A DNA stretch of 64,000 nt. It comes from Corynespora cassiicola (Eukaryota > Ascomycota > Dothideomycetes > Pleosporales > Corynesporascaceae). Location: positions 2,108,001 through 2,172,000 of the forward strand of contig JAEUWY010000002.1 of the NCBI GenBank assembly GCA_022059125.1. The letters run 5' to 3'. The notes beneath the pieces are model-generated. The model made no database searches. It saw nothing but the letters and a program-made list of their open reading frames with translations, and was not told where the DNA came from. A program made the position numbers and the translations under genes. Positions 1 through 64,000 of the stretch are shown here, in pieces. The stretch's first letter is position 1, and every line of letters begins with the position of its first letter.

Positions 1-806
1 AGTGAGGACTGTGTGAGCTTAGTCGTGAGGATCAGAAAACAAGTTACTCACCTGAAGATAACCATCGAATCCGTGACCAGGAGTACCTCGAGGGACGTAT
101 GTGCAGTTTTCCAGATTCATCAAATGTCTACGCATATGTTCGTGTCCCCAAGAATCATCTCCGGTGACTTCAGCAATATAATCCCATTCATTGTCGGGAG
201 CCCAGGCAAAGTTCATGGCATTGACCTGAGAGCTTCCGCCAAGCGTGGCTCCTCGTGGGTAGTAGATTCCAGCTCTGTATTCATCCAACCATGTCAGCAT
301 CTACTTATCAATGAATGCTTAATGATGAATGCTTACGGCTCGGCGCCCTCAGGTGGATCAAGTCCAACGTAATACGACCCATTTGTCTGTACATATGTGT
401 ACTTAGGATCACGACGCGCCTGGGTCTCATTTTGAAAGTGTTCGACGAAAAATTGCCAAGAATGACCTGGCGCTTCGGCAGCTCGGGGACCTCTTGATGA
501 TTTTTTAGCAATGAGAAAGACATATGTCGGATCAAAACTTACAGAATTGGATTACGCTCCAAAACACTATCTGAGCCGTCACCACCAGCTTCAATGAGGA
601 AAACAGAGAAGCCGCTCGTGGCTAAGTTGGCACTGTATTTGATGTTAATGCCCAAAGCTTAAGGATTCAATTGGAGTTACTGACGCAAGAGATCCACCAC
701 CAGGACCTGAACCCACGATGACATAGTCGTATTCGTCGAGTGTGGATGCAACTACCAATTTACTAGCTGCTAGGCCAGCTGCGAGGAGGGACAAGATGAT
801 GGCCAT
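1..806 (-). CDS. GMC oxidoreductase, 5' part, runs off left edge, possible pseudogene
   Basis: N-terminal part of a glucose-methanol-choline family FAD oxidoreductase (glucose oxidase/choline dehydrogenase-like). The ATG at 806 opens a hydrophobic signal peptide (MAIILSLLAAGLAAS), so the product is probably secreted, followed by the FAD dinucleotide motif VIVGSGPGGG. Probable exons on the minus strand are 681-806, 543-632, 337-492 and 52-274; the gene then enters an intron and leaves the window. Exon 2 carries LIEAGGD and exon 4 the GMC signature PRGATLGGSSQVNAM. Exons 2, 3 and 4 join in frame. Exon 1 does not: joining its GTAACT donor to the TACAG acceptor at 633-635 leaves the frame one base off. 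That suggests a one-base indel (pseudogene) or an unusual splice. The family is clear; whether the gene is functional is not. Confidence 0.75.
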
Positions 807-2175
807 CTCTCCAAACAAACTTCTTTTTTCTCTTTTTAAGTCGCTTTATAGATCTATGAGGCCTTTTTATTTCGAAGTTCAAATATTGAACAATGTGGTG
901 CTCAAATGAACTGGCTGAATGGTGCCGGCTCCTCTCATCGAGGAACGCAGCTCTTATATATAAATGCCCAACAACCATAGCTTGAAATAGATGTCAAATT
1001 TTAGCAAAGATCGCCGTTATACTCAGCCCCAGATCTTTCATTTGCGTGTGGCTGGATATTTCGGCAGTGACAAGTGTGAGCCGCGTCGGTGGCTTCGCGT
1101 CTTCAGCCTTCATCGCGCAAAATCAAAGCCGCGCGACATGCGTAAATCATGGAGTCGTTTAACACATACAGTTAACTATCCCACATATTCCTTTACATAA
1201 TATCTCGTTTACCAGGTCGGGTAGCCTTGGCCCCAGGAGACCAAAACATCTTGCTTACTTTTGGACTTGGCGGGGGCGCAAGCTAATCCTTCCACTCTCC
1301 CACATTACACATGAGGCTCCGACTTAATTTCCGAAATGTTACAAGCCTCCAGCTGTACCACAGATTCTATTGATATATATAGTATTGCAGACTCCACTCA
1401 TGCAATAATCCGGCTAGCAATGACCCTCTAGAAAATGTGAAGTCAGTTGCTCCAGCATCCAGCTAATTCTCTAAAAATTCAATGCGCCGAGGCATCTGCC
1501 TCGCAGTCTTTTCCTGTGCTGGTCAAGAGAGCGATACCTGTTGTGAACAACCCCATGGCCAAGTCGTTTCCAAGCCGCTCACGCCTCACCTACAGACGCC
1601 TGTCAATACCAACTTATGATCCGCTGCTAAGCTTGCATGCATGCGAAGAACATGCCAAGACTACATGACAATGCAGAGAGGCTCAGATCCCGCACATTTT
1701 CCGCTTGCCAACGCCCGAGATCTCACTGCCAAGCACGCTTGAGGGTCCCAAAATCTCATCTTCCGTAATCTTGACAACGAATGCCTAGGTACACCACACG
1801 CCACAGTCACTTGCGCTGCATTTAATTGGCCAGAAAACGGATTGATTTTTTCTCGGACGTGATCGAGACTATCGTGATAAGTTCGTTCCCCTGCCTGAAT
1901 ATAAAATCTTGGATAGACTAGCCATGTTCTCTGATGAGACAATGAACACGAATTTCTGGTGATTGACATATTTTCTGGAAAAAAATTTAAGATTTTATTT
2001 GAGATGCCCATGAGGCTGAAGATACTGTGCTAATATTTATTCACGCTATTCCAAATAGCGAGGGATATTTTGTGCGTGGGGAAATCGTGAAAGGCATTCG
2101 TTGAAAGGCGTGAAATCGTCTACTACGGTTCGTAGTGCCTTCGCCGATATGAAGAACATTTTTGCGTTATATTTT
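807..2175. other. No supported gene
   Basis: Comparatively AT-rich stretch between the GMC gene and the SAT4-type gene. Only short, stop-ridden frames are present and no domain was recognised. The first few hundred bases presumably hold the GMC promoter; a TATATATA run lies at about 955-962. Confidence 0.5.
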
Positions 2176-3773
2176 CTACCTGCTAGGATTGTACCAAGCA
2201 TGGTGTTCTTGTTTTCTCATTCCATTCGTGGCCGGAATTGATATAATGCGCTCTGCATCGACGGTGTCGACGATGTGTCCAATTGGGCTCCGAAGAGCCT
2301 CACTGGGGATCCCGTTTGCAGTTCCATTACTTCCTTGTAGAGGTTCGTACCTCAGATGGTGTGTATCCGATATTAAAGCTTGACGTGGCATCTGAAAGGC
2401 GACCATGTCTCTGGAAAGCCTTGAAGGTACAGTATCCTTATTTCGACGAATTCGACTTGTTCGCCTAGGGGTGTTGGCAAAGAATGTCGGAAACATCTTT
2501 GCGTAGATCGGTCTGCAAACGGGAACGCAGGGGCATATTACGCCGAGAGAAAGTTGAGCTTGGTTCAAGGCGGTGGCCAAAGTAAAATCCCCTAAGGTCC
2601 ATGTCAGTGACACCGGATTCTAGGTAGGGTTAACATACATGGTCTGTCGTTGCTCATTTTCAGAGAAAAAATTGACCAGATAACTGCTCCAATCATGACA
2701 CATACACTGAAAGACTGGATCAGAATTGGATATCCAACGAGCTATCGATCATATCTAGAGAAGTATGGCTAACCTACCTAATGCCTACTGAGAAAGTTGC
2801 CAGCAAAACGGTTCGATGTCTACTTGGAATGCGGACTCTTGTTAAGTACTGCAGAGGCCACAGGGTGACCTCCGGAAAAGTTAAAATTTTGAATCAAGAT
2901 TCTTAGTGTTACTTACGAGAAACTGGAGTGTGCCAACTATAGCCTAAACAATAAAAAGCCTTCAGCAATCTTCTTTGCTACTGGGAGACTACTCCATACC
3001 AAGAACGTGTAGGTTACAATTTCTACGGTCGGATTAACCTTTCCTGTAGGGTCTATGATAAAGAATTTCCCGCCAGAGCTATCGGTAATCAGCGAGAGTA
3101 GATCATTTCGGTTCTCCAGATGACTGACATCATAATGGAGAAAACAGCGATTGAGAAGACGCTAAATGACACTGTAAATGTCATTATTGAGTAGCAGAAC
3201 CATCTATTTAGACGGTCTTCGAAAAGACCTGGAGCTGTCAGCATCGAGTAGAAGTCATATTGAGAGTCTTCTTACGCAAATATGTCAGCAGAGTGGAAAT
3301 AATAGTGCACGTCATGATAATTATAGTCAGAAAGGCACAGATACTGAGTGTCTGCTTTTACTTAGTAAAAGTTAATGATGATAATCATGCAAACCCCTTA
3401 CCACGAGGTTACTCTGGGTGTTTTCCTCCATTTGAGCCATGAAGGCGCGATCCCCTGTTCAAATTAGCTGTGGTCATGATGGCTTTCCATTGACTGTTGC
3501 CTACAGATGTGGTGCCCCAGAAAACGATATGTGCCGAAGAAAAGAAGAGCTGTATATGACATAAGAGCGAAAGTTGCGAGGAGAATGAAAAGGTCATCCT
3601 GTGGACTGTCAATAAGGTGACTACCGGATGCGCATGCGGGAACATACAAAACCAAGGGCCCTGATAAGGACAGTTCTACAGTAGAATCGTGTGGATACAA
3701 ACAGAAAAGCGATTGAAACCATGGAGATGCCAAGGCCGAACACAAGTGGGCGCCTCGTTTCTGTGGCTTCCAT
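2176..3773 (-). CDS. SAT4/rhodopsin-type fungal integral membrane protein, possibly decayed
   Basis: Fragments of the fungal rhodopsin-like SAT4 seven-helix domain (PTH11-type receptors and secondary-metabolite membrane proteins) appear in order on the minus strand. The proposed ATG is at 3773 (MEATETRRPLVFGLGISMVS), with helix 1 ending in STRFYCRTVLIRALGF. A GTATGT intron is followed by DDLFILLATFAL and then GHHIWDRAFMAQMEENTQ. Further downstream come LWPLQYLTRVRIPSRHRT (loop after helix 5) and LTWTLGDFTLATALNQAQLS...GVICPCVPVCRPIYAKMFP (helix 7), with a tail ending at a stop at 2176. The first three exons splice cleanly. I could not join the middle exons (about 2900-3400) without hitting stops, so the gene is either multi-intron with unusual junctions or a pseudogene. 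The family is inferred from motif order; the exact structure is unresolved. Confidence 0.5.
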
Positions 3774-5326
3774 GACGATGGAAAAAGCCAAGATAAGGAA
3801 AGTATGCTCCCCAACAAGATGGACAGAGTGTTAATATAGAAGGTATGTACCATGTGCCCCATATACCCCGAATAATAACCGTTCGGTAAGGTAGCCATGG
3901 ATGTGACAGTCGGAGGTGTCAAGACAATGGTTACGTGTGGCGGTCGGGCTGTGATACCGAAGCGCCTTGAGTCATTCAACATGCATACGACCGCGTCCAG
4001 ACATTTTAGAAGCAAACTTTCTTTTTCGGGAGGCTGCGGACGAAACAGGGTCCAAAGTGTTGGCCCACATATTCTCAGCTGATCGGAGCTACGAGAGGAA
4101 GAACAGATGGAGAAATAGCGGGGAATTCGCGGAAACACCTGTGACAGTCTAAAGCGCCATCTGCATGTACAGGTTTCCAGGGTCAAAGTCCCTCGGCCCT
4201 TCCAATGTACCCGGTTGCTTTCACCGACGAATCACAATCGACGGGCCCTAGCCCACTTAGAAGGCGAGCAAAGGCGAGCAAAGGCGATTTAGAAGCACCG
4301 ATCAGTGGCCACATTGGGCGAGGTGACAGCAACCCTCCAGTCTCCAAGATTGAGCGAGCTCCAGGGCCAGGCTTCAAATCTCTTCTTTTTACCTTCTAAA
4401 TCCGAAGCGGATTGCATTCGTAAAATTGTGAATTAGCTGTCGCGTATGCTTAGACAATAGTTGTATTCGATCTCGGCTTATGTAGAATGTAATAGTAAGA
4501 ATAACATTGCCAATGTTCATATCTGCGACTTTTGTCTATATACATTGACTCTTTGGCTTACAGCCATCGCATGTATCAATGTTGTTTCATCAAAGTCGAG
4601 TGGTTGGAAAACAACCGGAAATAAGAGCCATTTCTCTTTCCGCGCGGAACTTCCAAGTTGATCATGCATTATGACTACTTCTTGACACTCTTTTGCCCCC
4701 TAAAGGGCAGATACATCAAGAGTGGTACCTCGGTTCATCATTTCTGGCGCAGAACAACCGTGAAGAGTGGAACCAGGGGGACTAACAGCAGATCTGGTCT
4801 AGCGCGATAGCTACGTCACGACTTAGCAATATCGACCGATGGCCAAGTATGCGAGGCTTCACCAATTCACGATATACATGATATTTCTGGAATTTTCTTG
4901 AAGCATGTTGAAAAACCATCCCTTAAGGGCCAAATATTAAAGGACATGATTCTTTACATGGCGTGTAGGTCGCGATTCACGCTGGCAAAAGCCAAAATCA
5001 GTCCTTCCCCCTTTACCGAAATCATTTGCCCGGCCCAGATTTACGGACGACAAGGTTACCGTACACACTTCCATATCTCTCCGGGTGACTGGTTTCTCGA
5101 ACATCTGGGTACAATGTTGACGCTAGCATTGGAAAAGCGCCAATTTCGTAGTCGTTGTGAGGGAGTGCGAGGTTGGCTTCCTGCGTGTTTTCTGGTTGTT
5201 TGAAATTGCTCTCTTCCTTTAAAAACTTAAGAGAAATCTTTCTCTCTACTATGTTTCCAGGTTTTTCTCAAAGTGGACATGAATAATTCCCTATTTGGGA
5301 AATCTGGGAATGAAAAACATCGAGCT

Positions 5327-5402
5327 GGCCGGTAAAGCTACGATTGAATTTTGGTACTCTCCTCTCAAGGGAGGAAGCACACCACAAGGCCGGTAAAGCT
5401 AC
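5327..5402. repeat. 15-bp direct repeat pair
   Basis: GGCCGGTAAAGCTAC occurs at 5327-5341 and again at 5388-5402, 61 bp apart, in otherwise unremarkable sequence. The function is unknown; it could be a chance duplication or a remnant of an insertion. Confidence 0.6.
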
Positions 5403-8400
5403 AAGGATAACTAATCATTCGATGGCCGTTCGGCTCGGATCTTACATGGAGAATAGCACATATGCGGGGCTAATAAAGCGCGCCGCATGTAACGTGCTCT
5501 TTGGATGAAGCTAGCCAAAAATGCAATTGGAAAGGGTTACGGTGTTCCGTCCCACGATATCATTTGATCGGAGAATTAAAAGATGGACTCATCGTTGTTT
5601 GAGTCTTGGTTTTGAATTAAATGACGGTGAGTCTATCTGATAAAGACCTTGGCTTCCTCACAACTTACCTTGTGGACAAGAATCAGTTACATCCTAGCCT
5701 TTATAAGTATGGAGCCAATTGCATGATCGGCCGGAAGATTGAAGGTCATAATAATATGGGAAATGTCTATATTGTAGCCTTCATATACCGGGATTAATGG
5801 TATCCAGATCTCATTAACATTATGTGAATAGCACCTTTTGTACAACTATGAGACAGTTTCAAGTATAAAACAAGCTGTCAGTACTTGAACATTGGCTTCA
5901 TTCAGCGTATGGAGTTAACTGGACCAATCGCAACATGCAGATATATTATACTATTAATATTCATTAAAACTTGTAACGCAAAGTAATATCGTCATTTATG
6001 CTCATACTAAAGAATATGGTTGTCGTCCTAGGTCAATTGGAATATGTGGTTAATACGCATAACGCTTGGTAAATCGCTCATAGAGACAGGATGAGCCTGA
6101 AGACAAGTCGTATATGCTCGTATTCACAAACATTGCTGCCTCATGTGGCCCTTCTTTGCCAGCGCTCCGCCTCCAAAAGGCTGCAGCTTAAGCTTTTGCG
6201 CTGTGTGTCCACGAAGTTAAATCTTTAGCGGCCACCGATTGACGGAGCCGCATGCTTCACTCCAAATCGAGGCACGAAGCATCGTATCCCAGCCCATCTC
6301 TTTTATTAATTTTCCAATCTCAAACACCGAGACTCACAACAACTCTTGATGGTAATTGCTTTTCCTGGCATATCTGGAAGTAGAGGTTTAGAGCCCCTCT
6401 TTTTTCAACAACAATACCCCGGAAGCTTCCAATGCCACCCAAACGCGTCTGAATCTATTCAAAGTTACAAGTTTTACATATTGCCACCGATATCCCTTAC
6501 ATACCACCTCTTCAAGGAAATTGCAGGGCGTTAAATGGACTCCATCTTTTGTAGACATGAGTGGTTACCTAGGTCCAAAATAGTCGCCGAATAAGCGCCT
6601 GTGACATTCGAAAGCGTATTATGACGAATTTGATGGTATGAAAAGATAGTTTCTCCTCCCGCATCGCGGCAAAAAGGTCACACTAGTGTCGCTCAAAGAG
6701 GTATACGGGTGCGGTTCGTCAAACCTTAATCACTAGTCGTTATTGCCGGTCGAACATTGTCCGAAGGCTCTTCCCAAAGAAGAGCATCTATGCAGAAAGA
6801 TGGCTCACTCGGGGTTGTGTTTCGAAACTGCAACTCAGGAGATATGTGCTGGCCCTGCATGAGCTGTCTAGATGGTTTAGGTATAGAAAACATTTCTGAT
6901 GGCCAAGCGCCAACCCAGCAACCACTAGCAACTGCATTTGTTCCATCAGGCAAAGGATATGTCAAATACTTGTTAGTTCGTACGAGCAGAGGATCAGATT
7001 TCTAGCGCTTACAAACAGCTTCGAATGGATGTACACCTGCCTACTGTCAGGCAAAAAATGCGTGAATTAAGTTTGGGATCTCTTCGTCAGATGATCTAAC
7101 TTGACGACAGTGAAATGATTTTACGGCGAATGAGAGGCAATCATCTTCTATTCTATTCCAGAGCACTGTTTTTTCTAAGCGCAACAGCTTGAACCGCTAG
7201 GATCAGATGTTGAGATTATGAGAGCTCAGGCGAATATTGGGGAAGTTCAAGTTAATCGCACTAAATATTGACTACCAGAGCAGTGTTTTGACACTCTAGA
7301 TGAAAACGAACAGCCAATACTTCAGGAATGCACATTTGAGAGCGAATGTAAATTTTGGTGCCAAGTCACATGGCTTTCAGATACTGTCTAGACCATTAGC
7401 AACTTAATGGCCACGAGTATCTGAGATACTTGAAAATGCGCTTCATGTAGCACAATACATCCAACCATGCGACTGGGTTTCTAAGGCGTAAGACATTCCG
7501 GTTACCACTGGCGCGTTTCGTTCATCTTCTATATACAAAAGTACGATTGGGCTCTCGTTATGCAGATGAGTATAGCGTATGGTCTCCTAATCATGGTCAT
7601 CATCGACATCAGTAATCATTGAGCCATTTTAGCATTACTCTCTCATGGAGAACAACAGTTTCGCATTAGAACGGAGTTTAAGTAACACTTTTCCAACCAA
7701 GGTTTGCGGGGACAGAGACCCAACATTCTTTGGTATATTTAAAAAATCTCCCATTTGCAGCCGAAAGCAGAAGGTGATTGCTGTTTTCCCCACTCACGTC
7801 ATCCCTTTTGCCCGGACTTAACCTTTGATCGTCAAAATGTCGGGCATCCAAGCGGCAGAAGGGCCTCTGTGACGGGTTTCCGAGGGAATGTCACCGATCA
7901 TAGAACGGAAAAAAGCAAAGCCCGGCACTTATTAGTGACTTAACGTCATGAAAGAGAAAATGATCGGCTTAAATGTCCGAATACAGGCACTGGCAAGGCC
8001 AGAAAGCGTTGATCAAGTATGGAGCAGAACAGAAGCATGGTCCGATCGATCAGCCTTGCAGCGGACACCCCGCTGATATGGCTCAACTGGAAATTCTGCT
8101 AGCCCGATTCGCGCTCAAATCTGGTCCGTACCTTGGTGTATATTCGTTTGGGTGTCGGGAAACTATAAATCCATTGTTCCTTCTCCACGGGAGAATCACC
8201 CGAACCAGTCACGACGCTTTCCGACCTGCCCATCCAGTCAGATACCCGAGCAACCACAACACCCCAAACTTGCCATGCTGCATGAAACGAACTGGGGTCC
8301 GTCTGAAAGATGCCTCGGTTCGGTCTGGCTGGGACTAGGCCCGGGCACGAGAGTATCACACGATCCTTGCAAAAATGCTGTTTTCACAGATCCAGACTTC

Positions 8401-8476
8401 TAGGCATTAATGGCCTAGAACCAACATATGAGGTTGGAGAAGTTTTGAGGCACATTATTGAAACTGCCCTGCATAT

Positions 8477-8737
8477 TTATGTTGTGTCTCCGAACTTTGT
8501 GTAACTTTGGTTTCGCAGAATGACCTCCCAAGGCGCCAGCCTGGTCTCGACATAGCGGTCGGGCTTAACACGCCCGAAGTGACGAATGCCCTCAGTCACT
8601 TGAGCACCAATCTCAGAGTGAATTCCAGGACTGTGAGGTTGGTGGCCCAAGATGATGAGGGCGCAGCTCAGCTGTTTTGACTTTGAAGTGGAACACCAAG
8701 TCCAGCGTAAGCGAAAGATCTCTGGACCAATTATAAG
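8477..8737 (-). CDS. Coding-like fragment, family not recognised
   Basis: An open frame of about 85 residues ends with TAA at 8477. It includes ELIIGPEIFRLRW, a HQPHSPGIHSEIGAQ segment and GRVKPDRYVETRLAPWEVIL. The composition looks like genuine protein rather than shadow sequence, but a stop lies upstream and there is no ATG in frame. If real it is a last exon or a gene remnant. An intron acceptor (AAACAG, about 8672-8677) precedes the GIHSEIGAQ part. I do not recognise the family. Confidence 0.25.
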   Translation of the reverse strand, partial: LIIGPEIFRLRWTWCSTSKSKQLSCALIILGHQPHSPGIHSEIGAQVTEGIRHFGRVKPDRYVETRLAPWEVILRNQSYTKFGDTT

Positions 8738-9131
8738 TTCAGAGAGCTGGAACTAGCCATCAAATTCAACTTGATAGAACAACATTGGGATTCGACGCCA
8801 AAATGTGACTCGCAGTGGACGATAGCTGAATAAGACAGACGAATATGTTGTCACGAAAAGACGGCGAGAACGCATGAAACAAGTCATGTAAATTTTTCCA
8901 TCACGCTCCAACGGTAATTTCCGATACAAGATAACACTAAAATTGTTTTCTCGCTTTATTCCCGTCCCTAAGATGTGGGTTGCTGTCGTTGATATGGCTT
9001 ACTAATCAATGGTGGCTGAAGCTATCGCACGGCCACAATATCAAGAAATACGAACAGGGGTCCGGAGCTATCAAGTACCGATCTCCATCAGCCCCGCGGC
9101 GCAACCCCTTGACCTCATAAAATACGCCAAC

Positions 9132-10773
9132 ATGTTCCACGAAGGGAGTCTGCAGAGCGGTATCAGCCTGGCCATTCAAGAGCAGAAACTGGTTGTCTGT
9201 TTTGTTCAAGGCATCATCTCCACTGTTCCATCATCAGGCCAGATTGCTTATTCCTTACAGATGACAGCGACGAGAGCTCGATATGGGAGGGCGACTGGCT
9301 TCAGAGCGGCTGGGTAAGTATGGCCCGGCTCTATTAGTGTAAGTTTTAACAGCCTAGGTATCCAATCTCCTTGCCCAAAGAGCTGTACTCTTGCGCATCG
9401 AGGCCGGGTCGACCGAGGCTGGCTTTCTATCCGCCTTCTGTCCGATATCAGACGCACCGGCTCTGATTGTCATACAGTACGCTTGGTAGCTCTGCAAGTG
9501 ATATCTTGCTGACAACATTCAGGAACGGTCAGCTACAAGAGCAGCTCGTCAAGGGTATCACAAAGGAGGATTTCACCAACCGGATACGAAAGGTGCTGGG
9601 CGCCGCAGCTATTCCGACGGGCGCCCCACAGCCCACCGACACGCCTTCCCAAACCCCTGCCGCCATTCCGGTCGACGATCGCATAGATTCCGAGCCATCC
9701 CCACCTCCAGACTCCGAGGAGACACGAGCTCCACCGCCACCACCAACGACGTCGACGCCGATATCAAAGGGAAAACAAAAGGCCACCCCTACAGTTTCGA
9801 ACAATAACGATACAGCCTCCACACGATCAGCACAACAAGCAGCGCGTGAGAAGGTTCGGAGAGAGAAGCAACAAGAGAAGGAAGAGCTGGAGCGCATAAA
9901 AGCCCGCATCGAAGCCGATAAAGCAGAGCGTAAGGCAGCCGCCGAAGCACGTAAAGCGGAGCGTGAACGCCTCAACACCTCTTCGCCGTCATTACCAACA
10001 GCAAGCACCACAACGAGCACCAAGGGCTCCCGCTCTGCCACTGTTAGCCTCAACGTCCGCCTGTTTGACGGTCGCACCGTACGCTCCACCTTTCCCCGAA
10101 CGGCAAAGCTGCAGGACGAAGTGCGAAAATGGGTCGATCAGGAATTCACCGCACAGGCTGAGCATTCTAGCTCACAACATCCACCCTATATATTCAAACA
10201 GATCATGGCCCCATTACCTAGCCGCGAGCTATCGGCTGGCGAGGAAGCCGAAACGCTGGGCGACATCGATCTCGCACCGTCGGCTACCCTAGTTCTAGTG
10301 CCTGTCAAGGGTTTCACGGAAGCATACTCGGGTGGTGGCGGAAGCAGTGGCATTGTGGGTGGTGTCGCGGGCAGCGTAACCAATGTGGTCGGAGGCGCAT
10401 TTGGACTTGCATATTCCGCTGCGAGCTTCGTCGGGGGAGCGCTAGGCTCGATCACAGGATTGGGAGGAGATGGCGCGCAGGACGATGGGCAGCAGGGCGG
10501 ACAGTCGGGAGTCCAGGGAGGTCAGCAGGGGAGGACGTTGAGTGGGGCGTCCCAGCAACCTCAGCAGCGGGACCAGCGGGAACAGCAAGAGGGAGGTATC
10601 CGGGTCAGGACGCTCGCGGACCAGAGGACTGGGGATGTGAGGAACGAGCAGCTATATAACGGGAACCAGGTATGTTGGACTCTCATCGAGCCCTTTCGAG
10701 TTAGCGGAAGCATGTGATTGACATCCAATAGTTGAATTTTGAACCTCGCGACGACGAGCGCCGGGGTTCCTAG
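9132..10773 (+). CDS. UBX-domain protein, UBXN4/erasin-like
   Basis: Predicted 479-residue UBX protein of the type that recruits the AAA ATPase Cdc48/p97 at the ER for protein degradation. Exons: 9132-9210, 9261-9313, 9358-9476, 9523-10669, 10732-10773; the total divides by three. Residues 1-100 form a thioredoxin-like UAS module starting MFHEGSLQSGISLAIQEQK. A Lys/Arg/Glu-rich coiled coil spans about 190-235 and the UBX beta-grasp domain about 255-345 (VSLNVRLFDGRTVR...LVLVPV). A Gly/Ala-rich hydrophobic stretch at about 358-402 could be a membrane hairpin, as in UBXN4, followed by a Gln/Gly-rich tail. The first intron keeps frame only as a GC-AG intron (AAG|GCATCA...TTACAG|AT). An Ubx2-like role is an alternative; UAS plus UBX plus C-terminal hydrophobic segment favours the UBXN4 group. 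Confidence 0.88.
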
Positions 10774-12754
10774 GAAGAGACCGTCCTGAGCTAAGGGAAT
10801 CGCATCTGTCTTGAATAAGAGGCACAACCCCGTGACAAACTCACCGAAGAAGAATCAGTATACAAGTTATTGTATACCCATCCTCCACCTTTTGTATTCT
10901 ATAGAGACCCCCGATAGGAGTCTGCCGCAATTAAAAGATCTTGTAAACCAGTCTACACTGAGCCCGAACGGCTCCCTCACCCTTTTCTACTCTCAAAACA
11001 TAGATCCCTACCCTCTACATACCACATCAATGCCCCATCCCCCACGCACAGAGTACCATGCCATCCCCTAACCCTAATCCAACCCTGCCCAATGTCCAAA
11101 CTCACACTCCACATGCTGCGTACTCGCACACCATCCCACCGCCTCCTCCCCCCACGATAACCCCCCACGCCAACCCGTATCCATACACATCCCCTATCCC
11201 GTCCCCTTACCGGACCCGGCGCAGCCGAGCCGAGCAGGACGGAGTACGCCGTACCGCAGCGCAGCGCAGCGCACCGCACCACGCCCTTAGCCGCGCTATG
11301 CATCGTGCCCGGCAGATCCATTGCACATATTCTCGTCCACAGCCTGTGCGGTTCCGCTGTGCTGGGGCCGTTTTGTGCGGGTTCTGCTTTGTCGGAAGGA
11401 GGGTTGGGTAGGGCGGGTTAGAGAGAGAGAGAGAGAGAGAGGTGTGCGTGCCATTCCATATCATCCTATCCTCCCTCCCCCGTTTATCCCTCTGCCTTGT
11501 TGTTTTGCGGGGTCGGGGTGGTGGGGTGTGTTTTGGATGGGATAGGTATGGGTGTGCGCCTTTGGGAAAGGAGGTAAAGAGGGATGCGTGTGTTGTGTAG
11601 GGTGCGCTGAGTGGTGTTGGGGGTTCAAGGCGCTGTGTGGTGTTCGTCTAGGCCGGGAGAGCAGGTGGGTAGTGTTGAGGAGAGGGGGGATATGGATGGG
11701 TGGGTGGGTGGGTGGCAGTGTCGCCTGGGTTGAGTAGCTGGTTATGGAAGGCAGTGAGACTGCTAATTATATAAATATGCAACAGGCAGGTGGTACCTAG
11801 GTATGCTTGTGTCTAGTTTGTGCCACCTACTTGCATTGATAGAGAGCAAAGTAGATAGACATAAGCATGAATCCTTTCTGCTACTCACCAGGTTCTTACT
11901 GAACCTTTTAATAATACATATACACCCTGATGCACTCCAACAACATCAGAAACACTCTCTAGCATAAATAATTATATAGTCAATTGTTATCTGCGCCTTC
12001 CTCTCTAGGTACAAAGAGGAACCAACAGTCATACCAGCACACATCTCAACATTCTTTGTTCTAAAAAAAACAAAAATCTTTTATTACAAGTGTGGCAAAG
12101 ATGCAGCATCTATCCGTATATGAGAGGGGGGGCGATTGAATAACTGGGGAGGGAGACGAGACGGAAAATAGGAGAAGGAAAAAAAGGGGGAGGGCTGCCG
12201 ATATGTACCACTACCACCAGCTTAACTAAGCGCACCACACGGGCACCAGCACAACGAGCACCTGGCAATGGGAGTGGCTCGCAGACTACGAGTTGCATAC
12301 ATGCAGATTGGATTGGGGCGCGCGCCTCTGCCACTTTCTGTCTATCTACAGCACGCATGTACGGCACGCACACACGCACACGCAAACAAACATTTCGCCG
12401 CCATGAGGTGGTTGCGCGTGTTGCGAGGCAGCCATCCGCCAACTCTCTTCCACGCTGCTGCCCCATTCCTGTAGTCTCTCTGTCTGTTCGCCGTTGCCAT
12501 GCCGATGCCCGCTGCGTGCTCCGAATGCTAGATGCGCCGAAATTATTAAAAAGGCGATGTCCCTCCGGATCCCGAGAAACGAAGTGAATCGTCGAAAAAT
12601 TGGTTGCGCCACACACGCTGCGTGGCCTGCAGTCTGCTACTTTCATCGTCGTAAAGATCGTACGGGGGTATTCAAAGCGTCTACTCAAACCTCTTCCCCC
12701 ACATGCCTCTCACTCTCTACTCTCTTCTCTCTTTCTCTCCGGCTCCATCTTCGC
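10774..12754. other. Intergenic, low-complexity
   Basis: Two kilobases between the UBX gene and the 3' end of RAC1. They contain C-rich sequence (11020-11200), a CGCAG-type repeat (about 11255-11280), a (GA)n tract (about 11420-11442), GGGT-rich sequence near 11695-11715 and AT-rich sequence at 11760-12100. Frames of up to about 190 codons exist, but their amino-acid composition is low-complexity and none is supported. Confidence 0.5.
11420..11442. repeat. (GA)n microsatellite
   Basis: Uninterrupted GA dinucleotide run in intergenic DNA. Confidence 0.85.
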
Positions 12755-13752
12755 TCATAGAATGGTGCACTTGCTGCTCTTCTTCTTTTGTTGGGCCTGG
12801 GGGCGCGGGCTGAGCACGGCGCTGTGGGCATGGTCAGTATTGAGAGGGACTGCTTGCGGCAGGCGGTGCATACCGAATAGCCTCGTCGAAGACGCTCTTG
12901 AGATTACGCTGGGTCAAGGCGGAGCACTCCAGGTACTTGACGGCCTTGATCTCCTTGGCAACCATGACGGCCTGCTCGTACTGGATGGGGGCCATCTTCT
13001 TCTGGCGCAGGCTCTCCTTGGTGGCCTCATCGTCCCGCAAGTCGAGCTTGGTGCCCACAAGGATGACGGGGACGCCGGGCGCGTGGTGGTCGATCTCGGG
13101 GTACCACTAGACGTGACTCAGTACTGTGCAAGACGGCCGGGACAAGTGTGGGGGCGGGCGTACCTTGGCTTTGACGTTGTCGAAGGACGGCGGGCTGACA
13201 ATGGAGAAGCAGATGAGGAAGACGTCGGTCTGGGGGTAGGAGAGCGGGCGCAGGCGATCATAATCTTCCTGGCCGGCGGTATCCCAGAGACCCAGACTTA
13301 TGGGCTTGCCATCGACCATGACGTTTGCCGAATAATTGTCGAAGCTAGAGCTTGGCGATTAGCTCGCGTCTCAACACGCGGCAGGCAGGCAGGCAGGCAG
13401 GCGCAGCGGCCAACAGCGCCGCAGGAGCGACAAAGGGCGGCGGCGGCGCTGGGTCGAAATGCAGGCAGCCAAGGGCGCACTCACACGGTGGGGATGTACT
13501 CGCCGGGGAAGGCGTTGGTCGTGTACGAGATGAGAAGACATGTCTGGCGGAGGAGAGGTTAGGGGCTGCTGGCTGCGGGTGGAGGAGAGCAGGTGAGGGT
13601 GGCGGCGCGACTCACTTTTCCAACGGCACCGTCGCCGGTCACGACACACTGGGGGGCGGGAGTTAGCAGCGGAACTGGCGAGGAAGGCGCGAGGGCCGGG
13701 GGCGCAGGAGCGAGGGACGTACCTTCAGAGACTGGGTAGCGGGAGCAGCCAT
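12755..13752 (-). CDS. rac1: Rho-family GTPase RAC1
   Basis: Predicted 200-residue Rac GTPase controlling polarity, hyphal branching and NADPH oxidase. Exons on the minus strand: 13723-13752, 13616-13648 (only 33 nt), 13485-13543, 13164-13344, 12874-13106, 12755-12821; the total is exactly 201 codons. The P-loop GDGAVGKT is split between exons 2 and 3. The effector region is [19 protein letters not shown], switch II is [21 protein letters not shown], then GTKLDLRDD and [12 protein letters not shown] polybasic tail ends in [10 protein letters not shown], a CaaX box whose final Leu predicts geranylgeranylation. [13 protein letters not shown] rather than the Cdc42 version, and the longer insert, favour Rac over Cdc42. 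Intron 3 holds a GGCA microsatellite. All key residues are present. Confidence 0.95.
13379..13402. repeat. (GGCA)n microsatellite inside a RAC1 intron
   Basis: About six GGCA units within the intron between RAC1 exons 3 and 4. Variation here would change intron length without altering the protein. Confidence 0.8.
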
Positions 13753-15685
13753 GTTGGGGGCGGCGGGCAGGAGCAGCGGGCGATGGGGGAGGCTCGGGGG
13801 GAGTGGGTGGAGGTGTTGTTGCTGCTGGGTGAAGCTCCAGGCAGGAACGAGGCAGGCGAGACGGCTGCAGTGGCTGCTGTTGGCGGAGGCTCTGGAGGCG
13901 AATGCGGTGTCGGTGAGCGAGCGGCCGTAGCTCTATCAGGCGCTGCTGCAGTGCCGAGTCAGCGCGCAAGGTCGGGGCAGAGAAGCGGGCGGGCGGGCGC
14001 ACCAGGGCAGGCAGGCGGGCGGGCGGGCAGACGGGCGCGAGGCGGCAGTGCTGGCGGTGCTGGCGGTGCTGGCGGTGATGGACGTGGGTGAAGCTGGCGG
14101 ACGCGGTCGAGCTGTGGCAGCTGTGGGGGCGCGGGGGGGGGGGGGGGCAGGCGGTAGCGGCGTGAAGGGGCAGGGCGTTTTATCGCTTGGCCGCTTCGAG
14201 GTGAGGCGGGTGAACCGAAGCTTGGAAGTGGAAGGAGTGCAGCAGCGCGGGCCACAAGCGGGGGGGCGTGGTAGGGCAGGAGAGGCGGCGAGGCGGCGAG
14301 GCGGCGAGGCGGCGGGTCAACAGCAAGCAGTCAACAGGAGTCGACAACAACACGTCCGCGTCCCGTCCATTTATAAAAGCCCGCCAGACGAGCCCTCGGC
14401 CGCCCGCGCGCCAGCCGGCCTGTCCCTCTGCCAAAGGCCAGGCGCGTATGGGCTGTCACCGTTGAAACCGTCTTGAGACAGAGCCCACGCCAATGCCGAC
14501 AGCGCGACAGCGTCCACTCAAGCAGCGCGTCACAGCGAAGCCCGCGACTCCTCCTTCCACTAGGCCATGTCAACCACCACCACCTCCTCCACCACCTGCA
14601 CCACCTGCACCGATATGGCCCATCTGCCGCCCTCCAGTGCAGCCACTGAGCGGCATTCACGGCCGCTGACACTTGGGCACTGGCACTGCAACCCCATCTG
14701 CACCGCCCTGCCATGCCCTGCCCTGCCCTGCCCTGCCGCTCGCCAGCGCCCGCTCCGAAGCCCGCCCGCCGCCCCGATGCCCTCTTCTTCCCCCCCCCCC
14801 ATTCACCTCCGCCCAATGCCCCCCCCTACCCTACCACCACGCCCTCCATCACAGCCAGGGTGCCACATACTGCACCGACACGCTGCGCAAGACGGCGGAT
14901 GCCTGCATGATTCCCGCGGCTTTAGCGCTAAACACTCTCCAGACATCCTCCTCTCTCGCGTCCGGCGAGTCACGCCTGCAGTCCCGCCGTGGCCATAGAC
15001 TGCGCTGCACCGCTGCACATCTGCACATCTGCACATGGGCAACATGTCACTCCACCGCCCGCGCCTGCGGCAATGCGGACAATTAACTTGCATTTTCCCA
15101 TCCCCGCCCCGCCATTCGCCAGTCGACGTTCATTTTCTACATGCATGCCTCGCCTATGCCTTGGCTGCCGACCTCCATCCACTCTCCCGCCTACCTAGCT
15201 ATCCTCATGCTCCCACCACAGACCGATTGGAGTGCTGCCGCCCGCCGACTGGTTCTGCTTGACTGCGTACAATCTCGCCCTGCGCCCTCTTACTGTTCGC
15301 AGCCTTGCCCGCCACCCACATGGCCCCGCCCCCGCGGCGCTTACTGCACCGGTACCGCTCCGGACCTGACCTTCGCTGTACTACCGTGCTCGCTGGCCCT
15401 GATCCCCGACGGACCTTCTCCCACCGACCATGGCTGTGCAGCCTCGCCCTGGCCATGGTCAGGTCATGGGTGACGTCCGCGCGAGACCCGTCGGCCTCTT
15501 GACAATCACCAATCACCGCACGATGCACACTAGCATGGTATAAACAGCTTGGACGACGCATTGTACATTGACTTTTGATGGGTATCGATTTTCACTGCTG
15601 GCTGTGAGCTACGCATATGTGGGCCAAGTAAACGGCTTCCTCACCAGTAACTCCGTAACCCCCCTCCCGACTAGCAGTGCGCGTC
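13753..15685. promoter_or_regulatory. RAC1 upstream region and intergenic spacer
   Basis: GC-rich 1.9 kb upstream of RAC1, extending to the 3' end of CMS1. It includes a 15-G run (14133-14147), an AGGCGGCG-type repeat (about 14282-14313) and repeated CCCTG (about 14706-14740). It presumably contains the RAC1 promoter and 5' UTR. No further gene is supported; the proline- and alanine-rich frames here are composition artefacts. Confidence 0.45.
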
Positions 15686-16616
15686 TCAGTAGAACACAAA
15701 CAGGCCGTCTCCATCGTCCTCGTCATTGACAAATTCCTTGCGCAGAAGCAGCGCAATCAGAGGCTCGTGGAGATCCTTCATGTCGAGAATGCCGCGCTTC
15801 TTCTGGTCAATGTACGACACATCGATGACGATGCGCTTGAGATTGGCCGTCGAGAGCGCGTTCTGGTCCAGCAGCGCCGACAGTCGCTCTGGCGTCCCCA
15901 CTCCAAAGTCGATTCTGCCCGTCGTCAGTGCTGTGTGATTAGTCAACGTGATCGACTCACTTGTTCTTGTTGAGGTGGGCAACCTGCTCGTCCACCTTCA
16001 TGTGCTTTGCAAATAGTTTGGCTATGCTTGCCTTTTTCACACCCTGCTCCGCCAGACCTGATTTGAGAGCGCGGAAGACATCGGCCGCTCTGATTCCGGA
16101 CGCAGTGATGACTAGAGTGTGCGGGGCTCCCGTCGGCTTCGCGGGGGTCGGGGACAGCTTTCCACATTGCTTCTTCAAAAAGGCAGCCAGCCTCTCCTTG
16201 GTTCGTGGTTCCGTCCAGTTGCTGGTGTCCTGGATGGTGCGAACTGCACATGTTAGCCTCTCGTTTCATTCGGCGGAGCATCGCGCGGAGATACCTGGCA
16301 CAAACCGATCCTCGAGCTCCACACTGCTCAGATCCTTGCCGTACAGGCGGGTGCGTGCATTGATGTAGTCGGCCAGCAGCTGGCTGTCCATGTGCTGGAA
16401 GGCGCGGTTCACCCCTAGCTCTTGATCCAGGTCATTCTCGTCAATGTCCTTTGCCTTTGCCTTCTTCTTCTCCTTGCGCTTCGCCTTCTTGAGCGCCTTC
16501 TTGTCGAGGCCGGCGTCAGCGTCGTTGTCGCCCCGTTTTCGCTTTTTGGAGTCTGCCGTAACGTCAAACTCTGGATCCAAAAGCGGAACGCCTCCCTCTG
16601 CTTCCGAGTCTGACAT
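15686..16616 (-). CDS. CMS1: CMS1-like ribosome biogenesis protein
   Basis: Predicted 277-residue homolog of yeast Cms1, a nucleolar protein linked to the 90S pre-ribosome/U3 processome. Exons on the minus strand: 16295-16616, 15961-16243, 15686-15914; frame is kept throughout (278 codons). The N-terminus is acidic (MSDSEAEGGVPLLDPEFD), followed by a lysine-rich nuclear/nucleolar stretch (KKALKKAKRKEKKKAKAK), then the helicase-like fold with VITASGIRAADVFRALK, KLFAKHMK and IDFGVGTPERLSALLDQNAL...RIVIDVSYIDQKKRGI. The protein resembles a DEAD-box core without the ATPase motifs, as in the family. It shares a 331-bp upstream region with the divergent CENP-T gene. Confidence 0.88.
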
Positions 16617-16947
16617 TGTGCGCTGGTGTTTGAGAGTGAAGAAACGTGCAACAACGACTGTCGGCGCTCGGCCCGTCGAAGTTTTTGGAAGCCTCTTATC
16701 GATAAGGCGCGACACGCCAGAGGCAATGCGGCCTAGCACGACGCGTGCGCGGAAAGGTCCCGGGCGTGACCTGGCGAGCGTGCCTGGGCCGGGGGCTCCA
16801 TCAACAACCTTGGAGCCCACGTCTCTGCGCTGCGCAACTGGAGCCGCGCCGCCGTGCTGCCGCCGTGCTCCTCTTAATCCTCGAAACGCCGCCGTTTGGT
16901 CCTGCTGCTGCCTCCTGGCTCCCGGTCCCTCCACCAGACGCACAATC
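16617..16947. promoter_or_regulatory. Bidirectional promoter CMS1/CENP-T
   Basis: A 331-bp GC-rich spacer between divergent start codons. It must hold both promoters. No clear TATA box was seen. Confidence 0.6.
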
Positions 16948-18869
16948 ATGTCGGCTTCTGCCCGCAAGAAACAGCGCGTTTCCCCGCCCAGCTCGGCCGC
17001 CGCCACTCCCAATGATGCGACGCTGCACACCGACGTATGTTTTGGCCCTTGAAATCGCACTGCAATGGTTCTGACCGCTCCAGCTGCACCGTCTCGCGAG
17101 CGTCGCGCCGAAGCCGGTGACGCCCTTTCGCCGCGCTACCAGTGCTGGCCCTACACCCAACAGCAGGCGAACCCCCAACACCACCATTCGGACTCCAGGT
17201 GCGGCAAGGACACCCCGCGGCGGTCCCGCCACGCGCCCAATATCAACCCGAAGAGTTGCCCCTACGACACCTCACGCAATTAGGGCGCTCCGCGAACGTG
17301 CCAATGCGGGGAGGACGCCAGGTTTCAATCGGCGCAGGAGCGGCAGAATCCAGAGAGAGACGCCGCGCGACATACTGCGCGACCTGAGCAGAGCCCTTGC
17401 CCGCGATACCGAGCCCGTCGAACCCTCGCCCCAAGTGCCTGTTCGCCCCCCGCGGCACTCTGCATTCGACTTGCTGGATGAGGAAGATGGTCCTGACCCC
17501 GCCGCACCCCGCCTTTCGATGCCCCTGGAGGACATGTACGACGATGACGATGATGACCTCCACGACATTCCCCCACGCCAATCCCTCCTCCCCAACCTAC
17601 CGGATGATGCCGATAATGGAACCATTCAGTCGCTCGAGTTTGGACGCCGGGCCCTCAGCGAGGATCCTCGTACCATGTTTCCAGGGCGCCTCAGCGAGCG
17701 CTTTGGTGATCTGAGCGACCTGGGCATGGATGGCGAAGAATACGACGTGGATGGACCCTTTATCAATAGACGGCCCACACTGGGTCCAGACGAACTGCTC
17801 ACCATTGGTGAGGAACCAGACGACACCTCGAGCGAGCTGCGAGCCCTCACAGGCCAACGGGACGGACGTCCAAGCGACGTCGACCTCGGTGTGTTTGGCG
17901 AGCTCGATGAGGAGCCTGATGAGCCCACATTCCGCTTCACTATTCCCCAGCGCATGCACAACCCCGTACAGGAAGATGCCGAGGATGGGACCCGACCGCT
18001 GGAGGATCTGTTGGAGCAATTCGAGGGGCAGGGGCTTGACGAGGACGACCTTGAGGAAGATGCCGTGTTGGACGCCGAGTTTGAAGCGGCTGAGCAGGAG
18101 GAAGGAGATGAGCAGACGGCGAAGATTGTCGACGAAGCCACAGGCGGCTTGGACGTGGCCGGCTGGGAAGACGTCCCCGATGTGGACATGAACAATACAG
18201 ATGCAGACCTGCAAGCTTACCGCGAGGAGGCGTCAGCCGTGGACCGCAGCCTCCAGACCGAAGAGGGGTCCCCCGACCGCACCACTCTCACAGCTCCGCA
18301 GCCCCGACGCCAGCGCAGAGAACTCAAAATCTCGCGCCACGGCCACGAGTACCCTTCGTTCCCCATAGCCGTGGTCAAGCGCCTGGCAACGGGCTTTGCA
18401 AAGTCGCAGGGCGCCAACGCAAAGATGAGCAAGGACACGTTCGCGGCCCTGTCGCAAGCTTCGGACTGGTTCTTCGAGGAGATGGGCGCTGATCTCGCCG
18501 CCTACGCGCAGCATGCGGGGCGCAAGCAGATTGAAGAGAGCGATGTCATCGCCCTGATGAAGCGGTATGTTTTCTATCTTGTCTGCCCTATCATACAGCA
18601 CTGTTCCTTTTTGTACATGAGCTTCTTCCCTCTCGTCCCCGCCTTTTTCGGGCTCGCTCGCCCCCATGGTAATGCAAGTGAAATGTATGCTAACAAGAAT
18701 GTGGTGGTACAGACAACGCCAGGTGTCGAGCTCGGCGACGGTTTTTTCGCTCGCGCAAAAGATGTTGCCGCGCGAGCTGTTGCAGGAGTTGCGCATGGAG
18801 CCAACGCCCAAGCTGCGCGGCGTCAAGCGGAAGCGCTTGGAGACAATTGAGGAGGAGGATGAAGGGTGA
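16948..18869 (+). CDS. CENP-T inner kinetochore histone-fold protein
   Basis: Predicted 574-residue CENP-T homolog (S. pombe Cnp20, budding yeast Cnn1), linking centromeric chromatin to the outer kinetochore. Exons: 16948-17034, 17084-18564, 18713-18869; 575 codons. Structure: a basic Arg/Pro/Thr-rich N-terminus with several SP/TP-type sites, a long acidic disordered linker (about residues 130-420; MYDDDDDDLHD, many Glu/Asp), and a C-terminal histone fold from about 442. The fold begins ELKISRHGHEYPSFPIAVVK, continues MSKDTFAALSQASDWFFEEMGADLAAYAQHAGRKQIEESDVIALMKRQRQ, and ends with the CENP-T extension LPRELLQELRMEP. The histone fold plus this extension is diagnostic. Convergent with SHY1, whose stop lies only 27 bp away. 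Confidence 0.88.
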
Positions 18870-18896
18870 ATGGGTAGCGATTGATGGTTATTGGCA

Positions 18897-20028
18897 TCAT
18901 GACCAGTCGGTACTGTGACGGACGCGCTTTTGCGTCCCAGAGAGCGGCTTCTTGACCACCATGTAGAACATGATTGAAGTGGCAAGACTCAGAGCATACC
19001 TGATGGGAGGATCAGAGAAAGGCTTGCGAGGAATTGGTTTTGGGGGAGGACGTACCACGTGAAGATGTACTGCGTGTGGTTGTTGCGCAGGTTCACGGTC
19101 GCGGGGCGCCCCACGGGAATGCCCAACGGCTCGCGGCGGTAGTTTTCGAGCAGGTCAGGAGCTGCATCACACGTATTAGATACCCCCACGGATGTACGAT
19201 ATCAAGGGAACGAATTATTCCATAAATGGGCAAGCACTCACTCATCGTCTCCTCGACATAAACCTCCTGACTCCCCGTCCATGCCGCCATCTCCTTGATA
19301 TCCGGGAAAAACCACTCCCCCTCCTCCGGCTTATTCGTCGGCGTAAACATATTCTTCTTGGGCGGCTGCCTCAAGAGCCCCTCAACCGTGACCTCTCCCT
19401 CGGGCAACGCGCCATTCTTCGCCCGATACCAATGCTTCGCCGCATCCTTCCTAATCCACCCGCGATTACACAAAATCTTACTCTTCCGCCCCTGCTCATC
19501 CTCCCTCTCCAACGGCGTGATAACCGTATACCCCTCCTCCCCCTCCAACATCCTCGGACCCACCAGCATCTCCTGATCATGCCTAAGCACGCCCTTCGCA
19601 TACACCTTCCTGTAGTCGAAATGAGGCACCGCCTCGGGGTCGATGCGCAGCGGGAGCTCGAGCGGCGGGAACGTGAGCCGGTCTTCGAAGCGCGCGACGA
19701 GCTCCGTCTTCCAGCCCAGCCGTTGGACCTGCCAGCACCCGAGCGCGAAGGCGGTGATGGGGATGATGGCCAGGATTATGAGGCCCGGGCCGTGCTGTTT
19801 GCCCACGCGCGCCATTTTTGCCGGGCGGTCGAGGATGGAGATAAAGTTTGGGTCGAGGCCGGGGCCGCCGCCTACGGAGCGGGATTGCTGGTGGTTTGGG
19901 AGGGAGCGGCGGAGGAGGGTTGGGCGGAGGGGAGGGGTGGCATTGTTCAGGCCTGGGCGGAGGGAAGGGAGGGTTGAGTATTGGCGGAGAGATTGGAGGG
20001 GGCGGAGGAAGGAGGTTGGTTTTGGCAT
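18897..20028 (-). CDS. SHY1: SHY1/SURF1 cytochrome c oxidase assembly factor
   Basis: Predicted 331-residue inner mitochondrial membrane protein needed for heme insertion and maturation of Cox1 in complex IV. Exons on the minus strand: 19242-20028, 19056-19161, 18897-18999; 332 codons. An Arg/Leu/Ser-rich mitochondrial presequence is followed by the first membrane segment GLIILAIIPITAFALGCWQVQRLGWK, containing the SURF1 signature. Then come GEEGYTVITPLER, ILCNRGWI, PEEGEWFFPDI, RNNHTQYIFTWYALSLATSIMFYMVV (second membrane segment) and a basic tail. Length and both membrane helices are as expected for the family. The gene is divergent from VMA22 across 459 bp. Confidence 0.95.
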
Positions 20029-20487
20029 CGTGGCGGTTTGGCGGTGCGCGGGTTGCGCGGTGCTGCTGGAGGTGGTGGTGGTGCGGTAGAAAGTTGATAG
20101 AGTTCGGATGATCTTCGGGTGCGCTAGGATATATGCATATTAGCGCGGTTCGGGGGTGGTTAAGCTTCCGCCTGCGATGGGGAGAGCTGGAGCTTCTGTT
20201 CGTCTTGGTGTACTGTCGTTGCTACGTGCACCAGAGCATATCCTCATTGCGTCTCGAGAATCTACTGTCGGCTTTGACCATTCGTGGACTCGGAGCAACT
20301 TGGAGAGAGTTCTTTCTGCCGGTGAAAAGCTTGGTTCTATCCGAGGCGTGTACAGCGGTGGGCTGCCGCGGACTACGGTTACACTATCACGAGTGCTAGA
20401 GACTTCAGCATACACCAGGAACCTCATTGTATTCGATATAGCATTCTTTCTATTGACGTTTAAGCCCCACAACCCGCCTCCCCCACC
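20029..20487. promoter_or_regulatory. Bidirectional promoter SHY1/VMA22
   Basis: A 459-bp spacer between divergent start codons. No coding sequence is supported. Confidence 0.6.
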
Positions 20488-21439
20488 ATGACGGACGTCC
20501 AAACCCTTCCCCGCCCGGAAGGCCTCTCAGAAAGACCAGATAGCCAAATCGACAGAGATGGACTGATCGAGCAGCTCGACCAGCTTTTGGAAAAGTACCT
20601 CGAAACCCTCGACGAGTACCAAAAAGCACAGCAGCAGCTCGCCAAATTCCTTTCGTCGGTAAGACAAACCCCGAGTTCATTCCCATCGCGGTCAATCCTT
20701 CGTAATGCCTGTGCCGTCGATCGAAATCTCGATGGATTGAAAGATGCATCGTCGGCGTTGCTAATATTAGCCATTGCACAGGGCTACCTCTCTCTTGCTC
20801 AGGCAAACTTTAGCAACAGCTCTCGTACGAGATTCGGGCAGGACTACTACGACGAGAGGATGCAAGCTCAGAGAAAAGTGTGGGTGTTGATTGCTTTTCC
20901 TTATCACACCGATTGCATTGCTTTTTCCCCTTTTCATTTCTCTCCGCAATCTCTGGTCGTTTCTGTTACTAAACTGTCGCGTATCTCTGGCCATCGGCCA
21001 AGTCTCAGTATCCTCCGAATCAGCTGACCAATTCAGCTCCGTCACGGCGAAACAGGACATTTTTCGATTCTCCGTTTCAGGACCGACCCCTGATGTCCCT
21101 AGTCCTGAGGTAGACGGCACAGCTGCTTCAGAGAACACGCGTTCTGCACGAGCCTCTGAGGCTCCGGTCGGGACTGCAGGGGAAAGCCCGGAGCAGTCTG
21201 AAGGAGCGGACGCCCAGAACGAAAAGTCGGACAAAGAGGCCAAGTCCGCAGGTGAGAAGGTCTCGACTGATTCGATCCGATGGTTCGGAATCCTCGTACC
21301 ACCAGCTTTGCGCGCTGCCCAAGCTTCGTTCGTATCTGCAGTCGAGGAACCGGTCCCACGCGTCGCTACCTTGATCAAAGAGCTCCGGAAACAGGAGATT
21401 GATATTGGGCGACTGAGAAAGCAGATTAAGAAGCTATAG
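20488..21439 (+). CDS. VMA22: VMA22/CCDC115-like V-ATPase assembly factor
   Basis: Predicted 216-residue homolog of yeast Vma22/human CCDC115, an ER chaperone for assembly of the V-ATPase membrane sector. Exons: 20488-20658, 20782-20877 and probably 21056-21439 (217 codons). The N-terminal coiled coil contains LIEQLDQLLEKYLETLDEYQKAQQQLAKFLSSGYLSLAQANFS and then RTRFGQDYYDERMQAQRK, the family signature. The middle is acidic and low-complexity. The C-terminus carries DSIRWFGILVPPALRAAQASF and a closing coiled coil (RVATLIKELRKQEIDIGRLRKQIKKL), also typical. The acceptor of intron 2 is my choice from frame; an upstream acceptor would break frame. Confidence 0.87.
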
Positions 21440-22343
21440 CTTGGCAATCGATACAAATGAGAACTTCCTTTAAAAAAGCCACATGTTCAGGCGGCATCGC
21501 GCGACAGTTTTCGTCAACAAGTGCGAGTTCGCGAAAAGGCCAGTGCTCGTCCCCAGATCCCCATGAGGCTGTTGACGCGTCGGTCCGTATTCGTTGTTGG
21601 ATTGCCGTTGGTTGACCGGTATTGGAGATGCATGTCAGACCCGAGGTACCTGCAGCCCGCCTTAGGTCAGCCTCCACATTCAGCAACCTCGTCGTTTCGG
21701 ATGTCCGCCCAGTTGCGGTAGACACCGCCAGTAAGAGAAGAGTGAGCGTAAGAGCCACTTCCTAATACGTCCTTGGGGAGCGGGAGTGCTATCCCTTTTA
21801 TTACCCTGTTTAGCACGCTGGTGATGATCGACGTGGTAAGCTCATGCGAAGCACTCCAATGTGTGCTGCTTTGCGCTTCCATCGCATGTTGTGAATTTTT
21901 TGCAATGGAACGATTTTCGCAAGATAGCCTTTACAAACTCATTTCTCTTCTACACTGACCAGTGTTCTAAAGATAGTCCAACAAAAGACCAGGCGCTGGG
22001 CTCAACTCCGGAATTCGAGCGAATGTGGCTTGTCCGAATTGGGCGCTGACTGGGCGAGCACCTTTCTAGTTCAGTCGAGCGCCCAACATCACTGGGCGTC
22101 CTCGTATACCGAGAATGCACGTGTCAGTGCTGGACAAGGGTGCTCATTGCCCAAAGCGGATTATGCCATCAAGTTACTTCCGATATAAAGATTGTACTTG
22201 GTCACGCTTCTGGTCCGACATCACAGCAGCGGAGTCGTTTTCTCTACTTCCTTTGTAGCATTTTCTGCAGTCTTTGCTTTTCGTGTTGCATCACTTTCGT
22301 TCTTCAGAGCTGAGCTCCTTTTCTTCACTCGTTTTGAGTCGCA
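21440..22343. promoter_or_regulatory. Intergenic, upstream of the Gly/Pro-rich gene
   Basis: About 900 bp. The 3' half must hold the promoter of the large Gly/Pro-rich gene. An antisense frame with a signal-peptide-like start exists at 21426-21758 but lacks an ATG (see rejected items). No gene is supported. Confidence 0.5.
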
Positions 22344-25136
22344 ATGGCTGCGAAGACGTTGTTTGCACTTACAGCCCTGGGTGGCATAGCTGCAGCGCTT
22401 CCTAGCAATGTTCATGGCCGGAGCGGATACGGAGGTAATGGAGGGTACCAACCCGGCAATGGCCAGGCCGACCCGCCAGCATATGGCGGTGGCAATGGCT
22501 ATGGGGGAGGAAAGCCTGGTGGTGGTGATGGTGATGGCTATGGCGGCGGCGGCGGCGGCGACGGTGGTTACGGCGGCGGCGGAGGATACAATCCCCCCAA
22601 GCCTCCCAAACCACCCAAGTCTTCAGACCCTCCCAAGCCATCTGATCCTCCCCATGCTCCCTCTACGCCTCCAGTTGAGCCTCCTTCACCCCCGGCTACG
22701 ACTGCCGAGCCATCTTCGCCTCCCGTGGATTCGTCTCCTCCGATCGTTCCCAGTGAGCCAGCAACTTCTATGCCAGAAGTTCCTCCCACTATCCCGGTAG
22801 ATCCGCCTATCTATCCAACTGGGCCGCCCGCATCGCCTCCGCCCAACCCAACTGCTCCAGCGTCTCCGCCACCTGGATGTCCTCCTGCTCCCGAGTGTCC
22901 CGCAGCTCCTCCAGCTCCTCCGGCTCCTGAGTGCCCCCCTGCTCCTCCAGCTCCCGAGTGTCCTGCACCCCCACCTGGAGGAATGACTACTATCACTGAG
23001 ACTGCTATCACCACTGCTACTGCGACCGAGGCCATTACCTCGATCCTCACTTCCACCCAAAAGGATGTCATTACGACCACAGTCATTTCCACCTCAAAGG
23101 AGATTATTACCTCCATCCAAACCTCTGCGCACACCATCACCGTCACGCAGACTATGCCTGGAGAGGCTCCTCCCTGCACCAACGATACTCCTGGAGTTCC
23201 ACCCTCGGGCCCGACTCCGCCGCCAGGTGAGGCTCCGCCTCCGTCTCCGCCGGAGGGGCCTTCGCACCCCCCTGTCCCACCTCCGGGTGAGAATCCGCCG
23301 CAAACAACGTCTGGACCTGAAGGACCTGGAGGCCCACCACCCGAGGGCCCCGGAAATCCACCTGGTCCCCCTAGCCCACCGCAGACGACATCTGGGTCTG
23401 AAGGCCCTGGAGGTCCGCCACCCGAGGGCCCCGAGAACCCACCTGGTCCACCTAGCCCGCCTCAGACTACTTCCGGCTCTGAGGGTCCGGGATATCCTCC
23501 TTCGGGACCAGAGAATCCTCCGGGACCGCCAAGCCCGCCAGAGACGACATCTCCACCCGAGGGACCTGGAGCTCCTCCACCTGGGCCACCAGGTCCTCCC
23601 CAGACTACTTCTGGATCTGAGAACCCAGGTAACCCACCTGATGGACCTGAGAAGCCTTCCGAGCCTGGTAGCCCACCACAGAGTACTTCTCCACCTGAGA
23701 ACCCAGAGCATCCTCCATCCGGGCCTGAAAACCCGCCTGGACCGCCTAGCCCACCACAGACTACTGCCGGCTCTGAGAACCCCGGCTACCCTCCTTCCGG
23801 ACCCTCTGGTCCAGAAAACCCACCGACCCCGCCTGAGAACCCCACTACGCCTCCAGTTCATGAGCCTTCCCAGCCTGGCAAACCTCCAGTGAACCCCCCT
23901 CAGCCTCCTCCAAGCCAATCCCATGGCACACCTCCCGTCATCACCCCCGGGTACCCCCCTCACAACCCCACCAACCCACCCTACACTGGGCATAATTCGA
24001 CCTACACCTACCCAGGCACGGGCTCAACCGGTTACACCATCTCTACCAGCACTATGAGCGAGATTCCCAGCGGATGCGACCCCAAGACCGAGTACTGCGG
24101 CGGTATGCCTCCAAGCTCCACGCAACCGCCAAGCTCGACACCAAGCTGTGACGGCGGATACGGAGGAGGAGATTGCCCCCCGCCCGGCACCACGGAAGTG
24201 CCCAAGCCCCCACCGAGCAGCACTGAGGGCCCCAAGCAGCCACCCAGCACCACGGAAATGCCCAAGCCTCCTCCAAGCGACGAGCCTGAGTGTGATGGTG
24301 GGTATGGAGGAGGAGACTGCCCGCCGCCAGATGCTCCCAAGCCCCCGCCAGGCGACAAGCCAGACGCCCCCAAGCCTCCCCCAGGCGACAAGCCAGATGC
24401 CCCCAAGCCCCCGCCAGAGGACAACCCTGAGTGTGACGGTGAATACGGAGGAGGAGACTGCCCACCGCCAGATGCTCCTAAGCCTCCACCAGGTGACAAG
24501 CCGGATGCCCCCAAGCCTCCCCCAGGCGACAAGCCGGACGCCCCCAAGCCTCCCCCAGGCGACAAGCCAGATGCCCCCAAGCCCCCGCCAGAGGACAACC
24601 CTGAGTGTGACGGTGAATACGGAGGAGGAGACTGCCCACCCCGGCGACAAGCCAGATGCTCCCAAGCCCCACCAAACGACAAGCCAGACGCCCCAAGCCC
24701 CCGCCAGAGGACAAGCCCGACTGCGACGGCGGCTACGGCGGAGCAGACTGCCCACCCCGGCGATAAACCTGACGCTCCCAAGCCCCCTCCTGGCGACAAA
24801 CCCGACGCTCCCAAACCCCCTCCAAACGACAAGCCCGATGCCCCCAAGCCCCCGCCAGAGGACAAGCCAGACTGCGACGGCAGCGGCTACGGCGGAGGGG
24901 ACTGCCCCCCTCCAGGCGACAAGCCTGACGCCCCCAAGCCCCCGCCAAACGACAAGCCTGAAGCGCCCAAGCCCCCGCCAGAGGACAAGCCTGGCAAGCC
25001 GCCTGGAGGTGGTGATGGAGGGTACGGAGGCGGCGGCGATGGCGGCTACGGCGGTGGTGGAAGCGGATACGGCGGAGGCGGCAGTGGATACGGCGGCGGC
25101 GGCGGAAGCGGAGGCGGATATGGGGGAGGGTATTAG
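22344..25136 (+). CDS. Secreted Gly/Pro-rich tandem-repeat cell-surface protein
   Basis: Predicted 930-residue single-exon protein. It opens with a signal peptide (MAAKTLFALTALGGIAAALPS) and a GGYGGGG-rich block to about residue 80, then a long Pro-rich region. At about 213-275 there is a Thr-rich segment (TITETAITTATATEAITS...) like those of fungal wall glycoproteins. The middle consists of PENPPGPPSPPQTTSGSEGPG-type repeats. The last third consists of GDKPDAPKPPP units punctuated by Cys pairs (CDGGYGGGDCPPP), and the protein ends in GGYGGGGSG repeats without a GPI signal. It is extensin-like in look, so a cell-wall or extracellular structural role is inferred. Residues about 765-805 are read in shifted frames of the repeat (see findings). 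No catalytic domain is visible. Confidence 0.85.
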   Translation: MAAKTLFALTALGGIAAALPSNVHGRSGYGGNGGYQPGNGQADPPAYGGGNGYGGGKPGGGDGDGYGGGGGGDGGYGGGGGYNPPKPPKPPKSSDPPKPSDPPHAPSTPPVEPPSPPATTAEPSSPPVDSSPPIVPSEPATSMPEVPPTIPVDPPIYPTGPPASPPPNPTAPASPPPGCPPAPECPAAPPAPPAPECPPAPPAPECPAPPPGGMTTITETAITTATATEAITSILTSTQKDVITTTVISTSKEIITSIQTSAHTITVTQTMPGEAPPCTNDTPGVPPSGPTPPPGEAPPPSPPEGPSHPPVPPPGENPPQTTSGPEGPGGPPPEGPGNPPGPPSPPQTTSGSEGPGGPPPEGPENPPGPPSPPQTTSGSEGPGYPPSGPENPPGPPSPPETTSPPEGPGAPPPGPPGPPQTTSGSENPGNPPDGPEKPSEPGSPPQSTSPPENPEHPPSGPENPPGPPSPPQTTAGSENPGYPPSGPSGPENPPTPPENPTTPPVHEPSQPGKPPVNPPQPPPSQSHGTPPVITPGYPPHNPTNPPYTGHNSTYTYPGTGSTGYTISTSTMSEIPSGCDPKTEYCGGMPPSSTQPPSSTPSCDGGYGGGDCPPPGTTEVPKPPPSSTEGPKQPPSTTEMPKPPPSDEPECDGGYGGGDCPPPDAPKPPPGDKPDAPKPPPGDKPDAPKPPPEDNPECDGEYGGGDCPPPDAPKPPPGDKPDAPKPPPGDKPDAPKPPPGDKPDAPKPPPEDNPECDGEYGGGDCPPRRQARCSQAPPNDKPDAPSPRQRTSPTATAATAEQTAHPGDKPDAPKPPPGDKPDAPKPPPNDKPDAPKPPPEDKPDCDGSGYGGGDCPPPGDKPDAPKPPPNDKPEAPKPPPEDKPGKPPGGGDGGYGGGGDGGYGGGGSGYGGGGSGYGGGGGSGGGYGGGY
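24301..24990. repeat. Tandem coding repeats, (G/E/N)DKPDAPKPPP units
   Basis: DNA-level tandem array inside the Gly/Pro-rich gene. The basic unit is 33 bp encoding GDKPDAPKPPP or the N and E variants, nested in longer blocks that end with CDGEYGGGDCPP. Near-identical copies indicate recent expansion or gene conversion. Confidence 0.85.
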
Positions 25137-26177
25137 ATGGGGTAATGTTTAGTACGGACCGATGGGGATAGAATGGTGAGAGTAGAGGGAAAGAAGGGAA
25201 AGAAAGGTGTGAGATGGTGGCATGGAACGACACAGCGCAACGCAACGCAACGCAACGCAACGCAACGCAGCGCAGCGCAGCGCGGTACTTCACTTCGACG
25301 GCTCCGGGCTAAGAATCAACCTTGGAGCCTTTTTTTTTCTTTAGAGATAGACGTTTTTTTTTTCCTTTTGTCTTCTTTGAGCATGGTTTGTTGTTGTTGT
25401 TGTTGGTTTTTTTTTTGGCTTGTTTGCCGTGGTGGAGGGGACAGATGTAGATGGTAGAGATGCATAATTTTATTTTGTTGAGCTTATTTGATGAATGCTT
25501 TGAGTGACTTGGTGTGTGATTATTTGGATGGAATTGCCAGTAGCTTCAATCCGGCCGAATATTTAGTTGCTAGTACTCTTTCTTGACAGACGATTAGGCC
25601 GTAGATGAGAGTTGGGGCGACCTTGACTGCTACTTACTCGTATCCTTGGGGAAGCATTGAACTGGAAGAATAGCCGTCGGAAAAGACATCTTTAACCATA
25701 TCATCACCATCACAAAGAACACTCAGCTTTTGAAACCACTTCGGTCTGGTGACCGACATTAGAACTATATACCCCGACGAACATCAGTGACGGAGAGCCT
25801 GGGAAGACTTTCTCTACGATGAGCTTGGAGGTAAAATCAGATTAAACGCCATGAGATAACTCCCAACTCCGTAGAGATATCCCCCAGCAATTGGGGAACA
25901 TCCATTCCGGGTATCATTATTCCCATTAACGCCGTGTGAGTGTAGTGTCCCAGCCAGCAGATACTGGGCCTCATTGAAGGAAGCTCGGAGAGCAACCTGC
26001 AACTACACTACCAACATGAACTTGTCCGCGCGCCATATTTATGCACCTTCGAAATCATGGGCATCTTCATTATTCTTGTCGATCTTGTGGATATTGGCGG
26101 AATGGTGTGGTTAGCGAACTGCAGATAATGAATTAGCATAGCTCTTGATGAAGATTAAAAAAATTACGTACGATGCT
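25137..26177. other. Intergenic spacer
   Basis: One kilobase between convergent genes. It contains a CGCAA pentanucleotide repeat (25235-25285), T-rich and (TTG)n stretches to about 25415, and AT-rich sequence after that. No gene is supported. Confidence 0.55.
25235..25285. repeat. (CGCAA)n/(CGCAG)n minisatellite
   Basis: About seven CGCAA units followed by three CGCAG units, roughly 100 bp past the stop of the Gly/Pro-rich gene, probably in its 3' UTR. Confidence 0.85.
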
Positions 26178-28781
26178 TTACCACCTCAAATGTTGCAATT
26201 CACGAAACACAGCACTTGTAGCTGTTCCCGGGCTGTTTCTAAGTGTCATGAAGGTAGTTCCACGACTGAACGGAGAGGGACGAGTCTCGTAGATTGGTGC
26301 TGGCCAGCCCGATGGTGCACGTACCTCCGGAGCTTTTGCAGGAGCTTGTTTAGTCTTGGGTGATGGAGCCCGCACGTCTTTAAAAAAGCTGTTGTTGCCA
26401 TCTGGACCCATGTCGCGCATTGACTCAGGCGCAGGCTTCCAGTGTCGCGTAAAGTAAGACTTGCCCGAGCCAGCCGCATATTCTTCAGCGTACTCGTTCA
26501 GGATCTCGTACAATCGCACAAATTGATGCGTATTCTCAAACTCATCGGGACCTGAAATCTTTCCAGGGACAGGACCACCGCCAATGACACCAAGATTGCG
26601 GGGCTTGGGGCCTGCATTAGCAGTTGCGATGAGGCTCTTTGCGTAATCTTGCTGCCGGGCATATCGCTGGCCATCCCGGTACCACTTGGTAAGCTTAGTT
26701 TCATCGTCTTCTGGCAGATAGAGAGAAGCAGTTGGGTCATGAGTGGTTGGCATAGATTGCGTGAACCAAGGCCCCTTCCAGTTCTGGGGGGTGGGTAATC
26801 CTTGGATGATACCGTTTGCAACTTCGTAGCCGTCTGGCTGGGTAGCAACATCGGGATCGCTAAAGTGGAGGTTTGAGGCTTCAAGGGTATCATCGGCGGG
26901 CTTTTCTGAAGATGCACTGATATTTTGTAGCTCAGAACTCGTATGTGTGTATGGTGGGGCTTGAGCGTTGAGCCTGGAGGATACTCGGTATGGGTTTGCG
27001 ACGGTCAATCCCGGAGGAGGCATTAGTGGGGGGATAGGTTTATGCAGAGTGGAGACGTCTGGAACGGCAACTCGGCGCTCGGCTGTCACATTGGAGCGAA
27101 TCTCTTGATTTGCGAGCTCTGCCAACTTGTTCTTCAATTTCTGGCGATTATGAAGGTCCTGGGGGGACATGGGCTGCGGGACACGGCTGTCAGAGGGATA
27201 TCGGTATGGAGTGTTGAAAGCACTGGATGCTTCTTCGCCGAAACCTACTTCAGGTAAATTGGGTTGGACTTCTAGTTGGACCCGTCGGATTTGCTCTATT
27301 CGCTCTCGCTCCCGCTGTATGAACAGCTGCTGCTGATCGCTGCTGAATTCTTGGCTCGGGGCTGCTCCAAAGCCATCGGTGGACTTTGTTGGAAACTCGT
27401 ATCCGAAATCCATAGAGCCACCCATGGCAGCTGCACCACTCCCAAACTTGGGAATGGCAGGAGCTGAAGGCTGAGGTGCTTTTATGGGAGTCACGAAAGG
27501 GTCTTCCAATGGCTCTTGGATGACGGTACCTAGAGCGGGCGTAGTCGTCACAGCCCGGTTCTCGAACTGGGGGCCTTGATGGCTTAGTTTCATATGGGAT
27601 GTGAAATGGTCTTCTGGTGAGCTCGCACTTGAGAGGGAGGCAAGGCGCCTGGCTCCGGTCAGGCCAGGGCGGACGGACCGCGGCAGCTGCGATACTTCGT
27701 CCTGGCGACCATTCTCACGAATGACCTTTTCGCGAGCTTCTGCCGCAATCTTGAAGTACTCGATTGAGTGAGGGTGAGCATTCACTCCTTTGACGCGATC
27801 CGAAGCCAGAGAACCTTCGACTCTGCCACTTGAATGTGAAAAGCGTCCAATGTTGACCCATTGGAAAGAAGACGCCGACCACTGGTGCGCCGATACATCT
27901 CGGTTTGGGTGTCCGATGAAGATGGTCTGACCATCAAATTCTCCCATCTTTTCGTGGAGATGAATCTGGTCGGGTAGTTTTCCAAACAGGTGGGCATACT
28001 TGTCCACGATGCTGTATGTGCCATCGGCCGAGCTAATGTTGGTGCTAGTGGTCCTTGGGAGCGACGATGAGCCTGTGCGAGCGCCAGCTGAACGTTGAAG
28101 TACCGGAGAGATGTGGTCGCTCACGTTGGTTTGAAGAGGCGGCAGGTCAAAGGGAGAGGCGCGGGTTTGGGATGTAGCAGGACGCCGCATGCCGAGATTG
28201 TCAGTGAGAGTGGAGAAGTCGCCAGTGTCGAAACGAGAGTCGTCGGCATCTGGGCCAAGGTCGCTCATTTGTAGAGGCCGCCATGACTTGTTAGTCTTCC
28301 TGCTATTGGGCTGCAGCTTGACAAGACGAGCCAGTGGAACCGGGCCAGAGGTGGGCTTCTCCTGTCCATCCATGTCGAGTTTGGTATAGTTGCGCGCCAT
28401 GTCTGCAAAAGTCCTGGCTTTGGGTTGCTCACCCTCGAACTTGTCAACTTGCTGAGTCTGGGAAATGTACTGTAGAGAAGGGGAACTGAATGTTGGGGTA
28501 TCGTCCTCGTAGGTGTAGTTGCCTTCTGCGGGCTCGCTCTCGTCGCGCGACACGACCTGAATGTGAGAATGGGACGAGAGGCTACCACCGAGTGCCCCGG
28601 GGGTTGAAGGCGGAACTCGGCCTCTAGTGACGGAATGAGCTTGCGCTCGGCGACCTAAGGCTCTGTGAGCGACTTTCTCATCCAGTGGTGAAGCGCAGAG
28701 TCTCAGCAAAGGCGGGTTGAGAAACAGAGGGTTAGTTGGGGTCGGGTACGTACTGCGCCGGCCGTGGACTCTGGATTTCAT
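26178..28781 (-). CDS. Large disordered protein of unknown function
   Basis: Long frame of up to 867 residues; I do not recognise the family. Most of it is Ser/Pro/Gln-rich and probably disordered. Two segments look folded. One is around TYSIVDKYAHLFGKLPDQIHLHEKM, then FDGQTIFIGHPNRDVSAHQWSASSFQWVNIGRF and HPHSIEYFKIAAEAREKVI. The other is a C-terminal part with FVRLYEILNEYAEEYAAG and YFTRHWKPAPESM. A predicted helix with RERERIEQIRRVQLEV lies mid-protein. A GTACGT donor sits ten codons after the ATG at 28781, so the first 45 or so residues may be partly intronic. No signal peptide or membrane helix is visible. Confidence 0.75.
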   Translation of the reverse strand: MKSRVHGRRSTYPTPTNPLFLNPPLLRLCASPLDEKVAHRALGRRAQAHSVTRGRVPPSTPGALGGSLSSHSHIQVVSRDESEPAEGNYTYEDDTPTFSSPSLQYISQTQQVDKFEGEQPKARTFADMARNYTKLDMDGQEKPTSGPVPLARLVKLQPNSRKTNKSWRPLQMSDLGPDADDSRFDTGDFSTLTDNLGMRRPATSQTRASPFDLPPLQTNVSDHISPVLQRSAGARTGSSSLPRTTSTNISSADGTYSIVDKYAHLFGKLPDQIHLHEKMGEFDGQTIFIGHPNRDVSAHQWSASSFQWVNIGRFSHSSGRVEGSLASDRVKGVNAHPHSIEYFKIAAEAREKVIRENGRQDEVSQLPRSVRPGLTGARRLASLSSASSPEDHFTSHMKLSHQGPQFENRAVTTTPALGTVIQEPLEDPFVTPIKAPQPSAPAIPKFGSGAAAMGGSMDFGYEFPTKSTDGFGAAPSQEFSSDQQQLFIQRERERIEQIRRVQLEVQPNLPEVGFGEEASSAFNTPYRYPSDSRVPQPMSPQDLHNRQKLKNKLAELANQEIRSNVTAERRVAVPDVSTLHKPIPPLMPPPGLTVANPYRVSSRLNAQAPPYTHTSSELQNISASSEKPADDTLEASNLHFSDPDVATQPDGYEVANGIIQGLPTPQNWKGPWFTQSMPTTHDPTASLYLPEDDETKLTKWYRDGQRYARQQDYAKSLIATANAGPKPRNLGVIGGGPVPGKISGPDEFENTHQFVRLYEILNEYAEEYAAGSGKSYFTRHWKPAPESMRDMGPDGNNSFFKDVRAPSPKTKQAPAKAPEVRAPSGWPAPIYETRPSPFSRGTTFMTLRNSPGTATSAVFRELQHLRW

Positions 28782-30118
28782 AGCCCTTTGCTGATTAAGA
28801 GGCCGAGTTCACCATGCGAAATTTAAGATGCAGCCACGAACGGCCGTGGGCGAAGCTTTTGTGCGACGAAAGGTCAGAGGTGCAGACGGATGACGCGCGC
28901 CAACAAAATCCGGGCAGCCTTGCAGTTTGGGCGTGCACTGCAATTTTGACAGACTATACTGGGGGAAAGCAGATGGGGTTGGAGTCTCGGAAGGGGGGGA
29001 GAGCGGTGGGTGTGGGAGAGTGGAGAGTGAAGTGGTAAGAGGAATTTGGGCGGAGTGCGGCAGGCGAGGAAGGTGCAGCCGGAGCAGCGACAGAGGTGAG
29101 GTCGAGCAGGCTGCCAGTCGAATACAATAAAAGTGCTGGTTTGGCTACGCCCAATTAGATTTAGGGTCGCGCTCGCGGATGAGAGCAGTTGGGATAACGC
29201 GTCCAAGGACAGTTGACCAGGTGGGACTGCTCAAGCAGATCAGAGCGCCCATGTCCAAGACTGGAGCCTATTTATATGTAGTTTAGTATTCTACTACTCA
29301 GTCGACTGATCTAGTAGTTTAGTATTCTTGTTTCATCGTCAGGTAATTGATAGGGGCTACTCTATTCTTTTGCCAGTGCCAGTTGACTGGCGGCCTCAAG
29401 GCGTATGTAACCTCCAGGGGTTTTAAAAGCGTTGAACGTATGCTTTCTGGCTTTCTTGCTTTCACAATTTTGAACCTAGTATCATACTGAGAAAAGAAAT
29501 CCAAATTTCTGGCATCTATATGGTTTGACATGACTAGATCCGTAGTTGTTGCCCCCCACGATCCCCACAGTCTCCATGGTCTCCACATGGTCTCTGTCCT
29601 GCATCATCCCCACCAATCATGGGTCGCGTGGTCCGGTATGACATAAGCTGCTGTCCGTGGCGCAAACGCTCGTTTCAATCATGTTTTCATATCGAAAATG
29701 ATGACCCTCTGATCCTTTTCTTCATTTGCATGAGAAATTCGCGCGCATCGACTGCATGGCTGCAATCTTGAGCTCATCTCCTACTCGAATAAAGATGAGA
29801 TGGCAAAAAGTAATGACGAATGTGCCCATGTAGACAGGTATGTATGTGCCGCAGTGGAAAGTGTTTGGTCGAATGAATAATTCAAATGACTTGAGCTTTG
29901 GAAAATGTATAATGCAAAAAGATGGGCTCGATGAAAAAAGTTCAAAGCACAAACGAACTGTCCAATGTCCTGGATCTTATCTGCAGTGTATATCGGACCA
30001 GCCTGTGATAGATAGCATGTGAAAAGAGCGAGTGAAGATACCCAGGCAAATATTAAGTATAGGAATGAGATGGAAAAGGGTGAGTGTAGAGATATAATAA
30101 CGAAAAAAAAACCGCCGA
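28782..30118. other. Intergenic spacer
   Basis: 1.3 kb between the 5' end of one minus-strand gene and the 3' end of the next. It presumably carries the promoter of the 26178-28781 gene. A short palindrome flanked by direct repeats lies at 29278-29328 (separate entry). No gene is supported. Confidence 0.5.
29278..29328. repeat. Palindrome bracketed by 15-bp direct repeats
   Basis: The 12-bp perfect palindrome TCAGTCGACTGA (29298-29309) is extended by CTACTA and TAGTAG arms (29291-29317). GTAGTTTAGTATTCT occurs on both sides (29278-29292 and 29314-29328). The function is unknown; it might be a protein-binding site or a small insertion footprint. Confidence 0.7.
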
Positions 30119-31567
30119 TCAGATGTCTATCAACTTCGAGATGGCCGGCGTAGGGAGATCAGGCGATGGATCAGGGAGTGGAATGCCAATGTTTGATCCC
30201 GGTTTCTTCACCTTATAATATTTGAGTTGTAACTGGCCACGGGGAAGTTGAAGATGCGTCATACAGGCCGGTTCGTGGAAACAGCTGCGGCATGGGTGAT
30301 TGAAACAGGATTTTCTTTCCTGGTTCGTTCCACCTGGCTCGGCTTTAACATGTCTTGGATTGAGGCACATCCAGTTCCCGCAAAGATGGCTGGCATGGTA
30401 GGATTGGTTGACCAGTCCGTCCTTTTCCGCACTTGTAAGAAGGCCCTCCAGGAGCTTGGCGATGACGGTTATGTGGACGTAGACTGTTTCCGCCTTTCCA
30501 TGATGCTTGAAAGGTACATTCGTTCCGAGGCAGCATCTATCGTAAAATTTATGTGTGTAAAGCCAGCATTCATCAGGCCCTCTATTTGCATTTATATGCA
30601 GATAGTATCCCTGTAATATTCCTTCGAGGTACTCACGTTCCGATTCCCAATATGAGTAGTAAAACAACCCCTTGCGCTCTTCCACGGAAAGATCGCTCCT
30701 GGGCATGCTTTTCGGCGCTCCCAGAGCATATGAACCTATAGTATCAGGGTGTGCTTGATCTTTGTTATATGGATGGTTTGCCCTAGTAGAGGATGCAGGC
30801 ACCATGCTTCCTGCGTCATCTTCAATATCCGTGCCTTCGGTCTGCACGGTCTCTTGGGACCAAGTCAAAACGGGAGGTTCGTCTTCGTCATCTTCGTCAT
30901 CTTCGCCACCGTCATTTTCACTGTTGATGTGCGCAATTTGCGAGTTTTTATGTAGCGGTTGGCGCACTGGTCTGAGATCAAGATTGAAATCCTCATCATC
31001 CGAGGATCCATCATCGTCAGAGCATGAATTCGATTCACTATCTTGAATAGGCGTGTCAGAATTTCTAGAAACCCCCAAATCTGGGTATTCCCATGTCGCA
31101 CTCCGTGCTTTCCTCGAGGGGGTAGATTCTGAGAGATTTGGAAACTCTTCATCACTCTCATCCTCGTCGTCTGTGTTGTAAAGTACCCCTTCCCAGGACT
31201 GGTTCCGCAAAGATACCAGCTCATCGTCTTGCGAATACCGAGAAGCTCGCTCCAGAGAAGGACGTCTCACACTATCTCCCTCATTCGCTCTGTCGTCGAT
31301 GTCGATTACTGTACCATTGTCCTTGCGAGAGATGATGTTTCCGGTCACGCAATGAAGGAAATGGATCGGGCTTTCGGCAGTGCCATTGCCTTTTACGAGG
31401 GACGTATCTTCCACGACAACGATCTCATGGCCCCGGTGTTCTCCTTTATTCTTGTTTCGGCCAGTATCTTGCCTTTTGCTCGGACGTTCGGTTTCGTCCT
31501 CATCGTAGCTCTCCCATCTAAAACACCGTTTGAGTTTGTTAGAGAATTGGGATACACCGTCTGCCAT
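30119..31567 (-). CDS. His-Cys box (I-PpoI-like) nuclease-domain protein
   Basis: Predicted 482-residue single-exon protein. Residues 1-290 are acidic and disordered, with several Asp/Glu runs. The C-terminal half (about 300-440) matches the zinc-bound His-Me finger fold of I-PpoI-type His-Cys box nucleases. The core is ASHLCGNWMCLNPRHV (392-407) followed by TNQERKSC and CFHEPAC. By alignment of motif spacing, H394 is the general base and N415 the metal ligand. C334, C396, C401 and H406 form one zinc site; C421, C429, H431 and C435 the second. All positions expected for catalysis and zinc binding are present. The protein is a chromosomal gene, not within an intron or rDNA, so it is a stand-alone domesticated or regulatory member of the family. 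Whether it cleaves DNA is not known. Confidence 0.8.
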   Translation of the reverse strand: MADGVSQFSNKLKRCFRWESYDEDETERPSKRQDTGRNKNKGEHRGHEIVVVEDTSLVKGNGTAESPIHFLHCVTGNIISRKDNGTVIDIDDRANEGDSVRRPSLERASRYSQDDELVSLRNQSWEGVLYNTDDEDESDEEFPNLSESTPSRKARSATWEYPDLGVSRNSDTPIQDSESNSCSDDDGSSDDEDFNLDLRPVRQPLHKNSQIAHINSENDGGEDDEDDEDEPPVLTWSQETVQTEGTDIEDDAGSMVPASSTRANHPYNKDQAHPDTIGSYALGAPKSMPRSDLSVEERKGLFYYSYWESEREYLEGILQGYYLHINANRGPDECWLYTHKFYDRCCLGTNVPFKHHGKAETVYVHITVIAKLLEGLLTSAEKDGLVNQSYHASHLCGNWMCLNPRHVKAEPGGTNQERKSCFNHPCRSCFHEPACMTHLQLPRGQLQLKYYKVKKPGSNIGIPLPDPSPDLPTPAISKLIDI

Positions 31568-34110
31568 GTTGAGATATTTCCACTCTGATGCGATATGACG
31601 GGATCAGAGACAAAAGTGGAAAATTAGAAGTGGTTGACTGAATATAGCAATGGTAGCTTGGCTAGTATTCAAGAGGTGGCTCTGGTTAATGATAAGGATA
31701 GAAAGTAGGAGATGTAGTGGAGCTGGAGAGAGGTGTCATATGCCTGATCCTTACTTGTCGTTTGATGTGCGACGGTGGTCCAGCTTCAGGGTAGTATGTC
31801 TGAGGGTCTCGTTTACCCAAGGCTACGGTTAACTATGAATGCTTTGGTGAAGGTTATTGCACATGTGTCCAAAAGCTGACGAGGATTGGCCCAATAGTGA
31901 GAAGATTCTAACTGCTTCATTGTTCAAAGCAAAGCAAGGAGGCTCCGAGAGTGCCACTCCCAGGTTCACCGACAAAAGTGAGGTGGGCATACCAACATAT
32001 GCCTACAACGGTCCAGTTGTAAAGGTAGCCGTTGCCAGTGCCACCAACTGCACGAGATGGAATCTACACTCATCTGCTTTACTTACCTGGCCAAATCATC
32101 AGGCAGATGTTCCTCCTCAACACCCGTCACATCACGCAACCGAAAAGCTAGCAACATCGCCTTCCGGCCCCAGCCTCCCCATCCACCCTTCCCGACTCAC
32201 GATCCGACATCCATCCGACACCGGCATACGTTTACCACCATCCCCACCAAGATCGGAGCACGCTCATTTCTTACCCTCCTCTCCCCACCGTGCACCCATC
32301 CCACTCTACCCGCCACTCGCCCTGTCAGTCGGCCGCCCAAACTCGCAATCCCGGGCATAACCTCGGTAGCTTCACCCCCGTCCAACCTACCCCATCACAT
32401 CCCCCTCCATTCTATAATTACTCATCTCCATTCATGCCATGGCAAAACCTCTCCAAACCACTGGCGCTTCAACTAGAAAGCGCAGCGAAACATCGAAGCA
32501 AGTAAATAGAGGGCACAAAAAGATCCGTCTATTCCCCGGCACGAGGGCGATGAGAAAAAAAATAAAATAAAAACGGCCCTTCCACCAAGCAACACAAAGT
32601 GGACCTGCCCCAAGAAGCCCCGACCCGCCAAGCCGCGCCGCACTTCTTAAAACGAACAAGGCGGCTCAAAAAACCTGTTCTTAGCATGGCATCTCAGGTG
32701 CAAAGAAAAAAAAAAGAGTGTGAGAAAAAGTCTTGGGCGAGACGGCAGGTCCATCATGGCAAATAGGAAAACCTGGGCGCGAGTAGGCTCAAAGTTATGG
32801 GCTAGCACGGTGGGGTGCTGTGCTCACGTGCGGGCGCGCATTTGGGGGCCATCGGGCCGACAGGCGGGGGGTTCCGTACCTAGGTAGGTAGCTATACGTC
32901 GACTAACCCAGGCTCACGCACGTTGGCAGTACCACGACGGTGAGCAAGATACCTCCCAGCCCACACATACACACAGCGGTCGGGGGCCTATCCAGTCCCT
33001 TTCCCCCCGAGGACGCGCCCAGCACGCAAGGCGTGCAGCTCCATCGGCCGTGAGATTTTGGCGGACATGCAAGCCGGGCAGGACGCACGTACGCTGCTCT
33101 GCAGGAATGGGATAGATTGAATGTAAATGGCGGGGTTATATACGCGACATGCAGCGAACCCGTGTAGAAGGGTTCCAGAAGGAGCAAATTAACGGGAAGG
33201 TGTAGCTTTTGTTCCGACCGCCCTGGCCCTGAGGCCCAGCCTAGCGTTGTATACAACGCGGAGCGGGAGAGGAAGAAGGGGGGCTAGGTACCTAGACGGG
33301 TGGTGGGCAGGTCAGGCGGCTGCTGCACGCACAGCGACCATGCTTTCCCCCCCGGCTGACGACGCGCGAGGAGATGAGATGAGATGTGTATGTGGCACCC
33401 AGCGCAGCACCGCACAGTGGCCCAAACACCCCACGTACCCGTCGCACAAAAAAAGCTCCAGCTTACACACAGAGACATGGGCGAAGGGCCTCTACCAAGA
33501 TGCGCGCTCGTTGCGGGATAGAGTGCTCGTACCCGAGACCAGGTCAGCGAGGCGGGCGGCCGCAGTGTAACCAGGCTCGACGCCCGCCCCGACGGCGCTG
33601 GACGGGCAGGCAGCGTAGCTGTGCAGACACACGCAGACGGCGAGGCTGCGGCGAGGCAGAGAGTAGGATCAACGACTGGGCCGATGACGATCTGCACGGC
33701 GGGGATCCAGGTCGTGCCCCTGGTGGTTGGCGTCTGCCGGCATCGAGCTGCTCTGCGGTGCTCTGCGCTGGATGGAGTACTGAATGACGGACAGCCGTGG
33801 ACCTTGGTTTCTCCCGCCCGTTTCATGAACGGCGTTCGTTTGATTAGACTACGCAGGGCGGGCCGAACAGGCGGTTAGTACGCAGCATACACCCACCCCC
33901 CATGTAAGGCCATGCAGGCAGGCAGGCAGCCAGCCAGCCAGGCTAGTCGGGGTGCTCGCGCGACGCAACCCCATGATTGCGCCGTGGACCGCGGGGGAGA
34001 AGGCTTCCAAAGCAGCATGCCGTGTCCGAGCCGCGAGAGGCCAGGCGGCGGGCAAAAGGACACGGGCGGATGAGCTGGACGCGATGGATTGTGTGTGAGC
34101 AGCAAAGCAA

Positions 34111-34135
34111 GCTGTGCTGTGCTGTGCTGTGCTGA
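34111..34135. repeat. (GCTGT)n repeat
   Basis: About five GCTGT units in the gene-free region. Confidence 0.8.
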
Positions 34136-35200
34136 GCTGTGGGATCCAGCATTGCCCTCTTCAGCCGCCGCATCTGAAACGGCTGGGCATGCCACTCCCC
34201 TTTTGGCTCTGCGCCGCCGCCGCCGCAGGCCCGCTTCGTCAATGCCTGAGCCACTCGTCGCCCGCCGCCCGACCTCACCTCACGCACGCCGTCAATGCAG
34301 CACCGCGACTCTGCAGACAGACAGGACGGCCGCCGTCCAATGTCCTTTGTTCGACCCGTCAGCAGTAGCACCACCGCTGCATCCCTCGCAGGGCAAGACC
34401 GCCGGCTTGGCCGCCTGCCTGCTTGATTCAATCTCGCCGACCCGTGACGAGCCAGAACAAACAACCTCCGAACCCGGGCCTCCCTCCATGCTACCACTAT
34501 CCGCTGATCCCCCGCCCCATGCCCTGCCCCCCCCCCCCCCCCTTCTCTGGCCCGCCAGTCCCCGGCGTGCGCTCGCTCGGAAACGCTGCTCCAGCTTGAT
34601 TCGCCCTCGCCCGTTTCGACAGCGCGTTTGTTCCTGCGTGTGGTGAATGTCGCCTGTCTGCCAATCCTTGTCTGTGGTGCTGCACAATGCCTAACAGCGT
34701 TGCCCTTCAATCCCTCGCCCCTGGTGGGTGTCCCGCTGTGATTCGACAATCCACAGCCCTGTGCTGAGCATATGCCCAATGCCAATGCGGGTACTACATA
34801 GCCCGCACCCAGTGCCCTCACTCACTCGCCAGTCAGCGCCGCCTCCGCCTCCGCCCCCATCACGCCCAACCCCCCCGGTCACGCATGCGCGCACCCCTAG
34901 CTCACCCCCCCGGCAAGGTGACGGCGGGCGAGCCGGATCCCAGGTCCCGGTAGTTCGATTACAATATAAGAAGGGCGAGCTCCGTACGCGGGGGGCTATA
35001 CGAACATCCGCCTTTCGCTTTTCCTGCTAGTGTACTTTTTGTTGGTTGCTAGACAAGCTCTCTTGTCTCTTTACTTCTTTTATTATATTTGCCGACGCCT
35101 TATTTAGTAGGAGCTCGGAATTACGCCATCGGTACCGTTGTTGCCGTCGCCCGCCAGCCACGCACACGCTGTCGTTACCCGCCCAGGCACTTCCAAGGTT

Positions 35201-35211
35201 CATATAAAAGG
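35201..35211 (+). promoter_or_regulatory. TATA-like element of the lactonase-like gene
   Basis: CATATAAAAGG lies about 145 bp upstream of the ATG at 35357 and is followed by CT-rich sequence typical of fungal transcription start regions. Confidence 0.5.
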
Positions 35212-35356
35212 TTCCCGGAAGCTCCCCCCCATCGAGACGGAACATCATTGTGCACAACCATCTCCCCTCTCGGGACCTCCCAATTGAATACTTGAACACT
35301 TTCTTCCCTCCCTCCCTCCGACTCAAACATCCACACATTCCGATCCACATCCCGCA

Positions 35357-36553
35357 ATGGCCCTCAACCGCCTCCTCCTGGCCTCCCTGGCCACATCCGC
35401 CGCCTCCGCAACAAAGCTCTGGGTAACCTCCTACGCCGCCCCCAACGAGCCCCTCGGCAAGATCACCACGCTCGAGCTCTCTGCCAACGGCAGCAGCGTA
35501 TCCACTCTCTCCACCCTCTCCACGAACCAGGAATGCGGCAGCGCGCCCACATGGCTGGACCTCTCGCTGGGCAACGGCCGCATCGTGTGCGTCGACGAGG
35601 GCTTCGCCACGCCCAATGCCTCCATCGTGACGCTCGAGATCGCCGCTGACGGCAGCTTGACGGCCGTCGGCAAGGCAGACACCATCCAGGGCCCCGTGTC
35701 GACGCAGTTCTACAACAACAACACTGCCGTCGCGCTCGCCCACTATGGCGGCAGCGCCATTTCGACCTTCAAGGTCGCCCCCGACGGCAGCTACGCGCCG
35801 CTGCAGAACTTTACCTTTGCCATTACCCCGGGCCCGCGGCCCGAGCAGGAGGCTTCGCACGTGCACCACTCCGTCATCGATCCGACGGGCCAGTACATTG
35901 TGTTCCCGGACCTAGGCGCCGACGCGACGTACGTGTACGCCGTGGACAAGTCGACGGGCAACCTCAAGCAGCTGGAATCCATCAAGGCGCCCAAGCCGGG
36001 CTACGGCCCGCGCCACGCCACCTTCTGGGTGTCGTCCAACAAGAAGACGTACCTGTTCGTCATCAACGAGCTGGCGAACCGCATCGTGAGCTACGCCGTC
36101 GATTACAAGCGCGGCGGCGGCGTGTCCTTCAAGCAGGTCGACGAAGTTGGCCTGTACGGCGACAAGCCCGACCCCGAGGGCACGCGCGCGGCCGAGATCA
36201 GCGTCTCGCCCGACAACAACTTCATCATCGCCTCCAACCGCAACGCCACCATCGCCGAGGTCGCAAACCCGGACCCCAGCAACAGCACCCAGGTCCCCAG
36301 CGACTCGCTCGTCACCTTCAAGCCCTGCAAGGACGGAAAGCTCACCTTTGTGCAGCTCGCCCCCTCGGGCGGAAAGTTCCCCCGCCACTTCAAGACCAAC
36401 AAGGACGGCTCGCTCATCGCCATTCCCAACCAGAACAGCGGCAACGTCGACGTGTATGCCCGTGATGTCAAGTCTGGAAAGATTGGCGACCGTCTGGCCT
36501 CGGCCTTTGGCTTTGCTGGCGGTCTGACCAACGTCCAGTGGGGCGAGGAGTAG
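35357..36553 (+). CDS. Secreted lactonase-type seven-bladed beta-propeller protein
   Basis: Predicted 398-residue single-exon protein of the 6-phosphogluconolactonase/carboxy-cis,cis-muconate cyclase (Lactonase) family. A signal peptide (MALNRLLLASLATSAASA) indicates secretion. Propeller motifs follow, including SAPTWLDLSLGNGRIVCVDEG, GPVSTQFYNNNTAVALAHYGGSAIS, HVHHSVIDPTGQYIVFPDLGADATYVYAVD, GYGPRHATFWVSSNKKTYLFVINELANRIVSY, AAEISVSPDNNFIIASNRN, and KFPRHFKTNKDGSLIAIPNQNSGNVDVYARD. HVHHS, PRHATF and PRHF supply the His/Arg residues typical of the family's central pocket. Several N-glycosylation sites are present. Secreted members are common in fungi and their substrates are mostly unknown; enzymatic activity is inferred. 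Confidence 0.88.
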   Translation: MALNRLLLASLATSAASATKLWVTSYAAPNEPLGKITTLELSANGSSVSTLSTLSTNQECGSAPTWLDLSLGNGRIVCVDEGFATPNASIVTLEIAADGSLTAVGKADTIQGPVSTQFYNNNTAVALAHYGGSAISTFKVAPDGSYAPLQNFTFAITPGPRPEQEASHVHHSVIDPTGQYIVFPDLGADATYVYAVDKSTGNLKQLESIKAPKPGYGPRHATFWVSSNKKTYLFVINELANRIVSYAVDYKRGGGVSFKQVDEVGLYGDKPDPEGTRAAEISVSPDNNFIIASNRNATIAEVANPDPSNSTQVPSDSLVTFKPCKDGKLTFVQLAPSGGKFPRHFKTNKDGSLIAIPNQNSGNVDVYARDVKSGKIGDRLASAFGFAGGLTNVQWGEE

Positions 36554-36861
36554 ACGGAGAATATGGTATGGACGGAATGACAAAAAAGAAAAGAAGAGCA
36601 AGGAACTGGAGGACGAATTGAGATACCCAAGTGAATGCATCTCGCCATGTTGTTTTCTTTCTAACGCGAGAATGTGGGTTTTTTTAAAACAACCTAGACG
36701 TCATATATTTTTTTTCTTAACTTGAAGAGGACAAATTTTGGAGAGCAAAACAAAGTGCCTAATCTGTGACGTTGAACCAACGCCGCGCTAGCGGTGTATG
36801 TGATATTGAGGAGTAAAATCAATCAAGAAATGTGATAGCGTATTGTTACAGACTTACAAAA
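36554..36861. other. Convergent 3' spacer
   Basis: 308 bp between the lactonase-like gene and the HAD gene, AT-rich with T runs near 36675-36715. It holds both 3' UTRs. Confidence 0.6.
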
Positions 36862-38143
36862 CTACGGCTTCCACTGCTCCTGAGCGACGGCCCAATTGAC
36901 GGCGTCGAGCACGTCACCGACAATCTGGTTCGGGACGTGGTTCGGCGTGGTGCCAGCGACGTAGACGCCCGTCGAGACGAGGATGCTAGCCCAGTCCGTG
37001 CCATGGGGGCTCTGGTAGCTGTTCCCGCCCAGGATGTCGCTCTCGGGGTTGTCCCCGACCATGTAGACGCGGCGCAGGTTCCCGACGGCTCCGTCGTATG
37101 CACGCAGGAGATCCTTCCTGTGCGCAATCAGGCGCTTCTCGGCAAACTCATAGGTGGGGCGGTGCGGCTTGCCCATGACAATCTTTTGCAGCTGCACGCC
37201 CTGCTTCTCGCCGCCCGTGATGGCCGCCCATATCCCCTCGAGAGCCTCCCTGAAGCCGCCTTGGCCCAGTCGCGGGAGGTGGTACTTTGCAGCCCACAGC
37301 AAGTCGGGGTTGGAAAAGTAGAGCGGCGGCTGGTCGTCTTGCTGGTACCCGCGGTTCGGCAGAGAGGCGTTTCCGTTCTTTTCGGAGAGGGTGCCTAGGA
37401 TTCCGTTCTTCGAGAGAAGGACATCCTTGATGATCTGCGCGTCCAGTCCCCAGTCGCGAGGGTCGTTGTACACAAAGACGGCGTCGATCTTGAGTGAAGT
37501 GGACGGCGAGGAGGGGTCGATGGGGGCGGGTAGCGGGCGCGTGAAGCTCTTGTAGTAAGGCAGCAACTGCTGTGAAAAAGGCCATACGTCTGGGTATGCC
37601 GCTAGAATGTCTCCTGGCGTGACCACGGTCTTGAAACCGTACTTCTCGGCCACTATGCGGCATTTATCTTCGTCACCCCCAACAACCATGACCGTCTTGT
37701 TCTTGTACTGGTCCATGTCTGCAAAAGGCGTGTGGCTCTGCACAAACATGCTGGTGCTCAGAGATACCTCGAGCTTCTTGCTCAGATCGTTCACGCGCTC
37801 CGACTCATGCTTGCCTCCGCCGTTGGTGAGTAGAATGAAGGGGATCCGCTGCGATTGCAGATAGGAGAGGGCTTGGTGGGCGCGTGGCAGTGGGTCGGAG
37901 CTCCGAACAAGAACTCCATCGATACTTCAAACGGTCAGTTATGGGTATAGAAACGCGAAAGTCTTGCTTGCCTTACTCAAATGCAAAGGCGAATTCTGGG
38001 ACGTTGGACGGAGGGGTAGCGACGGATTGGAGGCCGCGCCATGAGGACTGACTACACGGGGCCAGGCACTGTGGTCTCACCAGAAAGGGGCGGTTCCTAG
38101 ATAGTAGCCTGGATATCGTCCTTGAAGGTGTCTTTGAAGCCAT
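36862..38143 (-). CDS. Mitochondrial HAD-superfamily hydrolase (CECR5/YKR070W-like)
   Basis: Predicted 409-residue HAD hydrolase. Exons on the minus strand: 37977-38143 and 36862-37924, joined inside the catalytic motif. The N-terminus (MASKTPSRTISRLLSRNRPFL) is an Arg/Ser-rich mitochondrial presequence. Motif I FAFDIDGVL contains nucleophile D56 and D58. Motif II is FILLTNGGG. The later lysine region is MGKPHRPTYEFAEKRL and motif III is RVYMVGDNPESDILGGN, whose Asp residues bind Mg. This organisation matches the class IIA HAD family of yeast YKR070W and human CECR5 (HDHD5), whose substrate is not established. All four HAD motifs are intact. A 399-bp spacer separates it from the divergent Zn2Cys6 gene. 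Confidence 0.9.
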
Positions 38144-38542
38144 GGTGGCTGTCGTTTGGCGTTATCGGGTGACGGAGGGAGTGTCTCGGTAGTCCGCACA
38201 TGGGGAGCTCTGAGTGGGTCCGACGCTTTGCTACGGCAGACCGCACAAGCCAAAGGCGCAGACGCGGGGTTAGTCAGCATCACCACGCATCTACCATGGA
38301 ATGCAGGCGACTGCGTGCGCAGGTGTGGCAACCATCTTTTCTACCCGAACCCTTCTCCTAACGAGTACACTTCTGCTCCAAGCGATGCCCAGAGGCTCTG
38401 CTGACGGGCGTGTGTAGATCCCAGGGCAGTCACCAACTAGCTCGCGCGTCAGTGGAGCTCAGCCACGTTCCTAACAACCTCAAGAAGCCAGGGATCCCTC
38501 AAGGACACTGCTGCATCCTTTGATTCTGTAATCACAGCTGCC
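38144..38542. promoter_or_regulatory. Bidirectional promoter HAD/Zn2Cys6
   Basis: 399-bp spacer between divergent start codons. No coding sequence is supported. Confidence 0.6.
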
Positions 38543-40984
38543 ATGACGGAGACAAGTCCTTCCTCCCTTTCCGAAGGTAGTAGCGCACCCCCCATCGTAC
38601 CCTCGGTGGAACTCCTCGGTCGAGCGCCGATCAAGAGAGCTCGCCCACAGCTAAGCTGCACCCCGTGTCGCCAAGGGAAGCTCAAGTGCAATCGTGAACA
38701 CCCCGTTTGTGACCAATGTGCCAAGCGGTCCAAACACGATGCTTGCCACTACGTTCCACCGCCGCCCAAGAACAGACAAGCGCAGAACATGCGTGGCCGA
38801 ATCAAGAATCTGGAGAGCCTCGTCGTCAACCTGATCAACCAAAAGGCGCAGGAGCAGGAAAGCACCGGAAACGGCCCTCAGATTCCAACCCACTCGAGCC
38901 GTGCAGCTGGAGAAGTGATTCGCGGGGCAAGCATCGAACCCGATGCTGAGACATTTGGTCAGCTCCATATCAGCAACTCTGGAAACGAGACCAGATACGT
39001 TGGCGCCGGTCATTGGTCCTCGCTCCTCAAAGAGATTGAAGAGGTCAAAGATAGCCTAGAGTCGGATGATGAAGATGAGTCCCCGGAAGAAGTATGGGAT
39101 CATGCAAACGCTCGCTCAACCGTCACCTTTGGCGTGCCAAGACCAATCACAAAGGCCCAGCTGATACAGGAGATGCCTCCCAAAGCAGAAGTCGACAGGC
39201 TGCTACCGCTATGGTTCAACTCTGCCGATCCACTCTTGTACATTATCCATGCCCCCACTTTCCAAGAGGAGTACAAACAGTTCTGGAATGATCCGAATTC
39301 GATGCCAGTGATGTGGATTGCTCTGCTATACAGTGCCATGGCACTTGGAATCATCCTTGGCCCGCGAAACCCCGGGATGAATGCTCAAGTCACCGCACAT
39401 AGTGACGCATCAGATTCGCCCTACGGCAAGAGTGATTACTTGGGCAACTCGGTCAACAAGTTTCAGCAACTAGCTTCTTCTGCCTTGGTTTTGGCTGATA
39501 TTGCGAAATCACAGCCTTATACTTTGGAGTCTTTGATGATCTATGGAGAATGCGAGTTTCTTCGCAGAGATGACAACCATTCCAAGATCTGGCTCATGAA
39601 TGGTGTCACTCTCAGAGTCGCTATGCGCATGGGATATCACAGGGATCCCAGCAACTTCAAGGGCATCTCTCCCTTTCACGGCGAAATGCGGAGGCGTGTG
39701 TGGCATGTGCTCAATATGATGGATACTCTGGTCTCCTTTGCCATTGGACTCCCGACATTGTTACGCCGCGTGGAGAGCGACGCCCGCGCACCCCACAACT
39801 ACATCGACTCGGACATATCCCCGTCAATGAACGAGCTGCCAAGGGAACGCCCCGCTACAGAAATTACGCCCGCAACATACACAATCGCAAAGTCCAGGGT
39901 TTGCGTCGTTTTCGCCGAGGCGGCCGAGCTCTCTCAAAGAGTCATCCCACCAAAACACTCAACAATCATGGAGCTAGACCGGCGACTTGAGGAGGCGCAT
40001 GACTTGATTCCTGAAGGAATGCGTGTCCGCCCAATGGAAGACTGCATCACGGAACAACCCGTACTGATCATGAGCAGGTTCAACATCGAGGTTCTTTATC
40101 AGAAAACAAGACTCGTTCTGCATCGAAACTATCTTACAGCTGGTCAGACGGACGCCAGATTTGCAGAGTCGAGAAAAATCTGTGTGAACGCGGCCCTGAA
40201 ACTTCTCAACTACCACGACATAATTTTTCACGCTTGCCAACCTGGTGGACAGTTGAATAAGGTCTGGTGGTACATGAGTTCCTTGCAAGCTTATGACTTC
40301 CTGCTGGGCGCCATGATCTTGTGTCTCGAGTTGAACCATCTACGCACTGCTGGCGATACATCGCCCAGGACACAGGAATTGTTGGGGGTCCTTGAGAACA
40401 CTTACTCGATATGGGCAAATCACCCTAATCGCTACAGAGAATCAGTAAGGGGGGCCGAGATTCTCAAAACGATGCTGAAGAAATGTTCCGCACCCGTCGC
40501 ATCCGAGCCAAATGTCCAAGATACGGCTCAAAATGGATATCAGAACAGTATGGCTAGACCGCTGCCGAAAGAAGTAAATGGTAACACTTCACCAGATATC
40601 GGAAATCTGCCCCCTACTGGGCTAACACCCAACCCGATGCCAGAGGGACTCCCACCTCAGATCTGGGGATCCTGGGCTCAGCCCGATGCGCCATCACTCG
40701 AAATGCCTGATATTCCTTCAGAGATAGACTGGGTAAGGTGCTTCACTCGGACATCTTTCGCTCGCGCTAACGTCGCTTAGACACTTTGGGATTCCACGAT
40801 GCAGGGCCACAACAATATGATGCCCCAGCAAACCTGGGGCATGAACAACGCCACCATGGAATCTTGGATCGGGGCTACTGCAGATGTGGACAACATGCTT
40901 GATAGTGGCTTTCACGACTTCCGCGACCCGCTGAATGTTTTCTCTGCCACGGGCTACATCCCTCAGGATTTCCAAACGAGTTAA
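38543..40984 (+). CDS. Zn2Cys6 fungal-specific transcription factor
   Basis: Predicted 797-residue binuclear zinc cluster regulator. Exons: 38543-40732 and 40781-40984, with a 48-bp intron. The DNA-binding cluster has C39, C42, C49, C56, C59 and C68 (CX2CX6CX6CX2CX8C; CTPCRQGKLKC...VCDQCAKRSKHDAC). It is followed by a short coiled coil (MRGRIKNLESLVVNLINQK) for dimerisation. The middle homology region (fungal-specific TF domain) spans about 210-600, with LLPLWFNSADPLLYIIHAPTF, ALGIILG, MRMGYHRDPSNFKGISPFHGEMRRRVW and LLRRVESDARAPHNYIDSDI. The C-terminus is Pro/Met/Gln-rich, perhaps an activation region. Target genes cannot be read from the sequence; it is divergent from the HAD gene, but co-regulation is only a guess. 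Confidence 0.92.
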
Positions 40985-41900
40985 CATCTTTTCGAGTGTG
41001 CTCCCAAGATGTATTCTTTCCCCTTATATCAAGCATCAAGCAAGATTACAGTCACTCTGAACATACTAAACTGTATGCTCTCAAGTTTCAATTCATATAT
41101 GCAGCCAAGCTTACCGCATCAAACAGGAAATTTAGGCTTCAGTGCTGAGGCGTCAAATCATTTTAGGGCGTCTGCATATCTCTGAATTCGATTCAGGGCG
41201 TTGATCCCATTCAACTCTAGTCTGGTCTAGATGTCAGCCTCAACATCTTGGTTCTCGCTAGTTTTGTCAGCGGGTGCACGTTGTTGCTTCCCACGAGCTC
41301 TGTGCTACCGGTGGACCATGCGGAAGCCACCGCAGGGCGATTGGGCCTGGGATTTGTCGGCTTTCCTTCTAGAATCTCTGGAAAAAAAACCATTTTTCTT
41401 CGGTAATCTTGTTCCTAGGTCCCAGAATCGGGTTGTCTTGGAGCCAAAAGGCAGGTAGTTCTCCTGTGGACCGTCCTAGAACCATCAAGAAAGGGGTTCA
41501 TCCACCAATAATCGGCCTCTATCCGTTTTTGGCTCTTCACAATCTCCTTTTCTTGGATGTTTATAGCCAATGGTTGCGTCGATGCTGGCGAGAACAATAG
41601 TAAGAAGAACAATACTAGGGGCGCATCAACCCTTGCCACACGAACTCCCCCACCACCAGCCCACCCTTCATTCCCCTATCTTTCTTTGACGTAAGTCCGT
41701 ATTACCATATCTCTTCGCCCTTTGAGGATTGCAATCTTCAAAGCGGGGTATCCCAAAGATCTCGCACCTTTCGCGCCTTCAAAAATGCATAAATACCTCC
41801 AACGACCCCCGTCCCGAAGATCGCATCCCACCCACCAGAACATCCAATCATTACAACAACACCAAACACTCCTTCTAAACCCACCAACCACACAATCAAA
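40985..41900. promoter_or_regulatory. Spacer upstream of the CaaX-repeat peptide gene
   Basis: About 900 bp. It includes the 3' UTR of the Zn2Cys6 gene and the promoter of the small peptide gene, with a TATA-like CATAAATA at 41788-41795 followed by a C/A-rich leader. No other gene is supported. Confidence 0.55.
41788..41795 (+). promoter_or_regulatory. TATA-like element of the peptide gene
   Basis: CATAAATA lies 106 bp upstream of the ATG at 41901. A C/A-rich, G-poor leader follows and the start context is CAAAATGTC, a good fungal initiation context. Confidence 0.5.
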
Positions 41901-42050
41901 ATGTCTGGACCCAAGCCCGGAGCTAGCTGCATCATCATGAGGGGCCCCAAGCCAGGAGCCAGCTGCACCGTCAGCAAAGGCCCTAAGCCAGGAGCCAGCT
42001 GCACCGTCTGCAAGGACCCCAAGCCCGGATCCTCATGTACCGTCATGTAA
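41901..42050 (+). CDS. 49-residue four-repeat CaaX peptide precursor candidate
   Basis: A 150-bp frame (ATG 41901, TAA 42048-42050) encodes a peptide that is almost entirely four tandem 12-residue units. Each starts (G/D)PKPG(A/S)SC. The Cys at positions 10, 22, 34 and 46 each open a CaaX-like tetrad: CIIM, CTVS, CTVC and, at the extreme C-terminus, CTVM. The three internal tetrads are each followed by one basic residue (R, K, K) and then the next unit. M, S and C are the final residues preferred by protein farnesyltransferase. There is no signal peptide, as in a-factor-type lipopeptide pheromone precursors. The nearest described analogue I know is the h-type precursor of Trichoderma, with repeated CTVM units. 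Function is inferred; alternatives are a non-pheromone prenylated peptide or a thiol/metal-binding peptide (Cys at 37 too). TATA-like element, leader and start context support expression. Confidence 0.7.
   Translation: MSGPKPGASCIIMRGPKPGASCTVSKGPKPGASCTVCKDPKPGSSCTVM
41907..42050 (+). repeat. 36-bp tandem repeat, four copies
   Basis: The peptide gene consists of four 36-bp units (last one shorter) at about 41907, 41943, 41979 and 42015, each starting near GGNCCNAAGCC. Copies differ mostly at third codon positions and in the last codons of each unit, which suggests selection on the PKPG(A/S)SC core. Confidence 0.85.
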
Positions 42051-43066
42051 AAGCGCCACGGTGCCCAGTATAGGATGACCCTCGACCGGACTCCTCGCCT
42101 GCCGCTTCTAGACGGCGAAATCACGTACAACACCACGACGACGGACGAGCGGATCCTTATATACACACCCGCGCGGAATATGAACACTTCTCTTCGGTAT
42201 TATTATTATTTTTTCGATTCGGTGGTGGATAGAGATGTATCTTTATGGATTTGAGAAGGGTGTGAGGGGGCGTTTGGTCCAACTGCAAAGCCTGCCTCCG
42301 CTGAGCTCCTTACGCGCCGCTCGAGCACTCGCGTTTTTTCACCTGTTGCGATGACGATACTCGAAATTTTCTGCCGGACATATATCCTTTTCGAAGACAA
42401 CACAATAAGGGATTCAGTGACGGGAAGAAGGGATGGTCTTTGGACAAGCGGAAAACAAGGTGGGAAGGTGGCGCTGTTATTTTTCTTTGTACAGTCCAAT
42501 CGAATCTTCGGATAACTTGATAAGATGCGCAATTTATTGGTTTTGGGAGGGGATTTCCTGCGATCTGTTCTGGGTGGATGACTTGACCTTCCTGTTCTTG
42601 GACGAGGATTGGGTTGTCTTAGCTCTGGAGGAGGTTGTGGTTTGATAGGAATATACCTTGCAAACGGAGATGCTGCACTCTGATATGTGATGTAGCATTT
42701 GTGATACGAGAAGTATGGGCGATGGGTGAAGTTGTAATTTAATGCTGACATGAGATTGATGTTCCAATATCCCAAGTTGAATACAATGGGAAGTGTTACT
42801 GATACTTTGCCCCTCATATGTACAATAGCAAGCGGGCGGTGGCTCATGTCCACTTCGACACCCTCAAATTAAGCAAAGGAAGCCATCCCATAAAAGATGA
42901 AGGGATGATAAGGAATTTGGCTTTATAAGAATATGCGTAGGAGTCAATCAACTCTTTTCGATATAAACATCCATTTGCAAAGTTGAATGTGACGGTAAGT
43001 TTCTATAGGGCAATACCATCTCAAATGAAGTCTGAGCCCCCGCCAGCGTTCCACTCTGCAGAACCT
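42051..43066. other. Spacer, no supported gene
   Basis: 1 kb between the peptide gene and the 3' end of the copper amine oxidase. Frames of up to 215 codons on the minus strand have no recognisable features. It includes the peptide gene's 3' UTR. Confidence 0.5.
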
Positions 43067-45314
43067 CTAATCAGGAGTCGGTTTCCCCATACCACAGCAC
43101 ACTTCAGCTTTGACACCGCTCTCCTTCAAGGCAACACCATTGCCTATATCGCCATTTGCCATCTGCTTTTGATCCTCGTACAACACACTCTTGTTGAACT
43201 CCTGGTTGCTTGGTGGCACATCATTAGTCGGATTAAAAGTGCAAAAGTTATACGGCTTCAAATGCATTTGCGCAATCTCTGCCGGCATAATCGGGAAATC
43301 CTCCACCCTCGGGATATGATTGAACCCAAAGGTATGCCAGATGACGATGTCCTCGTCAATCACGTGATCCCGCTCAGCAGTCCAACTCTTGATACCATGT
43401 CCCCCCAGAGATTGATTGGTGTAGTCTCCCGAGGGGAAAAGCTGGCGGTCTTTGTACTTGGTGACCCACATTGGGTGTTCGGCAAACTCGGAGCGTCGCC
43501 AGTGCCAGGAGCCGGGCTGGGCGAGGAGCATCTGCGAGCGGATGGGAACTATCTTGTAGCCGATGGGCGTTCGCGATACCTCGTTCTCAATGTGCGGGTT
43601 CACCACTTTGAACACTCGTCCAGCGAGGTAGTCGTCCGGCACAGGGCCAGCGCGGTGGACTTGGGTCTCCTTTGTGACGTAGCCAGTGCCAAGGGGATTG
43701 AGCTCCTTGTCCCAAGGAAGTTGGACCGAGTCGGAGAATGTGAAGGTATTTCCCTGGGGACCGCCAATTGCCGGGTCAATGCGCACGTTGAAAATGTGTT
43801 GGTGGTAAGGCGCCATGACTCCGTCCGCGACTCGCGTGCCCCACGGTACGCGCGCTTCCTCATTGATGGGTTGAGTGGACAGAATACCCGTCGCGCGTGT
43901 CTCAAAGGTGATTTCTCCAGACTGGTCAAAGATCCATGCGAAAATATATTCGTAGTTGGCCACTGTGATGATCTGCTGCAACACAAGCTGCCGCTTGCGG
44001 ACCACCGTTGCCTTTCCGGTTCGATGGTTTGTATGTTTCCATTGAATCCCCTGATCGACCTCGTGTATGCAGATTGCGTTGGGCCGAGGCGAGGCACTTC
44101 CATCGACCGCGACGACGCAGCCGTCGATGTATTTGATGACACCAAGACAATCACACCCCACTATACAGGCTGTTAGATGATATCTCTGGGACTTGGGGCG
44201 CGATAAAGACTCACATGATAGATTGTTCGCTGTCACGCCTGCTCCAACATTGCCAAGGTCGAAGGCGCCTTTCCTGAAAATCGGGTTCCGCGGATCGCCA
44301 TATGGAACGAACATTTCTGACAAGGAAAGGCGATAGAATGCGCTTTTGTTCATAAAATGCACATCGTGAATGGTCACCCCTACTTGGGTTAAATGATTCT
44401 CAGATGCCAACGAGATTGGCTGGTTGCTTGCCTTCACGCCAGTTGAATCCCACCCTGAAACGGAACTTCTCCCATTCGATCAGATGCCCCTTGACGGTGA
44501 AGGAAGCACCTTCTGGCTGGACAACATTGTATGGCTTTACGGTAGTGCGAGGCTTATTCTTTTGTAGTCTGTGATCATACTCTGGCTCGACAGGCTTAGT
44601 TCTTCGATGAGGCACACTAGATCCCACCAGTGTTGTAGAACTATCGGAGCCTAGGGGAAGCCGAAGCACTTTTTTGACAATCATTTTAGACAGGTCAACA
44701 ATGACCATGAAATCTAGCGGAAATGAGTAATGCGACGAATCGGGGTCATTGTTTTCCGGGTTTCGCATGTACATGAAAACCTAGAACCTTTTTTTAGAAT
44801 GAGTGGTATATTAAGGGTCTAGCCAAGAGCTTACTTGTGTGTGACGTTCTTGAGTCTCTTCCCCATCAACGCCATAGTCCCAGGGGTCAAGTACAACTGT
44901 AGTTTCATCGATTTGAAGACGCTCAATCTCCTTCTTTACGACAGGATCGCGCATGACGACCTGAGCAGCTTCGTTAAGCTCAGTTCGATCAACTGGGCCA
45001 TGGAAGTCACGTGGGAGCTCTTTATACGAGAGCACTTGGTTATTGGTGACATCCACGACACCCTCGAATAGTCTCGGCGTGCGTTTGATGTACCAGATAG
45101 CGAAGATGCGACGGGGGAGATCTGGCACGGGCTTTCCACTATGTTCGGCCTCGAGATAGGCTTTGAGTTCTTGTTTAGGCGGTTCATCGAGTCCAGCAGC
45201 TTTGAAGTGAAGAGGAATGCCATAGAAAAGATTCTTGATCTGACTTGTGGCATTCTCAATCTCCTTCGCCGTAGCTGGATCCAAAGGGTGCGCAAATGGT
45301 CTTTCTACGAGCAT
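43067..45314 (-). CDS. Copper amine oxidase (TPQ-containing)
   Basis: Predicted 695-residue copper amine oxidase, oxidising primary amines to aldehydes with release of NH3 and H2O2. Exons on the minus strand: 44835-45314, 44432-44780, 44215-44379, 43067-44160; 696 codons. Catalytic residues are intact. D317 (FDLGNVGAG) is the base. TPQ precursor Y401 lies in ANYEY. Copper ligands are H451 and H453 (YHQH) and H613 (NHIPRVEDFPIMP). LGCDCLGVIKY follows exon 3. Intron 2 is a canonical GC-AG intron (GAAG|GCAAGC...GTAG|GG). Intron 3 happens to be stop-free, so an unspliced reading adds a false segment. No signal peptide and no clear SKL-type peroxisomal signal: the C-terminus is KPTPD. Divergent from the Myb gene across 268 bp. 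Confidence 0.95.
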
Positions 45315-45582
45315 ACTGGACGAGAAACGAACAAAAATCCGATGGTACCGATGTAGAATACATTATTCTAGTCTGTATTGTACACTATTTAATCAGTTGT
45401 TTTACACGGCCCAGTCAATTGGGCCGAGTGAGTTGCTCGGAGAGCATGGACATGTGGATAACGGTGCTACAAGGATATAGTGGGTGGCTTTCACTAGCGC
45501 TGCGGGCCGAGTCACAATCGGGCCGACTCTCCAACTTCTACCACTTGAATGCATCAATGTCCTTTTCTCACAAACATTCGCA
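45315..45582. promoter_or_regulatory. Bidirectional promoter, amine oxidase/Myb
   Basis: 268-bp spacer between the divergent starts of the copper amine oxidase and the Myb regulator; probable shared control region. Confidence 0.6.
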
Positions 45583-46680
45583 ATGGAAGCTCTCAATAGT
45601 CGTCGCAAATGGAGCCCGGAAGAGGACAAGGACTTGAGAGACTTGGTTATGCGCTACGGTACTGCCAGGGGGTCTCAGAGCCGCTGGAAGGATATTGCGG
45701 ATCACATGACCAACCGTACCCCCAAAGTAAGTATCCCCATTGTTGCCACCATTGCTTATTTTGAGTAGCCGGATTAGGATTGCCGGAAGCGCTGGTTCCA
45801 TTCCTTGGACCCTTCACTCAAAAAGGGGCGCTGGACTGAGCACGAGGATCGCATCTTACTGGAAAACTACGCCCGACTCGGCCCTGCTTGGCACGATATC
45901 GCATTGCTGATTCCAGGCCGTAAAGATGATCAATGTTCCAAACGCTACATGGAAATACTCGGCCCTTCGGCAAAAGATCGATTGAAAGATTGGACGCCCA
46001 ACGAAGACCGCGTGCTACACGAAAGCGTCATGTTGTTGGGCCGTAGATGGTCCAACATATCGGCCAGACTTCCCGGACGGCCCCCTCTTACTTGTCGAAA
46101 CCGATGGCGTACCCTGGCAAAAAGGGTTTCATCAATTCCATATAACGGAAATTTGACTCCGTCTACTCGGTATAGCAGTTCTCGCGCGGCCTCAGCCAAC
46201 ACGGATCTAGCGATGGAACCAACAATAGACCCACCGATAGATCTAACGCTGGACTCAACGATAAATTTGGATTGGCCGAATCTAACAGACTCATCACAAA
46301 CACCAACGCTCTCGGATTATGAGCTATTGAATCCGGCCCAACTCGATATGCTCAACTCTGAAATCAATCGCATGGATGCTTCGCTTCCCGACCAGACTTC
46401 CCGTCCCTCCACGGTCACCAACAACCTGTATCATATTCCTGATAACACTAGTGGCCTTGATTCAATCGATTCCTTATGGACTCATTCCGATATTTGTAAT
46501 TCGACCGATTGGAATGAGCCAACAGTGACGAGTAGGCCTGACAATCTGCCTGAAAATCCGCCGGAAAACCCGCCAGGTGTCAGCGCCCAATTGTTAGATT
46601 GGTCGGCAGAACTACATCATCACCTTCATCACCACCACCATTATTACTTTCATTACTGTCCTCACCCACCTAGACAATGA
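45583..46680 (+). CDS. Three-repeat Myb (SANT) DNA-binding protein
   Basis: Predicted 348-residue R1R2R3-type Myb regulator. Exons: 45583-45726 and 45778-46680. The intron falls inside R1, and splicing restores NRTPKDCRKRWFHSL. R1 (about 9-57) begins RKWSPEEDKDLRDLV. R2 (about 63-108) is GRWTEHEDRILLENYARLGPAWHDIALLIPGRKDDQCSKRY. R3 (about 115-160) is DWTPNEDRVLHESVMLLGRRWSNISARLPGRPPLTCRNRW. Each has the spaced Trp/aromatic pattern. The rest is Thr/Ser/Pro/Asn-rich, perhaps an activation region. The C-terminus is strikingly His/Tyr-rich (HHHLHHHHHYYFHYC), which could bind metal. It sits between an amine oxidase and a permease, so local control is plausible but inferred. Confidence 0.88.
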
Positions 46681-47061
46681 GCTCATCAATGAAATATGTA
46701 CATACACCTGCCGGGCGACACTGTGCACGCTTGATACGACCGAAGATAACGCGACATTGCCGGCGGTCTCCTCATCCCACACATGTCCAGCCCCAACTTG
46801 ATTATCTTCCCAAGTTTGGCTTGTCGCGATAGCTACCAGAGATAGGACTCGGCCCACTGAGCTAATTTACCCCGCATTTTATCAGCTGCTAGGTCTGGAT
46901 TCTGGGGGGGATCAACCGCTAGCACACAACTGGAGACCCAGCCACGAGATATAAAGTCCCGGGGAGCTGAACCGGCCCATCCAAATCAGATCCTTTGTTG
47001 ACTCAGCCTTTCTTTCTCTCACCGTTCGACCCGATTTTTCGCATTTGTGTGCTCCACTGTC
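46681..47061. promoter_or_regulatory. Spacer upstream of the permease
   Basis: 381 bp, mostly promoter of the permease; a GATATAAAG TATA-like motif is at about 46949-46957. Confidence 0.5.
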
Positions 47062-48875
47062 ATGGATAGTGGGAAGATGAAGCAGAACTCAGGTCCGACC
47101 GAGAACGTCGACATGGTTTCTGTGCGAGAGGGGCAGGCTTCGAGTGGGGGCGTTCAATACAATGAAGCCTCGTTGAAGCGGTCACTGGCCCAACGCCATT
47201 TGGTCAGTGGATCTCTAGCCTATATCCATAGGGTGCGGGCATTTGTTGACAATATTTTGTAGATGATGATGGCAATCGGCGGAGTGATCGGGCCAGGTTA
47301 TTTTGTAGGCATGGGCATAGGCTTGTCAACAGCAGGACCCGCAGGCCTACTCCTCTGCTTCGCCATTGTTGGAACGCTGTTATGGGCTGTGATGCAGTGC
47401 TTAGGGGAGTTGGGTGCTTTTATACCAGTGTCTGGTGGGTGGGCTTTGCCCCTTTACCGACATTTCGTTAAGGAATACAGGATCATTTGTCCACTACACG
47501 GCACGGTTTACAGATCCAGCGATTGGTTTTGCTTTGGGATGGAACTATTGGTTCCTGTGGGCTGGCATCATCATGGCCGAATACAGTACATGCACCCCCC
47601 TCCTTGGGACTTGGTACATACTAATTTATGACTCAGACAACCTGGGCCTCGTTCTTGACTATTGGAATACACCTATACCACGATGGGGCTGGATCACAAT
47701 ATTCTGGACCGGCTTCATGACCTTTGCCCTGCTCGGCGTAAAGTCGTTTGGCGAAGCCGAGTTTTGGCTGGCTCTGATCAAAGTCCTCGCCATCGCTGGA
47801 TTCTTCCTCTGCGCAATACTGATTACTACGGGCGTGATCGGAGGCCAGAAGATTGGATTCTCGTTCTATCACGACCCAGGGCCTTTTGCAAATGGCGTGA
47901 AAGGAGTATTTGAAGTCTTTGTGTTCGCCAGCTTGATGTATAGCGGCACAGAGATGATTGGACTTACGGCAGGCGAAAGCAGCAATCCAGGGAAAGACAT
48001 ACCAAAGGCTGTCAAGAGCGTCATTTGGAGGATTTTGTTCATTTTTCTGGGAGGGATCTTGTAAGTTTTGAAGCATCGAGCAGATGAGTGGCATGCACTA
48101 ATGTATCAAACCTGCTGTAGTTTTTTGACCCTTACCGTTCCTTATGACGATTCGAATCTTCTCAGTCCCTCGAGTAAATCTGCTGGCTCCCCCTTCGTTA
48201 TCGCTTTTACCCGAGTCGGTGTCACTGCAGGAGCTCATGCCATGAATGCCATTGTCGTCGTCACGATCCTTTCGGCCGTAAATGCAGCACTGTACGTCGG
48301 ATCGAGGACGCTAGTCGGTCTGGCAAGTCAGAAACAAGCGCCTGCCATCTTCGCCAAGACGACGGAGAAAGGTGTGCCTATCTATGCACTTGTCTTCATG
48401 AACTCGTTTGGCTTTCTCTCACTTCTGAGTCTATCCTCGGGTGCCGGAAAGGTCTACACTTGGATCGTCTCTTTGACTGGCGTGGCTACATTCATCACTT
48501 GTGAGTACTTAGATCCTGTCAGTGGTACGTGATCCTAACAAACCAAAAGGGGGTTGCATATCACTATCGCAAATCCGCCTACGTCAAGCTCTCCACATTC
48601 AAGGGGTATCCACGGAGGTACTTCCCTTCAAAATGCCGGGCTATCCATATGTGTCGTGGTTTGGGTTTTTGGGAAATGTATTCTTCGTCGTCTTCCAGGG
48701 CTGGACCTCATTTGCACCCTGGAATGTCGAGGCCTTCTTCAAGAGCTATGTTCTGATCATCGTGTTCGTTATATTAGCAGTGGGATGGAAGTTTTGGCAC
48801 AAGACCAAGTGGGTGACACTGAAGGAGGCAGATTTGATGAGCCATCGGAGAGATTTTGTGGCTCGAATAGGTTGA
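47062..48875 (+). CDS. Amino acid/amine permease (APC superfamily, YAT-type)
   Basis: Predicted 515-residue, twelve-helix amino acid permease. Exons: 47062-47202, 47263-47434, 47481-47585, 47637-48060, 48121-48500, 48550-48875; 516 codons. The cytoplasmic N-terminus ends NEASLKRSLAQRHL, followed by helix 1 with the APC glycine motif AIGGVIGPGYFVGMG. Further signatures are GELGAFIPVSGSFVHYTARF, DPAIGFALGWNYW, GVKSFGEAEFWLALIKVLAI, MYSGTEMIGLTAGESSNPGKDIPKAVKSVIWRILFIF, ALYVGSRTLVGLASQKQAPAIFAKTTEKGVPIYAL and PFKMPGYPYVSWFGFLGN. No frame damage is evident. Next to an amine oxidase and a Myb gene it may import amines or amino acids for oxidation; substrate specificity cannot be read from the sequence. 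Confidence 0.9.
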
Positions 48876-49713
48876 GCTCTAGACTTTCTGTGATACGGGG
48901 AATGGTACGAAGGAATAGTGTCGTGGTTGAAAACTGACCACCACCTACGTGTCCTTCCATTATGTACATGAGACGACTGTCATGCCCATTATCATCTCCA
49001 TTTAATCCACCTGCCTCAGACGCTCTTTCAAACACCGTAACAATATCAACAAGCCAATCCATGAACATATCTAACACACTTCTCCAGCACACCACCATGA
49101 GCTATCATGTACAAAGCCCTAACCCAGCCCGTGTAACCCAAACACACACACCCAACCCTTCCCACCCTCCAAACACCCACCACTCCGCGCCCAATCCCCA
49201 TCCCCTCACCCTCCACCCCCAGCGCCAAACCCACGCCACACACCCCAACCCCCAACCCACCAATCACCGTCTCGCACCCCGAGCCCCAGCCCCAGTCTCA
49301 ACAAGGCAAACAGCCTCCCTCCGCCAAGCCCCCTCAGCCCCCATCAGCCCTCTCCAAAAACAGCACCGAACCGAGCCACACCACACCATCTCAAGCTGCA
49401 AACCATGCATCGGCGCTTATTTCTCTGGTGCGGCGAAAAAGATCCCAACGATCGGGCAAAGGCGACGGGACGGTGCGCTGCAGCTGCGGCTGTGAATGGA
49501 AGAAGCCTTTTTTAAGAAGCTTTGCGTTGGGTTCGGGAAGGAATATGGGGGGGCTGTACTTATCATCTCCCGTTCGCACCCAGGTGCTGGTTCGGGAGCG
49601 AGAGAGAAGGGGCTGGCAATTCGACATCGACATTTGTTCGTGCATCTCCGAGTAAAACAGTTTCTCGAGACATACACCGACGCTACACCCAAACCCAGAG
49701 GAATCATCCCAGC
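48876..49713. other. Spacer, no supported gene
   Basis: 840 bp between the permease and the GPI-type protein. 49130-49390 is strongly C-rich, giving artefactual Pro/His-rich frames. The promoter of the downstream gene must lie here. Confidence 0.5.
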
Positions 49714-50220
49714 ATGCAACTCACCTTCGCCTCTTTGCTGCCACTCCTCTTCCTCCCCGCGACATCCGCTACCTACCCTCCCAACGCAAACCTTCCAAAC
49801 CCCTCCTCCACACCCTCACACACCCTCCAACTCCTCACCACGGCCTCGAGCCTCCGACCAAACCCTTCACAACCCCTCTACGGTCCCGGAAACGCAACGC
49901 AGCAGCTGCTACACCCCACGCAGCCAGGCTGGTCCACAAACACGGCATCGGCATCGGCGAGTGGGCCAAGCATATACCCTCCGAGCTCTCAAAACACAAC
50001 CTACCATTCGCCAACGCTCAGCTCGTCGGGCGTTTCGCAACGGGCGACGGACGCACCCACAACGGCCACCATCTCGGTGCCCACTTTTGTGCAGAGCCCC
50101 ACGCCGACGGGACCGAGGGAGGCGCTGTTCACGGATGCTGGGGTTAGAGACGTCAATGTGCATCTTTGGAAGATGAGCATGGGGTTGGGTGCCGTGTTGG
50201 GGGTGATGATCGGCCTGTAA
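49714..50220 (+). CDS. Small Ser/Thr/Pro-rich GPI-anchored-type surface protein
   Basis: Predicted 168-residue single-exon protein starting at the ATG at 49714. A clean signal peptide (MQLTFASLLPLLFLPATSA) is followed by a Ser/Thr/Pro/Asn-rich body with no cysteines and two N-glycosylation sites (NATQ, NTTY). The C-terminal hydrophobic tail MSMGLGAVLGVMIGL, after a short polar stretch, resembles a GPI-attachment signal. Probably a heavily O-glycosylated wall or surface protein. I do not recognise a family. Confidence 0.72.
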   Translation: MQLTFASLLPLLFLPATSATYPPNANLPNPSSTPSHTLQLLTTASSLRPNPSQPLYGPGNATQQLLHPTQPGWSTNTASASASGPSIYPPSSQNTTYHSPTLSSSGVSQRATDAPTTATISVPTFVQSPTPTGPREALFTDAGVRDVNVHLWKMSMGLGAVLGVMIGL

Positions 50221-50562
50221 GATTATGCGAGGGTCATTGACAAATTTCGCAAACGGGAAAAGGAGAGACGGGGCATGTGGTATAATAATAATAATGATAA
50301 TGCGATGGACAAAACAGAGTCGGATGGGGCTAGAGGATACGCCAGATGGTGGCCTCGGCCGTTTTGTTTACCCAGCAATAGATAGACGCATAATGATAGA
50401 TGACAAGGATATCGAAATGCTCCAATTCTCTACTCGATACAGCCTCACGGTTGAGCTTATCTACAGGGCTCGGATAGCCATTCTCAGTCAAGGAAATCAG
50501 AACATGTAGACTGGTTTCTCTCTAAGTGACGCTAGGAAATGGTGCTGGAGAGCTGGCAGGGC
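50221..50562. other. Convergent 3' spacer
   Basis: 342 bp, including a (TAA)n stretch around 50281-50296. No gene is supported. Confidence 0.6.
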
Positions 50563-51223
50563 TTAGTAGCCGTCCTGGCCCCACTTGTTGTACTTGTCGT
50601 GGAGCTCCTGCAAAGAATGTGAGCGCCATCCCAACAATGACGGAATGTCTTGGCATCGAGCGTGAACGGACGTACCTTGGGCAGGGTGACGTTGGGAATG
50701 ATGACAACGTTCAAGGCCGAGGGGGCGTCCTTCTTGGGGGCATTGGGGTCACCGCCGGGGTGGTACTGGTACTTGCCCTCACCACCGCCCTCCTTCCAGG
50801 GCTCGGAGTTGGGGGCCTGGGCAACACTGCGCTCAGAAGAGGCGCTGGTAGGGGAGCGGGCTGCGTCGTGTGAGCGATGCCGAGGGATGATTGATTGCTC
50901 CCGGCAGCTGTCTCAGGCTGCGGGCAGCTGCCGGGGCGGGCAGAGCTTACAGAAGTGCCATCCCGCAAGGCCGAAAATACCGCACATGATGCTCATCAGG
51001 ACCTGTCCCACTGCATTAGCCGGGGCTCTCGCAGCTCCAAAAGCGGGCTCCCACGCACATAGAGCTCGGGGTCGCGCTTGGCGCCCGACTTGATGGCCTG
51101 CTTGCTGGCCTGCCTCTCCTCGGCGGTTGCGGTGCCGCTGCTGGCGAAGCGGCGGGCGACGGTGGGGGCGCGGGCGACGCGCGGGGCGGCACGAAAGGCG
51201 GTGCGGCCGATGATGGACGACAT
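50563..51223 (-). CDS. Small mitochondrial membrane protein, function not recognised
   Basis: Predicted 148-residue protein from four exons on the minus strand: 51059-51223, 50951-51002, 50676-50860, 50563-50607 (149 codons, all junctions in frame). The N-terminus (MSSIIGRTAFRAAPRVARAPTVARRFASSG) is a textbook mitochondrial presequence. VLMSIMCGIFGLAGWHF is one predicted membrane helix. The rest is soluble and ordered-looking: EPWKEGGGEGKYQYHPGGDP, ALNVVIIPNVTLPKELHDKYNKWGQDGY. The many small exons and the well-formed C-terminal motif suggest a conserved fungal inner-membrane protein, perhaps a small subunit or assembly factor of a respiratory complex. That last point is inference; the family is not identified. 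Confidence 0.8.
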
Positions 51224-51928
51224 TGCGGCAGCAATTGGGGGGGCGTGGTGTCGCGGGACGGGGTGGAGTGGAGAGGGTCGCTGGGTGGGAGGTCGGCAGT
51301 CTGATGTCAAGAAAGCTCGCCAGTGTGGTTCGATACGCCGTCGCGGGTTAGTCAGCGAGCGGTGGCGCTAGGCCTGATACGGGCTAGCGGTTCCTGGTGG
51401 CCGGAGCGCGCCCAGGCCGTGTGCCTTGCCGACGCTTGCAGGCGTGCAGAGGCCCCCCGGGCTGGTGGTGCGGTGCCAGGCCAGGCCAGGACGGGACGGC
51501 TGGCTGCTCTGGCGAGCGAGAGGCCTGCCTCCAGGCTCCTTCGCATCCATCCGCGCATCGCATCACCACCGCCCCTTTTATAAACACCAGCTATCGCCCG
51601 CCCGGCCCCCTTCTGGGTCTGCGGCCTGCCCTCGCTGCCCTCGCTGCCTCGGCCGCTGCCACTCCCTCGCCCCCTCGACAACACCACCTCCTCTTCTCGC
51701 GCTCCTTTCCCCTGGCCGCCGCCGACCGCCGCCGCCGTCTACCTTTTCGCTTCTGCACGCCGGGTTGCGGCCGTTGCTTTTCGCACGCTTCACCGAGACG
51801 CGCCTAGCCCAACCCAGGTCTGCGCAAAGTTTCGAAACAACTGCCCTTTCTCGCCAGGCCCACGACTCGAATGTCATGCATCGTGCCTTAGGGACTGCTC
51901 TTGAGACCTCGACCGCCTCACTATCGCC
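51224..51928. promoter_or_regulatory. Bidirectional promoter, mitochondrial protein/ERF2
   Basis: 705-bp GC-rich spacer between divergent starts; a TATAAAC motif is at about 51578-51584. No gene is supported. Confidence 0.55.
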
Positions 51929-54061
51929 ATGACGACACCCTCGCCCGATCCACTGCCATCCGGTACCACGCCTACTAATAACCACCCGCATCCCTCCATG
52001 GTCGCACACGATGACCCCCCCGCCACCCCCGACGACGCCGACCGCTCCGCTCCCGCCCAAATGCTCCCCGGCTCGCACAATCGCTCCTCCACCGGCAGCC
52101 GGGTCCTGGGCGTGACGGGCCCCTCGGGCGAGCCCGGCCTGCCGCCCTCTCGGCCCTCGTCCATTGCGACCGCCCAGTCTGGCGGCAACCGCAGATGGTC
52201 GCAGGCGCCCCCATCGCGTCGCGGCGCCGGCGTGCACGGCGGCGCAGGAACAGGCAGCGTTGCGGGCAGCCTGGGAGGCCAGAGCCGCCCGACGACCGCT
52301 GCGAGCAGAACCCACGTCCCGCTGGCCGCACATGGCTTCTTCCGCCCCATGAGCTCGCAGCGCCTGCAGCAGCAGCGCAACCAGCGCCCCACGTCGCTGC
52401 TGGGCCATGGCTCCTTGTACTCGGACGCGGCCACCGACCTGGCTGGCAACCCCTACCGCCAGAGCGCTGGCTCCAACAAGACAGGCCGCGGCGCCCCTAC
52501 GCCCACCCTCGGCCTGCACCACGACCTCGACCTCCCGCCCTCGCGCGGCACCGACATCACCGACCGCGACATGCCCGACCGCACCACGGCCAACACCACG
52601 CCCACGGGCGCAGAGACGGTCCGGAGCCGCGGCGAGAGCATCACGCCCCTCCAGCGCCCGCGGCCCCAGCACCTGGACCTCTCCAACACACATCGCAACG
52701 ACTCGGGCAAGCTGCCCACCCCAAGCAAATCCCCACGCTCCTTCAAATCCAGCTTCATAATCCCCAGCCGCGAGGGCAGGAATTCGCAGATGCGGCCCCA
52801 GCAGGGCCACGAGAAGCTCGCCTCGGCCGAGTCGTCGCCCCGACTCACTCGGAAAGAGATCACCAAGGAGGTGGTCAAGAAGGAGCTCGGCAGAAATCAC
52901 GAGTACTTCTCCGGAAACACCACCTTTTGCTGGGGCGGACGCCTGCAAAACACGCGGGACCGCCCCGTCAACATTGCCACGGGCATCTTGTTCATTGTCC
53001 CCGCCGGCCTGTTTTTTGGTTTCTCGTAAGTTTTCCCCTACCTCTCTTCTAGTCCGCTCGAGCCTAACAGTGCCCCCAGTGCGCCATGGCTATGGCTTAA
53101 TGTTTCACAGTCGATACCCATTCTCTTCGGATATCTGTTTTTAGTATGCCTATCCTCGTTTCTGCATGCATCTGCCTCAGATCCAGGCGTAAGTTCTGCC
53201 CCTCCCACCCATTCGGCGTTCCTGGGCTGTGTCAATGGTACTGAGCTAACCGCGCCCTAGATTCTTCCCCGCAATCTGCATCCATTTCCTCCGCCTAATC
53301 CTAATGAAGACCCACTAAGTGTTGGTCCGCCGACCACTGAGTGGACCATGGTTGTGTCGGCCGTGAACGAGAGTTCAGCCATGGAAGTGCCGACCAAGTA
53401 CTGCAAGAGCTGTAACATCTGGCGGCCGCCGCGCGCGCACCACTGCCGCGTCTGCGACAACTGCATCGAGACGCAGGACCACCACTGCGTCTGGCTCAAT
53501 AACTGCGTAGGTCGCCGCAACTATCGCTACTTTTTTGTTTTCGTCACGTCGGCCACGCTGCTGGGGCTGTTCATCATCGCTGCAAGCCTCGTGCACATCC
53601 TCGAATGGCGGGCGCAGAACCGCGCCAGCTTCGGCGAGGCGATCAGCAAATGGCGCGTTCCGTTTGCCATGTGCATATACGGAATCCTCGCCACCCCCTA
53701 CCCCTTCAGCTTAGGTGTGTATCATTTGTTCTTGATGGGACGAGCCGAGACGACACGTGAATATCTAAACTCGCACAAGTTCATGAAGAAGGACAGACAC
53801 CGGCCGTTTACCCAGGGGTCCGTCTGGAAGAACTGGCTTGCCGTGCTCCAGCGACCCCGCCCGCCGACCTACCTGCACTTCAAGCGCAAGTATGAGGAGG
53901 GCGATCAGCGCTTCGGCCCACGCAGGGGCAAGCGGACAGCACCTCTGGCTACCGAGCAGCAAGGCGGTGTCGAGATGCAGGACGTTCGTGCAACGCAGGG
54001 CTTCCAGGGCCCGACTAGCAGAACACCGCGCCAGCTTGAAGCTGGCGTTGACGCACGATAG
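51929..54061 (+). CDS. ERF2: Palmitoyltransferase ERF2 (DHHC protein)
   Basis: Predicted 668-residue ER/Golgi protein S-acyltransferase; in yeast Erf2 with Erf4 palmitoylates Ras. Exons: 51929-53025, 53080-53188, 53261-54061. The first 320 or so residues are a Ser/Pro/Arg-rich disordered extension. Membrane helices follow: NIATGILFIVPAGLFFGFS, IPILFGYLFLVCLSSFLHAS, then the Cys-rich domain KYCKSCNIWRPPRAHHCRVCDNCIETQDHHCVWLNNCVGRRNYRYF with catalytic DHHC. Two more helices (FFVFVTSATLLGLFIIAASLV; MCIYGILATPYPFSLGVYHLF) and the TTxE-like motif ETTREYLN follow. All zinc ligands and the catalytic Cys are present. The long N-terminus is typical of filamentous-fungal Erf2. Confidence 0.93.
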
Positions 54062-54827
54062 GAATCGTGCCGCCAGTGGTGGTGGTGGTGGAGGAAGAAG
54101 GGAAGAAGGAAGGGGACGACGGACTTAATTCACGCAAACAATGCCCCGTAAAACCATTCCCCCCACCACAAAAAATCTTGTAATGTCTTTCATGTATGTA
54201 CGTAAAAGCTGCTGCAATGCAGCAGCGTTTGCGCCAATTGTAGGATAAGCGGCGCTGTGCGAAGAAGTGGTAATCAGAAAAGGGAGAGGGGGGGAGAGGG
54301 GGAAAGGAGAGCTCAGCAGCAGCCGTGTGAGCCTGTAGATAGCCAATAATTGTACGAGTCACGACTGCGCAAAAAAAAAACGATGTCGGGACTGTGTCCC
54401 CCCGAGCCAGAAGAAAAAAATTGGGTGCTGTAGGTTAGGGTTGGAATGAGGGAGATGACAGTTTGGGTTAGGTATGGGCTTATTGGCCCGTAATTGGCTC
54501 GTCCGCTAGGGTAAACAGAATGATACACCTCGCTCAATGCTCCTTCCCAAGCCTCCTCACCTCACCATATCGACGGCGATATCGCGCTGCCGTGCACTTT
54601 TCCCCCTCAATTCGCGGTGCACCGCTTTGTGCAGCCTGCCCCAACTGGACACATGTGTTTTCAACGCCTCTGATCCCGCGCGCCGCCTAAACTTTGGCAG
54701 TGTCCTGTGAGCGAGCGCCGTGTTCCGCGAAACCTTGACCTCCTCTGCGCGTCCGCTGCCTCACCACCCCTCGCTCACCTCCACCACCACCGCGACCTCC
54801 ACCCCTAGAGGCTTGCCTTCCGCCGCC
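54062..54827. promoter_or_regulatory. Spacer upstream of the ASH1-like gene
   Basis: 766 bp containing the ERF2 3' UTR (a TGG-type repeat near 54076-54092) and the promoter/5' UTR of the SET gene. No gene is supported. Confidence 0.55.
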
Positions 54828-57562
54828 ATGGCTGAGCGAGACCCTTCGCCGACGTCGGTCGACTCGGTGCTGTCACATATTACCGTGCAGAACGAAGAGC
54901 ACGCCGGAGAGCGCAGCTCGCTCAGCGCGTCGCCCCCGACCTCCACGCCACCCACCAGCCTCGGCGATGAGGCCAGCATCCTCGACGACGCGACCAAAAT
55001 GGAGCTCGTCGCGGAGACGCACGAGGAGACGCTGCCGCCTGACGCGCCCGCCGATGTTGCGGCGTCGCCCGAGGAGTCCACCCCGACCGCCCCGAACAGT
55101 GAAGGCAGGCGTTCGTCACGGAACGCGCGCAAGTCGGTGACTACCTACAATGTGCAGATACTGGCCGGAACCGCCATTCACACGCCCACAAAGTACCTGG
55201 AGAAGCACCACAAGAATGTTCTCCACGGCCCCCTCGCAAAGCCTGTCCTGACGAGCCCGGCCTCGACCCCGAAAAAGCGAACACTAAGGAGGAAATCGGA
55301 ACCCACTGACCTCACCGACCCTGCCGAGGAGCAGCTGGCCTCTGAGGCTGCCCAGGCGGCGCAGCGGCGAACCTCGTCGCGAGTAGGCGATCTTCGCAAA
55401 CACATCTTTCGGAACCTTGCCGCCTCCGCCGAGGGGCCGGCAAACAAAGCAGCTCGTGGAAAGAATGCACTTGCAAGCAGCCTCCGCCGGAGCGCTTCGG
55501 ATTCGCGGCTTCGCCAGACTGCGACTTCCGCTGCAGCGGCCTCCCCTAGACGCCCGCGGACCGCACGTGCTGCCGACCCCGACACGGATGAGGATGACGA
55601 GGAGGAAGAGGAGGACGATATCGTGAAGCCCAAGACGAAGGAGTGGATGAGGCAGGGCCTTTACGTGGGCCAGGATCGGGACTTTGATGCTCGGCTCAGC
55701 GAGAGCCAGAACCGGCAAAAGAGAAAGTCCAGGAAGGTCAAGGAAAACAAGGCTCTCCCCCTGCCCATGTTCGCCGGCGAGCGACTCTTGAACGGCGACG
55801 CCAGGACCAACTATCGCGACTTCAAACTGCCCTATGACACCTATCACCCCTTGCCTCGCAAGATCAAGCCGGACGGCTGGGTCAAGCTTCACAAAAGTAA
55901 GTTTGAGAATTGCTTTGCATCTTCACTAACTAACTCGGGCCAGATCGTTTCATCGGGGATGCATCTACTCTATGGAAGCGAGAGAAGCAAGATTCATCTC
56001 AGTGCTACTGTGACCCTGAAGATGGCTGCGGGGAAGCTTGCCACAACCGCATCATGGCATACGAGTGCGACGCCACAAACTGCCGACTAACCCCAGAGGA
56101 ATGCGGCAACCGACCTTTTGCGCAGCTCAAGCGCCGCGCCAAGGGCAATGGCTACGATTACGGTGTTGAGGTCTTGGAGACCGATGATCGCGGATTTGGA
56201 GTGCGCGCTATGCGTTCCTTCGAGCCCCACCAGATCATAGTCGAGTATGCGGGGGAGATTATCACTCAGCAAGAGTGCGAAAGACGCATGAAGCAGGTCT
56301 ACAAGAAGGACAAGGTAAATCTGCTAGTGCAAGTAGATCTAACCACCAAGCTGACGCAGGCAGTGCTATTACCTCATGAGCTTCGACAACAAGATGATTA
56401 TCGATGCGACCCGCGGAACCATTGCGCGCTTCGTCAATCATTCTTGTGAGCCCAACTGCGAGATGATCAAGTGGACCGTTGGTGGCGAGCCTCGCATGGC
56501 CCTCTTCGCAGGCTCGCGCGGCATCATGACTGGAGAGGAATTGACTTATGACTATAATTTCGAGTATGCCCCCCTTGCAGCGTCATTTCTGCCATACTAA
56601 CGTACTCTAGTCCCTTCTCCCAGAAGAACATCCAAGAGTGCCGATGCGGTACTAAGTCGTGCCGCGGTGTGCTTGGTCCCAAGCCGAAGAAACCCCTGCA
56701 CGAGGAAAAATCTGTCATGTCTTCTGTTTTCTCCGGCGCAAAGCGCAAGTTGCAAGAGGTGTTTGGCTCTAGAAAAGCATCGGAGAGCGCCCCGAACTCA
56801 CCCAAGAAACGCAAGCTCGGACTGGACAACTCTGTATCGACCAAGGTCCAGAATGCCATGGCGCGAAAATCGGCGGAACGCGAAAAGGCCGCAAAGAATG
56901 CCGCTGAACATGCCGCTCAGATAGCATCTCGCAAAGATCGCGCGCTTAAACGGTCGCGCTCTATGACTGTTACCACGAGGCGGTCAACCATGTACCGTGT
57001 TGCTCCGCGAGCTTCGATGCCCAACCTCAAATCCGCACGTCAGACAGCAGTTACCGTTAAGCGCAGGACTCTGACCAAACCCAGTTCATTGAAGTCGGTC
57101 AACAAGCCTGGCAGGCTCCCTTCGATTGCACGGCGTACCGCCGCTGCATTCAAGGGAAAAAAGGGCATCCCTCCGCCGAAGGTGCCCAAGACGCCGGTCC
57201 GAGACTCGGAGCAGGAATCAGAGGAGTCGGAAGAGGACGACAATTCTCCAAACATCACCCCAGCCTCTCTTCGCAGCGCCAACAAAAAATTCATGCAGAC
57301 AAAATTGCCCTTCAAGCCTCTCAAAAGTTCTTCGTCCAGCTCACCCGGAGCAGATAGCTTGGGCTTCCCCGAGTCAGATCAGGAAGACCAGGATGACCAG
57401 GATGACCAGGATGACCTTGGCCATACCTATGCCACCTCCAACATTCGCGGCAAGAAGAGGGGCTCCGCACCCGCTCCCCGTGGCCTTCACAAGACGGGAG
57501 CCGGAGTCATCAAGAGACGAGGAGCAGGCCGCGTCCGCGATGATAGCGGCCGATTCGTCTAA
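54828..57562 (+). CDS. ash1: ASH1-like histone H3K36 methyltransferase (AWS-SET-postSET)
   Basis: Predicted 863-residue SET methyltransferase; fungal ASH1 methylates H3K36 in poorly transcribed chromatin. Exons: 54828-55896, 55944-56314, 56364-56563, 56611-57562; 864 codons. The start in GCCGCCATGG was chosen over the non-ATG extension upstream. The AWS domain spans about 375-410 (CYCDPEDGCGEACHNR...ECDATNC) and SET about 427-546. SET key motifs are GFGVRA, EYAGEII, RFVNHSCEPNC (502-512) and GEELTYDYNF (537-546). The post-SET CRCGTKSCRG is at 557-566. The C-terminal 290 residues are Lys/Arg-rich with an acidic patch and a QEDQDDQDDQDD repeat. Absence of WW and SRI domains argues against Set2. 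Confidence 0.93.
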
Positions 57563-59590
57563 GAGCAAATGCCGATACGATCTTTGTACAACACGACCTC
57601 CATGACGGTGAATGGCATGGCATCACGGCCACGTATATGTCCACGATCTCGGCCCCTCTCTCTCTCCACGATACTTCAACCGTCCCGTGGATGCTAATCC
57701 CTGGTGCTGCTATAGTTCGCCTTCTATACGTGCTCCTTCTCCAGTCTTTGCCTAGGTGGGCATGCAAACATTTTATCATCACTCTTCCTACATTTTACAC
57801 CATCTAGTCTCCATTTTATTTCCCCGGGCTTCCCATTTTTTTCAATTGCAGAGTATATGTATGCATGGATGGAGCATAGCGGTGTTTCTCGATCAATCGA
57901 TGCGTCTAACCCTTGTGCGTGGTTTTTTCTCCAAGTCTCCCCCCTTTTTCTGTCTTTTTTTTCTTCCTTCCCCCAATTTTCCCGTTTTTTCCAGTCAAAT
58001 GGTTTGGTTCGGGTACTTGGGCTTTTTGTTTCTTTATGGAGGATGGAAGGTCGGTGGAAGGATCTTTCTATTTCTTACCGGGCGAAGGAGGAGTTTGGCG
58101 TCATTGGAGGATGGAAAGGTGCTGAGGAGAGGGAGGAATGGGAAGTGGGAAGGGGGGTGAGGGTGGGTATGCGGCGAACGGGGGGTGAACGGGTAGTGAG
58201 CTTATTCAAATGGTGTTCTTTTTTGCCGAGAGTTGTGAGCGAGTGGGTGATGTGGAAGTGGGTGATGGGAGGCGCGTAGTCCTTGTTTGAAATTGCTTGT
58301 TGATGCCAGTGTGTGCGGCAAAATAATGTCTCCTTTGTTTTCTGGCTTGCTTTACGTACAGTCATAGTCCTGATACATTGGCCACGATTTTGCGCCAACC
58401 GAGATCCCCTGATCCCTTGGTCTGCACGAAAAAAAAACCACCAGAAAATATGGACCACGAGTTTCTGAAACACGCCTACAACTATACCAACCCAACCATC
58501 AAACCATCACGAGAAAACAGCCCAATTAGAACAGCCATCAACAGCTGCACGTCGATCAAGCACCCCTCTCTTCCCCCCCACACTCTGACAGAGACACCAA
58601 AAACATATTCAAATACAAACGAAATAGATGCCGCGTACTTGTCATTCCCCAAGAAAGAAAGAAACTGGAAGTTGGGTTTGGAAGCAGCACACACCCACAT
58701 ACTCCACACCCTCCACTGCGTTCGAAGCCCAACGTGCCGCCACACCCCCACTCCCATCGCACTCACACCCAACATCAGATTATTAAATCCACCTACCAAG
58801 CACCCTCAAAAAGCCCAAGCAACTAGATACGACGTTTATACGCGACACAAGCACTTGGCCTCTGGCCCGCGGTCAAACCGGGCCCCATATCCGACCCTCC
58901 GCCGACCTTGACAAACCACCCACCTACCTACCTGCCTACACCCCCAAGCTAACCTCAACCCCAGCGCCCTGATCCGCACCCAGATCCCGCTGCCCATCTC
59001 CCACGTAGGAACACTGCCAGAGGGGAGGAGGTAGGGGGGATGCGGACATGGCGCGGCGTCCAGGTCTAGGCGAGTTGTGGGCTGCTAGGTGTATTGGCTA
59101 CACAGTACTAAGAGGGGTGGTTTCGTAGGTGGATTCGAGGCTTGGGTAGCACGCGCGGGTACTGTGCTGGGAATGGGCATTGGCAGGTGCTCATCCACCC
59201 AGCCAGCCAGGCTCTGAGCCTCGACATCACTCAACGCCTCCCCTATCCCCAAAAAGCCAATGTGGAATATTGAAATGAGGAGCCAAGCTAAACTCACTCC
59301 CTCACTATTATTTCGCCTAGCTTGATGCTTTGTCCAGAAAATCCACGAACGCAATCTATCGTCCGGTCCATAAAGCCTAGCTAGCTAGCTAGCTAGCTCT
59401 TTGCAGTTAAAGTATGGGTATAATCATGTTAAAGTCGCTTTTCGGCCATCCTCCCTTCCGTCTTTCCCTCTCTTACAATATTACTCATTCGCCTTTAGAG
59501 AACCCGCTGCATCTCAGTATCAACCTCATTCCCACTCTTTCATCTTTCATCCTTCATCTTCATCCCACCATTTCCATCCCCACCCACCCC
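57563..59590. other. Convergent intergenic region, no supported gene
   Basis: 2 kb with T-rich (57930-57990), GGA-rich (58100-58180) and C/A-rich stretches and a (CTAG)n run at 59377-59398. Frames of up to 177 codons have skewed composition and no recognisable domain. Confidence 0.55.
59377..59398. repeat. (CTAG)n microsatellite
   Basis: Five or so tandem CTAG units, a self-complementary tetranucleotide repeat. Confidence 0.8.
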
Positions 59591-61660
59591 CTACCACACT
59601 TCCCTCGCCTTCAGCAAATCCCGCTGCCCATAGCACTCCGCCACAACCGTGATGATCATCTCAAGCGTAGCCCGCGTATTTGCATCCACGCCCTGCTCTC
59701 CTGAATTTTGCATCTCGGCATCGCCCGCCTCACTGTCAGACTCGGGTTCGCTCTTGACTCTACTCCCGACCTGGTCTTGCATCTCGGCATCGCCACTCTC
59801 ACTCGCAGACTTGGGCTCGTACTCGGTTCCACCATCGACCTGGCGCGCTAGCTGCTGCTGCTGCTTGTACGCCTCGGCCTCGGCGCGGGACCCGAAGACG
59901 GGGGGTTTGAGTGCGGGAGTCGTAGTAGACGATCCATTAGTGGTAAGAGGCTTGCTCGAGCCTTGAACCTCGGGCTGCTTCTCGACACACTTCTCTGCTT
60001 CAGCGGTGGACGATTTCTGATCCTCGGGCGGGGACTGGGACACGTTCTGCTGCGGCTGAATCTCCTCGTTGGAGGCATTGCTCTGATGGTGTTTGGACTT
60101 GCGCGGCTGTGGCCCGAAGCATGACTGGTCCTGGCAACGTTTTCCGTTGTGGCGGTGCGAGCGTCGGACAGGCGGTACGGAGTTCTTGTTGGCGCTGTTT
60201 CGCTCCTTGCCTTTGGCTTTTTGTTTGCTGCGGCCTTCTTGAGGGGGGATGCCCACTGAGACGAGGTTATCGCCGAGTTGGGCGAGGAGACGGGCGCGGG
60301 CTTGCTCGAGGGCTGAGGTTTTGTCGTCTTTTGCGGTTGATTCGTCCTCGGACATGTCCATGGCAGCACTGTCGTCGCTTACTTCTCCCTCTTCATCGCG
60401 GTTTTCTACTGGAGCATCGGTAGCTTTTGTATCGGCCAGCTCAGGCTCAGAAGACAGCTCGCCCTCTTCATCACTATCATCATGAACTCCGACATCAGCC
60501 TGATTACCGCCATATGCGTCTCCATCCACGGCAGACTCTTCTTCGTCCACCTCCGTGGGCGCAATGTCCTCAACTTCCTCATCAGAATCGGTGTCTTCAG
60601 CGTGGCTAGTCTTAGATACAACCTCGCCGTTGCGAAGAAGAAGGAAGAAATATGCTGCTGCCCGACCGAGTTCACGTATCTTCCCCTGTTTCCAGAATGT
60701 CAAAGTTCCCCGCTCCCCCACAATGGAGAGGAGCGTCCAGACCCAGCAGCTCTTCTGCCGCGAAATAGTATTGAACCGGCCGAGCTGGCGTGCGCAAATA
60801 TCAATTCCTCGCCAAAGGTTGTCCTCGCTCTGCTGCAGCTGGTATACCATGTATGGAGTGGGATAGACACGGTCGATGCTGTAAATCCACTCCTTGTTGT
60901 TCTTTGGGGGTGGCTCGACACTGAAGTTATCCGGGTTCGCTGCCATGCGCTTCGCCACCTTGGTTGGCTCCAACGCAACTCGGCGGTCATTGTATCTCCG
61001 GAGGAGTGCCGCGTAGTATTCCTGTTGAATGTCGACCTCGGAGGCTTCGGACTTCGCATCATCGTCGGTGGTCGGAATTGGATCGATGGCGATGACAGTT
61101 CCGTCGTTGTAAACGACGCCATGGTCTTCATAACCTTGGTTGTACGTGTCAAGCTCGTCGTCGCCGTCTTCGTATTCGTCATCGTCCGCATCGTCTTCGG
61201 TCGTCTCCAATTTCGTTGCCGTAAAGAACCACGGCAAAGCCGCGGCCTCATCTCTGTTGGTCGTTAATAAAGCCCTGTTCCCCCGTTTCGCAACCCCCTC
61301 AATTCCCGGAGAGAATACCCACCTGACAACGTTGAGATACGCAAGCGCATCCCGCATCACCTCCGCTCCATCTTCCCCTTCCATCCCAATGGCGGCTTTC
61401 ATACCGCCTGCCATGTCATTTCCGCGCTGGATATTCTTGAAGAGGAGCTTTCCTCCATTGTCTCCGCGCGTACGCTTCACCCTGTGCGTGTTGTCCTCGA
61501 TTAGATCGGCGGCTTCCAGCTTGCGCTTCGGTGGTTCCGAGTCGGCGGACGCGCCTGGAGCAGCAGAGCCCAGCGAGGCGATGTAGTCGTCGGGCCGCCT
61601 CAATTTGTTGTAAGTCTCGCCGTCCTGCGTGACCGCGCGGTTTGTACCATCGCCGGACAT
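59591..61660 (-). CDS. Acidic nuclear-type protein of unknown function
   Basis: Predicted 689-residue single-exon protein; I do not recognise the family. The N-terminus has basic nuclear-localisation-like patches (PPKRKLE, RVKRTRG). Folded-looking segments are at about 80-150 (EVMRDALAYLNVVRWVFSPGIEG, ALPWFFTATKLETT) and about 225-345 (EYYAALLRRYNDRRVALEPTKVAKRM, NLWRGIDICARQLGRF, KSCWVWTLLSIVGERGTLTFWKQGKIRELGRAA). The C-terminal half is strongly acidic and Ser/Gln-rich with a Lys-rich stretch (RSKQKAKGKERNSANKN) and short repeats (KSASESGDAEMQDQVGS / KSEPESDSEAGDAEMQN). A nuclear role is inferred from composition only. Confidence 0.8.
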   Translation of the reverse strand: MSGDGTNRAVTQDGETYNKLRRPDDYIASLGSAAPGASADSEPPKRKLEAADLIEDNTHRVKRTRGDNGGKLLFKNIQRGNDMAGGMKAAIGMEGEDGAEVMRDALAYLNVVRWVFSPGIEGVAKRGNRALLTTNRDEAAALPWFFTATKLETTEDDADDDEYEDGDDELDTYNQGYEDHGVVYNDGTVIAIDPIPTTDDDAKSEASEVDIQQEYYAALLRRYNDRRVALEPTKVAKRMAANPDNFSVEPPPKNNKEWIYSIDRVYPTPYMVYQLQQSEDNLWRGIDICARQLGRFNTISRQKSCWVWTLLSIVGERGTLTFWKQGKIRELGRAAAYFFLLLRNGEVVSKTSHAEDTDSDEEVEDIAPTEVDEEESAVDGDAYGGNQADVGVHDDSDEEGELSSEPELADTKATDAPVENRDEEGEVSDDSAAMDMSEDESTAKDDKTSALEQARARLLAQLGDNLVSVGIPPQEGRSKQKAKGKERNSANKNSVPPVRRSHRHNGKRCQDQSCFGPQPRKSKHHQSNASNEEIQPQQNVSQSPPEDQKSSTAEAEKCVEKQPEVQGSSKPLTTNGSSTTTPALKPPVFGSRAEAEAYKQQQQLARQVDGGTEYEPKSASESGDAEMQDQVGSRVKSEPESDSEAGDAEMQNSGEQGVDANTRATLEMIITVVAECYGQRDLLKAREVW

Positions 61661-62580
61661 TTTGGGCGCGTGCGAGATCGTCGAACGTCGGGAGTGTTGT
61701 GGGTGTTGTCGGAAAGGTGAGCTCCAAGAGCTTGGGTAGCTAAGTGCGGGTCGAAGTTTAAAGTGGGGCGCTTACACGCTAGTGCGCGCTAGTCTTGGGC
61801 TGGATTAGACGTTGCAGGGACTGACACCCCGCCGTGTACCGACGAAGAATCCTTGGCTACCCAGCTAGTTTCCGGGCACGAGGACAGGAGTTTTGATGGT
61901 CTACGGTGTAGGTGAGGACTACGGGAAGAGTTTGGGAGTATCCTTTAGTGTTGAGTATAGGCGAGTTCGTATCAACTCAGTCAAGTTTATTTCACCCGGC
62001 CACGACCAACCTATACGATACCGGCCATGCAATTGAGATCTCAGATACTGTTCCCGCCCTGAAATACTCATAAAGCTAGTCATATGTCCAATATCACGGT
62101 AGAAGTCATGGGGTAGAGTTAAACAGAGAAGGGGCTGTTAGGGGAAATCATGGAAACTTTGTCGACGGCTTGAAGCCGCGGCTCAGGTATTATTTAAGGA
62201 GGATCGAGATTGTGTAACATCAGTGGTAATCGAAGACTGATAGTAATCGCTGTAAATGCATTCATAAACATATGTATGATTCGTTGACAACATGGAATGG
62301 CCCGACCACCTAAAGTTAACTTGTGCCAAAGAGGCCTTAAGCGGACTTGGTCAAAATCTAGGGCACCAGAGCCCCGAACGCGGAACTCAAATAATTTCAG
62401 CCCACAATCCATAGAGCGGAGCTTCCATGCAAAAACTCTGACAGTACTGTAGCCAATACTCGATTTTCTATCCCCAAAAAAAAGTTCCCTCAACACCGTT
62501 CCTCCACCATCTCCCACAACACCACACCCCCATCACCACCCCCTATCCCCACGACCAAAAAACATTAAAAAAAGAATGCT
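61661..62580. other. Spacer, no supported gene
   Basis: About 920 bp upstream of the acidic-protein gene and downstream of the tRNA. It holds the Pol III terminator (62567-62573) and presumably the protein gene's promoter. No gene is supported. Confidence 0.55.
62567..62573 (-). terminator. Pol III terminator of tRNA-Leu
   Basis: A run of seven T on the minus strand, a few bases after the tRNA 3' end. Confidence 0.8.
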
Positions 62581-62690
62581 GACAAGAGTGGGATTCGAAC
62601 CCACGCGGGCAAAGCCCATGAGAATACACCTGTTGTAACAAGGCAAGCTTTCACTTGAGTCACACGCCATAACCACTCGGCCATCTTGTC
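62581..62690 (-). tRNA. tRNA-Leu(CAA) with intron
   Basis: 110-bp gene. The acceptor arms GACAAGA/TCTTGTC pair fully. The D arm is GCC...GGC and contains the A box (GGCCGAGTGG); the T arm is GTGGG TTCGAAT CCCAC (B box GGTTCGAATCC). The variable arm is long (GGGC TTT GCCC), marking a class II tRNA. The anticodon loop CTCAAGT gives CAA, with a 29-nt intron (62625-62653) inserted after position 37, the canonical site. The anticodon stem TGTGA/TCTCA has one T-T mismatch. The base after the 3' end is A, fitting Leu rather than Ser (G). Confidence 0.93.
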
Positions 62691-63327
62691 GATTGAATAT
62701 GATTGGTTCACTCCCTCATTGCATACATATCCCATTCCAAAACTCCACCTCGAATGCTCTAGTCTCCCATTTTCAACCGTTGGCTCACCCGTCTACTAAA
62801 CCCCCAATCCCCGATTCGCTGTACCCCTGCTAAAGAGCCCTGGCTCGATTGGCCGGCGCACACTAGCAACCCAGACCAGAACCTGCACGCCCCCACGCTA
62901 ACCGCACAGACAGATGCGTGTCCCTACAATGCTAGCTCCCCATCACGCCTAGAAAACCGACAAGTCCATTTTTGCTTTTTTCCCTCAAAGAGTTGGAAAT
63001 GAATTCGTCTATACCTCATAACTTCGGATCTTAGGGAAAGTAAGTAAGCTCAAAGCAAGCCAAGCCAAGCCAAGCCAAGCCATACCACGCACATCCATGG
63101 GGTATAAAACCGCTTTCGCAAAGTACGCCTGCAGAATCCCCCTTGCCATGCCATGCCATGCCATGCAAAAAAAACCAAGAACAATAGTAGTAGTAGGGGT
63201 AGGGGTAGTAGTAGCACCCAGTCCAAGTCATCCAACCATCATATCTCATATCTCATAAGCCTCCCCTTGCAAGCCCTCCCAACATCTCCCAGAAGCCACC
63301 CACCTCCAACGTGTAGCCACCACCCCC
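62691..63327. other. Spacer with short tandem repeats
   Basis: About 640 bp holding AAGCC repeats (63056-63080), CCATG repeats (63145-63166) and a GTA/GGGGTA stretch (63187-63213). No gene is supported. Confidence 0.6.
63056..63166. repeat. Two pentanucleotide repeats (AAGCC)n and (CCATG)n
   Basis: (AAGCC)5 at 63056-63080 and about four CCATG units at 63145-63166, in the 3' flank of the phosphotransferase gene. Confidence 0.8.
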
Positions 63328-64000
63328 TCACTCCTCCTTCTTCCCCTCATTCTCCTTCACCGGCTGATACGGATACTTAATCGTCAAACACCAAATATCC
63401 AAATAATCGCAGATGGTCCAAATCACATCAACGATAAAGCTCCCATGAACCCCCATCGCCAATCCAAGGCACATGAAGACAAACGCAACCTGATACACGT
63501 CATCCCCGAGGGCGCTGGGCCAGCCAAAGCCGACGCGCTCCTGCAGCCACGGACCCAAAGAGTCGGCGACGCCGTAGATGAGCGGGTACATGAGCACGTT
63601 GCCGCGGGGGAAGCGCGACTTTGTGAGGTGCGAGATGATCATGCGGCCGACGGAGAAGGCGTTTATGAGGCCGGCGTAGAAGACGAAGGGGACAAGGTGG
63701 TGGTGCAGGATCTTGGGTTGCAGGTATAGGTAGGCGGGGATGAGGACCCAGGCTGCGGCGAAGGTGAGGAGGCCGAGGAGGGCGACGCGCGTTTTTTGGC
63801 CGCGGCTGCGGCGCGCCTTGAACACGTTTGCCGTGCTAGCTGTTGTCAGTTGCGATATTCAAGGGTGGTATGGTGAGGGGGGCGTACCTGGAGGCCGTGT
63901 TGAAGACGAGCATCACGCCGCCGTACACCATGTACCACTCGTTCCACGCCAGGCCATACAGCGAGGCGGGGATAAAGTCGAAGTGCGGGATCCCGAGCGT
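63328..64000 (-). CDS. Choline/ethanolamine phosphotransferase, C-terminal part, runs off right edge
   Basis: C-terminal part of a CPT1/EPT1-type CDP-alcohol phosphotransferase, the last step of the Kennedy pathway in the ER/Golgi. The last exon is 63328-63835; the preceding exon begins beyond the right edge and ends at 63888, joined in frame via a CTAG acceptor. The visible sequence has IPHFDFIPASLYGLAWNEWYMVYGGVMLVFNTASS, then NVFKARRSRGQ and five or so membrane helices (ALLGLLTFAAAWVLIPAYL; HLVPFVFYAGLINAFSVGRMIISHLTKSRFPRGN; VLMYPLIYGV; VYQVAFVFMCLGLAMGVHGSFIVDVIWTICDYLDIWCLTIKYP), with a Lys/Glu-rich tail. The RMIISHLTKSRFP and ICDYLDIWCLTIKYP motifs match the family C-terminus. The catalytic CDP-alcohol motif lies outside the window, so choline versus ethanolamine preference cannot be judged. 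Confidence 0.88.

Follow-up and report, generated by a model that had tools for sequence, protein, structure and literature searches.

The a-factor-type pheromones of the Pezizomycotina in the literature that was found come from Sordariomycetes and Leotiomycetes only, and before the Leotiomycete candidate was put forward, the Sordariomycetes were the only filamentous ascomycetes with a known a-factor gene (PMC10569646, 2023). For the Dothideomycetes none was found in the main text of openly licensed papers, a scope in which an earlier report could be missed. Missing annotation is a common trait of pheromone genes (PMC10569646). The poly-CaaX architecture is already known from the h-type precursors of Trichoderma and Fusarium, from Huntiella and from rhodotorucine A. 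In Trichoderma reesei, the h-type protein HPP1 has three Cys tetrads and is essential for male fertility, and no signal sequence is predicted for it (PMC3068285). Two Kex2 sites occur only in HPP1 of H. jecorina, with one Kex2 sequence in the H. atroviridis candidate; according to the relevant parts of the same report, Kex2 sites are absent from some h-type proteins, and after their removal fruiting bodies still formed and ascospores were still discharged (PMC3068285).

The multi-unit a-factors of Huntiella and other Ceratocystidaceae carry a separate, variable CaaX or CpaX box after every predicted mature peptide (PMC10182648, PMC13037118). Within the Huntiella repeats the box varies, whereas the differences in the peptide before it are often limited to a few residues (PMC10182648). 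A hydrophobic N-terminus serves as a criterion for a-factors of the Ceratocystidaceae (PMC13037118). In the basidiomycete Rhodosporidium toruloides the precursor of rhodotorucine A provides a further poly-CaaX precedent, whose processing enzymes are described as unknown in the passage devoted to it (PMC3068285). The putative a-factors of Leotiomycetes are 45-64 aa long, end most commonly in CTVM and are unannotated in most genomes (PMC10569646).

A short frame of four CaaX-bearing units

The DNA analysed here (the window, 64 kb) comes from Corynespora cassiicola, a member of the Pleosporales within the Dothideomycetes. At 41901-42050 on the + strand it contains an ORF of 49 aa, running from ATG to TAA in the standard code and requiring no intron, with the translation MSGPKPGASCIIMRGPKPGASCTVSKGPKPGASCTVCKDPKPGSSCTVM. 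After an initial MS come unit 1 (41907..41942, +; GPKPGASC-IIM-R), unit 2 (41943..41978, +; GPKPGASC-TVS-K), unit 3 (41979..42014, +; GPKPGASC-TVC-K) and the C-terminal unit 4 (42015..42047, +; DPKPGSSC-TVM). Every unit holds PKPG[A/S]SC, the Cys of which opens a CaaX-like tetrad, in order CIIM, CTVS, CTVC and CTVM, and the last of these (42036..42047, +) forms the C-terminal end and is a CaaX/CpaX box with a predicted farnesylation site. A single basic residue (R, K, K) follows the internal tetrads at 3/3 junctions. ORF and repeat analysis thus bear out the sequence-only reading of a 49-codon frame with four PKPG(A/S)SC units and CaaX-like tetrads, the terminal one at the C-terminus; the length of 12 residues given there for all four units holds for three, the last having 11 because it carries no linker. 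Tandem Repeats Finder delimits the array at 41910-42047 with a period of 36, 3.8 copies, 77% matches and a score of 148. Protein and DNA searches of the same genome (44.35 Mb, 23 contigs, the ORF lying on contig C2) found no further copies, leaving a single one. The window holds 545 ATG ORFs of 20-100 aa. Under a loose, self-set definition three of them terminate in a CaaX-like tetrad, and the tetrad is repeated internally in one of these three, that at 41901-42050 alone.

In its form the product agrees with an a-factor in being shorter than 100 aa and ending in CTVM, and the multi-unit CaaX architecture extends to 4/4 units, with internal boxes of no conserved identity. By reading, there is no signal peptide, the N-terminus MSGPKPGAS being without a hydrophobic stretch. 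Nor is there a hydrophobic or S/T-rich leader or a GY motif, the units starting at residue 3, although such N-terminal marks belong to the members from Ceratocystidaceae and from Leotiomycetes and Sordariomycetes rather than to a-factors generally.

The h-type proteins such as HPP1 resemble this precursor in being short and in having repeated Cys tetrads of which the last is the terminal CaaX/CPAX box, and HPP1 also in lacking a predicted signal sequence (PMC3068285). However, they are described with three copies of (LI)GC(TS)VM, compared with the four units ASCIIM, ASCTVS, ASCTVC and SSCTVM here, and they belong to a different fungal class (PMC3068285). The absence of a Kex2 dipeptide and of a nearby cyanate lyase also separates the 49-aa ORF from them. 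The first of these differences had already been singled out from the sequence as a departure from the h-type, but it carries little weight given that Kex2 sites are not universal there, at least among the h-type proteins covered in that report (PMC3068285). Kinship with the h-type by sequence did not hold, as the units do not fit (LI)GC(TS)VM. The Ceratocystidaceae, with a box after each peptide, no signal peptide and a basic residue before or heading each unit, come close in layout, yet their units are unrelated, starting with R, having Q at position five and nearly always P as the last residue (PMC10182648, PMC13037118). Huntiella further differs in that its genes number as many as seven and that an N-terminal part lies outside the repeats (PMC10182648), against one copy and units from residue 3 in C. 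cassiicola, and all of these fungi are Sordariomycetes, not Dothideomycetes. The Leotiomycete candidates share the size range, the CTVM end and the missing annotation but have an S/T-rich N-terminus and a GY motif (87 species), both missing from the 49-aa ORF, and the parts of their description that deal with the a-factor do not mention internal repeats (PMC10569646).

The Cys content could also be taken as the mark of a small peptide of a different kind, metal-binding or thiol, with an incidental CTVM end. There are 5 Cys in 49 residues, one of them creating a CxxC motif in CTVC, and no Pfam family is matched above cut-off (one match at E 0.028, with 14.7 bits vs a cut-off of 27). However, 4/5 of these Cys are distributed one per unit at position 1 of the tetrads and the Cys of the terminal unit sits exactly at -4, which makes such a peptide highly improbable. 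The last residues of the tetrads (M, S, C and M) are all compatible with farnesyltransferase and suit its preference at the X position. Since multi-unit a-factors are described with a pattern in which a conserved short peptide is followed by Cys, a tetrad that varies and a basic linker, 41901-42050 is probably the gene of an a-factor-type pheromone precursor, that is, of a prenylated STE3 ligand, with four tandem units. Judged by its predicted product it would work like a multi-unit a-factor, yet it is no h-type member by sequence.

Codon differences between units and the surrounding gap

The constraint on the array was assessed by comparing the codons of unit with unit and setting the result against random placement of an equal number of changes, with the assumptions that changes from the unit consensus are independent of one another and that transitions weigh 2:1. 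As many frames stay open in a repeat whose period is a multiple of three, the comparison was made in all six; gene conversion between units would cut the number of changes without favouring silent ones. Across the PKPG[A/S]SC core, silent differences account for 15 of the 18 differing codon pairs in the frame of the ORF, compared with 0, 2, 2, 4 and 9, each out of 18, in the remaining five frames. One Ser of the unit is encoded by AGC in three units and by TCA in the fourth. In the core, whose boundaries were set after its conservation was seen and for which the data come from one genome, 1 amino-acid change was observed in the ORF frame vs 6 expected (P = 2e-4 from 100,000 random placements and 4e-4 from 20,000), and P ranged from 0.15 to 0.95 in the remaining five frames. 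With the core delimited post hoc, the values for wider stretches are therefore the safer figures: P = 0.004 in the ORF frame from P to V and P = 7e-4 for unit codons 1-11. Unit codons 1-8 show 2 changes vs 7.2 expected (P = 1e-4), whereas the three post-Cys residues alone show 4 vs 4.8 expected (P = 0.39), a neutral rate with no conservation of identity. Since codons 1-8 are constrained and the post-Cys residues neutral, the contrast of a variable box with a steady peptide seen in Huntiella is also present in the 49-aa ORF.

The ORF is thus more than an open frame, as differences between its units are mostly silent in this frame alone. A non-coding minisatellite with a forward frame open by chance is difficult to reconcile with these data even though the frames of a 36-bp repeat, the period being a multiple of 3, tend to remain open. 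The same applies to an antisense ORF of 102 aa (41738-42046, - strand) that overlaps the array and has no Pfam match. Silent changes dominate the forward frame only, the remaining five fit chance, and a G-poor leader lies on the + strand directly 5' of the ATG, so that both the non-coding repeat, disfavoured together with the antisense reading by the six-frame test, and the antisense ORF itself are very unlikely indeed as explanations.

This putative 5' leader (41796..41900, +) has 105 nt with 5.7% G and 82% A+C and is free of ATG. When its own values are taken as limits, three stretches including itself qualify when both strands of the 64-kb window are searched; neither of the two further G-poor stretches is visibly a leader, one of them adjoining an apparent tRNA gene, which makes this a rare, though not specific, measure. 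Immediately upstream, about 110 bp 5' of the ATG, lies a TATA-like ATAAATA (41789..41795, +), a match to the consensus only. With TCAAA-ATG as its start context, the ORF has an A at position -3 but misses a stricter pattern that 47 of 2159 ATGs satisfy, and no TGAAACA element occurs in 40780-43070. On the upstream flank a frame at 38441..40780 (+) has domain matches of a Zn2Cys6 transcription factor with a Fungal_trans domain, and on the downstream flank a copper amine oxidase gene (43067..45314, -) has its 3' end towards the ORF. The closest of the best 120 among 2992 matches to this oxidase is a protein of C. cassiicola strain Philippines, with 412/419 and 274/277 identical residues once two introns are left out. 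As both flanking genes converge on the 2.3-kb gap with their 3' ends, the gap needs no promoter for either of them. On the opposite strand of the gap an ORF of 213 aa (42206-42847) has no Pfam match and is assumed to be a chance frame rather than a gene.

Relatives, other CTVM ends and mating genes

Searches for relatives of the 49-aa query among about 5.8 billion predicted proteins gave 28 candidates, of which not one had an E of 10 or less, and a 73-aa extended query against the same proteins gave 785 candidates with the same outcome. The 153 pattern matches in prokaryote genome contigs included no relative of the ORF, solved structures gave three chance-level matches (best E 0.31), and the peptide letters were not found in the openly licensed literature. 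A genome-wide search for CaaX ends, which covered CTVM only, found the pattern at 19 places (4 for the reversed control), 6 of which read TGG instead of a stop. Among the 13 places with CTVM and a stop, four are ATG ORFs of 20-100 aa (L012, which is 41901-42050 itself, L013, L014 and L017), five end longer frames and four have the Met of the tetrad as their sole Met.

L013 (L013:1387-1515, +, corresponding to G000:C4:553078-553206) encodes 42 aa, MPGSTSSSSTTGSITKPMPKPIKCPCYCGDDCSFCCIPCTVM, with an S/T-rich N-terminus and a CTVM end; it is free of repeats, has no Pfam match and contains 7 Cys, six of them beside the CaaX Cys. From its sequence it may be regarded as a candidate, either for a rival a-factor or for a Cys-rich prenylated peptide. 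Were L013 the true a-factor, or were this to lie elsewhere still, the ORF at 41901-42050 could encode a prenylated peptide without a role in mating, such as a quorum or self signal or a peptide anchored in the membrane. Leotiomycete a-factors are marked by such an S/T-rich N-terminus and CTVM terminus (PMC10569646), and in F. oxysporum a pheromone has been co-opted for quorum sensing (PMC10182648). However, the a-factors described in the cited papers are unlike L013 with its 7 Cys and lack of repeats, and the poly-CaaX layout at 41901 is closer to them, such that a non-mating role is rather improbable. Several a-factor genes of Sordariomycetes are neighbours of a cyanate lyase. A locus of this type was also considered and rejected: the cyanate lyase lies on contig C12 and the ORF on C2, and repeated units are absent from all three small CaaX-like ORFs in the 19.9 kb around the lyase.

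The genome contains matches for STE3 (two exons), STE2 and ICMT, at one place each. A study of Dothideomycetes reports a single Ste6-like gene in the genome of every fungus it covered (PMC6071951), and STE3 is also reported in Aureobasidium, another Dothideomycete (PMC4227064). The contig of the ORF also carries, about 0.74 Mb off, a MAT1-1-1 alpha-box gene. Its neighbours (10 of 21 frames scanned) include an APC5-like frame and an endonuclease/exonuclease frame with a below-cut-off match to the GRF zinc finger, which we infer to be APN2-like.

The alpha-pheromones of Pleosporales have already been catalogued, including the motif PYG[LM]P[IV]G (PMC6339444). Although STE2 is present, no tandem alpha-pheromone array was found in the genome with three patterns. 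WCxxxGQxC occurs at 5 scattered places (control 3) and CxxPGQxC at 19 (control 12), in neither case with two adjacent, and PYG[LM]P[IV]G at 0 (control 2). The frames of all five WCxxxGQxC matches were read; one of these matches, at G000:C6:3324002-3324028 (-, L028), falls within a long frame that contains Cys and hydrophobic stretches, and not within a pheromone repeat. The alpha-pheromone of C. cassiicola may be diverged, and because these three patterns revealed no tandem array the partner signal is unaccounted for.

Predicted maturation, significance and other frames of the window

The view that 41901-42050 codes for an a-factor-type precursor with several CaaX units, first proposed from the letters alone, is the best-supported reading in terms of codon constraint, a leader of its own, the STE3 and ICMT genes and architectural precedents. 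In the maturation that this reading predicts, the 49-residue precursor, which lacks a signal peptide, would be synthesised in the cytosol, and its terminal CTVM would be farnesylated, trimmed of TVM and then carboxymethylated. Cutting at the one basic residue (R, K or K) that follows each tetrad would free the internal units, and the subsequent removal of this residue would expose C-x-x-x ends that can be prenylated; the basic linkers at all three junctions fit a basic-residue protease. A single basic residue also follows each spacer in the rhodotorucine A precursor, the peptide of which is unrelated in sequence to the 49-aa ORF and encoded by several genes. The products would be as many as four octapeptides of almost identical sequence, [G/D]PKPG[A/S]SC(farnesyl)-OMe, exported via a Ste6-type ABC transporter and perceived by STE3 of a MAT1-1 partner.

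This scheme is weakest where the internal units have to be released, and the terminal unit alone could serve. To our knowledge, a CaaX box is a substrate of farnesyltransferase only at the C-terminus, and because the post-Cys residues of the internal units show no conserved identity, the boxes there may act as nothing more than spacers. Maturation might then be confined to the terminal unit, with the three upstream units as duplication remnants or a pro-region and an a-factor function still possible. The drift of the internal post-Cys residues at a neutral rate is in keeping with this, as are the T. reesei strains without HPP1 Kex2 sites that still fruit and discharge ascospores (PMC3068285). 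However, one working unit does not explain a core constrained across all four, nor the basic linkers retained at 3/3 internal junctions, and we consider this arrangement fairly unlikely. Returning to the four-unit a-factor, its full form is put forward tentatively: quite possibly, the ORF represents an independently evolved, leaderless poly-CaaX a-factor of a dothideomycete, giving rise to four prenylated PKPG octapeptides through cytosolic cleavage at single basic residues, with separate origins of such precursors in Dothideomycetes, Sordariomycetes and Basidiomycota.

The sequence, the fungal class and the leaderless layout of 41901-42050 appear to be new. The ORF offers a concrete and testable candidate sequence for the a-factor of a class with STE3 and Ste6-like genes; if the reading is true, mate recognition in Dothideomycetes becomes testable and poly-CaaX precursors would seemingly have arisen more than once. 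Looking for small ORFs whose units repeat a Cys tetrad and diverge silently is also a possible way to trace similar genes.

Two other frames were observed in the window. A Pro-rich frame at 22338-25136 (+), with 932 aa from stop to stop and an apparent signal peptide, MAAKTLFALTALGGIAAALPS, contains numerous repeats of PKPPPGDKPDA and CDGxYGGGDC, is rich in Gly and Tyr at its end and has no Pfam match; part of its repeat array is apparently frame-shifted, and it perhaps encodes a secreted wall protein. The frame at 30119-31603 (-) contains a homing endonuclease zinc-binding loop (PF05551, E 1.9e-10).
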